Source: a virus. From it: a DNA stretch of 36,360 bases. Made by a program: the position numbers and the translations under genes. The notes beneath the pieces were generated by a model. That model searched no databases, was not told the origin of the DNA, and saw only the letters and a program-made list of their open reading frames with translations. Below are positions 1 to 36,360 of the stretch, piece after piece. How positions within the stretch are numbered: position 1 is the first letter of the stretch; the number at the start of each line of letters is the position of its first letter. Location of the stretch: positions 1 to 36,360 of IMG/VR virus record IMGVR_UViG_3300017756_000044; one strand, written 5' to 3'.

Positions 1-387
1 AAACGAACAATTAACAGTTACCAGATCACCAACAGTAGATGCAAGCTCCATGCTTTCGATCAGACCGGCAAAGGAGATTGAATCAGATCCTGATGTTGTC
101 CCTGTAAGAAACAGCTCAAAGGTTGCCGTCGCTGGGTCATTTGCCCTAATGGCCTCAGCCATAAATGCAGATTGGCCTGTCGCGGTTTTATCGTAAACCA
201 GCTCAACCGAGCCCGATCCGCCTACCAATCCGCCGACGACGGTTGTAGACGTTTGGCCTTGAACTGTTGTATCCAGAACTGCTTTTGTCGTGCTCAACGA
301 CCAGCTGCGAGTCCCCACTACGGTTGCATTGGAGCTGCCGGCAGCATCGAACTGGACGGCCCCTTGCTCTCCTCTGATTGTTGCCAT
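1..387 (-). CDS. Major tail (tube) protein, cut by window edge
   Basis: The gene starts at ATG 387 and runs off the left end, so only about 129 N-terminal residues are seen. The visible part is Ser/Thr/Gly/Val-rich with alternating beta strands. The block SWSLSTTKAVLDTT followed by GGSGSVELVYD is the pattern of siphoviral tail-tube subunits (a beta sandwich that polymerises around the tape measure). It follows the tail-terminator gene by 3 bases, the usual head-to-tail order. The same block recurs in the gene at 31004-31390 and inside the one at 29961-31004. Role in tail tube is inferred from fold pattern and position; no database comparison was possible. Confidence 0.75.
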   Translation of the reverse strand, partial: MATIRGEQGAVQFDAAGSSNATVVGTRSWSLSTTKAVLDTTVQGQTSTTVVGGLVGGSGSVELVYDKTATGQSAFMAEAIRANDPATATFELFLTGTTSGSDSISFAGLIESMELASTVGDLVTVNCSF

Positions 388-390
388 TGG

Positions 391-816
391 TCAAAGATCC
401 TCAATAAATTCAAAGGCTACGGAAACCCTTGTTTGAAAAAACGGTTCCGGTTGAGGAGAATCCACAACTGCAGGGCCGTCAGCAGCGTCAAAGAAGACAC
501 CAGAAACTATGGCCCTATTGTAGAGATCTCGGATGCGTTTCCCAATCGCATAATTAGCGCCAGGCCCAACCCCTTTTGGCGTGAAGATGTTGCACAGCAG
601 AACGCCGATGACTTTAGTGCTGCCCCTTGCCGTCAGGCCCTGGCTCAGATATTGGTTCCCGCCGAATTGCACAAGACATTGAACCCATGACGATCGGGCC
701 GTAGGATTGTCCGGCATGTTGTGAAACACCACAGGGATCGCCGGGGAAAGCGCCAGCTCAGTCGCAAGACGGCCCTCTACGATTGATCGAACAGTATTGA
801 GATCAACAGCAGCCAT
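391..816 (-). CDS. Tail terminator / tail completion protein (DUF4128-like)
   Basis: 141 residues. The N-terminus (LNTVRSIVEGRLATEL) followed by a beta strand with VVFHNMPDN and a C-terminal strand FQTRVSVAFEFIE is the layout of small tail-terminator proteins (gpU/DUF4128 type) that cap the tail tube where it meets the head. It sits between the gp10-like connector (overlap at 816) and the tail tube gene, exactly where siphophages keep the terminator. ATG start at 816. The family name is from pattern recall; the position makes the role likely. Confidence 0.65.
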   Translation of the reverse strand: MAAVDLNTVRSIVEGRLATELALSPAIPVVFHNMPDNPTARSSWVQCLVQFGGNQYLSQGLTARGSTKVIGVLLCNIFTPKGVGPGANYAIGKRIRDLYNRAIVSGVFFDAADGPAVVDSPQPEPFFQTRVSVAFEFIEDL

Positions 817-1181
817 CAGCGATTCCTACGGCGTATGAGCTCAATTCTGGCGGGGATCTGAAAGGCAGCGATCTCTTTGGCTAAAATGTCTGGATAGCCG
901 GGAATCGTCGGCGGGTTTTGGCGGGTCCGATAAACACCGCCCCACGATCGCGGCAGGTTGTTCCCATAGACCACGGGCTCTGCGTAAAGCTTGCGATTGT
1001 GAATCTCAATTCGAGTTTTGCTGATCGGCACCTGACGCCAGTCGCCTCTGAGTATGTCGGTATCAACTGGCGTCTTTTCTTTTATCTGGCCTTCCCACTC
1101 CTTGGCCGCAAAGACGACCAGCTCCTCAAGCTCATCTTCTGCAAGCTTTGAAATATCGCCTAAGTCAATTTGCCGTGCCAT
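816..1181 (-). CDS. HK97 gp10-like head-tail connector / tail completion
   Basis: 121 residues beginning with a helix (ISKLAEDELEELVVFAAKEW), then the motif TPVDTDILRGDWR and NRKLYAEPVVYGNNLPRS. The TPVDTGxLRxSWR-type motif and the later Y-A-x-x-x-x-YG strand are typical of the HK97 gp10 / neck protein family that joins head and tail. Its stop touches the terminator start at 816, consistent with translational coupling. ATG start at 1181. Neighbours on both sides are connector genes. Confidence 0.75.
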   Translation of the reverse strand: MARQIDLGDISKLAEDELEELVVFAAKEWEGQIKEKTPVDTDILRGDWRQVPISKTRIEIHNRKLYAEPVVYGNNLPRSWGGVYRTRQNPPTIPGYPDILAKEIAAFQIPARIELIRRRNR

Positions 1182-1183
1182 TG

Positions 1184-1540
1184 CTATGCCCTCAAAATAA
1201 ACTCGTATGTGATCGGCTCATTGTCTTGCTCGATTGTGTCGAAGTAAATCACTTCATGCGAAACACCAGAAATCAAAACGCGGTCTTGCGTTGTTGGCGC
1301 GGCTGCCGTGTCAGCAGCGGCAATGAGCAGCCGCTTATCGCCGGATTGGATCAGCCCATTCACTTCCCTAGCTGAGACATTCTGCAACACCCCTTTGATT
1401 TCGTTGCTGCTGATGCTTTCGCTGATTAGGCCGGTTGCCGTGTCGTAGGCACCGCCAGATACGGTCTGAACCGTGACTTCACCGCCTAATTTCTTCATCG
1501 CGCTTTGCGCTGCTTTTTGCAGAGAGTCAGCTAACGCCAT
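1184..1540 (-). CDS. Putative head-tail joining protein
   Basis: 118 residues, mostly beta with an N-terminal helix. The segment EIKGVLQNVSAREVNGLIQSGDKRLLI is the small-barrel pattern (a stop-collar or head-closure protein, related to phage head-tail joining proteins of about 110-120 residues). It lies 2 bases upstream of the gp10-like gene and directly after the 77-residue virion protein gene (end 1540), the standard position for the head-closure protein. The function is inferred from size, order and fold pattern. Confidence 0.6.
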   Translation of the reverse strand: MALADSLQKAAQSAMKKLGGEVTVQTVSGGAYDTATGLISESISSNEIKGVLQNVSAREVNGLIQSGDKRLLIAAADTAAAPTTQDRVLISGVSHEVIYFDTIEQDNEPITYEFILRA

Positions 1541-1773
1541 TAGATACGGTAAGCGATGCAGGCGCCGCTAGTTAGCGTGACGCTAGTAAAAATCCCGTAT
1601 ATCATCGAATCAGCCGGGAAAGTTTCGCCTGCCAATGTGTTGCCAGTGTAATTTTCTGCCGTAATCGCGCTGATCGCAGTCTCTTCTTTGAAATACAGTG
1701 CCTTGAAACGTCCAGTATGGGCCAGCCCATCTGAGATAAATTCAGCCCCTGGCCCAAAATCAACGATCATCAT
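1540..1773 (-). CDS. Small putative virion protein
   Basis: 77 residues. The C-terminal half (FPADSMIYGIFTSVTLTSGACIAYRI) looks like a small all-beta virion component, with the closing strand pattern seen in phage decoration and collar proteins. Both gene ends overlap its neighbours by one base (1773 and 1540), so it belongs to the head-tail connector operon. ATG start at 1773. No family can be named with confidence. Confidence 0.5.
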   Translation of the reverse strand: MMIVDFGPGAEFISDGLAHTGRFKALYFKEETAISAITAENYTGNTLAGETFPADSMIYGIFTSVTLTSGACIAYRI

Positions 1774-2336
1774 TAGCTCCGTCTGATTGCGATGTTGCCT
1801 GGTCCGCTGATTCTAAGGCCAGTCAAATAACGTTCATAAAGTGGCGGAACGCGATCAGCCCCCACGGCTCCTGAAGTGAGGTTTGGCGTGATGCTGATGC
1901 TGCCGATCGAAAGGCTCTTGTAATCCTCCAGACCGCTCAAGCTGATGCCGTCTTCGTTGTTGTGCAGGTAAACCGCCAGCTCAATTTGAGCCCTCTTGAT
2001 CTGGTCTGGGATCTCGGTGTCGGTGTAATAATCAGCCGTGATCGTGAACGGGAAGCCGGTTGAATATCGGCTTGAGTACGTGTCAGGCTTTCGCACCCCT
2101 GTTCGCGGCCATTGCAGCGCCTGCGTATCAGTTGCCCGAGCACCCAGGAACCGCTCACGGTCTAGCCGCTGCGTAGCGGCTGTCAGGGCCCTGTTCCGTG
2201 AGTCATCATTGCCTGTGCCCCATTTCGAGGCATCAGAACTCAATACCATTGCATCAACCAACGCATCAGCGTCAGCCAGCGTCAGGTAAGAGTTTGCGTT
2301 TGCGGCTCCTGCTGTTGCGACGATTACGATTGCCAT
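1773..2336 (-). CDS. Head-tail adaptor (DnaT-like family, gp6/gp16 type)
   Basis: 187 residues. The N-terminus (MAIVIVATAGAANANSYLTLADADAL, shown as pieces: AIVIVATAGAANANSY then LADADALVDA) and the later QALQWPRTGV motif are those of the phage connector family often labelled 'DnaT-like ssDNA-binding'; in phages it is the first head-tail adaptor below the portal. The helical segment IPDQIKRAQIELAVYLHNNE fits this family. It follows the capsid genes, as expected. The ssDNA-binding label is probably misleading here. Its first 65 bases overlap the small gene at 2272-2448 in another frame. Confidence 0.7.
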   Translation of the reverse strand: MAIVIVATAGAANANSYLTLADADALVDAMVLSSDASKWGTGNDDSRNRALTAATQRLDRERFLGARATDTQALQWPRTGVRKPDTYSSRYSTGFPFTITADYYTDTEIPDQIKRAQIELAVYLHNNEDGISLSGLEDYKSLSIGSISITPNLTSGAVGADRVPPLYERYLTGLRISGPGNIAIRRS

Positions 2337-2448
2337 CGGTCGATTCCTTTTTGCTGGTCTCCTCCGGTGCCGGAGCGGCAGCAGCCTTAGCGGTGGCTGC
2401 TGCTGCTCCCTGCTCCTTCGCCTTCCTCCTAAAAGCGTAGAGCCCCAT
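2272..2448 (-). CDS. Small Ala/Lys/Arg-rich protein overlapping the adaptor gene
   Basis: 58 residues from ATG 2448 to TGA 2272, starting MGLYAFRRKAKEQG, then an Ala-rich stretch with EE and finally a very basic tail (NRNRRNSRSRKRK). It fills the only gap between the decoration protein and the adaptor gene and overlaps the first 65 bases of the adaptor (start 2336) in another frame. The Arg-rich tail is encoded entirely inside the overlap. Many phages have a short charged protein at this place between capsid and connector genes. Function unknown; a nucleic-acid or capsid-binding role is only a guess. Confidence 0.55.
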   Translation of the reverse strand: MGLYAFRRKAKEQGAAAATAKAAAAPAPEETSKKESTDGNRNRRNSRSRKRKLLPDAG

Positions 2449-2453
2449 GGTTA

Positions 2454-2813
2454 TCAGGCTGCAGCCTTCATCACTGCAAAGTTAATGACCACGGCCTCAC
2501 CAGCGGTTGAACCGAGGTTTGAGAGTGTGACATCAAAACTTCCTGCAGCAGTGGCGGACACAAACGCCAGATAGAGCCCTGTGCTCGCGCCAGACTGGAC
2601 GCTGACCAGAACCACGTCACTAGCGGTAACAGAGCTGTTGGTGACGGTAAAAGTCACCTCAGCGTTACCGGCCAGTGATGCATCGTCAGTCGTGATAGCC
2701 CCTGATGGAGCGTTCACGGTTACGCCTGTTGCCTTGCTTGTGAGCTGGGTTACAGCCCCGCCGGAGGTATAGCCAATGGCCAGCCCGGCGGATGTCTCAA
2801 AGATACTTGCCAT
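2454..2813 (-). CDS. Probable head decoration protein
   Basis: 119 residues, Ala/Ser/Thr/Val-rich and predicted all-beta: AEVTFTVTNSSVTASDVVLVS, then GSFDVTLSNLGSTAGEAVVIN. This is the pattern of small beta-sandwich proteins that decorate capsids. It is encoded just downstream of the major capsid protein (6 bases), the usual position for decoration proteins. No signal peptide or membrane segment. ATG start at 2813. Function is inferred from location and composition. Confidence 0.55.
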   Translation of the reverse strand: MASIFETSAGLAIGYTSGGAVTQLTSKATGVTVNAPSGAITTDDASLAGNAEVTFTVTNSSVTASDVVLVSVQSGASTGLYLAFVSATAAGSFDVTLSNLGSTAGEAVVINFAVMKAAA

Positions 2814-2819
2814 GATTGA

Positions 2820-3848
2820 TCAATCCATTGAAGAAACGACGGTTGCACGCACGATTCCAATATTCTTGGTTTCGTACACTTTGCTCCAGTTGGAAGCAGT
2901 TGCTAACTGGGTGCGATTTGGGTTTGCATCAGTCACGGCCCACTTTGCGCCCACTGGGTGGTAGACGTAATGAAGATCGATTGACATTGCATCAGACTTT
3001 TGCAAGATGTCCCGGTCAGTTTCGGTCTGAATGCCAGCCTGCTCGCCGCTGCCAACGCTGCCCTGAGAGAACATGTAAACGGCGTATTCAGTCGATGCAC
3101 CAGATCCAACGGTGTTCACGTCATCAGAGACGATGACTCGCATCCCCAAGTAGGTCGGGACTGTGACCTCTCCATAGGCGTTAGCGATTGACCCGCCGGA
3201 TGCAGTTGCATCCCCGCCGGCAACATCTGTTGCCTTGACATAATCAACAGCACGACGTTCCACCAACTCGTAATAGGTCTTTGAGTGCATCACGATTGTG
3301 TTCAGCTTTTCGCCTTGATCACCGAGCAATGCACGGGCCTGCGAAACCTGACGGGGGCTGAGCGATGTTGGAGTATCGCCAGATTCACCGTCGATCGTTA
3401 GCTCAAAGAACGCGGCAGCAGATGACGTGTTGTTGACCGGGCCAAACACACCGCTGAGACATGCGAGCAAGTCCTTTTGACGCTGATGGTTCACATAGTT
3501 GGCCATCTTCTGGCCAATAGCGGCCATCGGGTCAGCCCCAGATGCCAACGCTGCTAAATCACGGGATTCAAACGCACGGCCACGATGGAGCACGACGCCT
3601 ACTTGCTTGTCGGCTGTGATCTTGCCTGGAGTCAGTGAAGAGCTGTCAGACAGAACTTCAAAATCGCCAGCTAAATTGGCTGAGAAAAATGGCACATTGA
3701 CGAAATCGCCGCCATCCTCAGACGCATCAAGCTGCGCCAATGGTTGCACAACACCGCTTTGCAAAAATGCGTCACGCCGCGTTGATTCTTCGATCAAATA
3801 TGGAGTAAAAATCTCCGGGATGATGATGTCACTGCGCAGAACCGCCAT
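2820..3848 (-). CDS. Major capsid protein (Gp13-like family)
   Basis: 342 residues. The N-terminus has IIIPEIFTPYLIEES, then FVNVPFFSANLAGD, HRGRAFESRDLAALASGADP and HQRQKDLLACLSGVFGP. These are the landmarks of the HK97-fold major capsid family known as 'major capsid protein 13-like', including the long E-loop region and the spine helix with QKDLLACLSG. No obvious N-terminal protease-cleaved delta domain; a separate scaffold gene lies upstream. It carries the best ribosome-binding site of the window (AGGAGG, 6 bases before ATG), consistent with very high expression. Confidence 0.9.
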   Translation of the reverse strand: MAVLRSDIIIPEIFTPYLIEESTRRDAFLQSGVVQPLAQLDASEDGGDFVNVPFFSANLAGDFEVLSDSSSLTPGKITADKQVGVVLHRGRAFESRDLAALASGADPMAAIGQKMANYVNHQRQKDLLACLSGVFGPVNNTSSAAAFFELTIDGESGDTPTSLSPRQVSQARALLGDQGEKLNTIVMHSKTYYELVERRAVDYVKATDVAGGDATASGGSIANAYGEVTVPTYLGMRVIVSDDVNTVGSGASTEYAVYMFSQGSVGSGEQAGIQTETDRDILQKSDAMSIDLHYVYHPVGAKWAVTDANPNRTQLATASNWSKVYETKNIGIVRATVVSSMD

Positions 3849-3854
3849 GACTAA

Positions 3855-3860
3855 CCTCCT
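3855..3860 (-). promoter_or_regulatory. Strong Shine-Dalgarno site of the capsid gene
   Basis: On the minus strand the sequence AGGAGG ends 6 bases before ATG 3848. Many other starts in this window have weak or no such site, so the capsid gene stands out. The 78-base gap before the scaffold stop (3927) contains no further gene; it holds a small GGG/CCC hairpin and an A-rich stretch. Confidence 0.8.
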
Positions 3861-3926
3861 AAAAATGGTTGTTTATTTTTCGGGCGTAACCCTTCCGGCT
3901 CTGCGTAGCTTCACCTTCACTACATA

Positions 3927-4589
3927 TTAGCGGCTTGCAGCATTCTTTAACCTCTCGTACAAATCACGATCTGTTTTATACAGTCGTGACTGCTCTGTCA
4001 GGTTGAAGTTTTCAGCACTAAACGGGTTCTTTGTGCCTGGTGTGATCTCACCGCTAGCCCTCGACGATGGAGCCCCGCTGCCCTGCGGCTTTGGTGCCTT
4101 TTGCATCCATGCCGGTGTTTTGGCCTTTGCCCATTCCCCAACGGGGGTGCGCTCATAGCCATCAACCACCACGACAGTGCCATCAGGCTCACGCTGTATT
4201 TGGTCGCGTTTCAACTGGGTGTTAAGCACCAGTTGAGGGTCATGCACCACATCAGACAATGCGCTGACGGCTGGTGCCATCAACTCAAGTTCTTGCACCC
4301 GATCGGTCAGCTCCGCGATCCGCTTGTCTTTCTCAGTAGCTGATTCCCTGAACTGCTGCTCAAGTGCAGCTTTGGCCTCGGCGTATTGGCCTTTGCTTTC
4401 CAGTTGGTCTTGCTCAGCCTTTGCCTTGAAGTCAATCAGGGCCTGAACGTCAACATCAGCAGCTTTTGCTTTGTTCAGCTTGCCAATCAGCTCATAATTC
4501 TTGCGCTCTAATGCTTCAACGCTTTTCTTTAGCGCCTCAACATCAGCTGCTGGTTGTTCTTGCTCTTGAGACGTAATCTCGTCGGTCAT
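3927..4589 (-). CDS. Capsid assembly scaffolding protein
   Basis: 220 residues, highly charged and helical. Residues about 15-110 form a long coiled coil (EALKKSVEALERKNYEL, then repeated K/E/Q-rich heptads). The middle has a VVVDGYERTPVGEWAK segment and the C-terminus ends in a basic helix (DRDLYERLKNAASR), typical of scaffold C-termini that bind the coat. It lies immediately upstream of the major capsid gene. Function is well supported by composition and position. ATG start at 4589. Confidence 0.8.
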   Translation of the reverse strand: MTDEITSQEQEQPAADVEALKKSVEALERKNYELIGKLNKAKAADVDVQALIDFKAKAEQDQLESKGQYAEAKAALEQQFRESATEKDKRIAELTDRVQELELMAPAVSALSDVVHDPQLVLNTQLKRDQIQREPDGTVVVVDGYERTPVGEWAKAKTPAWMQKAPKPQGSGAPSSRASGEITPGTKNPFSAENFNLTEQSRLYKTDRDLYERLKNAASR

Positions 4590-4614
4590 GTGAAACCCGT
4601 AAGGCTTATTTGCC

Positions 4615-4893
4615 TCACCACTTTACTTTATCCGCCCAATAGGCTGCAGAGGTTTTGCCTTTAGCGATGTTTTTGGCGTGTCGCGCTTTGAATGATGAGC
4701 GTTTTGCCTTATCAGCTGCTGATTCACCTTTTCGGGGTGGCTTTGGCTTTGCGCCCTGCATCCCGAAACGAATCAGCTTGGGTTTGCCGGCAACCTTCAC
4801 CACGACAGCGTGAGACTTGCCGCTCGAATGGCTTGGCGTTCTGATCGGCTTGTTGTAACCGTCGAACGTATGGCCGCCGCGCTTGATGCTCAC
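4615..4893 (-). CDS. Small basic conserved phage protein (unknown)
   Basis: 92 residues, Lys/Arg-rich, starting MSIKRGGHTFDGYNKPIRTP and ending FKARHAKNIAKGKTSAAYW...KVKW. I recognise the C-terminal pattern from small proteins in marine phage head operons (possibly the domain called DUF6321) but no function is known. Start is GTG at 4893, overlapping the preceding stop as GTGA, so translation is probably coupled. It sits between the Tudor-like gene and the scaffold, suggesting a head-related role. Confidence 0.65.
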   Translation of the reverse strand: MSIKRGGHTFDGYNKPIRTPSHSSGKSHAVVVKVAGKPKLIRFGMQGAKPKPPRKGESAADKAKRSSFKARHAKNIAKGKTSAAYWADKVKW

Positions 4894-5114
4894 TTCCTCT
4901 TAGGTGCTGCTTTCAACTGTGACCTGCGCTTCAGGACTGGGTTGCCTGTTGACTCTGATTTGATCTTTACAACTGGATCATCAGCAGTGCCAACCCTGAC
5001 GATGTTTCCACCTTTAGGGCTTTTGATCGCTGCCCTGACCCCGCCCATTGCGGTAACGGTCCCGTAGGTCCGTTTGCCTTGGTACACCCAGCTAACCCGC
5101 TGCCCTTTTTTCAC
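4890..5114 (-). CDS. Small Tudor-like (HVA1/DUF2945) protein
   Basis: 74 residues from GTG 5114. The core KKGQRVSWVYQGKRTYGTVT, then DDPVVKIKSESTGNPVLKRRSQLK, matches the hypervirulence-associated Tudor-like (DUF2945) small beta-barrel family. A longer reading from TTG 5162 is open, but GTG 5114 is preceded by a perfect AGGAGG nine bases upstream, and the domain begins right there, so I prefer it. Its role in phages is unknown; a protein or nucleic-acid binding barrel is likely. Confidence 0.7.
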   Translation of the reverse strand: MKKGQRVSWVYQGKRTYGTVTAMGGVRAAIKSPKGGNIVRVGTADDPVVKIKSESTGNPVLKRRSQLKAAPKRK

Positions 5115-5195
5115 TTTTTCTTGCCTCCTTTTTTGGTGCCTTTTGGTTTCTTCGCCCCGCAATATTTCATGCGCTTGGTTGCTGCTGCCTTGATT

Positions 5196-6428
5196 CTACG
5201 GCTGCCCGTACCTTGCCTTTAGCTGCTTCAACGTCAATTCTGAGCCATCATTCGCTACAAACTTACGGATCGCATCTTCTGGCCCATATTTCTTTACGAG
5301 CTTATTCCAATAAGGGATCCTGCTCGGCCCCAAAACGTCGCGTTTCACGTTATCGCCCTGCTCCTGCAACCATTCCCCATAAGACTGATTTGCCGGCACC
5401 GTTCGCGTTTTGGCTGCTTTGCTCATCGGCCCTGAAATAATGCCCGGCCTGCGTATTGCGCTAGGTGGCGGTTCAGGCATCCCGAGCGCTGCATAATCGA
5501 TCTCTGGGACTGTCGTTGACCTGCAGTTGAAATGTTGCGGGGGTGTTGGTCCCTTGCCGTAGTCGAACACTTGCTGATCCAATGCCCTACAGCGTGCGGA
5601 GGTTCGTGAATCCAGCGTCGCAACGTATTTGTATTTCTCGGTGATTTCAGCGTTGGCCTTATAGGTGGCCTGGCTGATCGCATTTGCTACTTGATTGACG
5701 CTAGTTCTCACCAACGTATTTACCTGATGATTCGCCACTGCTGTGAGCTGCCCCCCTGCCTGCGCTAGTTGTCGCACTGATAGCGGCCCGAAATCAGCAA
5801 ATTGCAAACGCCCCTTTAGGCGCCTTGCCATTCGAGGCCCTGAGTCACCCGCTAGGAACCCAGACTGAACCGTTTTGGTAAACAGCTCAGCTTGAGACTC
5901 AGCGATGCCCCTAAAAGCTTTCGATACGGTTGAGCCGTTAGGCAGCGTGATTTGAGCGCCCTGCGTTGCTGTAAGCCTGAATGTTGCCGGTGATGGTCCC
6001 ACTGCTTGTAGTAAGTCATCAGACAGAACATTCAGGCCGATCTCGATTGGATCTGTCATCACGACAGCACGGGCAAAGCCTGGATCGATCTGCAACGACC
6101 TGACCTGTTCGATCATCCGTTCTGGCACCATCTCCAGCAGCTGCGCCCTGATGAACTGCTCCTCAAATGTGGCTAGGCCCTGCAGCTCCCCCGCCAGCAA
6201 TGCCGAGCTTTCGCCGGCCCAGTTATCGAGGCTTGCCCGTAGCTGCCGGACGATCTCTCTCAGCCTGGTTTGACGGTCAAATGCTCGTTCATCCTCGACC
6301 AAAATTTGCAGGTCGGCGACGGCCTGCAAAATCAGACGGTTGTAAGCGATCGCGATCTGCTTCGCCTCGGCATTGCTGAACCTGTTTAGGTCAACAGCGT
6401 GCCGATAAAACTCGGACGGTGTGCTCAT
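5196..6428 (-). CDS. MuF-type head morphogenesis (minor capsid) protein
   Basis: 410 residues. The N-terminal half is helical. From about residue 240 comes the Mu gpF-like core: ANHQVNTLVRTSVNQVANAI, then KYKYVATLDSRTSARCRALD and PPQHFNCRSTTVPE. The Cys residues in SARCRALD and HFNCRS are the conserved MuF positions. MuF proteins sit at the portal vertex and are needed for head assembly and DNA ejection. The start overlaps the portal stop (ATGA at 6425-6428), the classical portal-MuF pair. Confidence 0.88.
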   Translation of the reverse strand: MSTPSEFYRHAVDLNRFSNAEAKQIAIAYNRLILQAVADLQILVEDERAFDRQTRLREIVRQLRASLDNWAGESSALLAGELQGLATFEEQFIRAQLLEMVPERMIEQVRSLQIDPGFARAVVMTDPIEIGLNVLSDDLLQAVGPSPATFRLTATQGAQITLPNGSTVSKAFRGIAESQAELFTKTVQSGFLAGDSGPRMARRLKGRLQFADFGPLSVRQLAQAGGQLTAVANHQVNTLVRTSVNQVANAISQATYKANAEITEKYKYVATLDSRTSARCRALDQQVFDYGKGPTPPQHFNCRSTTVPEIDYAALGMPEPPPSAIRRPGIISGPMSKAAKTRTVPANQSYGEWLQEQGDNVKRDVLGPSRIPYWNKLVKKYGPEDAIRKFVANDGSELTLKQLKARYGQP

Positions 6429-7786
6429 TCCTGCAGGCCACCGGCAGCCGTTGCCTCAAGCTCCTCCTCAAGGTCAAAGTCATCACCGAGCACTTCCCCT
6501 GCCTCAAGTTGCGTCAGCATCGTCGATTGGGTGATAGTGCCGGCCAGGTAAAGCTCAAGCAGCGCTTTGATTTCGCCAGGGTCCATGCGGGAGCCCATGA
6601 AATCACGGTTGATCAATGCGCTGCCGGGTGATGCGTCGCCTAAATAGTCAGCATGAAACCGCAGGCAATTGTCAATCATGTCCTGCATATTTTGGGCAAT
6701 CACCATCATCGTTGAGTCGCCTTGGCTGCGGTCAATGCGCTTTGACTCGGCTGTCTCAGCTGAAAGCTTTTGGCCCAGCACACTGGCCAAGCCCAGCTCA
6801 TTGATCTGCTTTTCGATCTGATCCAACCGCTGAAACAATGCGTTAAAGCTTGCGCCACCTGGCTCGATGTATTGAGCTGATGCGCCTTCAGGTAACGCAA
6901 GCGCTTCATTTGGCCCCGCGCTGATCTCCTCTGCTGATTGCGGAAACCCGAAAATCGCCAGCATCGGCACCGCTGCAACGTGCAAGATGTTGTCAAGATC
7001 TGATTGAACTTGGTACGCCTTGATGTTTAATTCACCAATGTCTTCCATCGGCGGTTTTGATTGCAAGTAATTGACGCGGTTGCTGTATACAACTGAAAAC
7101 GGTATTTCACTCAGGCTTGTTTTACCTTCCTCGAATAATGTGTAGTCTTTTTTCTCATCTTGCCTGAATAACTCGTAATACCCTGGCGTTAATACTCTTA
7201 CCTGATTAACTATTTTTTCGCCGTATTCTCCATCAGGCTCAGTGACCTGTTCTTTCAGTCTGAGCTGCACAAGCCGTGGCTTGCCGTCTTGGATCTCAGT
7301 GCGCCATCCCAAGATGTCCCTTGGCGTATAGGCGCACCAATATGGCCTGCCGTTACCGTCTGACGGTGCATCAACTAAAACACCAACATGTCCATAACGG
7401 ATTGCCTTTCTGGCTGTTTCATACACCCAAGTGTTTAGGTCATTGCCTTGCCGGTCAACGTCGAACAAGTCCTCACGAATGCCATCTGAGATGCCATTCA
7501 GCTTGACGGGTTTGCGCGTAAGCATCCCTGCCAGCAGCCGCTCAAGCCTGACGTAATACGGCTGCAGCGTGCTGCGAAGCAGCCTGTTCTGATAGGCATC
7601 ATCTTGCTCACGCGGTTCCTGCGGGAGATACTTACGGCCCTCCTTCCTGATGCCATAGGTGCCCGTCAGCAAGCATTCGATCAGCTCCCAGTGTGGTTCC
7701 TGATCAATCCATGCCTGATTTGGGTCATAGACATTTACGACCTTTGACGTTCTAGTTGTATTCCGTGCAGTTGATTGATAGACCAA
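6425..7786 (-). CDS. Portal protein (DUF4055 family)
   Basis: 453 residues. Motifs of the DUF4055 portal family are visible: YDPNQAWIDQEPHWELIECL near the N-terminus (quoted in part), the RYGHVGVLVDAPSDGNGRPYW block around residue 125, YTPRDILGWR, and a helical clip/wing region with QIEKQINELGLASVLG. The portal forms the dodecameric DNA channel of the head. The start is TTG at 7786, preceded by AGGCGG at 8 bases; no ATG is available until well inside the domain. Coupled to the MuF gene by an ATGA overlap. Confidence 0.88.
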   Translation of the reverse strand: MVYQSTARNTTRTSKVVNVYDPNQAWIDQEPHWELIECLLTGTYGIRKEGRKYLPQEPREQDDAYQNRLLRSTLQPYYVRLERLLAGMLTRKPVKLNGISDGIREDLFDVDRQGNDLNTWVYETARKAIRYGHVGVLVDAPSDGNGRPYWCAYTPRDILGWRTEIQDGKPRLVQLRLKEQVTEPDGEYGEKIVNQVRVLTPGYYELFRQDEKKDYTLFEEGKTSLSEIPFSVVYSNRVNYLQSKPPMEDIGELNIKAYQVQSDLDNILHVAAVPMLAIFGFPQSAEEISAGPNEALALPEGASAQYIEPGGASFNALFQRLDQIEKQINELGLASVLGQKLSAETAESKRIDRSQGDSTMMVIAQNMQDMIDNCLRFHADYLGDASPGSALINRDFMGSRMDPGEIKALLELYLAGTITQSTMLTQLEAGEVLGDDFDLEEELEATAAGGLQE

Positions 7787-7812
7787 TGCTGTAGCCGCCT
7801 TTTGCTAACAGT

Positions 7813-7941
7813 TTAAGCCGGCTGATCTTTGATAATTTTGGCACGGCCATTTGCATCAACTTGAATCAGCTGATGCTTTCGCGGTTCGCCGTGTTTCGGC
7901 TGCAGCAAACGGCCAACAGCGGTAACGATGGGCCGGTTCAT
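7813..7941 (-). CDS. Tiny ORF upstream of portal (42 aa)
   Basis: MNRPIVTAVGRLLQ... to ...AKIIKDQPA, 42 residues, basic. Its ATG overlaps the stop of the gene at 7938-8099 (ATGA), the same coupling seen at several well-supported junctions in this phage. It ends 26 bases before the portal start. Unknown function; too small for domain recognition. The coupling and uninterrupted packing argue that it is translated. Confidence 0.5.
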   Translation of the reverse strand: MNRPIVTAVGRLLQPKHGEPRKHQLIQVDANGRAKIIKDQPA

Positions 7942-8099
7942 GCTGTTGCCTCTTCATTGTCTTCGGTCATCAGTTCGGCAACGGCCAGCCCGGCGATAAT
8001 GTCGTTTTTGGCTAGTTCCAAAGCGCCGACAAGCTCGATCACGCTGAGCCCTTCAGTTTCTGCGATGAGATCGTCGAGAGCATTGAGAAATTCTTCCAT
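7938..8099 (-). CDS. Small acidic protein (53 aa)
   Basis: MEEFLNALDDLIAETEGL..., 53 residues, strongly acidic, almost entirely helical (ELVGALELAKNDIIAGLAVAEL). First gene after the terminator at 8320-8350 on the minus strand, so probably the first gene of the portal-capsid unit. Unknown function. Stop overlaps the next start as ATGA. The amphipathic helix and coupling support a real gene. Confidence 0.55.
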   Translation of the reverse strand: MEEFLNALDDLIAETEGLSVIELVGALELAKNDIIAGLAVAELMTEDNEEATA

Positions 8100-8150
8100 G
8101 AGGCTGGGGGTGCATTCGGCTTTAACCTAGCAAGAGGCATCAAAACAGGC

Positions 8151-8321
8151 ATGAACGATTTGGACGTCAGCCCCACTGCGGACGATTGCGTGAGGGTGTG
8201 CCTGACAGAGGAAGGGATCACGAGCTGTTGCAACGTGTCATCTTGGCACTTAGTGAAGTCGCATCGTCGGCAACTGCAGAATGCGAATGCAAAGAAAGCA
8301 GCGGACGCTTATAGGCACTAA
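8151..8321 (+). CDS. Possible small plus-strand gene (56 aa), opposite to its neighbours
   Basis: ATG 8151 to TAA 8321: begins MNDLDVSPTADDCVRV and ends NAKKAADAYRH, with four cysteines and a basic C-terminal helix. It lies in the only non-coding stretch of the minus-strand head/packaging region (8100-8416). No convincing promoter was seen; an AGAGG lies 13 bases upstream of the start. It could instead be a chance reading frame in a leader region. If real, it is an isolated antisense gene within a long minus-strand unit. Confidence 0.35.
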   Translation: MNDLDVSPTADDCVRVCLTEEGITSCCNVSSWHLVKSHRRQLQNANAKKAADAYRH

Positions 8322-8350
8322 AAAGCCCCAGCGGCTCGACTCGCTGAGGC
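8320..8350 (-). terminator. Intrinsic terminator between packaging and head genes
   Basis: On the minus strand a 9-base-pair stem (GCCTCAGCG / CGCTGGGGC, one G-U pair) with an 8-base loop is followed by five U residues. It lies after the basic protein gene (stop at 8417) and before the acidic small gene, so it separates the terminase transcript from the portal-capsid transcript. Confidence 0.8.
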
Positions 8351-8416
8351 CAGGAACCCACTTGCCCAATGAAACCTGAGACCCATTAACTCAGGCAACG
8401 TGCTGAGCGTAGCAGG

Positions 8417-9406
8417 TCAGCTCCTACGGCGCTTTACTGGCCGAAACTTATACAGCGGCGCGGATTTGCCTAAAAGGCTTAATTGAGTGCCGGTGCGTTG
8501 CCTTTTCACGCGAGCATTTGGAGTTGTGCTGCCTAGACCTGTTGCGCCAGTCTTTCTCGTCCGAAATAGAACCGACTCTCTACGGAATTTCTGAGCGGCT
8601 TTTGATTGCTGCCTAGTGCGGACCACAAGCGAAGACTTCTTAGGCGCCTTTGATCTTTTTACTGTCGATTTCAAGCCAGACGCCCTCACCGTATTAGGTG
8701 CTGGCACTGGGTTACGCGAAAGCAGCTCACGTCGGCCCAGCATCCTGTTGGACGGCTTGGCCTTGACTGGTTTTGCGGCTGCGATCTTTTGCCGTGGCGT
8801 TTGCGCTGCAATTTTGTTTTTCGCACGAAGGCTCGACTGGCCTAAATCATTGAACCGGCCTGGCTTGTTTCGGTTTGGCTTCTGCGTGCTGTATTTGATT
8901 CGGGTGTTGATCGATGACTGAACCGACTTGATCTTGTCCGCCCGGCTTGCGCCTGACGAGTTAAGCCCAGACACCCCGCCAGCTTTACGGCTGAGAAATC
9001 CTTTGGCCCTTACGGCCACCTGAGTGCGGTTCAGCGCCTTAACGCCTTGCCGCCCGCCAGTTGTTGTGGAGACTTTATTCACACGATCCGCAATTCTTGA
9101 AACTTTGTCAGCTGAGACCTTTTTCGACTTGCGCTTCGCCGCTGTCGGCTTCGCTGCTGCTGGCTTACCGGTGGCCCGTGCGCTATTGGCCGCTGCTGGC
9201 TTCGCTGCGCCAGGATCCCGCTTGACTTTCCCCTTGATGGCACCTGCAGGCTTACTGCCGGTCTTTGCTTTTACGGTCTGAGTCGCCCGTTTCTTCCCAC
9301 TTTTAGTTTTCAGCCTGCCACCGCGAGCAGTGGCGCCAGTCGTAGCAAACCGCCCAATTGAGTCACGGACGTACTTCCTGCCAGACCTACCGCCGCGCTT
9401 GGCCAT
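8417..9406 (-). CDS. Very basic histone-like phage protein
   Basis: 329 residues dominated by K, R, A, S, T, P. N-terminus MAKRGGRSGRKYVRD then GRFATTGATARGGRLK; the 'RDxxGRFA' start is common in virion-associated proteins of cyanophages. Residues about 50-105 are a histone-H1-like KPAAAKP tail; the middle has SRIADRVNKVSTTTGG and the end KFRPVKRRRS. No acidic domain, no membrane segment. It follows the large terminase by 14 bases. A DNA-binding protein packaged with or acting on the genome is the obvious inference, not shown by a known domain. Confidence 0.7.
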   Translation of the reverse strand: MAKRGGRSGRKYVRDSIGRFATTGATARGGRLKTKSGKKRATQTVKAKTGSKPAGAIKGKVKRDPGAAKPAAANSARATGKPAAAKPTAAKRKSKKVSADKVSRIADRVNKVSTTTGGRQGVKALNRTQVAVRAKGFLSRKAGGVSGLNSSGASRADKIKSVQSSINTRIKYSTQKPNRNKPGRFNDLGQSSLRAKNKIAAQTPRQKIAAAKPVKAKPSNRMLGRRELLSRNPVPAPNTVRASGLKSTVKRSKAPKKSSLVVRTRQQSKAAQKFRRESVLFRTRKTGATGLGSTTPNARVKRQRTGTQLSLLGKSAPLYKFRPVKRRRS

Positions 9407-9420
9407 TGTTCAATGTTTCG

Positions 9421-10815
9421 TTAGTACAGTCTAATGCCGGTGCCACGGCCAGCCCTGCGGTGCAGTGGGTTGAGCTCACGCCAGACCAAATAGCCGGCAG
9501 CGTCATTCATGTGGTCATGCCCAGATTCTTTGTCAGGCTCCTGCCGCTCGTTATAAGCCTGCAGTTCTAGGCATTCGATCAGCTTTTTGCATCGTGGGTT
9601 GATCTGGATCCTGATTTCACCTTTCCCATTCTCCAAAGCACCCTGAAAAGCAGAAACCCGATCAGCCACCCTGGGATTGGCTTTAGGCGATTGGTTGCTG
9701 ATGCCATAGCTCGCAAGTATCTCCAGATCAGTCCTGGTTGCGTTGGTTGAGCGGTTGCCACCTGAGGCATCGGGGTAGCCGTAAAGCGTGCGGCCTGGGT
9801 AACGAGCGCAGATCTCCTGTGCCAAGGCATCAGTGTCATGCGCCCCGCTGATCTCATCGATGAAATGCAGGGCATTGCCAGACCGGATCGCCAGGGCTGC
9901 ATTCATATTGCCCACGTTGAAGTCAATCCCGATTCTCAGCGGCTCCTCAGCCAGCGGGTCATCATCGACGTTTGAGACGTGCTTGGCACGGTCAAACCGA
10001 TCGTAAACAGTGCCGGTGGCCAGGTTTTGATAGATGCCCTCTAGGTAGGCGCGGCATTGCTCTTGGGTGTAACGGCTCAGCAGGTCATCGACGAAGCCCG
10101 GCCTGAGGTTGTGGGCATTATCTGCGGTCTTCATCCGTAGCAACGCTCTGCGCTTGCCCTCCCGTGCTGCATCAGTGCCGAACGTTTGATAATGGAACCC
10201 AAACCCTTCTGGCGTTGAGTAGCAGTGGAGCTGGTTGAAGTTTCCGACCCTGATACGGCCCAGGATCTTGTCATAGGCACGCTGAGCGATCGAGGCTTTC
10301 GCAGTATCAACCTCATCGATGATTGCGAAGGCCCAATCGTCGCCCACGATGCGCTGATAATTTTCAAACGACAGGCCAAGGATTGTTGAATCACCGCCTG
10401 GGAAGTGCAGCGTATGGCTTACATACGGCGCCACTCGTGGGGTGTATGGAATGCCGAAACTATCTAAGAAGTCCTCGAATTTCGGCGCCCAGATGCGGCG
10501 GACCATATCACTGGTTGGTTCCATCACACAGCCCACAAAGCCCTGATTCAAGGCGGCCATCTTGACTGCAACGGCATGAGCACAATAGGTCTTGCCGCTG
10601 CCATAGCCAGCGCTGATGCCGATCTCAGGGATGCTGGCCGGCGCTCCACCTTGCGACGCTGCGATAGCGCTTAACCGCTCTACCTCAAACGCGCTGAGCT
10701 GGCCAGGGTTGAGCGTTGCGGCGATGCGTTCTAGGAGATCATCAACGCTTCCAACTTCTAGCCCAGCGCTGCTGTCAATTATTGATTTTGATTCAGCAGC
10801 TGGGAGGATGCTCAT
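9421..10815 (-). CDS. terL: Terminase large subunit
   Basis: 464 residues. ATPase domain: Walker A GISAGYGSGKT near residue 70, Walker B WAFAIIDEVD near 160, coupling motif HCYSTPEGF near 200. Nuclease domain: RIGIDFNVGNMNAA (first metal-binding Asp), GYPDASGGNRS and HDHMNDAAGYLVW with the late Asp residues of the RNase H-like fold. It cuts and pumps phage DNA into the prohead. The start overlaps the small subunit stop (ATGA at 10812-10815). All hallmark residues are present. Confidence 0.93.
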   Translation of the reverse strand: MSILPAAESKSIIDSSAGLEVGSVDDLLERIAATLNPGQLSAFEVERLSAIAASQGGAPASIPEIGISAGYGSGKTYCAHAVAVKMAALNQGFVGCVMEPTSDMVRRIWAPKFEDFLDSFGIPYTPRVAPYVSHTLHFPGGDSTILGLSFENYQRIVGDDWAFAIIDEVDTAKASIAQRAYDKILGRIRVGNFNQLHCYSTPEGFGFHYQTFGTDAAREGKRRALLRMKTADNAHNLRPGFVDDLLSRYTQEQCRAYLEGIYQNLATGTVYDRFDRAKHVSNVDDDPLAEEPLRIGIDFNVGNMNAALAIRSGNALHFIDEISGAHDTDALAQEICARYPGRTLYGYPDASGGNRSTNATRTDLEILASYGISNQSPKANPRVADRVSAFQGALENGKGEIRIQINPRCKKLIECLELQAYNERQEPDKESGHDHMNDAAGYLVWRELNPLHRRAGRGTGIRLY

Positions 10816-11138
10816 TTCTCAAGAATGTGAGCGATTTTTGCCATCGTGTTAATGCAACCGAGAGCAACATGCGCTTGATTGCCATTCTTGCGGCATTCCT
10901 TTTGGAGTGATGCGAGCTGGCTTAATAACTCGGCGGTGAAGGTGCGGCGATCAATGTCCCAGTCAGCTTTGAGGACGTCACGAGCAGCCGCCATGTAGTT
11001 ATCGGCTGTTGCTCGACCAACCCCCCATTCTCTCCTTGCATATTCCAAGACTTCAGACCGTACAGCGCCACTGCTGAGAAGCCTTGCTACGCGGTTGATG
11101 CGGTATTCCTTTTCAGCAGCAGTGGATTTCTTGCCCAT
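10812..11138 (-). CDS. terS: Terminase small subunit
   Basis: 108 residues, helical, with an N-terminal helix-turn-helix (INRVARLLSSGAVRSEVLEYA, then GVGRATADNYMAAARD) and a C-terminal oligomerisation helix (AELLSQLASLQKECR). That is the layout of small terminases, which recognise the packaging site. Overlaps the large subunit by ATGA and the Mom-like gene stop by ATGA at 11138. Recognition rests on size, HTH and strict position. Confidence 0.8.
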   Translation of the reverse strand: MGKKSTAAEKEYRINRVARLLSSGAVRSEVLEYARREWGVGRATADNYMAAARDVLKADWDIDRRTFTAELLSQLASLQKECRKNGNQAHVALGCINTMAKIAHILEK

Positions 11139-11890
11139 CAGTCAGCATCCTGAATCTTGGTGCTGGCCTTCGAAAGATTGGAGCGTGAGGATCGGTGATG
11201 CTCCGTCGCTGTATCGGTGGTCCCGACATTCGCCTGCTTCTCACGCATGTTGCTTTCCCCACGGTACATCGAAGCTCCCATTTCTGCAATTTGCTTAAAG
11301 GGAATACATGGCACGGTTAAGCGTTCACGAGCTTTAGGGTTCAAAAAATAGAGATAGCGCATTTGAAAACCCTGTAATGGTTTCCAAGTGCGGAATTCGG
11401 AATCCATTTTTAAGTGATGCGCTTGCATTGCGTGCATGGGTTTATTGGTTGCTGGGTTTAATCGCAAAGAATGACTGTGGCGAATGTCTGTTAAAACAAA
11501 ACCGGAAGCTCTATAAATGGTGCCGTCACCGCACTGGCAACCGTCAGCAAAGCTGATCAACCACTCAATGTGATGGTAATTCTTGCGGAGCAGCTTCATT
11601 GCAATAGAAATTGCACGGCTTTCACTGTTGCGCGGCAAACGTTCGCTAAATGCCATGCGATTCAACTCAATGAAGCCGTTCCACCGCGTGCCCTCGACAA
11701 TGTTGATTGTGCCTTTTTTGCTTAGAGGCGGTCCGAACGACATCACGCCTTCGATGTGCCCCTGCCAAAAAACGCCCAGGTGAAGCTGACTATTGGGAAC
11801 GACTTTCCCGCTGTAGTGCATTTTTTTGATCAGACGGTTGGCGTCCGTTGCCTTGATCGGCTTGACGATCAGATCCTTAGCTGAGGCCAT
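11138..11890 (-). CDS. Mom-like DNA modification protein
   Basis: About 250 residues from ATG 11890 (MASAKDLIVKPIKATDANR). The pattern KKMHYSGKVVPNSQLHLGVF, VMSFGPPLSKK, FIELNRMAFSERLPRNSESR and WLISFADGCQCGDGTIYRASGF is that of the GNAT-fold Mom family, which converts adenine in phage DNA to a carbamoylmethyl form in phage Mu and protects against restriction. The family match is by eye; the exact modification here is not known. It overlaps the ParB-fold gene by 14 bases and is coupled to small terminase. A longer reading from 11968 would lie deep inside the ParB gene and is less likely. Confidence 0.7.
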   Translation of the reverse strand: MASAKDLIVKPIKATDANRLIKKMHYSGKVVPNSQLHLGVFWQGHIEGVMSFGPPLSKKGTINIVEGTRWNGFIELNRMAFSERLPRNSESRAISIAMKLLRKNYHHIEWLISFADGCQCGDGTIYRASGFVLTDIRHSHSLRLNPATNKPMHAMQAHHLKMDSEFRTWKPLQGFQMRYLYFLNPKARERLTVPCIPFKQIAEMGASMYRGESNMREKQANVGTTDTATEHHRSSRSNLSKASTKIQDAD

Positions 11891-12506
11891 GATCTGCTTT
11901 CCAGGTAAGAAACAATTCGCAGACGCGAGCAATCGCGTTGCCGTTACTGTTTTCGTTAATGGTGTCAACGAATGGCCCCATGTCCTTCGCGACTGTTACG
12001 GCCTCAGCCACGATTTCAGCCTGTTCATCGGACAGGGTGAAAGTTTGCTGTTGCAAGGGGCTTTTATCCGCATCACTTAGCTCTGGCATTTCGTCTAGGG
12101 CTTTAATGTCGTCGTCTAGCAGCCCTGCTAAATCCTCTTGATTGAACCAAGGCGTCAGGTCGTGCTCTTCAGAGAGCTGATGGAGCATTGCTTGGTCCCA
12201 TTCGCTGAGATCAGCGGTGCGGTTGTCGGCTAGGGCAAGGCCAACCTTTTGCTCTTCTGACAGGCCGGTGCGCTTAACGGCGATGATCTCGTCACCGTCG
12301 GATTCGATGATGCGTACGTTTTTGATGCCTGCGGCTTTTGCCCCATCGATGGTGCCATTGCCAGCAAGGATGCGGTTGTCCTCGTCGATGACGATGGAGC
12401 GTGCGGCGCCATAACGCTGAAGCGATTCTTTAATCAACTCAGAGGAACGATCTGTCCTGCGTCGTGCATTTTTATGATCTGACTGCAATGAAGTTATTGA
12501 AGCCAT
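11877..12506 (-). CDS. ParB/sulfiredoxin-fold protein
   Basis: 209 residues from ATG 12506 (MASITSLQSDHKNARRRT; a TTG three codons earlier is also open). Residues 10-90 carry the ParB N-terminal pattern: KESLQRYGAARSIVIDEDNR, then ILAGNGTIDGAKAAGI and VKRTGLSEEQKVGLALADNR. The GNGTIDGA motif is the box that binds CTP in ParB and ATP in nuclease-like relatives. The rest is an acidic linker. Encoded directly before the Mom-like gene with overlapping ends, so it is probably part of DNA modification or its targeting rather than partition. Confidence 0.78.
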   Translation of the reverse strand: MASITSLQSDHKNARRRTDRSSELIKESLQRYGAARSIVIDEDNRILAGNGTIDGAKAAGIKNVRIIESDGDEIIAVKRTGLSEEQKVGLALADNRTADLSEWDQAMLHQLSEEHDLTPWFNQEDLAGLLDDDIKALDEMPELSDADKSPLQQQTFTLSDEQAEIVAEAVTVAKDMGPFVDTINENSNGNAIARVCELFLTWKADHGLS

Positions 12507-12527
12507 TTTAACCAACTATTGCAAAAT

Positions 12528-12556
12528 ATTATAGCGCAGGCTCAATGGTAGCCCAA
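12528..12556 (-). promoter_or_regulatory. Sigma-70 type promoter for ParB-Mom-terminase genes
   Basis: On the minus strand: -35 TTGGGC (12556-12551), 17-base spacer, perfect -10 TATAAT (12533-12528). It is embedded in the last codons of the zinc-ribbon gene, whose TAA stop is part of the -10 box. Predicted transcript starts about 15 bases before ATG 12506, leaving a very short leader. The -10 box is perfect; the -35 is only 3/6. Confidence 0.6.
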
Positions 12557-12870
12557 GTTCTGCCTGAGCGAATTTGGCGGATTGCATCAACTGAAACGTC
12601 GTATTGAAGCGCGAGTTCATATGGAGTGAAGACATTATTTCGCAAAAACTTTTTGATGTCAGCGACTTCAAAGGGCTGAAGCTTTGCGCTTTTTGGCGCA
12701 CCGTAGAGACGCTTTCTGTTGATGGGAATTTCAGGTGTGATCACCTGCTCAGTCCTGAACGGATGATTGCAAGCCGGGCATCGACGGTAACGAATGCGGA
12801 TGTCAACTTTGCGCCTGGTGCATGTGGTGCGGATGACGGGCTCACCGCAGTTTGGGCAATCGATTGGCAT
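12529..12870 (-). CDS. Zinc-ribbon / HTH regulator
   Basis: 113 residues. N-terminal zinc ribbon with Cys5-x2-Cys8 and Cys31-x2-Cys34 around basic strands (IRIRYRRCPACNHPFRT), similar to NrdR and phage Ogr-like ribbons. The C-terminal 50 residues form a helix-turn-helix (FEVADIKKFLRNN, then YELALQYDVSVDAIRQIRSG). A DNA-binding transcription factor is likely; late-gene activation as in P2 Ogr is one possibility. It ends inside the promoter of the next operon. Confidence 0.65.
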   Translation of the reverse strand: MPIDCPNCGEPVIRTTCTRRKVDIRIRYRRCPACNHPFRTEQVITPEIPINRKRLYGAPKSAKLQPFEVADIKKFLRNNVFTPYELALQYDVSVDAIRQIRSGRTWATIEPAL

Positions 12871-12891
12871 TTGTGTTTTAGGGGTGTGAAT

Positions 12892-12969
12892 GGCCGGGGG
12901 ATGGATCAGCCCCAGCAGCTGCCCTGTATTTCCGCGTCACGCGGTTTTGTATTTGCAGGCTCCCCGGCC
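12892..12969. other. Highly structured intergenic element
   Basis: This 78-base segment fills most of the gap between the genes ending at 12976 and starting at 12870. Its ends pair as GGCCGGGG/CCCCGGCC. Inside, CCTG/CAGG arms enclose a second hairpin CCGCG-TCA-CGCGG, which on the plus strand is followed by TTTTG. It could be a terminator for plus-strand read-through, or a folded leader of the minus-strand zinc-ribbon mRNA. No ORF fits. Confidence 0.5.
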
Positions 12970-12975
12970 TGGTCA

Positions 12976-13335
12976 TTAGCTGTCCTCCAGTTGGTCAATC
13001 GCTAAGAGAAGCTCTTCTTTGGTAGCGCCTTCTGTAACCAGTCGCTGAAGCTTTTCCGTGGGAGTTTCAGCGAAATACCATTCGCGACCGTTAATTGTCC
13101 CATCAACGTCGCCAAAAACGTTGCCACGAACATCGCCAGTAACGTTGCCACCAACGTCGCCAATAACGGAGTCCTCAATGTCGCCAAAAACATTGCCACC
13201 AATATCGCCGTAAACGTCGCCCTGAACTTTGCCGTAGATGTCGGTTTTAACGCCTGAGATGAACCAACCGCCGTCTACCCCTTTTTCAACGAAGATGAGA
13301 TCAAGGAGTTCGTCGCGTGTGATCTGATTAGTCAT
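12976..13335 (-). CDS. Tetrapeptide-repeat protein, (D/N)-V-x-G type
   Basis: 119 residues. After an N-terminal helix (TNQITRDELLDLIFVEKG) come about twelve tandem units of four residues, such as KVQG DVYG DIGG NVFG, running from about residue 35 to 82. The C-terminus is a helical cap (TEKLQRLVTEGATKEELLLAIDQLED). Such strict period-four Val-x-Gly repeats predict a small beta-solenoid, similar in flavour to bactofilin-type or 'GDVxGNV' phage proteins. Function unknown. A GGAG lies about 12 bases before ATG 13335. Confidence 0.7.
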   Translation of the reverse strand: MTNQITRDELLDLIFVEKGVDGGWFISGVKTDIYGKVQGDVYGDIGGNVFGDIEDSVIGDVGGNVTGDVRGNVFGDVDGTINGREWYFAETPTEKLQRLVTEGATKEELLLAIDQLEDS

Positions 13336-13371
13336 TGAGAGTTAATCTCCAATTAGTTTTAAGCGAGGAGC

Positions 13372-13395
13372 GCAGGAAAAGGGGCCGAAGCCCCA
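13372..13395 (-). terminator. UUCG-loop hairpin, copy 1
   Basis: On the minus strand GGGGC-TTCG-GCCCC (13394-13381) is followed by TTTTCC. It lies just after the stop of the gene at 13403-13591 and upstream of the tetrapeptide-repeat gene. The 24 bases are identical to copy 2. The UUCG loop makes a very stable hairpin; it may attenuate transcription or protect an mRNA end. Confidence 0.6.
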
Positions 13396-13402
13396 GCAGC
13401 GG

Positions 13403-13591
13403 TCATGGTTGGTCGATGTAGTGGATTCGGTAGTAAGAGTCAGAGATGAAGGTGTTTACCTGAAAGGTCCGCTTGCCCTCCCACTCTCGGTTAAGGGAGT
13501 CAACCGCTGTCTGGGCTTTGGCTTCGTCGATGTACCAAGGGCCAAGGGTGACGCCTTCGGTTTGGGGCGCGAAATAACGAGTTGCGGTCAT
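13403..13591 (-). CDS. Small protein of unknown function
   Basis: 62 residues from ATG 13591 (MTATRYFAPQTEGVTLGPWY), with a TTG three codons upstream also open. Predicted alpha/beta: IDEAKAQTAVDSLNREWEGK is a helix, FQVNTFISDSYYRIHYID two strands. No family recognised. It is bracketed by two identical UUCG hairpins, so it may be a separately processed mRNA unit. Confidence 0.6.
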   Translation of the reverse strand: MTATRYFAPQTEGVTLGPWYIDEAKAQTAVDSLNREWEGKRTFQVNTFISDSYYRIHYIDQP

Positions 13592-13609
13592 GAATCTCAA
13601 GCGAAGGGG

Positions 13610-13633
13610 GCAGGAAAAGGGGCCGAAGCCCCA
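13610..13633 (-). terminator. UUCG-loop hairpin, copy 2
   Basis: The same 24 bases as copy 1: GGGGC-TTCG-GCCCC on the minus strand (13632-13619) followed by TTTTCC, now between the genes ending at 13640 and starting at 13591. The sequence beyond it (CTTCGCTTGAGATT) also resembles that beyond copy 1, so a whole leader module is duplicated. Confidence 0.6.
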
Positions 13634-13639
13634 TGGCAG

Positions 13640-13828
13640 TCAGACGGTAGAAACAAACTCGCCATCTTCAAACATGCGAACCACATAACCTCGACCATTG
13701 TCAAACAAATCAAAAGTCTCACCAGGGCAGGCAGTTGCAACCCACAAGGCGAGAGCCTCTACAGCGCGGGCTTTGGATTCGTAGCGATAAATAGTTGAGC
13801 TGACTTGAACAGTTGAAAGGTCAAGCAT
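13640..13828 (-). CDS. Small protein of unknown function
   Basis: 62 residues starting MLDLSTVQVSSTIYRYESKA; a helix (KARAVEALALWVATA) is followed by two strands (ETFDLFDNGRGYVVRMF). The order helix then strands resembles the neighbouring 62-residue gene, so the two may be distant duplicates. ATG start at 13828. The 63 bases between this gene and the helicase stop hold no further ORF. No family recognised. Confidence 0.55.
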   Translation of the reverse strand: MLDLSTVQVSSTIYRYESKARAVEALALWVATACPGETFDLFDNGRGYVVRMFEDGEFVSTV

Positions 13829-13891
13829 TTGCTTAAAGCGAAGGGTGCCATCTCTGGCGTGATCACAGTGTAGACCATCTAAAGCGTTTTG

Positions 13892-15508
13892 TCACCAGTC
13901 AACTTGTGGTTCAGCAAAACTGAACGGTGACTCGCACGGACGGACATCAATCTCTAGGCGCTGATTCGACAACGTGATCATGGGGTTACCCAGCCGTTCG
14001 AGCGTGATGCTGTCGGGGTTGGAGCCATCCCGAACGACATAGCCGCCGGACCAAATGCCGTCGCGATTTACCTCGACAGGGCTACCAGGAGCAATTGGAT
14101 CTTTAAGGAGAGGGTCTCCTCCTTCTTCTCCCCCCTGAAGGTGTGTTTTTATGGATCTTTTGGATCTTATGGCATTAGATCCAAAAGATCCCTTAGATCC
14201 ATCCTGGGGCTCTCTCAGGAGATCAGCTGGATCATCCTCTGCAGCTAAGGCGAACTCGCTCACTTTCCAATAGCGTTTCGGGCGCCTGCCGGTCGGCTCA
14301 GAACGGCTGACAAAGGCCAATCCCATCCCCACAAGATTGCCAAGCTCGCGGCCAATGTGCCCTGTGGATTTGGCAGGAGTCATGTTGTGAGCGATCTCAT
14401 CAGCAGGGACATCAGCGCCAAGCTCAGAACGCATTTTGAGGTAGTCAAAAACGTCACCACGAACGCCACCGAGAGACGCAATTTTTTTGCGAACCAGCTC
14501 CACTTGCTGAGAATGCTCAAGGCTGCCCTTTAACGTCCAATTCCCCTCTGAAAGGTATTCAGCCTCAACGCCTCCTAGCTCGCTATAACCGCGTCCAGAA
14601 CCGACGAACCCAACGCGCTTGTCAATACGGGCCAAGCCTTCGCTTTCATCCCTTACCCAACGCATCAGCACACCCCAAGAGGGAATAGATGTGATGCTGC
14701 TGCTGCCGCGGCATTCAGCTACCCAATCCCAAGTCGTTGGATATTTCTTGGTGTGATGGAGCACAAGAATGGTGGCGCCTGTTTGGCTGAGATCTGCCAT
14801 CGCTGTTCGGATCGGTTCAGCGAAGCGTGAGAGGTTCTCCTCTATGCCACAGGGCTCCATCATTGAGCTGAGGCTGTCGATGATGACTAGCGGGAACTGG
14901 TAACGCTCGATCTCCTCCCGCATATGGCGGATGCCGTCCTTAGTGAAGTTAAATTCATCTTTGGTGTCAACGCTGCAAAACAGATCTATGGCGTTGGAGT
15001 CCAACTGCTTGGCATCGTTGATCAGCCCCTCGCGGCGCAAGTAATACTGCCAATTGCCTTCAGATTGGTCTGTGCCGAAAATCAGCACCGGCATCCGCGT
15101 TTCAGAAAGTTTTAGATCACGGCCAAGAAACTGCTCACGTCGATCACGGATAGCAGCAACCAAACCACAGGCAAAAGATGATTTGCCAATCTTGGGCTGG
15201 CCAATGAGGAAGTTGGCTTGGGCTAAGTGGATCAGGCCATCAAGCATGAATGAAGGTTCCTCTTCTAGGAGGGTCTCACCGCCTTTGTAGACGCGCCCTT
15301 TGCGTTGACTGCGTTCTGCTCGTTCAAGATATGCCTTCAGCTCAGCATCTTTGACGTCCTCGTGAATGCCGAGGTCGTATGCCTGGTTCCTCATCAGTGG
15401 GAGCCAATCCCGCTCTCGCTCTGTCTTGATCAGGTGCTCCGCATGAACTGCTAGGTCGTACAGGGCTTGCTGAAGCTTTGGTTTGATTTCGTCTGGTTTT
15501 TTGCTCAT
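13892..15508 (-). CDS. RepA-like replicative helicase (AAA_25/RecA fold)
   Basis: 538 residues from ATG 15508 (MSKKPDEIKPKLQQ); a TTG at 15520 is also open. Walker A FLIGQPKIGKSSF lies near residue 105, PVLIFGTDQSEG near 145, Walker B FPLVIIDSLSS near 210, and ATILVLHHTKK near 248 is the sensor-like strand. This is the hexameric RepA/RecA-type ATPase family that many phages and plasmids use as replicative helicase. The C-terminal third (DDPADLLREPQDGSKG onward) is a low-complexity Ser/Lys/Arg stretch whose DNA holds the GGATCT repeats at 14097-14200. No primase domain is seen in the window. Confidence 0.82.
   Translation of the reverse strand: MSKKPDEIKPKLQQALYDLAVHAEHLIKTERERDWLPLMRNQAYDLGIHEDVKDAELKAYLERAERSQRKGRVYKGGETLLEEEPSFMLDGLIHLAQANFLIGQPKIGKSSFACGLVAAIRDRREQFLGRDLKLSETRMPVLIFGTDQSEGNWQYYLRREGLINDAKQLDSNAIDLFCSVDTKDEFNFTKDGIRHMREEIERYQFPLVIIDSLSSMMEPCGIEENLSRFAEPIRTAMADLSQTGATILVLHHTKKYPTTWDWVAECRGSSSITSIPSWGVLMRWVRDESEGLARIDKRVGFVGSGRGYSELGGVEAEYLSEGNWTLKGSLEHSQQVELVRKKIASLGGVRGDVFDYLKMRSELGADVPADEIAHNMTPAKSTGHIGRELGNLVGMGLAFVSRSEPTGRRPKRYWKVSEFALAAEDDPADLLREPQDGSKGSFGSNAIRSKRSIKTHLQGGEEGGDPLLKDPIAPGSPVEVNRDGIWSGGYVVRDGSNPDSITLERLGNPMITLSNQRLEIDVRPCESPFSFAEPQVDW
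14097..14200. repeat. GGATCT iterons and perfect hairpin (possible origin)
   Basis: Six copies of GGATCT or its complement lie at 14097, 14153, 14162, 14177, 14186 and 14195; within each orientation the inner ones are spaced exactly 9 bases. Copies at 14153-14167 and 14177-14191 form perfect 15-base inverted arms around a 9-base loop. A pyrimidine-rich tract (14116-14135) flanks them. The cluster lies in the linker-coding part of the helicase gene, a layout reminiscent of the lambda origin inside gene O. Origin function is inference. Confidence 0.55.
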
Positions 15509-15647
15509 GTTCGTTGTCAAATTCGTTTAGGGCTTTGTCTGAGGCTTGTTTCCAGATCGCGAAATAATCGATCGATTCGTCGTAATCCGCCAATGGGGCT
15601 AGGGCTTGCCAGCGCAACAGTTCATAGGCGCGTTGATTGGCGTGCAT
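15342..15647 (-). CDS. Small protein overlapping the helicase start
   Basis: 101 residues. The first 50 (MHANQRAYELLRWQALAPL, then DYFAIWKQASDKALNEFDNE) are helical and look like a real protein; the remainder is Arg/Pro/Ser-rich and is read across the first 167 bases of the helicase gene in another frame. Its ATG overlaps the RHH stop (ATGA at 15647), strong evidence of translation. No family recognised. The C-terminal half may be only a by-product of helicase coding. Confidence 0.55.
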   Translation of the reverse strand: MHANQRAYELLRWQALAPLADYDESIDYFAIWKQASDKALNEFDNEHEQKTRRNQTKASASPVRPSSSCGAPDQDRARAGLAPTDEEPGIRPRHSRGRQRC

Positions 15648-15865
15648 CAGTAGCGGTAATCCTTGGGGAGGATCCCGTTCTTCTCCATGCCTGCCTCAAG
15701 CAAAGTCACCACCCATTGAGTCATTGAAAGCCGATTTGGCCTTGTTTCCTCAAGAGCCTTTCGCATACCAGGCCGAACGCGGACAGACCCCCCAGCCGAG
15801 ACGTGGCGATAGGTGTCCTTTGATGTGTCGGGACGATCTCCTTTCTTCATGTGCTTGGGTTGCAT
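15647..15865 (-). CDS. Ribbon-helix-helix regulator at the divergent switch
   Basis: 72 residues from ATG 15865 (MQPKHMKKGDRPDTS). The C-terminal domain GSVRVRPGMRKALEETRPN, then LSMTQWVVTLLEAGME has one beta strand and two helices, the RHH (Arc/CopG) pattern. An ATG at 15886 is also open but would lie inside the -10 box of the predicted promoter; ATG 15850 is another possibility. As first gene of the minus arm, next to the start of the plus arm, it is a natural candidate for an early repressor or autoregulator. Confidence 0.65.
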   Translation of the reverse strand: MQPKHMKKGDRPDTSKDTYRHVSAGGSVRVRPGMRKALEETRPNRLSMTQWVVTLLEAGMEKNGILPKDYRY

Positions 15866-15874
15866 TGCTGTTGC

Positions 15875-15903
15875 ATTATGGGGCATAGTGTCGCAAGAGA
15901 CAA
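15875..15903 (-). promoter_or_regulatory. Promoter of the minus arm
   Basis: On the minus strand: -35 TTGTCT (15903-15898), 17-base spacer, -10 CATAAT (15880-15875), i.e. 4/6 and 5/6 matches to sigma-70 consensus. Transcription would start near 15868, a few bases before ATG 15865 (nearly leaderless). On the plus strand the same stretch holds a weaker pair TTGCAT (15860-15865) and CATAGT (15884-15889) with an 18-base spacer for the nuclease gene. Confidence 0.6.
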
Positions 15904-15910
15904 TCCCTTA

Positions 15911-16549
15911 ATGCTTGAGTCTGACCCGCTCATCACGTTCCACGAGGCCATCCACCGTTATCAATACGGCGATCAATGGATGATCAATTCAGTGACCCGC
16001 GTGATCGACGATCTCACGCCTGAAGCCCGAGAGCGCATCGCGGCAACAAAAGCCGGCCCTGATGGCTGGGAGATTCGAGGGAACACCGTTCATGCTGCCC
16101 TTGAGCGCCACCTGCTCAAGCTGGCCGGGCGAGACGTTGCACCGTTTGAATTTGATGAACGCTGGCGTCCCTGGATCGATCCAATGGTCAATCATTGGAT
16201 TTGGGACGGTTGCACAGTCGAGGCTGTAGAGCTTCGGCTGTGTGATCCAAAGAAAAGCCTTGGCGGCTCGTTGGATTTCATCATCAGAGATGAGAATGGC
16301 CGCAGGATTTTGGCTGATGCGAAAAGCGTCAGCAGCGCCAAAGGCGTCGAATTACGGAAGCCGGCTGACAAGCAGCTAGGCGGTTACCTGCAGATGCTGA
16401 TTGATTCTCATCGGTACGGTGTGGAGCAGTGCGGGACGCTGGTGGTTGGCCCTGGCGTGACCAGAATGAAACCTAGTAACCCTGATGATTGCTTGGAAGC
16501 GTGGCTGAGCGCATGGCAAACGTTCAACGATCAACAGCCTGACTTCTGA
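15911..16549 (+). CDS. PD-(D/E)XK exonuclease (RecB/Cas4-like)
   Basis: 212 residues from ATG 15911 (MLESDPLITFHEAIHRY); a longer reading from 15851 would run across the divergent promoter and is unlikely. Conserved residues: His61 in GNTVHAALERHL, Asp122 in GGSLDF, Asp136-x-Lys138 in ILADAKS, and the QxxxY motif at Gln155/Tyr159 (KQLGGYL). These are the motifs of the RecB/AddB/Cas4 nuclease group. With the annealing protein and SSB further along the same strand it would form a phage recombination system, providing 3' single strands. First gene of the plus arm. Confidence 0.82.
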   Translation: MLESDPLITFHEAIHRYQYGDQWMINSVTRVIDDLTPEARERIAATKAGPDGWEIRGNTVHAALERHLLKLAGRDVAPFEFDERWRPWIDPMVNHWIWDGCTVEAVELRLCDPKKSLGGSLDFIIRDENGRRILADAKSVSSAKGVELRKPADKQLGGYLQMLIDSHRYGVEQCGTLVVGPGVTRMKPSNPDDCLEAWLSAWQTFNDQQPDF

Positions 16550-16722
16550 TGAATAACGAATGGGTCAAGGCGCAACAGCGCAAACTTGACGACCAGATCA
16601 CGGCTGAATACATCGCCGCGACTTCCCCGCAACCGCCTGATGATGATTGGATTTATGAACTGGACAGGAATGCTTGGCAAGCTTGGTCTGGAGGCTCCTG
16701 GCTATCAAGAAACTCTGGCTGA
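16549..16722 (+). CDS. Small Trp-rich acidic protein
   Basis: 57 residues, beginning MNNEWVKAQQRKLDDQI and ending SWLSRNSG, with five Trp residues and an acidic PPDDDW stretch. Its ATG overlaps the exonuclease stop (TGATG), indicating coupling. Unknown function. The downstream frame at 16670 overlaps its last 53 bases. Confidence 0.5.
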   Translation: MNNEWVKAQQRKLDDQITAEYIAATSPQPPDDDWIYELDRNAWQAWSGGSWLSRNSG

Positions 16723-16828
16723 CTGCAGAGCACACCCATGGATAAAGCCCAAAGGGAAAGCAAAGCCTTCTAGGTCTAAGCCTGCAAAGAAGCCAAAATA
16801 CCCAAGCGCGAAGCACGGCGCTGATTGA
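16670..16828 (+). CDS. Possible small Lys-rich protein
   Basis: 52 residues from ATG 16670 (MLGKLGLEAPGYQETLADCR) with a basic C-terminal tail of KPKGKAKPSRSKPAKK type. It overlaps the previous gene by 53 bases in another frame. No conserved domain seen. AGGA directly abuts the start, which is too close for a good ribosome site, so translation is uncertain. Confidence 0.3.
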   Translation: MLGKLGLEAPGYQETLADCRAHPWIKPKGKAKPSRSKPAKKPKYPSAKHGAD

Positions 16829-17091
16829 CTAGCTATTGTCGCTGCGTACACCCTTCTAGGCGGTGACAAATCTCCGTTGATCGATCTGCCAGCGGCAAGC
16901 CCCAGCCCCCGTGAAGGCTGAGGCAGCAGATCAACCCCCAACACAGGGAATGATGAGTTCAGCTTGGTGTACGCTTGATCTGTTGCAGCTCTGCCCTAGG
17001 ACGCTAGGAACAGCATCTGTATTTGCACTCCCTGCAGGGGCCGCACCCGCCAAAGCCTCCGACCCTCACCGGCACGGGGGCTTTGTGCTGT
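16829..17091. other. No convincing gene; candidate promoter elements only
   Basis: The segment holds one 70-codon plus frame (16911-17123) of mixed composition crossing the hairpin at 17052-17084; I do not support it as a gene. A TTGACT (16824-16829) with a weak TACACC 16 bases further might be a promoter. Otherwise nothing is recognised. Confidence 0.4.
17052..17084 (-). terminator. Hairpin after the membrane-HTH gene
   Basis: AAAGCCTCC (17052-17060) pairs with GGGGGCTTT (17076-17084) over nine positions with one G-U pair and a 15-base loop. On the minus strand it directly follows the stop at 17092. The U tract is only three bases, so termination efficiency may be modest. Confidence 0.45.
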
Positions 17092-17274
17092 TTATGCCAA
17101 CGCCCAGCGCCTCGCGGTTGTAGGGCTCGTTTTTAGCTGTTGTGCGATCTGTTTGTATGTCCGTCCTCGGCGCCTGAGGCGTTTGGCGTGTTGCTGAGGG
17201 GATGCGGTGACGTAGAGCAAGATGATCACGGGAAGGATCAGCAAGACACCGATCCAAGCGAAAGCGCAAGTCAT
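17092..17274 (-). CDS. Membrane-anchored HTH protein (60 aa)
   Basis: An N-terminal membrane segment at residues about 4-24 (AFAWIGVLLILPVIILLYV) is followed by a basic linker and a helix-turn-helix (RRGRTYKQIAQQL, then SPTTARRWALA). So the protein would sit in the inner membrane with its DNA-binding part in the cytoplasm. It is the only minus-strand gene in the plus arm and diverges from the gene at 17517. The gap between them contains two matching palindromes, which may be its operators. Similar tiny TM-HTH proteins exist in cyanobacteria and their phages, with no known function that I can name. Confidence 0.6.
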   Translation of the reverse strand: MTCAFAWIGVLLILPVIILLYVTASPQQHAKRLRRRGRTYKQIAQQLKTSPTTARRWALA

Positions 17275-17339
17275 GATTCAAATTTTGATTGGTTTTTGTC
17301 GACCGGCGCGCGGCGCTCAGCCCTGAAGACTCGACCAAT

Positions 17340-17351
17340 ATGGCATACCAT
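17340..17351. promoter_or_regulatory. Operator-like palindrome, site 1
   Basis: ATGGCATACCAT: ATGG and CCAT arms around CATA, one base off a perfect palindrome. It differs from site 2 (17472-17483) at one position. It lies 65 bases upstream of the membrane-HTH start and upstream of the plus gene at 17517. Confidence 0.45.
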
Positions 17352-17470
17352 CCGAAAAATTGCAGTGTCCGCCGCACAGGTAGTGGCAAACCTTCATGAG
17401 TTGTCCTTTTGTGTTGGATTCATTTACCAAAAACAAAAGTTGAATGAGTTGAGTGTGGTGGGGCCAACTG

Positions 17471-17484
17471 CATGGTATACCATG
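17471..17484. promoter_or_regulatory. Perfect 14-base palindrome, site 2
   Basis: CATGGTATACCATG is its own reverse complement and lies 33 bases before ATG 17517. TTGAGT (17449-17454) with an 18-base spacer to TGGTAT suggests that the palindrome overlaps the -10 region of the promoter for that gene, as a repressor operator would. Related sites: 17340 and, more distantly, 20548. Confidence 0.55.
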
Positions 17485-17516
17485 GCCTCGGCAACTGCAA
17501 TCTTCCCCCTCGCCTC

Positions 17517-18107
17517 ATGACTGACACCAAACAACCGAAAACGGCCCTTGCCCCTGATCGCTTGGGGGTGAGCATGGGAGCGAAGTTGATGGTTTTGCGA
17601 TTTCTCGGCCTGCCTGCCCTGTTGAAGCGGCTGGGACAGGGCGAAACGATCCGCGCGACCGATCCAGAAGTGCTGAGGCTGCATGCCACTGCTATGGCCC
17701 ACAAACAGCTGCTGTTTGCAGCAACGGGGGTCAGTCCCGGCAAGAAAGCCACCGGCACCTTGCGGGCCTTGTTGAACGCTTGCGGCTGGATCTTGAAGAG
17801 CAATGGGCGGGTGAAAACTCGCGGGGCTGATCGAGACGTCTGTCTCTACAAAGCAGCACCGATGCCGGTGCCTGATGGCGTGGACAAAACCCAGTTAGAG
17901 GCTGTCTTTCTGTCTGAACTAAAGGCTGAACTGAAGGCCACCGGTGTGGACAAAAGTCAGTTAGAGGCTGCCTTTCTGGCTGAACTAAATGCCGCCATTG
18001 CTGACGCTAAAAATTCCCCTATAGAAAAACCCATAGGGGGGAAAAAAGCGCCACCGGTGCACCGAAGCCGGGGGTTTGCATCCAAGCCAACGCGCAGGAC
18101 TGCCTAA
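17517..18107 (+). CDS. Unknown protein, zero-frame part of a frameshifted gene
   Basis: 196 residues from ATG 17517 (MTDTKQPKTALAPDR); the longer reading from 17472 would start inside the operator. Residues 17-110 are a helical region (LGVSMGAKLMVLRFLGLPALL, shown in part; then GTLRALLNACGWILKSNGR). Two copies of a DKxQLEAxFLxEL repeat follow at about 120-160. The last 20 residues, after the G6A6 run at 18036-18047, turn basic and look unrelated. A -1 shift in that run instead leads to an RHH domain (next entry). I recognise no family for the N-terminal part; a DNA-related role is likely if the RHH domain is its natural C-terminus. Confidence 0.6.
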   Translation: MTDTKQPKTALAPDRLGVSMGAKLMVLRFLGLPALLKRLGQGETIRATDPEVLRLHATAMAHKQLLFAATGVSPGKKATGTLRALLNACGWILKSNGRVKTRGADRDVCLYKAAPMPVPDGVDKTQLEAVFLSELKAELKATGVDKSQLEAAFLAELNAAIADAKNSPIEKPIGGKKAPPVHRSRGFASKPTRRTA

Positions 18108-18217
18108 TCGATCTAGAGGCTTACAAGCATCTGTCTCGTTTCGCTAAACCCTCCGGGCAAACCAAGTCCTCAGTCCTCGAAGAGGCAATCATCCACCACT
18201 GCTCACCATGGATTTGA
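18041..18217 (+). CDS. RHH domain in the -1 frame, no start codon of its own
   Basis: The -1 frame from GAA 18041 to TGA 18217 encodes 58 residues: GEKSATGAPKPG, then ANAQDCLIDLEAYKHLSRFA and SSVLEEAIIHHC, an RHH pattern (strand, helix, helix). Between the frame's preceding stop (18008) and the RHH domain there is no ATG, GTG or TTG. So it can only be made by slippage from the upstream gene, or it marks a recent indel or sequencing error in the G6A6 run. It overlaps the start of the next gene by 10 bases. Confidence 0.5.
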   Translation, partial: EKSATGAPKPGVCIQANAQDCLIDLEAYKHLSRFAKPSGQTKSSVLEEAIIHHCSPWI

Positions 18218-18582
18218 TTAAGCACACACACTCCGTGACTGACACACCGCTGCTTGAATGGCGCGAGCACTTACCGCCACATGCTGACAAGCTCCAGGCT
18301 GGCTGGCTTGAGTGCAAAGCCCGTAACCCTCAGCTGCTCAACCAGTGCTATCAGCTGTGCCTCACCGCCCAGCGACGCGGGATCACGCGGTGGTCAGCTG
18401 ATGCGATGTTTCACGTCCTGCGCTGGGAGACTGCAGCATCTATGAACGACAACGGGTTAAAGGTCAACAACAATTACAGCAGCTTGGCGGCTCGTGACCT
18501 GATGGCAGAGCGCCCGGAGCTGCAGGGGTTCTTTGAGCTGCGTGCCAGAAAGCCCCGAGGCAATCACGGCCAAATCCATTGA
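18208..18582 (+). CDS. Conserved phage protein of unknown function
   Basis: 124 residues from ATG 18208. The core RRGITRWSADAMFHVLRWE, then LKVNNNYSSLAARDLMAE and PELQGFFELR is a pattern I associate with phage proteins of unknown role found near recombination or replication genes. Helical, soluble. Its start overlaps the end of the RHH frame (CCATGGATTTGA), consistent with coupling to the frameshifted product. Confidence 0.6.
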   Translation: MDLIKHTHSVTDTPLLEWREHLPPHADKLQAGWLECKARNPQLLNQCYQLCLTAQRRGITRWSADAMFHVLRWETAASMNDNGLKVNNNYSSLAARDLMAERPELQGFFELRARKPRGNHGQIH

Positions 18583-18644
18583 CTTTCCCTGGATGGTCTG
18601 CCATCCTGTCTTTAGCGGGAGACCGCCCCCATTCTGTTTTTCTT

Positions 18645-18797
18645 ATGACTCACCCTCACTTCCTTCTTGGCCTGTGCTTAGGTGCTGCCCTCTCCGTCTC
18701 TGCATTCCTTTATGGGACTTCTCAGGTTGATCCGGCTTTTACTGATCAAGCTGCAATTACTCAGGCCCACGCAACCGGGGAATTTACAGCCCATTAG
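18645..18797 (+). CDS. Small membrane protein (50 aa)
   Basis: ATG 18645 opens MTHPHFLLGLCLGAALSVSAF, one membrane-spanning segment of about 18 residues or a signal sequence, followed by a short polar tail ending ATGEFTAH. A longer frame from 18579 is possible. No ribosome site seen. Unknown function. Confidence 0.4.
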   Translation: MTHPHFLLGLCLGAALSVSAFLYGTSQVDPAFTDQAAITQAHATGEFTAH

Positions 18798-18805
18798 TCA
18801 GCATC

Positions 18806-18823
18806 GAGGGGCTTCGGTCCCTC
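18806..18823 (+). terminator. UUCG-loop hairpin, copy 3 (plus strand)
   Basis: GAGGGGC-TTCG-GTCCCTC forms a 7-base-pair stem with one G-U pair and a UUCG loop, 8 bases after the stop of the small membrane protein. It is followed by a CT-rich tract without a true U run. It is the same hairpin class as the two minus-strand copies near 13.4 and 13.6 kb. Confidence 0.5.
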
Positions 18824-18862
18824 TCCCCTCTCTCAGCCCAGCAAACCCCGATCGATTAAACG

Positions 18863-19201
18863 ATGACATCCCCAACCATCTCGAAGGCTACAAAAGCCAC
18901 CTCTCCCGCTGCTACGCGGCTCATCCTGATCGCTGATCTCAAGCGTGAAATCAAAGAGCTAGAAGCTGAAATGAAGAGAGAAGTTGAGCTTTTAGAAAAA
19001 GAAATTTTGTTAGGTTTGCTTGATGAATATGCAGACGGTGATTCTTATGTTTATGACGGAATCAAATGCACCACTGTTTCCACTAAACGGTGGAAGTATG
19101 GGAATGAGACCAAAAGTGCAATCAAAGAAATTCAAGAACGTGCCCAACTTGATGGCAGCGCCACTCAAGAAAAAACAACCTCACTTCGTTTTACATTTTA
19201 A
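18863..19201 (+). CDS. Phage protein with coiled coil, of unknown function
   Basis: 112 residues from ATG 18863. A coiled coil (LIADLKREIKELEAEMKREV...) at about 22-52 is followed by a small beta/alpha part: DSYVYDGIKCTTVSTKRWKYG, then IKEIQERAQLDG and a final TTSLRFTF strand. This arrangement is common in proteins lying next to phage annealing/SSB genes, occasionally compared with Gam-like nuclease inhibitors; I cannot assign a function. Codons here are more AT-rich than in the genes around it. Confidence 0.65.
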   Translation: MTSPTISKATKATSPAATRLILIADLKREIKELEAEMKREVELLEKEILLGLLDEYADGDSYVYDGIKCTTVSTKRWKYGNETKSAIKEIQERAQLDGSATQEKTTSLRFTF

Positions 19202-19231
19202 CTTCACAACAACAACCCAGGGGAATAACTA

Positions 19232-19879
19232 ATGCTTACTAGAAACTTCCACCAACTAGAGGCTGAGGTCCAGCGTCACGTTGCAGCCGATCAGGTTGCG
19301 CAGGGAAGCCACAAGACAGGTTTTATCAGGTGTCTTGCTGGCGGGGAAAACGATCCTGAGTTCATTGAGCGGGAGTACGGTGTCCCGCTGATGACATCTC
19401 GGCTTGCGGAGTCGATCTTTAAGGGGCTACCTCCGGGCGAAGCTCCTGAGTTCTTCGCTGAACTGCCAGGCGTGATTCAATGCAACGGGAAAGACCTGAG
19501 CACGGTCGGATGGCAATTCCTTGCCGCAGAGTTACGAGCACTGCTTGCCGTTTCGGCTGAGGCTCAGGCTGTTGTCGCTCCTGTTATCGCAGGGATGGAC
19601 TTATTGGCGGAGGGTAAGGAATGGCCCGCCTCCGCCGCCGACGACGCTGCCGTCGCTGTCTACGTCGCCGCCGTCCTCGCTGCCGACGCCGCCTCCGCAC
19701 GGGCCGTCTACGCTGACGCCTACGTCGCCGCTGCCGCTGCCGACGCTGTCTACGTCGCCTCCGCTGCCGCTGCCGCACTAGGCGCCACCGACCCCATCCT
19801 TGCGCGACGGAGACAGGGAAACACTCTGCTGAGGCTGATTTCTGAAGCCCCAATCACTATCACACAGGAGAACTTATGA
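19232..19879 (+). CDS. Unknown protein with Ala-rich repeat region
   Basis: 215 residues. The first 130 are ordinary (FIRCLAGGENDPEFIERE, GVPLMTSRLAESIFKGL). From about 133 to 187 it is an Ala/Val/Tyr/Asp repeat (AVYVAAVLAADAASARAVYAD and so on), GC-rich and helical. The C-terminus RRRQGNTLLRLISEAP is basic. GGGG lies 9 bases upstream of the start. Ala-Tyr-rich helices of this kind occur in several phage early proteins of unknown function. Confidence 0.6.
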   Translation: MLTRNFHQLEAEVQRHVAADQVAQGSHKTGFIRCLAGGENDPEFIEREYGVPLMTSRLAESIFKGLPPGEAPEFFAELPGVIQCNGKDLSTVGWQFLAAELRALLAVSAEAQAVVAPVIAGMDLLAEGKEWPASAADDAAVAVYVAAVLAADAASARAVYADAYVAAAAADAVYVASAAAAALGATDPILARRRQGNTLLRLISEAPITITQENL

Positions 19880-20106
19880 CTAAAGCGAAACGCCTGACTA
19901 AAAAAGTTTTCATTAGCATCGCCGCTGGTGTTGAAGAAGAAAAAGCTGGAACCTATGAGGAAGGATACTCAATAAAAATTACACCTGAACAACTTGTTGA
20001 ATGTCGAAAAATCGTTGGCCTCGAATACGTTACAAAGATTCTTTCTTTGTACTACGGGCTGAAGGATAAGGAAGAACCAGTGAGCCACGAACAGGAGGAG
20101 TCATGA
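19876..20106 (+). CDS. Small charged protein
   Basis: 76 residues starting MTKAKRLTKKVFISIAAGVEE. Start overlaps the preceding stop (ATGA) and its own stop overlaps the RusA start (ATGA). AGGAG lies 6 bases upstream of the ATG. One helix (PEQLVECRKIVGLEYVTKIL) and acidic tail. No family recognised. Confidence 0.6.
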   Translation: MTKAKRLTKKVFISIAAGVEEEKAGTYEEGYSIKITPEQLVECRKIVGLEYVTKILSLYYGLKDKEEPVSHEQEES

Positions 20107-20537
20107 ATGAGCGGAGAGTCTCTTTTGTTGTCTACTCTCGGGCTGCTCCTCAAGGCTCAAAGCGCCACCTTGGCAACGGTGTCATGGTCGAATCATCTAA
20201 ACGGGTAAAACCCTTCAGGGCCGACGTTCGTAAAGCCGCTGAGTCTGTTGCATTGCCGCCTGACTGGCCTATGGCTGCTCCTATGCGTGTCGGCTTTCGC
20301 TTTCACTTTGCACGGCCTAAAAGTCATTTCAAACGCAATGGGGTTGCTTTATCGAAAAGCGCTCCAGAAGAAGCCACAAGTCATGGCTTAGGCGATCTCG
20401 AAAAGCTTGCAAGATCGGTCAACGATGCTCTTTCAGGCGTGCTGTTCAATGATGATCGTCAGGTGGTGGAGATGGGTCTAGCTAAGGCTTACGACTCAGA
20501 AGATCTTGTGGCCATTTTTGTCGAGCCCCTTGTCTAG
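20103..20537 (+). CDS. RusA-family Holliday junction resolvase
   Basis: 144 residues. Motifs: VVYSRAAPQGSKRH near the N-terminus, MRVGFRFHFARPKSH strand, GDLEKLARSVNDALSGVLF with Asp98 and Asp108, then NDDRQVVEMGLAKAY with Asp117/118 and Lys128. That is the RusA pattern (D-x3-K...D-A-L-x-G...D-D-x-Q-V). RusA cuts four-way junctions made by phage recombination. ATGA overlap with the upstream gene, with GGAGG in front of it. Confidence 0.85.
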   Translation: MNERRVSFVVYSRAAPQGSKRHLGNGVMVESSKRVKPFRADVRKAAESVALPPDWPMAAPMRVGFRFHFARPKSHFKRNGVALSKSAPEEATSHGLGDLEKLARSVNDALSGVLFNDDRQVVEMGLAKAYDSEDLVAIFVEPLV

Positions 20538-20558
20538 TATCCCCTTCTGGTCTACCAT
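20530..20558 (+). promoter_or_regulatory. Promoter with operator-like site before the annealing protein
   Basis: -35 TTGTCT (20530-20535), exactly 17 bases, then TACCAT (20553-20558), 28 bases before ATG 20586. The -35 is identical to that of the minus-arm promoter at 15898. The -10 overlaps TGGTCTACCA (20548-20557), related to the palindromes at 17340 and 17471, so the same regulator could act here. Confidence 0.5.
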
Positions 20559-20585
20559 CTAAACGAACCCACTCATCTTCGCCCT

Positions 20586-21293
20586 ATGACTGAAAACAAC
20601 TCGTGGCTCCCTGACCTTTCTGGCATCATTCAGAAATCTGATGTCTTTAAAAAAGGTTCCGGTTCATACTCTGCTGATTATGTCTCTTGGGCCAGAATTG
20701 CCCACTATCTCCACGTCAACGCCAACGGCTGGGAATTTAATCTCCGCATGACCCCAGACAACACCGGCACGGTCTGGACAGCTCCAGACAACACCGGCTA
20801 TGTCATCGGGTATTTTTCTGGTCCTAATGGAGAGTCAACGGCTGACTTCCCGTTCCCCTGCATGGACAATAGGAACAACCCAATCCCGATTGAAAAGGTT
20901 TCCTGCCGTGTCTTGACTGACACGCACCGCCGCGCGCTATGCGCCTGCGCTGCATTCACGTTTGGCCTGGGCTTTGAGCTTTGGGCAAAGGCCGAAGTTG
21001 CAGACGCGCAAGAGGCAGAACAGCCTGCACCAGCCGCCAAGCCAGCAGCAAAAAGCAAATCAACCCCAGCGTCACAACCTGCAGCCGCAACCCCTACCGC
21101 AGACCAGCCCCTCAGCCACGACGATCGGAAGCTCCTGCTCACCTGTATGCAAGAGCTCGACAAGCCGGCGCTAAACAGCGTCCTAGCTGCATTCCGCAAC
21201 AAATTTGGCCTCGCTCCTGACGCCAAAGTCGCAAACGCTATCACTACTGAAAATCATGCCGTCTTCCTCCGCGAACAACTCGCTCAGCACTAA
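20586..21293 (+). CDS. DUF1071-type single-strand annealing protein
   Basis: 235 residues. The N-terminal domain (1-135) has SADYVSWARIAHYL, then ADFPFPCMDNRNNPIP and RVLTDTHRRALCACAAFTFGL, GFELWAK, the layout of the DUF1071 annealing proteins (Rad52/Sak-like). Residues 140-180 are an Ala/Pro/Lys/Thr-rich linker and the last 55 form a separate helical domain (SHDDRKLLLTCMQELDKPAL), perhaps an SSB or partner binding tail. It would anneal strands produced by the exonuclease at 15911. Family assignment is by eye. Confidence 0.7.
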   Translation: MTENNSWLPDLSGIIQKSDVFKKGSGSYSADYVSWARIAHYLHVNANGWEFNLRMTPDNTGTVWTAPDNTGYVIGYFSGPNGESTADFPFPCMDNRNNPIPIEKVSCRVLTDTHRRALCACAAFTFGLGFELWAKAEVADAQEAEQPAPAAKPAAKSKSTPASQPAAATPTADQPLSHDDRKLLLTCMQELDKPALNSVLAAFRNKFGLAPDAKVANAITTENHAVFLREQLAQH

Positions 21294-21426
21294 TCAGCAC
21301 CTAGCTCAAGCCCTGTACCACCTGCGTGAAATCAATTCTCATGACAACGACTCAAACGCCCTTCTTGCACGGGCAGCAATCCAAATCCTTACAGAAGTTC
21401 CCATTGTTCGGGGTGTGGAACCCTGA
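21256..21426 (+). CDS. Possible small helical protein
   Basis: 56 residues from ATG 21256 (MPSSSANNSLSTNQHLAQAL), with a helix HLREINSHDNDSNALLARAAIQIL. It overlaps the last 38 bases of the annealing-protein gene and about 86 bases of the following gene in other frames. Composition is protein-like but the large overlaps make one of the two questionable. Confidence 0.4.
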   Translation: MPSSSANNSLSTNQHLAQALYHLREINSHDNDSNALLARAAIQILTEVPIVRGVEP

Positions 21427-21607
21427 GGAAGGCTGGCTCATTGACAGCTCAATCCCGGTCGCAGATGGCAGCATCTTATGGACTAAAAACATCTCGCAGG
21501 CCCAGGTTTTCAGAACCGAGGCAAAAGCCCTTTTGGCGACAAAACACCTTCGAGATTTTTCACAGATCATTACTGCCGTAAGACCGCTTGATCATGCCGT
21601 CAGATAA
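21341..21607 (+). CDS. Small protein of unknown function
   Basis: 88 residues from ATG 21341 (MTTTQTPFLHGQQSK); GTG 21326 and GTG 21413 (MWNPEEGWLIDSS) are alternatives. The part from FGVWNPEEGWLIDSSI on, with ISQAQVFRTEAKALLATKH, looks like a real alpha/beta domain. GTG 21413 would almost remove the overlap with the previous gene. No family recognised. Confidence 0.5.
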   Translation: MTTTQTPFLHGQQSKSLQKFPLFGVWNPEEGWLIDSSIPVADGSILWTKNISQAQVFRTEAKALLATKHLRDFSQIITAVRPLDHAVR

Positions 21608-21770
21608 GCTAAAGCAGCGGCAACTTGACGATTTACGCAAAAACCGCCTTTTTCATGTTCGCTTAACAGAAGAGCTTGCTTTAAAACTTCAGCATTACAT
21701 GAAAGATCAAAGCATGAATGCGAACCAAGCTCTCACCGTAATCATCTCCAAATTCTTTCGCAATTATTGA
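21594..21770 (+). CDS. Ribbon-helix-helix protein
   Basis: 58 residues from ATG 21594 (MPSDKLKQRQLDDLRK). A strand (LFHVRLTEEL) followed by two helices (ALKLQHYMKDQ and NANQALTVIISKFF) is the RHH fold. It overlaps the upstream gene by 14 bases and ends 2 bases before SSB. Likely a small transcription repressor for the early arm; at least the third RHH-type sequence in this window. Confidence 0.6.
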   Translation: MPSDKLKQRQLDDLRKNRLFHVRLTEELALKLQHYMKDQSMNANQALTVIISKFFRNY

Positions 21771-21772
21771 CC

Positions 21773-22117
21773 ATGCTTGTTCTCACTATCTCTGGCAACC
21801 TTGGCCGCGATCCTGAACTTAAAACAACTGATCAGTCTCAAGTTGCTTCATTCTCTGTTGGTGTCCGCACCGGCAAAGACGAAACTACATGGGTTAATTG
21901 TTCTGTCTGGGGCAAACGCGCGGAAACTGTAGCGGCTTACTTCAAAAGAGGGAACAAAGTGACCCTTACTGGGTCCGGCAAAATTCGTAATTACGAAAAG
22001 AAGGATGGATCACTTGGCAGCAGCCTTGAAATGAACGTTACTGATTTCACTCTCCCCGCACGGGAAGGAGCAGCAACATCTGCCGCCCCCAGCCATGCAG
22101 AGGAAGTCCCATTCTGA
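21773..22117 (+). CDS. ssb: Single-stranded DNA-binding protein
   Basis: 114 residues from ATG 21773 (MLVLTISGNLGRDPEL); a TTG two codons earlier is also open but overlaps the preceding stop. OB-fold landmarks: ASFSVGVRTG, TTWVNCSVWGKRAETVAAY, FKRGNKVTLTGSGKI, and the strand LEMNVTDFTL. It ends in HAEEVPF, an acidic-hydrophobic tip like the DDIPF tail that recruits partners in bacterial SSB. Shorter than host SSB. Followed at once by a terminator. Confidence 0.9.
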   Translation: MLVLTISGNLGRDPELKTTDQSQVASFSVGVRTGKDETTWVNCSVWGKRAETVAAYFKRGNKVTLTGSGKIRNYEKKDGSLGSSLEMNVTDFTLPAREGAATSAAPSHAEEVPF

Positions 22118-22126
22118 TTGACTAAT

Positions 22127-22148
22127 AGGGCCTCGGCCCTTTTTTTTT
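22127..22148 (+). terminator. Strong intrinsic terminator between SSB and sigma factor
   Basis: AGGGC-CTCG-GCCCT followed by nine T residues. It ends 3 bases before the ATG of the sigma factor (22152), so there is no room for a promoter or ribosome site after it. Early transcripts should mostly stop here. Confidence 0.85.
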
Positions 22149-22151
22149 GCC

Positions 22152-23039
22152 ATGACTGACGAATCCCGTTACCTCAACGAACTGTCTAGGTTCCCGCTGC
22201 TGACCGCAAGCCAAGAAATCCAGCTAGGTAGGCAGGTGAAAAAATATGTCGAGCTTAAGGACTTGCCTAAAGATCAACTGGATGACATCCAGAAACGACA
22301 GATTAAGACTGGCCTTAGGGCCAAGGACAAGCTAATCAAAAGCAACATGAAGCTAGTAGCAAGTGTTGCAAGGAAAATGCTGGCCAAGGCAAACCCCAAA
22401 ACCCTGACTTTTTCTGATTTGCTGCAAGAAGGAGCGATTGGGTTGAGTAGAGCGGCAGAACTGTTTGACCCTGAAAGAGGCTATAAATTCAGCACATATT
22501 CATATTGGTGGATTCGGCAATCCATCAGCCGTGCAATTTATGGAACTGACAGGATGATTCGCGTACCTGACTCAATGCTAAATCGATTCATAAAAGCACA
22601 AAGGATCTTAAAAGATTTTCACTTTGAAAATGGGCATTCACCTTCTATTGAGCAAATCACCGAGCTAACAGGATTACAGCCAGGTGATTTTCAGTTAATG
22701 GCGCAGTCATATCATCATAAATCGTCTGATGATCCGATTTTTGGGAGCGATCAAGGGGTATCAATTATTGAAGCATTTTCTAGCGATAATCCTAGAGCTG
22801 GAGATTGCTTCGAGACAGACCTAGAAGTAAATGAACAAATCGAAAAAATACGCGCTGCAATGCTAAGGCTTGACGATGAAAGTCAGCAAATAATACGCGA
22901 TTATTTCGGCCTGGACAATAGCGAAGAGAAGAATCTTTCCCGGCTTGCGAAAGAGAAAGGAACTTGCCGGGAGAGCGTTAGATTGAAAAAAGATAAGGCG
23001 TTGATAAAACTTAAAAGCTATATTAATTTCAGCTGTTGA
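22152..23039 (+). CDS. Phage-encoded sigma-70 factor, cyanobacterial group 1/2 type
   Basis: 295 residues with all main sigma regions: 1.2 (YLNELSRFPLLTASQEIQLG, 7-26), 2.1-2.4 (NMKLVASVARKM at 65; DLLQEGAIGLSRAAELFDPE at 89; KFSTYSYWWIRQSISRAI at 112), 3 (RMIRVPDSMLNRF at 134; PSIEQITELTGL at 164), 4 (LRLDDESQQIIRDYFGLD at 239; RLAKEKGTCRESVRLKKDKA at 264). Regions 2.3 and 2.4 are nearly textbook, so it should bind host core polymerase and a -10 element. Region 4 is more divergent, suggesting a different -35. The start lies directly behind an intrinsic terminator. It would act as late-gene switch. The end overlaps the convergent gene by 11 bases. Confidence 0.92.
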   Translation: MTDESRYLNELSRFPLLTASQEIQLGRQVKKYVELKDLPKDQLDDIQKRQIKTGLRAKDKLIKSNMKLVASVARKMLAKANPKTLTFSDLLQEGAIGLSRAAELFDPERGYKFSTYSYWWIRQSISRAIYGTDRMIRVPDSMLNRFIKAQRILKDFHFENGHSPSIEQITELTGLQPGDFQLMAQSYHHKSSDDPIFGSDQGVSIIEAFSSDNPRAGDCFETDLEVNEQIEKIRAAMLRLDDESQQIIRDYFGLDNSEEKNLSRLAKEKGTCRESVRLKKDKALIKLKSYINFSC

Positions 23040-23247
23040 AATCTTCTAGTTTTATTTCTAGATTTAAAATGTGTTCAACAGCTTGTAGCATCACTTGCTC
23101 CTTCTCCGCCAATGTTCTGACCAGTTGGCTGCAAAGCTTCCTGACTTCTGCCTCAGTGCCTTGGGTTAAAACGGATCGTGCATGACGTTCAACCTCTATC
23201 TGTTTCTCTAGACTGATTGATGGCACTAGCCAATGAGCAAACGCCAT
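23029..23247 (-). CDS. NblA-like small protein (possible phycobilisome degradation factor)
   Basis: 72 residues from ATG 23247, or 65 from GTG 23226 (MPSISLEKQIEVERHARSV). Two helices: ISLEKQIEVERHARSVL and EAEVRKLCSQLVRTLAEKEQ, then MLQAVEHILNLE. The spacing LEKQ...V.....E.RKL...LVR...EKEQ...QAVEH resembles NblA (LxxExxFxL...V....REDLxxLFxxVxRxxxxxE), the adaptor that triggers phycobilisome breakdown in cyanobacteria and is known in some freshwater cyanophages. The similarity is by eye and short; it may be only a two-helix protein. Last gene of the late minus arm, convergent with the sigma factor. Confidence 0.4.
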   Translation of the reverse strand: MAFAHWLVPSISLEKQIEVERHARSVLTQGTEAEVRKLCSQLVRTLAEKEQVMLQAVEHILNLEIKLEDFNS

Positions 23248-23433
23248 ATTTCTGAATGCATTTCACCCATGATAAGAAGCATCTGGCCGCCAACAATGCA
23301 ACAGGTCGAAACCACCGTTGGCACGATCTGGCGCGTAACGTTTGCTGGCATCACCCGTGAGCACCAGCAAAAATGGCAGGCCGAAATCTACTATCAGCAG
23401 GCAAAGGACGCTTACAACGGGATGTTCAAGTGA
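23233..23433 (+). CDS. Possible small plus-strand protein
   Basis: 66 residues from ATG 23233 (MSKRHISECISPMIRS), or 45 from ATG 23299 (MQQVETTVGTIWRVTFAGIT). The C-terminal half (REHQQKWQAEIYYQQAKDAY) looks protein-like. Its start faces the NblA-like gene and its end overlaps the HNH gene by 8 bases. No promoter seen. It fills a 178-base gap with no good minus-strand ORF. Confidence 0.4.
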   Translation: MSKRHISECISPMIRSIWPPTMQQVETTVGTIWRVTFAGITREHQQKWQAEIYYQQAKDAYNGMFK

Positions 23434-23728
23434 TCCAGCGTTCGATCCTGGCCTCACGATCCGCCGACCAAAACGGCTGACACCTAAACCACTCACGCCA
23501 CGGCTGAGCCCCCTTCTGACCGTTGCATCGCGAACAGCAGGCTACAAGGTTTCCGGGGATTGTCTGGCCGCCGGCTGCCTTTGGGCGCACATGATCTAAC
23601 GTCGTGTTCCCCGTGGTGAGCTCACCGCCGCAATAAGCACACATATGATCAAAAGCCTCAAGAATGCTGCGCCTAAACCTGGCCTGAGCTGATTTTTTGG
23701 GGATCAGCTCGGCGCCATCGATGAACAC
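23426..23728 (-). CDS. HNH endonuclease
   Basis: 100 residues from GTG 23728. Zinc-binding Cys30-x2-Cys33 (CAYCGG), the catalytic Asp45-His46 (TLDHVRPKAAGG), Asn60 (IPGNLVACC) and Cys65-x2-Cys68 (CSRCNGQKG) make a standard HNH nuclease. In HK97-like phages such a protein aids terminase at cohesive ends, but here it lies after the endolysin, so it may instead be a free-standing homing or host-DNA nuclease. Starts 2 bases after the endolysin stop. Confidence 0.82.
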   Translation of the reverse strand: MFIDGAELIPKKSAQARFRRSILEAFDHMCAYCGGELTTGNTTLDHVRPKAAGGQTIPGNLVACCSRCNGQKGAQPWREWFRCQPFWSADREARIERWIT

Positions 23729-24799
23729 TCAGTAATCCCACCGGACCCACAGCCCCCCTTCTCTGCGCCCTAAATGTATGAAACCCCTTGATGCGGCACG
23801 GCCAACACTATGGGGCCAATGCTCCTCGCAGTACGCCTGGACCGCCCAGATGTCCTCCCCTTTCACGTAGAAGTCCACGGCTCCAACGCCTTTTTGATCG
23901 TATAGATGCTCGCTGCGGAATGCACCGCCAACCTCGCGATTAATTGCCGGGGGTCTGTAGCCAGATGTGACGATGACCGGCTTGCCGCCAAATTTGACGC
24001 GAACACGCTCAAGGAATGCCGCCAGCTCAGCGGCCATATCAACCTGATGTTGATGCTCAAAACGCCTGGCCTCTTGACCCAGCGCAAATTCACCCAGCGT
24101 GATATGTGGGGTCAGCCGGGTGCTAAACGGTGACTCAGGCCGGATCGTTGCAGGTTCTGGCGCTGCGGCTTGTTCACCGGCCCACAGCTGGCCCTCGGCT
24201 TTCCGGCGGCGGGTTAGGCCAGCCTCAAAATTACTCCCAGGACTGCAGTAGAGCAGCATCGCGTCAGGAACAGCCTGCCAGTCTTTCGCACGAAGCGCGG
24301 AGCTAATCGTTTCAAATCCCTCTGCGCCCATAAACCCAGCGCCCAGGTTGAAGGCAAAGCTGACCAGCGCCGATTGCTGATGCTCCTTCATTGCTGACCA
24401 GTAGGGGATTGAACCAGCTAATGCCGAGACGATGCCATCAATCGTTTTTTGCAAAAGCGCATCGCCGTTCTCCTGGCTGATCCAATCACCAGGAATTACC
24501 GGCGAGCCATCAGCCGTTGTCGTGTTCCCCCACCCAATCGACCACACCCCAGCAGGGCAGAGGTAAGCATCAGGGTGAAAACCTTCAAATCGTTTTATGA
24601 GTTCAATCCCAGCCCGATAGTCTCGTTGTTCACCTGATTGGCTCCATGTTGCAAACCAGCCCCGATCGCGACGCATCGCGATGTCATAGCCATTTTTGCT
24701 TAGATCCGCCTCTAACTCTTGAATTGCTGCGGCTTGATGAGGCAGCGCTTTGTAGTAACGGAAAAGCTGCTCAAGCGTGATCGGCTTACTGTTCGTCAT
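23729..24799 (-). CDS. Two-domain endolysin: GH24 lysozyme plus M15 peptidase
   Basis: 356 residues. Domain 1 (about 62-208): IELIKRFEGFHPDAYLCPAG, catalytic Glu72 with Cys81 at the second position and Ser87 where T4 lysozyme has Thr26, then SIGWGNT; FAFNLGAGFM and EGLTRRRKAEGQLW-type end (here AGLTRRRKAEGQLW). Domain 2 (about 228-356): ITLGEFAL, VTSGYRPPAINREVGG, zinc ligands His298 and Asp309 (AVDFYV) and His342 (GFIHLGRR), a peptidase M15 carboxypeptidase-like fold. Glycan and peptide cross-links would both be cut. No signal peptide; release needs a holin. Residues 1-60 are an extra helical region. Confidence 0.88.
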   Translation of the reverse strand: MTNSKPITLEQLFRYYKALPHQAAAIQELEADLSKNGYDIAMRRDRGWFATWSQSGEQRDYRAGIELIKRFEGFHPDAYLCPAGVWSIGWGNTTTADGSPVIPGDWISQENGDALLQKTIDGIVSALAGSIPYWSAMKEHQQSALVSFAFNLGAGFMGAEGFETISSALRAKDWQAVPDAMLLYCSPGSNFEAGLTRRRKAEGQLWAGEQAAAPEPATIRPESPFSTRLTPHITLGEFALGQEARRFEHQHQVDMAAELAAFLERVRVKFGGKPVIVTSGYRPPAINREVGGAFRSEHLYDQKGVGAVDFYVKGEDIWAVQAYCEEHWPHSVGRAASRGFIHLGRREGGLWVRWDY

Positions 24800-25007
24800 G
24801 CCATGGCGCTCTAATGTGCAGGTCGTCTATTTTGATTGGTGGAGGAGTTGCCGGTGGCTGAGACTCATGCCAACGTTCAATCTCAACATCGATTCGAGGT
24901 TTTAATGTTGCCTCGAATTTGCGGCGCTGAATCTCGCGCTTCAAGCCCTCAAATGGTGATCGCGTCGAGAACCTAAGCAGCCACCGCCCGTCAGCAGGGA
25001 TCAGCGC
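24786..25007 (-). CDS. Downstream ORF reachable by -1 frameshift
   Basis: From the slip site to TAA 24786 this frame encodes 73 residues (ALIPADGRWLLRFSTRSP, then FEGLKREIQRRKFEATLK and DVEIERWHESQPP...APWHDEQ), clearly protein-like. No ATG, GTG or TTG precedes it; the nearest rare start is CTG, which overlaps the stop of the upstream gene as CTGA. A -1 slip on A_AAA_AAG at 25013-25007 would fuse it to the 49-residue membrane protein, giving about 121 residues. The stop overlaps the endolysin start by 14 bases. Confidence 0.55.
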   Translation of the reverse strand, partial: ALIPADGRWLLRFSTRSPFEGLKREIQRRKFEATLKPRIDVEIERWHESQPPATPPPIKIDDLHIRAPWHDEQ

Positions 25008-25150
25008 TTTTTTTCTTTTAACGACGCGAGTGCATGGAAGATAAGCTGCACCAGGCTGTTTTCACGCAAGGGGGATAGCGCGATCACCTCAGATGCCGCA
25101 GCAATCACAATCCAAGTGATCGGTGAAGCCAGGATTTCCTCGAAGTTCAT
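25001..25150 (-). CDS. Small membrane protein (49 aa), holin-like candidate
   Basis: ATG 25150, MNFEEILASPITWIVIAAAS then EVIALSPLRENSLVQLI and a basic end KEKKR. One membrane segment (about 10-28) and an amphipathic helix. It lies two genes upstream of the endolysin with another TM protein before it, so a role in lysis is plausible. Its last codons form the slippery heptamer A AAA AAG followed by CGC TGA. Confidence 0.6.
   Translation of the reverse strand: MNFEEILASPITWIVIAAASEVIALSPLRENSLVQLIFHALASLKEKKR
25007..25013 (-). promoter_or_regulatory. Slippery heptamer A_AAA_AAG
   Basis: Minus-strand codons GAA AAA AAG CGC TGA put the heptamer in the correct register for a -1 slip just before the stop. 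The -1 frame then reads GCG CTG ATC into a 73-residue ORF. No strong downstream pseudoknot was seen; only a short CCC/GGG hairpin. Confidence 0.5.
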
Positions 25151-25173
25151 GGGGTTTGGAGCTTTTTCTTATA

Positions 25174-25446
25174 CTAGCCCTGTGGGTTCTTGTATTCCAG
25201 AACGGTAATTCGGTTACCGTAATCGTTTAAGCGTTCGTAAATTTCGCGGCGGTCAGCAGTAGCCTGAGCTTTTTCTGCTTTCATGTCTTGGTGTAAATCC
25301 TCAAGTTTGGTGGCAATCGATTCAACCCCTGCACTAAGGCGAATGACCGCTTCACGGCTTTCGCTGGTTCGCCTAGTAAACCCAGAGACACTCATCCCAG
25401 CTATACCAAGGGACGCGCCTAGGATTGCAGCGTAAATTTCAATCAC
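25174..25446 (-). CDS. Small membrane-anchored coiled-coil protein
   Basis: 90 residues. An N-terminal membrane segment (IYAAILGASLGIAGMSVSGF, 4-23) is followed by a helical heptad region (AGVESIATKLEDLHQDMKAE, then EIYERLNDYGNRITVLEYK). That is the build of phage lysis accessory or holin-like proteins, though no family could be named. ATG start at 25446; lies 14 bases after the 44-residue gene. Its neighbours are the tail and lysis genes. Confidence 0.65.
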   Translation of the reverse strand: MIEIYAAILGASLGIAGMSVSGFTRRTSESREAVIRLSAGVESIATKLEDLHQDMKAEKAQATADRREIYERLNDYGNRITVLEYKNPQG

Positions 25447-25460
25447 GAATCCTAGCCTTG

Positions 25461-25595
25461 TTATTTCAAGTCTAAAGGGTCTGGCCTACCAGATAAAATC
25501 GCCACTGCACGCTTATAAAACATGCAGTCGGTCTTGCCAGCCTTTTCAAGGGCTTGCTTGACTCGCTGCCAGTTTTCCAACGTGCGGGCATCCAT
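25461..25595 (-). CDS. Small soluble protein (44 aa)
   Basis: ATG 25595, MDARTLENWQRVKQALEKAG then TDCMFYKRAVAILSGR. A two-helix protein. It starts 3 bases after the LamG-like gene stop. The sequence is protein-like on every codon and fits the tight packing. Unknown function. Confidence 0.6.
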   Translation of the reverse strand: MDARTLENWQRVKQALEKAGKTDCMFYKRAVAILSGRPDPLDLK

Positions 25596-25598
25596 CGG

Positions 25599-26672
25599 TT
25601 AGCTAAAACGACCGTTTCCACGCGCCCAGTCGGCGGCCCAAACCTGTTCGGGAGTACGGCCTGAGCGGGTGTTGTCTTCGATGTAAAGACGGTACAGCTT
25701 GTGATCGCTTCCCCACCATCCACTTTCAGATGAGCTGAAAGCATCGCCGCCAAAACCCATGACGGCGTAAGGGGTTCTCACGCCTTGAGCACTGCCATTA
25801 TTCGAGACCCCTTGGCCTAGATCAATACCGTGGGCCTGCTGATCCCATGCGGCAACAGTTTTTGTGCCAACTGTTCCATCATCAATTAACCACTTTTCAC
25901 GCCATAGGGACGCTGAGGCATCCCAATACCAGCTGTAGCCGATACGGTAAATCGTCGCTGCCGATGGGCTGGCCAGCAGCGTTTGCGAGTTTGTGACATA
26001 GCTATTACTCGAACCGCTTGTGCGGAAATCCGCAAACGCCCCTGTCTGGTCCCGCCTGACACTAATCCCAGCAGAACTGGCTGTGAGGCCGAAACCTGGA
26101 TAGCCCGGTGCGCCTGGGGGTGTGCTTGTTAAATTTCGATTGAACAGCGCACTTTTGCTGCTGCTGCCTAATTTCACCCATAGGCTCACCGTGTAACCAT
26201 GCGATGGGTCATCGATGGGATAAAGACCATCTCGCTCTGATTCGATGTACCGCAACCGCTTAGAGCCGTCCGTGTTTGCACTGAGCCCAGCAAATGTCCC
26301 GTTGGGATGATCGGGCTGGTCAGGAAACCAGAAATAAGGCGCAGCTCCACCTGCATAACCGATGCCTGCTCGATAAATGCCCGCCGCATCCTCCATATCA
26401 GCCGGAACCCCGCTCGCGCCGGGGCCTTTGTCGCGCAGTACATGATCCCCAATCAGAACCCCAGTCGTGGCGATGCCATCGTCTGTTAGTGAATACAATG
26501 CAGCATTATATGCGTTGGCTGTGGCAGCGTTACTAATGAGGCCGGAAATACTGTAACTATTGGCAGCATCGATCAGGTATCTGCCACCAACATTTGGCAG
26601 CACTGGATCACGTTTCAGAAGCGGCAAGGTGGTATCGGTGAAAGCGGTGCTAAGCCGTGTGATGAGGGTCAT
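25599..26672 (-). CDS. Tail protein with LamG/concanavalin-like domain
   Basis: 357 residues. The N-terminal 140 are unknown (LIDAANSYSISGLISNAATA). From about 150 (DPSHGYTVSLWVKLGSSSKS, then ALFNRNL; YPGFGLTASSAGISVRRD; YRIGYSWYWDASASLWREKW; HKLYRLYIEDNTR) the pattern is a LamG-like jelly roll, commonly used to bind sugars. It follows the large fibre gene (5 bases after its stop), so it is likely a host-binding tail fibre or tip subunit. Confidence 0.72.
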   Translation of the reverse strand: MTLITRLSTAFTDTTLPLLKRDPVLPNVGGRYLIDAANSYSISGLISNAATANAYNAALYSLTDDGIATTGVLIGDHVLRDKGPGASGVPADMEDAAGIYRAGIGYAGGAAPYFWFPDQPDHPNGTFAGLSANTDGSKRLRYIESERDGLYPIDDPSHGYTVSLWVKLGSSSKSALFNRNLTSTPPGAPGYPGFGLTASSAGISVRRDQTGAFADFRTSGSSNSYVTNSQTLLASPSAATIYRIGYSWYWDASASLWREKWLIDDGTVGTKTVAAWDQQAHGIDLGQGVSNNGSAQGVRTPYAVMGFGGDAFSSSESGWWGSDHKLYRLYIEDNTRSGRTPEQVWAADWARGNGRFS

Positions 26673-26677
26673 GAGGA

Positions 26678-29600
26678 TTACCAGCCGTGATTGAGGATGA
26701 ACTTGGCTACCATTAACCGAACAAATTCCTTCCCATAGGTCGAAAGATGAACATTATCGGCGAACATTGCCCTTGGCATGTAACCATTGCCAACGTCCCA
26801 CTCATTATAGGCATTGGCTACGTCAATGCTTCCGTCCTGGTTAAACACATCGTTGCCAGGAGTGGCGCTACCAATGGAGCCAACAGTGGCTGTGATCGCC
26901 GCGCTGTTGCCGATTGCTCCGGCTGGGATCGTCACGGTGTCAGAGGCCGCATAATTATGGCCGGGCTCCCTGATCCAGATAGCGGTTGCAACGCCTCCTG
27001 ATGCAACAACGCCTAGGCGCAGAGCAACGCCACTGCCATCAGTGGTCGTGTCAACGCTGGCAGTGTTCTGGGTGCCGCTGGTGCCATTATTAACTAGCGT
27101 GACGGCAGTGACGCCTGAAGTCGTTGTTTGACGAAAGCTGGCATTAGCGCCAAGCCCATCCCACGCGTACGGAGATGTTGAACTCGAATAAATAGCAGGA
27201 TAGTTGCTGTTAAACCAAGCCTTAAAGCTGCTAACTGACAATGAAGAATTGCCGTTCAAAGAAGCATCGATAATGCTTAAATAGCGGTCACTGTAGTTAT
27301 TAATATAAGCTTGCTCTACCACATCAGTAGTTTTAACAACGGTTCCATAATCATTTATATTGCTGATAGCTTTTGTGCTGCTGGCTACTGCATTTAGCAT
27401 CACATACTTTTTGCTTAATGCCGTTAAGCCTTGATTAATTATGGCGTCAAGAACGATCATTTCCATCGTCGCTGGGTCGTCTCCGCCTGAACCGTGTGGG
27501 CCAAAGGGCCAAAGGATTTGAATGGAGTTAAGTAGATCTTCCATATTAGTTTGCGGATAACTTTGATCCGTCCCAAAGCCGTTATTAGTAATTGGCACGA
27601 CTTTTTGGGGACCGTTCACAGTCACTGCATCACCTGCAGTTTCTCTTTCAAAGTAATAACCACTATTGACGTAAAAATCAAGCGAAACAGATGACAGCGC
27701 AGACACATTGCTGGCGCTTAAGGTTAATGCTGTGCCCGAAATACCAGTAACCGTAGTGCCTAATATTATTTTGTCTTCATTGCCATCTGTTTGCTTGACC
27801 AACATTCCGATTGCTATTCCTGTTGCGTCTGCCACTGCAATAGTGGGTGCGTCTGCGCTACCTGTTCCCGTGGTCGTTACTGATGACGCTGTTTGGCGTT
27901 TAATTTTGCCAATCACACCCCCCACCCGCTGGCGTGGCATCTTGGCAATAAAGTTACTGTACTCAAACGGATCAAGATTTAACCCTTTTTCAGTTGCAAA
28001 ATCTGTATAGATTGCAGCTCGCATATTATTGACTGTTGTATTCCCAGATGCGTTAATTTGCCCTCCTGGTACTTCAACGGTCCAGCCTGCAGCTCCCATC
28101 TGCATGGCGATAACAATTGAGCTGAGACCCCCGCTGCCTTGGTTGCGGAATGCGCGGCTATACCCCGTTTCGCCTGCATCTATAAATGACTGCTCAGTGG
28201 TACTCACTCCAAATGTTCCCGACATCGAGTCACCCCAAAGCGTCAGATCACTGGTGCCAAGCGCCGGAGCTGAACGACTGCCGTCTGCGTCCATAACATA
28301 CCGTTCTGATGCCCCATTTCGGGTGGTAAAAAATAATATTCGCTTTTGAGTTTCATCAGTAAGCGAGATGCCGAAGTTGTCGCCTTGTGTTGTCAGCTGA
28401 CTTTCGATGCCATTGTAGTAACGATAAATTTGATGGTTTGTACCGTCAGAACGTGACTCAAACAACCCTAGCGACCCACCCGCTATGCTGTTAGAAGTTA
28501 CAGCTAACCGCTCCCCCCTAATCGTCAATTCATCAAAATCAGCCTTGGGAAAATAATGTTTACCTGATGTAAGAATAGCGCGGGAAATTCGATTGTTATC
28601 GTCTAACTCAACTTCTGCATAAGCTTCATAGCCTAGTTCTGTTTTCGTGGCAACTGCTCCGTTAACATCAAACGATCCATCAGATTTAAGGCCATATCCA
28701 ACACGCCCCGCAGAATCTAAAACTACTTTATAATACCCCGATCCATCCGTGTAAGATAAATCTTCTTCTGAAGATGAGCTGCCAACAAACGCAGATGAAT
28801 TGGTCCTAATTGATTCTTCTGCAATCCATGCCTGACCTGCTTCATTCCATTCAAATTTGACGTTATCTGCCGCACCTCGATCAACTTCAATGCCTGCGCT
28901 GCCTAATGAAACTCCATTGCCTGATTCTCCCTTGTTCAGGAGAATTGTATTGTCTTCAATAGTAAGGTTAGTTACTTCAATAGTAACGGTTTCGCCTTGG
29001 ACCAATAAATCACCCTCAATAGTGACATCACTTTTAAAAGTGCTATCGCCTTGAAAAGTGCTATCGTTTTCAAATAAGGCTTTTTTGATCGCAACGGTTC
29101 CATCATTTTTGATTCCCCAAGCAATACGCCCGAAAGTATCAACTTCAACCCGCGCATAGTCAGATCCATCTGCAAAACTAACGTCTTCTTGAACTTTTGC
29201 GTCGTCTAAGTTAATTTTGCCGCTTGGAACGCTAAAAGTGCCGTCAGGCTTAAGGCCATATCCAACACGCCCCGCAGAATCAACAACGGCATGGCTATAT
29301 CCTGATCCCTCCGTATAGCTGTTATTATCTTCAACCTCGGCGCTGCCAATTCGCAGCGGGTTAAATGTATCGTTTAGAAATGCAGCCGCAAATCGTGTTC
29401 CAGTCGCAAAATTAACACCACTTGTATAGCTTTGATTTGAAACAAATGAATATGTGGCGCCGCTGCGACTTAGCGTTCCGTACACCGTACCGAGCACGCC
29501 TGTGATGCTGGTGCCGTCTGTTAAATAGGACGCATCAGCAACGCTAACGGTGATCGGGCCGGTGCTACCGGCGGTGAGCGTTGCTGATGATGACAGCAAA

Positions 29601-29914
29601 ACAGACGCGGTGCCTTCAACCAACGCAAAAACACGCTGAACCTCTGCGACCACCTCAGCCCACAGCGTCCCACCCATCACCGTTGAGCTGATCGTTCCCC
29701 AGCCCAACGCATAATCCCCCGGCCCGGTCTTATACAGAACCTGCTGCAAATTCCCACCCGGCAGCATGGTCACGCGGTTGATCGTGCCATCGGCCTTTTT
29801 CAGATAGATATGACCATCAGCTGCTTGAATCGCCAGCTCACCGAGGTCAATCTCAGAGGCCGCTGGTACGTCGCTCGCGGTGATCGAGTGCTTATGAATG
29901 ATAATGTCGGTCAT
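26678..29914 (-). CDS. Giant tail fibre with SGNH esterase domain
   Basis: 1078 residues. N-terminus (HKHSITASDVPAASEIDLGE; GELAIQAADGHIYLKK) is a typical fibre start. Residues 185-460 hold four units of about 30 residues of the kind YTEGSGYSHAVVDSAGRVGYG / LKPDGTFSV. At 560 (LTLWGDSMSGTFG) is SGNH block I with Ser563, and FADNVHLSTYG (Asp1053, His1056) is block V. Between them lies an inserted beta-rich region (about 670-750). SGNH domains deacetylate or cleave surface sugars, so this fibre may modify the host O-antigen. The large insert inside the catalytic fold is unusual. Confidence 0.85.
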   Translation of the reverse strand: MTDIIIHKHSITASDVPAASEIDLGELAIQAADGHIYLKKADGTINRVTMLPGGNLQQVLYKTGPGDYALGWGTISSTVMGGTLWAEVVAEVQRVFALVEGTASVLLSSSATLTAGSTGPITVSVADASYLTDGTSITGVLGTVYGTLSRSGATYSFVSNQSYTSGVNFATGTRFAAAFLNDTFNPLRIGSAEVEDNNSYTEGSGYSHAVVDSAGRVGYGLKPDGTFSVPSGKINLDDAKVQEDVSFADGSDYARVEVDTFGRIAWGIKNDGTVAIKKALFENDSTFQGDSTFKSDVTIEGDLLVQGETVTIEVTNLTIEDNTILLNKGESGNGVSLGSAGIEVDRGAADNVKFEWNEAGQAWIAEESIRTNSSAFVGSSSSEEDLSYTDGSGYYKVVLDSAGRVGYGLKSDGSFDVNGAVATKTELGYEAYAEVELDDNNRISRAILTSGKHYFPKADFDELTIRGERLAVTSNSIAGGSLGLFESRSDGTNHQIYRYYNGIESQLTTQGDNFGISLTDETQKRILFFTTRNGASERYVMDADGSRSAPALGTSDLTLWGDSMSGTFGVSTTEQSFIDAGETGYSRAFRNQGSGGLSSIVIAMQMGAAGWTVEVPGGQINASGNTTVNNMRAAIYTDFATEKGLNLDPFEYSNFIAKMPRQRVGGVIGKIKRQTASSVTTTGTGSADAPTIAVADATGIAIGMLVKQTDGNEDKIILGTTVTGISGTALTLSASNVSALSSVSLDFYVNSGYYFERETAGDAVTVNGPQKVVPITNNGFGTDQSYPQTNMEDLLNSIQILWPFGPHGSGGDDPATMEMIVLDAIINQGLTALSKKYVMLNAVASSTKAISNINDYGTVVKTTDVVEQAYINNYSDRYLSIIDASLNGNSSLSVSSFKAWFNSNYPAIYSSSTSPYAWDGLGANASFRQTTTSGVTAVTLVNNGTSGTQNTASVDTTTDGSGVALRLGVVASGGVATAIWIREPGHNYAASDTVTIPAGAIGNSAAITATVGSIGSATPGNDVFNQDGSIDVANAYNEWDVGNGYMPRAMFADNVHLSTYGKEFVRLMVAKFILNHGW
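28686..28717 (-). repeat. Fibre repeat, DNA copy A
   Basis: Thirty-two bases identical to copy B at 29250-29281. They encode the SAGRVGYGLK segment of two of the fibre's 30-residue modules (copies at about residues 400-410 and 212-222), indicating recent duplication or gene conversion. Confidence 0.8.
29250..29281 (-). repeat. Fibre repeat, DNA copy B
   Basis: Second copy of the 32-base repeat at 28686-28717, 564 bases apart. It encodes the matching segment of the upstream fibre module. Confidence 0.8.
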
Positions 29915-29960
29915 CGATCCCTACTCCAGCCGCTGCCTTTTAATACCTTCATCATAAGCG

Positions 29961-31004
29961 TCACAACCCTTCGAGCAGTTCAACCTCACGCACGGTCACG
30001 AATGCGGCTGATCCCGTGATGATGTCAACTGCAGTTGTGCTAATCGCATTTGATGTAATAATAATTTTTGTTCGGTAAAACAAGTCCCCAGGCTCTTTCA
30101 CAACGCTTGCGCTGTCTGATCGCGCTGCTTCCTCAGAGATCATCCAAAACTCTGCATCCGCCTCTGCCTGACCTTGAGTTTCGAGCAAAAGCCTCATCAA
30201 GTTACTTGTGCCTGATCGTGCCATCAGCGCATATTGCCTCGGCGCTGGCTCGACTCCTGTAACGCTCGCGTTGTTGTAATTCCCCGTTGAGCCGGGATTA
30301 TCTGTGATACTGGCGTCAACCAGCGTCGTCACATCGGCTGAACCTGTCCAAAGAACGGCATTCTGATAGTTAGGGAGACTGATAATAGTGCTGTTTACCG
30401 GGTCAATCGTTTCGCGTTCAACTATAAAATCAAATGTTCCGCCGCCCTTAATGGTTGATTTGACGCCATCAAAGAATTTATCTCCGAGACCAGTGGTATC
30501 CAGCTCTTGCGCGTCAAGGCTTAGGTTCCAACTTTTAAGGCCACATTCAATTCTCCAATCATTCACAAGGCGAAATTCAAGCGTGTCACTGGGCTGAATT
30601 GCATCAAGGCTTTCGCGATCTGCTTTGATGTTTCGCAACGCTGAATTGCGGTTTCGATAAAATGCAACGCGGTTAAGTTGATCGACGCTGATATAAAGCT
30701 GATTTTTGTATGGAGTGCCTCCCAGTGCTGTTGGGTATGGCTCGGTGTGGTCAACCATCTCTAACCTGTCGCGCCATTCAAAAGGAATGGTCGCCACATA
30801 AGCTGGGACCAAACCCACGTCTGATGTTGACGCATTTGGCCAATTTGTTGCTGATGCAATCTCGACAAGATCGCCGTTTCTGTATCCTGTCTGGGTCAAT
30901 GTATAAAGCTTTTGCGCTTTATTTATTGCGCCAAGACTCATTACCTCAGGCTGAGGAGCAGAACGCTTAATTACAATGCGGCCAAACGTACCGAGAACAG
31001 CCAT
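29961..31004 (-). CDS. Tail-tip protein with tail-tube-like domain
   Basis: 347 residues. The N-terminus (GTFGRIVIKRSAPQPEVM) is unknown. Around 158-200 the pattern SWNLSLDAQELDTTGLGDKF then STIKGGGTFDFIVERE repeats the tail-tube block seen at 1-387 and 31004-31390. The C-terminal part has RQYALMARSGTSNLMRLLLE and a final beta strand (AAFVTVREVELLEGL). It probably forms part of the tail tip or baseplate by stacking a tube-like ring under the hub. Confidence 0.6.
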   Translation of the reverse strand: MAVLGTFGRIVIKRSAPQPEVMSLGAINKAQKLYTLTQTGYRNGDLVEIASATNWPNASTSDVGLVPAYVATIPFEWRDRLEMVDHTEPYPTALGGTPYKNQLYISVDQLNRVAFYRNRNSALRNIKADRESLDAIQPSDTLEFRLVNDWRIECGLKSWNLSLDAQELDTTGLGDKFFDGVKSTIKGGGTFDFIVERETIDPVNSTIISLPNYQNAVLWTGSADVTTLVDASITDNPGSTGNYNNASVTGVEPAPRQYALMARSGTSNLMRLLLETQGQAEADAEFWMISEEAARSDSASVVKEPGDLFYRTKIIITSNAISTTAVDIITGSAAFVTVREVELLEGL

Positions 31005-31390
31005 TACGTCGAGGAGATCGTTAGGTCACCAGTAAACGTAAATGCAACATTTGTGCTTGTAACGTCACCGACAGTCACGGTTGAGCCAACACTGGTAATC
31101 AACACACTGCCTGAAATTGTCTTGCCTGTGGTCAGCGTCAGTGTTGCGGTGATATTACCTTGCGAATCAGTATTGATTTTGGCGTAAACATCATCAAGCA
31201 GACTGTTTTCATACAGCAAAGTCGCACTACCTGATGCACCACGTAACCCCGTTGCGTAAGCCCTGCTTGATTCACCTAAGTTTGTTGTCTCCAGTGTGTC
31301 GCGTGAAATATCAATGCTTGCGTCACGAACCACAACCGTCGAGTTGAGCCCGGTGACCTCAAAGTTACCTGTTGTGCTGGTGACTGCCAT
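31004..31390 (-). CDS. Second tail-tube-like protein
   Basis: 128 residues, all beta. DASIDISRDTLETTNLGES, then GLRGASGSATLLYEN aligns with the tube protein at 1-387 (SLSTTKAVLDTT...GLVGGSGSVELVYD), and the ends also match (SVGSTVTVGDV). It is coded after the hub, not before the tape measure, so it is not the main tube. AGGAG at 8 bases before ATG 31390; its TAA overlaps the next start (TAATG). Confidence 0.7.
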   Translation of the reverse strand: MAVTSTTGNFEVTGLNSTVVVRDASIDISRDTLETTNLGESSRAYATGLRGASGSATLLYENSLLDDVYAKINTDSQGNITATLTLTTGKTISGSVLITSVGSTVTVGDVTSTNVAFTFTGDLTISST

Positions 31391-31402
31391 TTGGTACTCC
31401 TG

Positions 31403-31810
31403 TTAGCTCATTCTAAGTTCTGCGGTCAGTTCAACAGTGACGTTGGAACGACCAGGGGCAACGCTTTCAACTTGTGGTGATGTCCCTTCACTGAAAGACC
31501 ACAGCAAACCCGTGCCTGTAGCCCAGGCATTCAGCCAGCTTTGCAATGTTGCATCTGCACCGGCAAACACCTGTGTTGGCAACGTCAAGCTATCAACTGA
31601 ACCCCTTGCGCTGTTGTACGCTATGAGGATTGCCGTTGTGTTGGTGTCGTTGATATTCCCAAACGTCAGGCTAAGTTTTGCTTGGCTGGGCTTGCTGCCC
31701 CACAATCTGCGGGTGATCACGCCTGATTGAGATGCCTGTGTTTTGGTCGGCCATGTTGGCGCAACAAAGCTGCGCCTTGTTGGTGCAATGCTGGGGAACG
31801 TCGTTGCCAT
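31403..31810 (-). CDS. Small tail protein after the hub
   Basis: 135 residues from ATG 31810 (MATTFPSIAPTRRSFVAPTW); a longer reading from 31870 would overlap the hub gene. Predicted beta-rich with KLSLTFGNINDTNTTAILIAY, SWLNAWATGTGLLWSFSEGT and a C-terminal strand NVTVELTAELRMS. No family recognised, but the position makes it a tail-tip component and the closing beta strands fit a tube or tip module. Confidence 0.6.
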   Translation of the reverse strand: MATTFPSIAPTRRSFVAPTWPTKTQASQSGVITRRLWGSKPSQAKLSLTFGNINDTNTTAILIAYNSARGSVDSLTLPTQVFAGADATLQSWLNAWATGTGLLWSFSEGTSPQVESVAPGRSNVTVELTAELRMS

Positions 31811-31817
31811 GATCAGG

Positions 31818-34800
31818 TCATATCGAGGGTTTGATGGTCCAGTTACCAGCGGTATCAAAGCCATCGGCAACCTCCAAGATGCCGGAGCTGTTCACTGGCA
31901 TGTGCATGGCTTCGATTGTAAACAATCCATCATCTCCTGACATAATTCGTTCAATTTGATAAACGCGCATTTGCGTGCTTGCGATTTTCACGGTAAACAC
32001 AATGCCCAATGGTGCTGCGGTTGTTCCGTTGTTGCTGACAGTCAATGTTGCGTCAGCCGGTGGCGTTCCTTCAGTGCCATCCCATGCGACCACGTTATAG
32101 GTTCCATCCGCTAATGCCTTGGTACTGACTAACGCGCCTTCTGGCGTTACTGCACCATTGTTGAACTGGTCATATTCTGTTTCGTCCATTGCGACTTTGA
32201 TGTAATCACCGGGCGCAATGTTGGACATTACTCCTTCATGTGTCGTCGAGAAATTTATGACATGTTGAGGTATGCGGCGCATACGGATAATAAACTTTGC
32301 TGCATCGATTGCGTGTTGCCTGCTTGTGCAGTACGAACTCATGTCGATCTGTTCAATTGGGTCCGTAGCTGATCCGCCCATGTCGTCATGCTCCCGAACC
32401 AGCACTTCACGGACAACGGGGAACAATCCAGGGTTGGTCGGATCCGTGGTAGTGCGCTCCTCGCGGTAGCGAACGCTGACCTGTATCGGGTCGCGGTCTT
32501 CTGGGTCAAAGTATTGAAGCTTGAACGAATTTTCAGCGATATTGCCTGCTGTAAATAGCGCAGCAATGGGAACAGCTGTAAACGATATTGCAGGGCGTAA
32601 GAAATATTTTCCGTCTGATTCCCCAAATTGCAGTAGATGCGTGGCGGCTAAATCCGCTGACCATTGCCTGACGTTGACAGGCTCAGAAACGGCGCCGTCG
32701 TAAAAATACTTGCGATCTTGGCACCACTGCGCTGCAGCCGTGAACTCAGTGCTGTCAATCATGTAACTCTTGACGAATGACCCTGCACCAAAACGGTCAT
32801 TAGTCATCAGGTCATACAAAATATCTGGGAAAAGATGCGTTGCGCCCGATCCACCCAGAAGCCTGGCGCATTCACGACCTCCGGTGACATAGGCAGAAAA
32901 CTGGCTGAACTGCTGAAATTCAGCTGATGAGCGAATGTTGATGCCAGCTAGAGCAAGATTGTCATATAAGGGCGCTTCAATATTCGGTACGATTTCATTG
33001 ACATAAACAATGCTATGTTCAGGCCCAGAATCTGCAGTGCTGCTAATCTCTGTGTAAACGAAAGTTTCGGCTAATTTTCCATAGTCGTCGATGTAAGTAT
33101 TGGTGTCTACGCGAGGCAAGCCGTTGTAAGTGGGCTCTGGATCGTTCGAGTTCGTCTCTTCGTTGTAATCGTAGTCAGAACTTAAGTCAGGATCAGCGTT
33201 GCCAAAAGTAATCCCAAAGTTACTTGTATTAAGTGCAATGCTTTCACCATTAAAGACAACACTTATTCCCCCATCGGAGATGGTAGCTCGACCCTTTTTA
33301 GGGTCAAGCACATATAACGCGCTTCCGTAGTGGCCTTGCCGCACCTCAAACCCTGAAAGAGGTTCAAACATAAATTCGCGTGCCTTGATAGAGCTAAATT
33401 CAAAGCGAATGTAATTAAAAACAGATTGCTGCGTTTCACTTCTGGCCCCGTAGGCATTACTTAACTCCGTCCAGCTACTGCTTCCAACCGTTCTATATTT
33501 AATTTTGAAAAACGAGTATCGCTGCACTGGCGCTGTGATAGTTCCACTTTGATAAAAGTTATTGACAATATCTTCCGGCGGATTGTTTGCAAAAGCTTGA
33601 CACCATTGCGTATCGGCGTATTCATAAGTTTTTGTGTCTCTAAAGTTGCAAAGGTTGTTTACCCTTATTCCCAGAGTAGATTTCAGGCCGATTTCAACTG
33701 CTTGACATGCTCTGGACGTTGACACCGATCCCCGCGCATAGCGCAGAAGGTGGCCGCCTGTCGTAGCTTTCTCCCTTGCGCCTAAGTCGCCGCCTGGGTC
33801 TTCGAGTCTCGATGCAGAGAAATTCTTAATGGAACCAGGCTCAACAACAGTGAAAACGGCGACAACAGCTTGGCCCCCGCTGCCGTTTAGCTCGGCCTGC
33901 GATACAAACTCCTCTGGAGTGCGGTCTATGCAGACACATAAAGCCGTTCCGATCTTATACAACTCACCCTTTACCAACCTATCGTCCCAAGTTTTTTGCA
34001 GCGCAGCAACAGCTGACGCTACATCTTTCGCTTCAGCATCATCATCTGATGCCCCGTAGGCACTAAAAACAGTTCCCCAGTCACTTCCGTTGTGGAGCCT
34101 GTAGCTAACGGTATCCCCAACGCTAACTGAAGTCGTGTTTCCAGGGCTTGTTCCTGCGGTGGAATTGATTTGATTGATGCCACTGAATGTTGAAAAATTG
34201 GCTCGATATTTGTCCCGTTTGTTCATCTTTGGCGCGTCTACCGGGCAGGCAACGGTCACTTGACCACTGCTACCCGGCCCCGTTTGGCTGCGAACGCCTG
34301 GGCTGATTACCGGATTGACCTTATACATCAGGTCGTTCCCAATCGGTGCATAAACGCCAAACGTTGTTTGGGTACTTGGACGGTTAGACGAACAGAAATC
34401 TGTTCGGTTTGCTCCGTTCCAGTAGACCCGGAAAACATCTGAGCTAGTAGAGCTGCCGTCATCCTTAGCATTTAACCGGCCAGCCACTCTGTCAGTTCCA
34501 GTAATTCGGCCTCCGTCTTTGCTGAGATAAAGCGTTACCCGTGATGCCGCTTCAGTTGCAGCGTTGCTGTCAAAAATATAGCCCTGCAAGGTACTGCTAC
34601 CGATTGCAAAGTTATTTGGGTCAACACTGCTAATGTTGCCTTCACTGAGTAAAAATACGCCGCGTATCATCTGGCCGCCGCCTAAGCTCAGAATCTGGTT
34701 CCAGATCATCGGCATGTTGATACGAATGCCGCCGTAATCTGTGCCTGATATTCTCTCTTTGCGTGCGTAAACAATCGGTATTATGCTGCCTAGCGTTGCA

Positions 34801-35117
34801 ATGTCTTGCTGCGAATCGAAGCCATATCTTGGCGCAAACCGGCTGTTTCGTAGGACTGTGCTGCCTTCTTCTTGGCGTTGAGTTGGCTGGCCTTGCTCAC
34901 CTGGAGCTTTTGGCGCGGAAGGTTTTAGCAGCAAAGAAACCGCAATCGAACCCAAGCCGATTACAAGGTTGACGATTGCAATAACTGTTACGACCTCTGC
35001 AGTTACAGCAGGTCGCGGTCCCTCCGCTGCACGCTTCCTTGCCTCAATCTGGAAGTGCCGATACTGCGCATCCGTGAGCCCAAGGATTTCAGCGATATAA
35101 CGATCAGATGGCAGCAT
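31818..35117 (-). CDS. Tail hub / tip attachment protein (J-like)
   Basis: 1099 residues. The first 60 contain a membrane-like segment at 43-62 (VIAIVNLVIGLGSIAVSLLL), typical of gpI-J fusions. Then SIIPIVYARKERISGTDYGG, GGQMIRGVFLLSEGN, and further on PVNVRQWSADLAATHLLQFG, DGKYFLRP, IAENSFKLQYFDPEDRDPIQ are hub patterns shared with lambda J-like central tail proteins. It should form the tip complex that contacts the host and holds the fibres. Start codon overlaps the NlpC-like stop by one base (TAATG). Confidence 0.8.
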   Translation of the reverse strand: MLPSDRYIAEILGLTDAQYRHFQIEARKRAAEGPRPAVTAEVVTVIAIVNLVIGLGSIAVSLLLKPSAPKAPGEQGQPTQRQEEGSTVLRNSRFAPRYGFDSQQDIATLGSIIPIVYARKERISGTDYGGIRINMPMIWNQILSLGGGQMIRGVFLLSEGNISSVDPNNFAIGSSTLQGYIFDSNAATEAASRVTLYLSKDGGRITGTDRVAGRLNAKDDGSSTSSDVFRVYWNGANRTDFCSSNRPSTQTTFGVYAPIGNDLMYKVNPVISPGVRSQTGPGSSGQVTVACPVDAPKMNKRDKYRANFSTFSGINQINSTAGTSPGNTTSVSVGDTVSYRLHNGSDWGTVFSAYGASDDDAEAKDVASAVAALQKTWDDRLVKGELYKIGTALCVCIDRTPEEFVSQAELNGSGGQAVVAVFTVVEPGSIKNFSASRLEDPGGDLGAREKATTGGHLLRYARGSVSTSRACQAVEIGLKSTLGIRVNNLCNFRDTKTYEYADTQWCQAFANNPPEDIVNNFYQSGTITAPVQRYSFFKIKYRTVGSSSWTELSNAYGARSETQQSVFNYIRFEFSSIKAREFMFEPLSGFEVRQGHYGSALYVLDPKKGRATISDGGISVVFNGESIALNTSNFGITFGNADPDLSSDYDYNEETNSNDPEPTYNGLPRVDTNTYIDDYGKLAETFVYTEISSTADSGPEHSIVYVNEIVPNIEAPLYDNLALAGINIRSSAEFQQFSQFSAYVTGGRECARLLGGSGATHLFPDILYDLMTNDRFGAGSFVKSYMIDSTEFTAAAQWCQDRKYFYDGAVSEPVNVRQWSADLAATHLLQFGESDGKYFLRPAISFTAVPIAALFTAGNIAENSFKLQYFDPEDRDPIQVSVRYREERTTTDPTNPGLFPVVREVLVREHDDMGGSATDPIEQIDMSSYCTSRQHAIDAAKFIIRMRRIPQHVINFSTTHEGVMSNIAPGDYIKVAMDETEYDQFNNGAVTPEGALVSTKALADGTYNVVAWDGTEGTPPADATLTVSNNGTTAAPLGIVFTVKIASTQMRVYQIERIMSGDDGLFTIEAMHMPVNSSGILEVADGFDTAGNWTIKPSI

Positions 35118-35485
35118 TAATCAAACCTCCGGTATTCCATTTTTTTACACCGTTCCACCGGAATCCATCGGACGCCTTTGCGTCTATTGACATGCAATAA
35201 CCCACCATCCACCACAACGCCGATGCCGATATGGTCTGCCGCTCGAAACATCGTCACTGCGTATTCTTCCGACGCGCTTAAAGACATTGTAAGCCCTCGA
35301 TACAGCAGAGCTAGACCTTCGTAGTCGCCGCGTTCTGCCATGCTCAACCACTCATCATTTAATGCAGGGTGTGGGACACCTGCAGCGTCTAAAACGCTCC
35401 AGGTCATAATCAGACAGTCAGCCCCCTGACCGTCGTCGGGATCCGCTCGAAACTTATGAGGAAGGCCAATCCAGCGATGCCACAT
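35117..35485 (-). CDS. NlpC/P60-like tail assembly protein (K-like)
   Basis: 122 residues. WIGLPHKFRADPDDGQGADC then LIMTW holds the catalytic-type Cys (GADCLIMTW), and a His is seen in LLHVNRRKGVRWIP, the NlpC/P60 layout with Asp-Cys early and His late. In lambda the K protein with this fold is needed for tail-tip assembly or local wall opening. It lies just before the J-like hub. ATG start at 35485. Confidence 0.75.
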   Translation of the reverse strand: MWHRWIGLPHKFRADPDDGQGADCLIMTWSVLDAAGVPHPALNDEWLSMAERGDYEGLALLYRGLTMSLSASEEYAVTMFRAADHIGIGVVVDGGLLHVNRRKGVRWIPVERCKKMEYRRFD

Positions 35486-35958
35486 CAGCCCACAACCAAT
35501 GCGCCGCTGGTCGGTAATGCTCCAACTAATTTAGTGCTCAAAGTCCGCCGGGGTATCTGAGCTTTTACTGCGTCAAGTGGTGATGTCAGTCGCATCGTTA
35601 TCGTTATTGTGTCCATTTCATACGATGCGATTCGCCAAGTTTCCGTTGAAATCAGCGCCTCATCTGCAAACGTCAACGGGTCGAGGCTGACGGTCTTGAT
35701 TTCCAGTATGTAACGGCTCTGCACCGCTTCTGCGAACAAATTCACAGAGATCGCATCCGTACCAGCGACCAAGGCAGCATTAGAGCGTTCACCGCCGCGA
35801 GCCCCGCCGCCAGACGAAACGGCAAACGGTGCAAAAGTATAGGTCACACCGCTATAAGTGCGTGTCTGATTGACGCTGAAATTTTGATATGGCGTGCCGG
35901 TGTACGCATCAGCCTGAGTCTTAAACCGAACGTAATTGACGAATGCATATGCGCTCAT
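35485..35958 (-). CDS. Minor tail protein (L/DUF1833-like)
   Basis: 157 residues. Beta-rich: VRFKTQADAYTGTPYQNFSV, YTFAPFAVSSGGGARGGERS, then RYILEIKTVSLDPLT and a C-terminal part with PLDAVKAQIPRRTLSTKL. The order tape measure, this gene, NlpC-like, J-like copies lambda M-L-K-J. So it is probably the L-type tail-tip protein. ATG start at 35958. Confidence 0.65.
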   Translation of the reverse strand: MSAYAFVNYVRFKTQADAYTGTPYQNFSVNQTRTYSGVTYTFAPFAVSSGGGARGGERSNAALVAGTDAISVNLFAEAVQSRYILEIKTVSLDPLTFADEALISTETWRIASYEMDTITITMRLTSPLDAVKAQIPRRTLSTKLVGALPTSGALVVG

Positions 35959-36360
35959 CAGATACCAACCTTGCTGCGGGTTCTAGGACTATTTTGCAGC
36001 GTCGCTAGGGTCATTGCCCGTCCGCGCTCGGCTGCCTGCGCCATGCCCTTGCGGTGCTGTTCAGCCGTGACGTACTCAATGTTATTTATCACCGTTGATT
36101 CATAACGAATGTCCAGCGGTTGCATGGCTTTGGCTTGCTGGTTGTTCAGCTGTTCGCGAGTGCTAGCAACGGCTCGCTGGCGGTCCAGCTGTTCGCGAGT
36201 GCTAGCAACGGCTTGCTGATTGTTCAGCTGTTCGCGGGTGCTAGCAACGGCTTGCTGATTGTTCAGCTGTTCGCGGGTGCTAGCAACCTCAACGCCTAAA
36301 CGACCGCCTGGGCCTCGCTTGAGCGGCATGATCGCTTCTGGGCCAGCTTCACCCATTAGT
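35958..36360 (-). CDS. Tape measure protein, C-terminal end only
   Basis: The frame is open to the window edge (the last visible codons read LMGEAGPEAIMPLKRGPGGR), which is a hallmark of tape measure C-termini. The visible 130 residues hold a 13-residue tandem repeat (ASTREQLNNQQAV type, about four copies). The rest of the gene must lie in the missing segment. No start codon is visible; the Met at 36356 is internal. Confidence 0.8.
   Translation of the reverse strand, partial: LMGEAGPEAIMPLKRGPGGRLGVEVASTREQLNNQQAVASTREQLNNQQAVASTREQLDRQRAVASTREQLNNQQAKAMQPLDIRYESTVINNIEYVTAEQHRKGMAQAAERGRAMTLATLQNSPRTRSKVGI
36144..36288 (-). repeat. 39-base tandem repeat in tape measure gene
   Basis: Units begin at 36144, 36183, 36222 and 36261 (39 bases each, the last incomplete), almost identical, coding a 13-residue helical unit. 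Near-identity indicates recent expansion; each unit could alter tail length or stiffness slightly. Confidence 0.9.

Follow-up and report, generated by a model that had tools for sequence, protein, structure and literature searches.

Comparison with related phage sequences indicates that a real, maintained and lineage-specific intrinsic terminator stands directly ahead of the sigma factor gene of a cyanosiphophage, a gene that is itself ordinary in phages of this type. The DNA analysed (36,360 bases, here called the window) is a virus record from IMG/VR. Its layout is that of the KBS-S-2A / S-CBS type cyanosiphoviruses, with a replication arm ending in sigma opposed to a structural arm ending in lysozyme. 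The structural genes are related to those of this type, as judged from gene order and from the portal protein, which is 70% identical to the portal of cyanophage KBS-S-2A; at the DNA level, megablast gave no match for the middle of the window among named phages. The plus arm comprises an exonuclease-like gene, a RusA-like resolvase, a Sak-like annealing protein, ssb and sigma. The minus arm contains primase/polymerase-like and Mom-like genes, the terminase, portal, head and tail genes, and a lysozyme/peptidase endolysin facing sigma (Table 1). Ahead of the early plus arm lie two ATGG[CT]ATACCAT palindromes (17340-17351 and 17472-17483) that resemble repressor operators. The minus gene at 35958-36356 encodes a repeat protein, in which TTCAGCTGTTCG recurs three times in a 39-base register (36145-36273).

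Table 1. Features of the window that bear on sigma expression (d, d'Aubenton-type terminator score).
Feature	Positions	Strand	Remarks
RusA-like resolvase	20103-20537	+	PHROG 140; early arm upstream of ssb
Sak-like annealing protein	20586-21293	+	PHROG 8492/659, Pfam SSAP_Sak; early arm upstream of ssb
ssb, single-strand binding protein, 114 aa, ATG 21773	21773-22117	+	Pfam SSB E 1e-18, PHROG 44
Spacer of 9 bases, ssb stop codon to hairpin	22118-22126	+	Alignment: length kept among relatives, sequence variable
Terminator hairpin AGGGC-CTCG-GCCCT, 5 pairs, -7.0 kcal/mol	22127-22140	+	
Terminator T-tract, 9 T, directly before GCC-ATG	22140-22148	+	d = 36.5
Sigma factor of the sigma-70 family, 295 aa	22152-23039	+	Regions 1.2 and 2 above Pfam cut-off, putative region 4 just under it
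Lysozyme/peptidase endolysin, end of convergent late arm	23729-24799	-	PHROG 28234, Pfam Phage_lysozyme + Peptidase_M15_3
Intrinsic terminator between 329-aa gene and structural genes	8325-8350	-	GCCTCAGCGAGTCGAGCCGCTGGGGC TTTTT, -16.4 kcal/mol, d = 30.5
CTTAAACTGTTAGCA, candidate late promoter	7803-7817	-	-10-like TAAACT, 16 bases upstream of the portal start taken here, TTG 7786

The hairpin, the T-run, their spacing and the sigma start had been described in an earlier sequence-only reading, and rereading of the DNA found all of them exactly so. The ssb stop codon TGA (22115-22117) is followed by the hairpin arms AGGGC (22127-22131) and GCCCT (22136-22140), which enclose the loop CTCG (22132-22135). 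The first of the nine T is the last base of the stem, and the T-tract is joined by GCC (22149-22151) to the sigma ATG, 34 bases after ssb. No room is left for a promoter between the terminator and this ATG, as had been claimed. A G+C-rich hairpin with a U-tract immediately after it is the mark of an intrinsic terminator; the window has both, with a perfect T-tract and a clearly positive d'Aubenton-type score (36.5). It had, however, been called strong, which is an overstatement for five pairs and -7.0 kcal/mol. Taken as a single sequence, the terminator is not beyond chance by folding energy: the 61-nt segment folds no better than its shuffles (z -0.48), and ten shuffles of the plus strand contained 16 sites that combine at least 7 T of 8 with a stability better than -8.5 kcal/mol. 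Uniqueness by folding energy was thus rejected, as shuffled sequence performs equally, and the terminator is supported by its placement and its conservation in six contigs instead.

Seven contigs encode a sigma 80-97% identical to that of the window. Five of the seven (L002, L003, L004, L007 and L008) keep the hairpin, at least 8 T, the GCC-ATG junction and the nine-base spacing from the ssb stop, and scanning the entire viral collection for the pattern brought up these five contigs only. Across the six contigs including the window, the four G-C pairs are invariant, while the loop and the spacer vary. In L007 the outer A-U pair has become G-C, with both sides changed; this two-sided change is a single event that 135 of 500 shuffles also reach, and the pair counts, taken alone, fall short of significance in a set this small. 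The T-tract has 8 T in L007 and L008 and 9 T in the window, and the terminator scores are 30 to 48 for the five-pair hairpins of the clade and 15.9 for L004, whose stem form is longer. The sigma frame of L004 (G003) is broken near codons 266-290, where stops are met on reading through, owing to either an assembly error or decay.

The closest sisters, L005 and L006 (sigma 80-82% identical), have no terminator: around 6001 they carry a different ssb and an extra gene of 124-128 aa in its place, and the sigma ATG overlaps the upstream stop as TGATG. A hairpin present in these two contigs falls within the last coding part of the upstream gene and lacks a proper T-run; it was not counted. L006 is the outgroup of the window clade in the sigma tree. 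The delayed timer that had been read into the terminator is thus not essential to a sigma of this kind. More distant relatives (L012-L019, sigma 38-39% identical) possess a different terminator just before sigma, which is stronger (-22 to -23 kcal/mol, T6) and comes with a spacing of about 22 bases, wider than in the window, and their upstream order is window-like (RusA-like, annealing-protein-like and small gene, named from reading the translations). Over 84 related loci plus the window, 14 terminator-like sites fall within 100 bases upstream of sigma versus 0-2 per other 100-base upstream bin, the 14 deriving nearly all from the window clade and L012-L019 and hence from few lineages. Most other sampled lineages have no terminator, and their sigma is tightly linked to the upstream gene or overlaps it. 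A general rule of a hairpin before sigma was rejected, since most sampled lineages are without one and the L005/L006 hairpin is coding and has no T-run. In the S-CBS1-type phages (L020-L026, L030), the 60 bases before sigma contain a conserved dyad, GTGGTA[GC][CT]TTG...ACCAC, with no T-run, which is possibly an operator or an RNA element.

The product of the gene belongs to the sigma-70 family (PHROG 351 'RNA polymerase sigma factor', E 4e-60). Full regions 1.2-4 had been claimed for it. Regions 1.2 and 2 are confirmed by Pfam (Sigma70_r1.2 32.8 bits, Sigma70_r2 59.7 bits, both above cut-off); region 4 scores just under its cut-off (20.9 against 24.1 bits), though it aligns to SigA region 4 and forms helices in the predicted structure, and region 3 is not called. 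The region 4 residues that read the -35 element are partly changed (CRESVRLKK vs TRERIRQIE). The region 2 residues for reading and melting the -10 element, YKFSTYSYWWIRQ, are present together with region 1.2, as in sigma-70 proteins of group 1/2, and the motif FSTYxxWWIRQ, matched to SigA, varies little or not at all among 39 phage sigmas. The best relatives in the PDB are cyanobacterial SigA proteins (E 2e-36). The AlphaFold model (mean pLDDT 78.5, poor only at 189-221, part of the sigma finger) matches SigA of initiation complexes over its full length, including that of Synechococcus 7942.

Relatives of this sigma were found by tblastn in 173 phage records. A tree of 68 proteins places the window sigma in a supported phage-only clade with S-CBS1 and KBS-S-2A (100/97), apart from cellular sigmas. 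This speaks for a phage lineage, and a recent capture from a Synechococcus host was accordingly rejected. The same family includes S-CBS1 gp27, S-CBS3 gp29, KBS-S-2A CPKG_00011, S-LBS1 A33 and P-SS2 ORF113, which are 30 to 39% identical to the window sigma; sigma genes have already been noted in all five phages (PMC2784084, PMC6157547, PMC3751600). In S-CBS1, KBS-S-2A and S-LBS1, just as in the window, no sizeable gene follows sigma on the plus arm, and sigma faces the lysozyme or small genes at the end of the convergent arm. Such proteins had been thought uncommon in siphophages, but judging from the relatives and the genome papers, a sigma at the arm end facing lysozyme is normal in cyanosiphophages. 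What sets the window apart is the terminator, as S-CBS1, S-CBS3, KBS-S-2A and S-LBS1 have none directly before sigma.

As to the expression of sigma, we propose that this modest terminator, nine bases past the ssb stop, closes the early rightward operon of RusA, annealing protein and ssb. Sigma comes next, and the gap before it holds no promoter, so its mRNA would be the portion of early RNA that continues past the terminator. A ribosome completing ssb at a short distance from the polymerase would cover the foot of the hairpin and thereby let the polymerase pass, such that the amount of sigma would depend both on early transcription and on the translation of ssb. Such read-through is the most economical route to sigma because the terminator is conserved, the gap offers no promoter space and no conserved promoter was found inside ssb. 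We put the chances about even that sigma is made in this way, by ribosome-assisted or plain read-through with no special factor.

Other systems give a guide to the likely termination efficiency and ribosome effect. In E. coli, tR2 is nearly silent 8-9 bp past a stop codon and regains its activity at distances above about 27-30 bp; the repression needs translation (PMC4824070). By these data, a five-pair terminator nine bases past a translated stop should leak unaided. The ribosome effect presumes that ribosomes closely trail the polymerase in picocyanobacteria. In Synechococcus elongatus, where intrinsic terminators work and Rho is absent, long U-tracts accompany low read-through and U8 predicts efficient termination (PMC13289151); the perfect U8 tract would thus pull against easy read-through. 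Furthermore, ssb has no Shine-Dalgarno site and may be weakly translated, which counts against the scheme. Sigma translation would likewise begin at ATG 22152 without such a site (anti-SD pairing -1.7 kcal/mol for sigma and +1.8 kcal/mol for ssb). The missing ribosome site had been singled out as special, but it is ordinary here, since ssb, several other early genes and about half of cyanobacterial genes (PMC3121790) are likewise without one.

An unlikely alternative is that a promoter within ssb, recognised by host sigma, serves the sigma gene, in which case the hairpin would just end the upstream transcript and lie in the sigma leader. The scan of 21600-22140 for host-type promoters gave a best match of 8/12 at 22014, which relatives do not keep and which was rejected as a candidate for that reason, and synonymous change is not reduced in the last 24 codons of ssb. 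The negative scan is weak evidence, as it revealed no consensus promoter on the plus strand ahead of the early arm either, and cyanobacterial promoters are often weak against the consensus; a transcript begun in ssb must, however, still cross the terminator.

It is unlikely, too, that the terminator is nearly inactive in vivo owing to the adjacent stop codon, with sigma being simply the last gene of the early operon and the hairpin serving mainly to shield a minor ssb transcript at its 3' end. The nine-base spacing lies within the almost fully repressed range (PMC4824070), and sigma overlaps or directly follows the upstream gene in L005/L006 and several other lineages. Yet the stem and the U-tract are conserved as if termination mattered, and the L012-type phages combine a much stronger terminator with the longer spacing. 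We consider equally improbable an extension of the read-through scheme in which ssb translation would gate the early-to-late switch, permitting late transcription only once ssb is well produced, with other phages of the group having evolved separate terminators at that spot.

Slightly less probable is a phage antitermination factor or cis-acting RNA (N/Q-, p7- or put-like) that would provide timed passage, making sigma a delayed-early product and the terminator a timer. The anatomy is equally compatible with this, and five early plus ORFs have no functional match (17472-18107, 18208-18582, 18863-19201, 19232-19879 and 19876-20106). Nevertheless, none of the early ORFs resembles an antiterminator of known type, Rfam gave no cis RNA element in the window, and the sister phages L005/L006 manage without a terminator. 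Of the earlier statement that expression depends on read-through by antitermination, read-through is supported, given a conserved terminator and no conserved promoter found, whereas an antitermination factor would be dispensable, as none was recognised and leakage should suffice by the E. coli data.

Finally, it is very improbable that the hairpin and U-run act on sigma translation or mRNA processing (an S1-binding leader, an RNase cut or sigG-like dampening) and not on termination: the U-rich tract does end three bases before an ATG lacking a Shine-Dalgarno site, dampening hairpins ahead of sigma genes are known (PMC5942855) and the S-CBS1-type phages carry a different pre-sigma hairpin without a T-run, but a G+C hairpin followed by 8 U is a textbook terminator, the L012-type terminators are classic ones, and the predicted accessibility of the sigma start is not above that of other early genes.

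Under the preferred read-through scheme, sigma would then most likely direct the host's RNA polymerase towards promoters of the phage, in the main those serving the leftward structural genes, with the element upstream of the portal gene as the best candidate. The late minus arm, which the sequence-only reading had named as the target, is a plausible one. The strong minus-strand terminator preceding the structural genes (8350-8325) is largely kept in L087 and altered in L086. The element CTTAAACTGTTAGCA (7817-7803) occurs as a single copy in the window, and 13 of its bases, TAAACTGTTAGCA, recur unchanged at the corresponding position of KBS-S-2A, where they stand directly behind a terminator, whereas the neighbouring non-coding sequence differs. 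CYTAAACTG was found once each in the window, the searched part of KBS-S-2A, G005, G006 and G009, always ahead of the portal gene; the examined stretches of S-CBS1, S-CBS3, S-LBS1 and G008 lack it. Among the matches listed in a collection-wide search for CYTAAACTGTTAGCA, which returns many chance sites, at least about 30 contigs of the family carry it before the portal gene. Exact 12-mers shared with KBS-S-2A were mostly noise and were set aside. A start about seven bases beyond TAAACT would give a short leader with the ribosome site AAAGGCGG, so a promoter is the natural reading of this candidate element. That the phage sigma reads it is no more than a possibility, against which stands that the S-CBS1-type phages have a sigma and lack the element.

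T4 gp55 (PMC5780444) and SPO1 gp28 are late and middle sigma factors that switch transcription classes; class switching is established there, whereas for the window sigma we infer it. While gp55 is a reduced sigma, the window protein is near-complete and group-2-like, spanning region 1.2 to a putative region 4, and close to cyanobacterial SigA. The arrangement in front of the gene resembles that of vtrB in Vibrio parahaemolyticus, a regulator gene that receives transcripts leaking through a modest intrinsic terminator (-8.8 kcal/mol) close behind a stop codon. There the gene additionally has its own promoter, and the regulator activates the upstream operon in a loop, two traits of which the window gives no sign (PMC10971746). 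In the tR2 constructs and the pyrBI attenuator, terminators near a stop codon are repressed by the ribosome, and the stop nine bases before the window hairpin would be in a similar position; there the effect was measured, in E. coli, whereas here it is deduced from the spacing (PMC4824070). The leader of B. subtilis sigG likewise has a hairpin ahead of a late sigma gene, which lowers early expression; it is no terminator, however, and exerts its effect at the ribosome-binding site or on the translation of RNA that has read through (PMC5942855).

Taken together, the sigma gene is a known and ordinary component of cyanosiphophages, and what is new is the terminator before it, which is present in only some of them and varies known regulatory layouts. 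The timing of transcription in cyanosiphophages has hardly been studied, and in cyanobacteria, which have no Rho, intrinsic terminators are among the few known stops. The element conserved upstream of the portal gene is a concrete candidate promoter, and a conserved terminator between the last replication gene and a late sigma would represent a simple dosage control.
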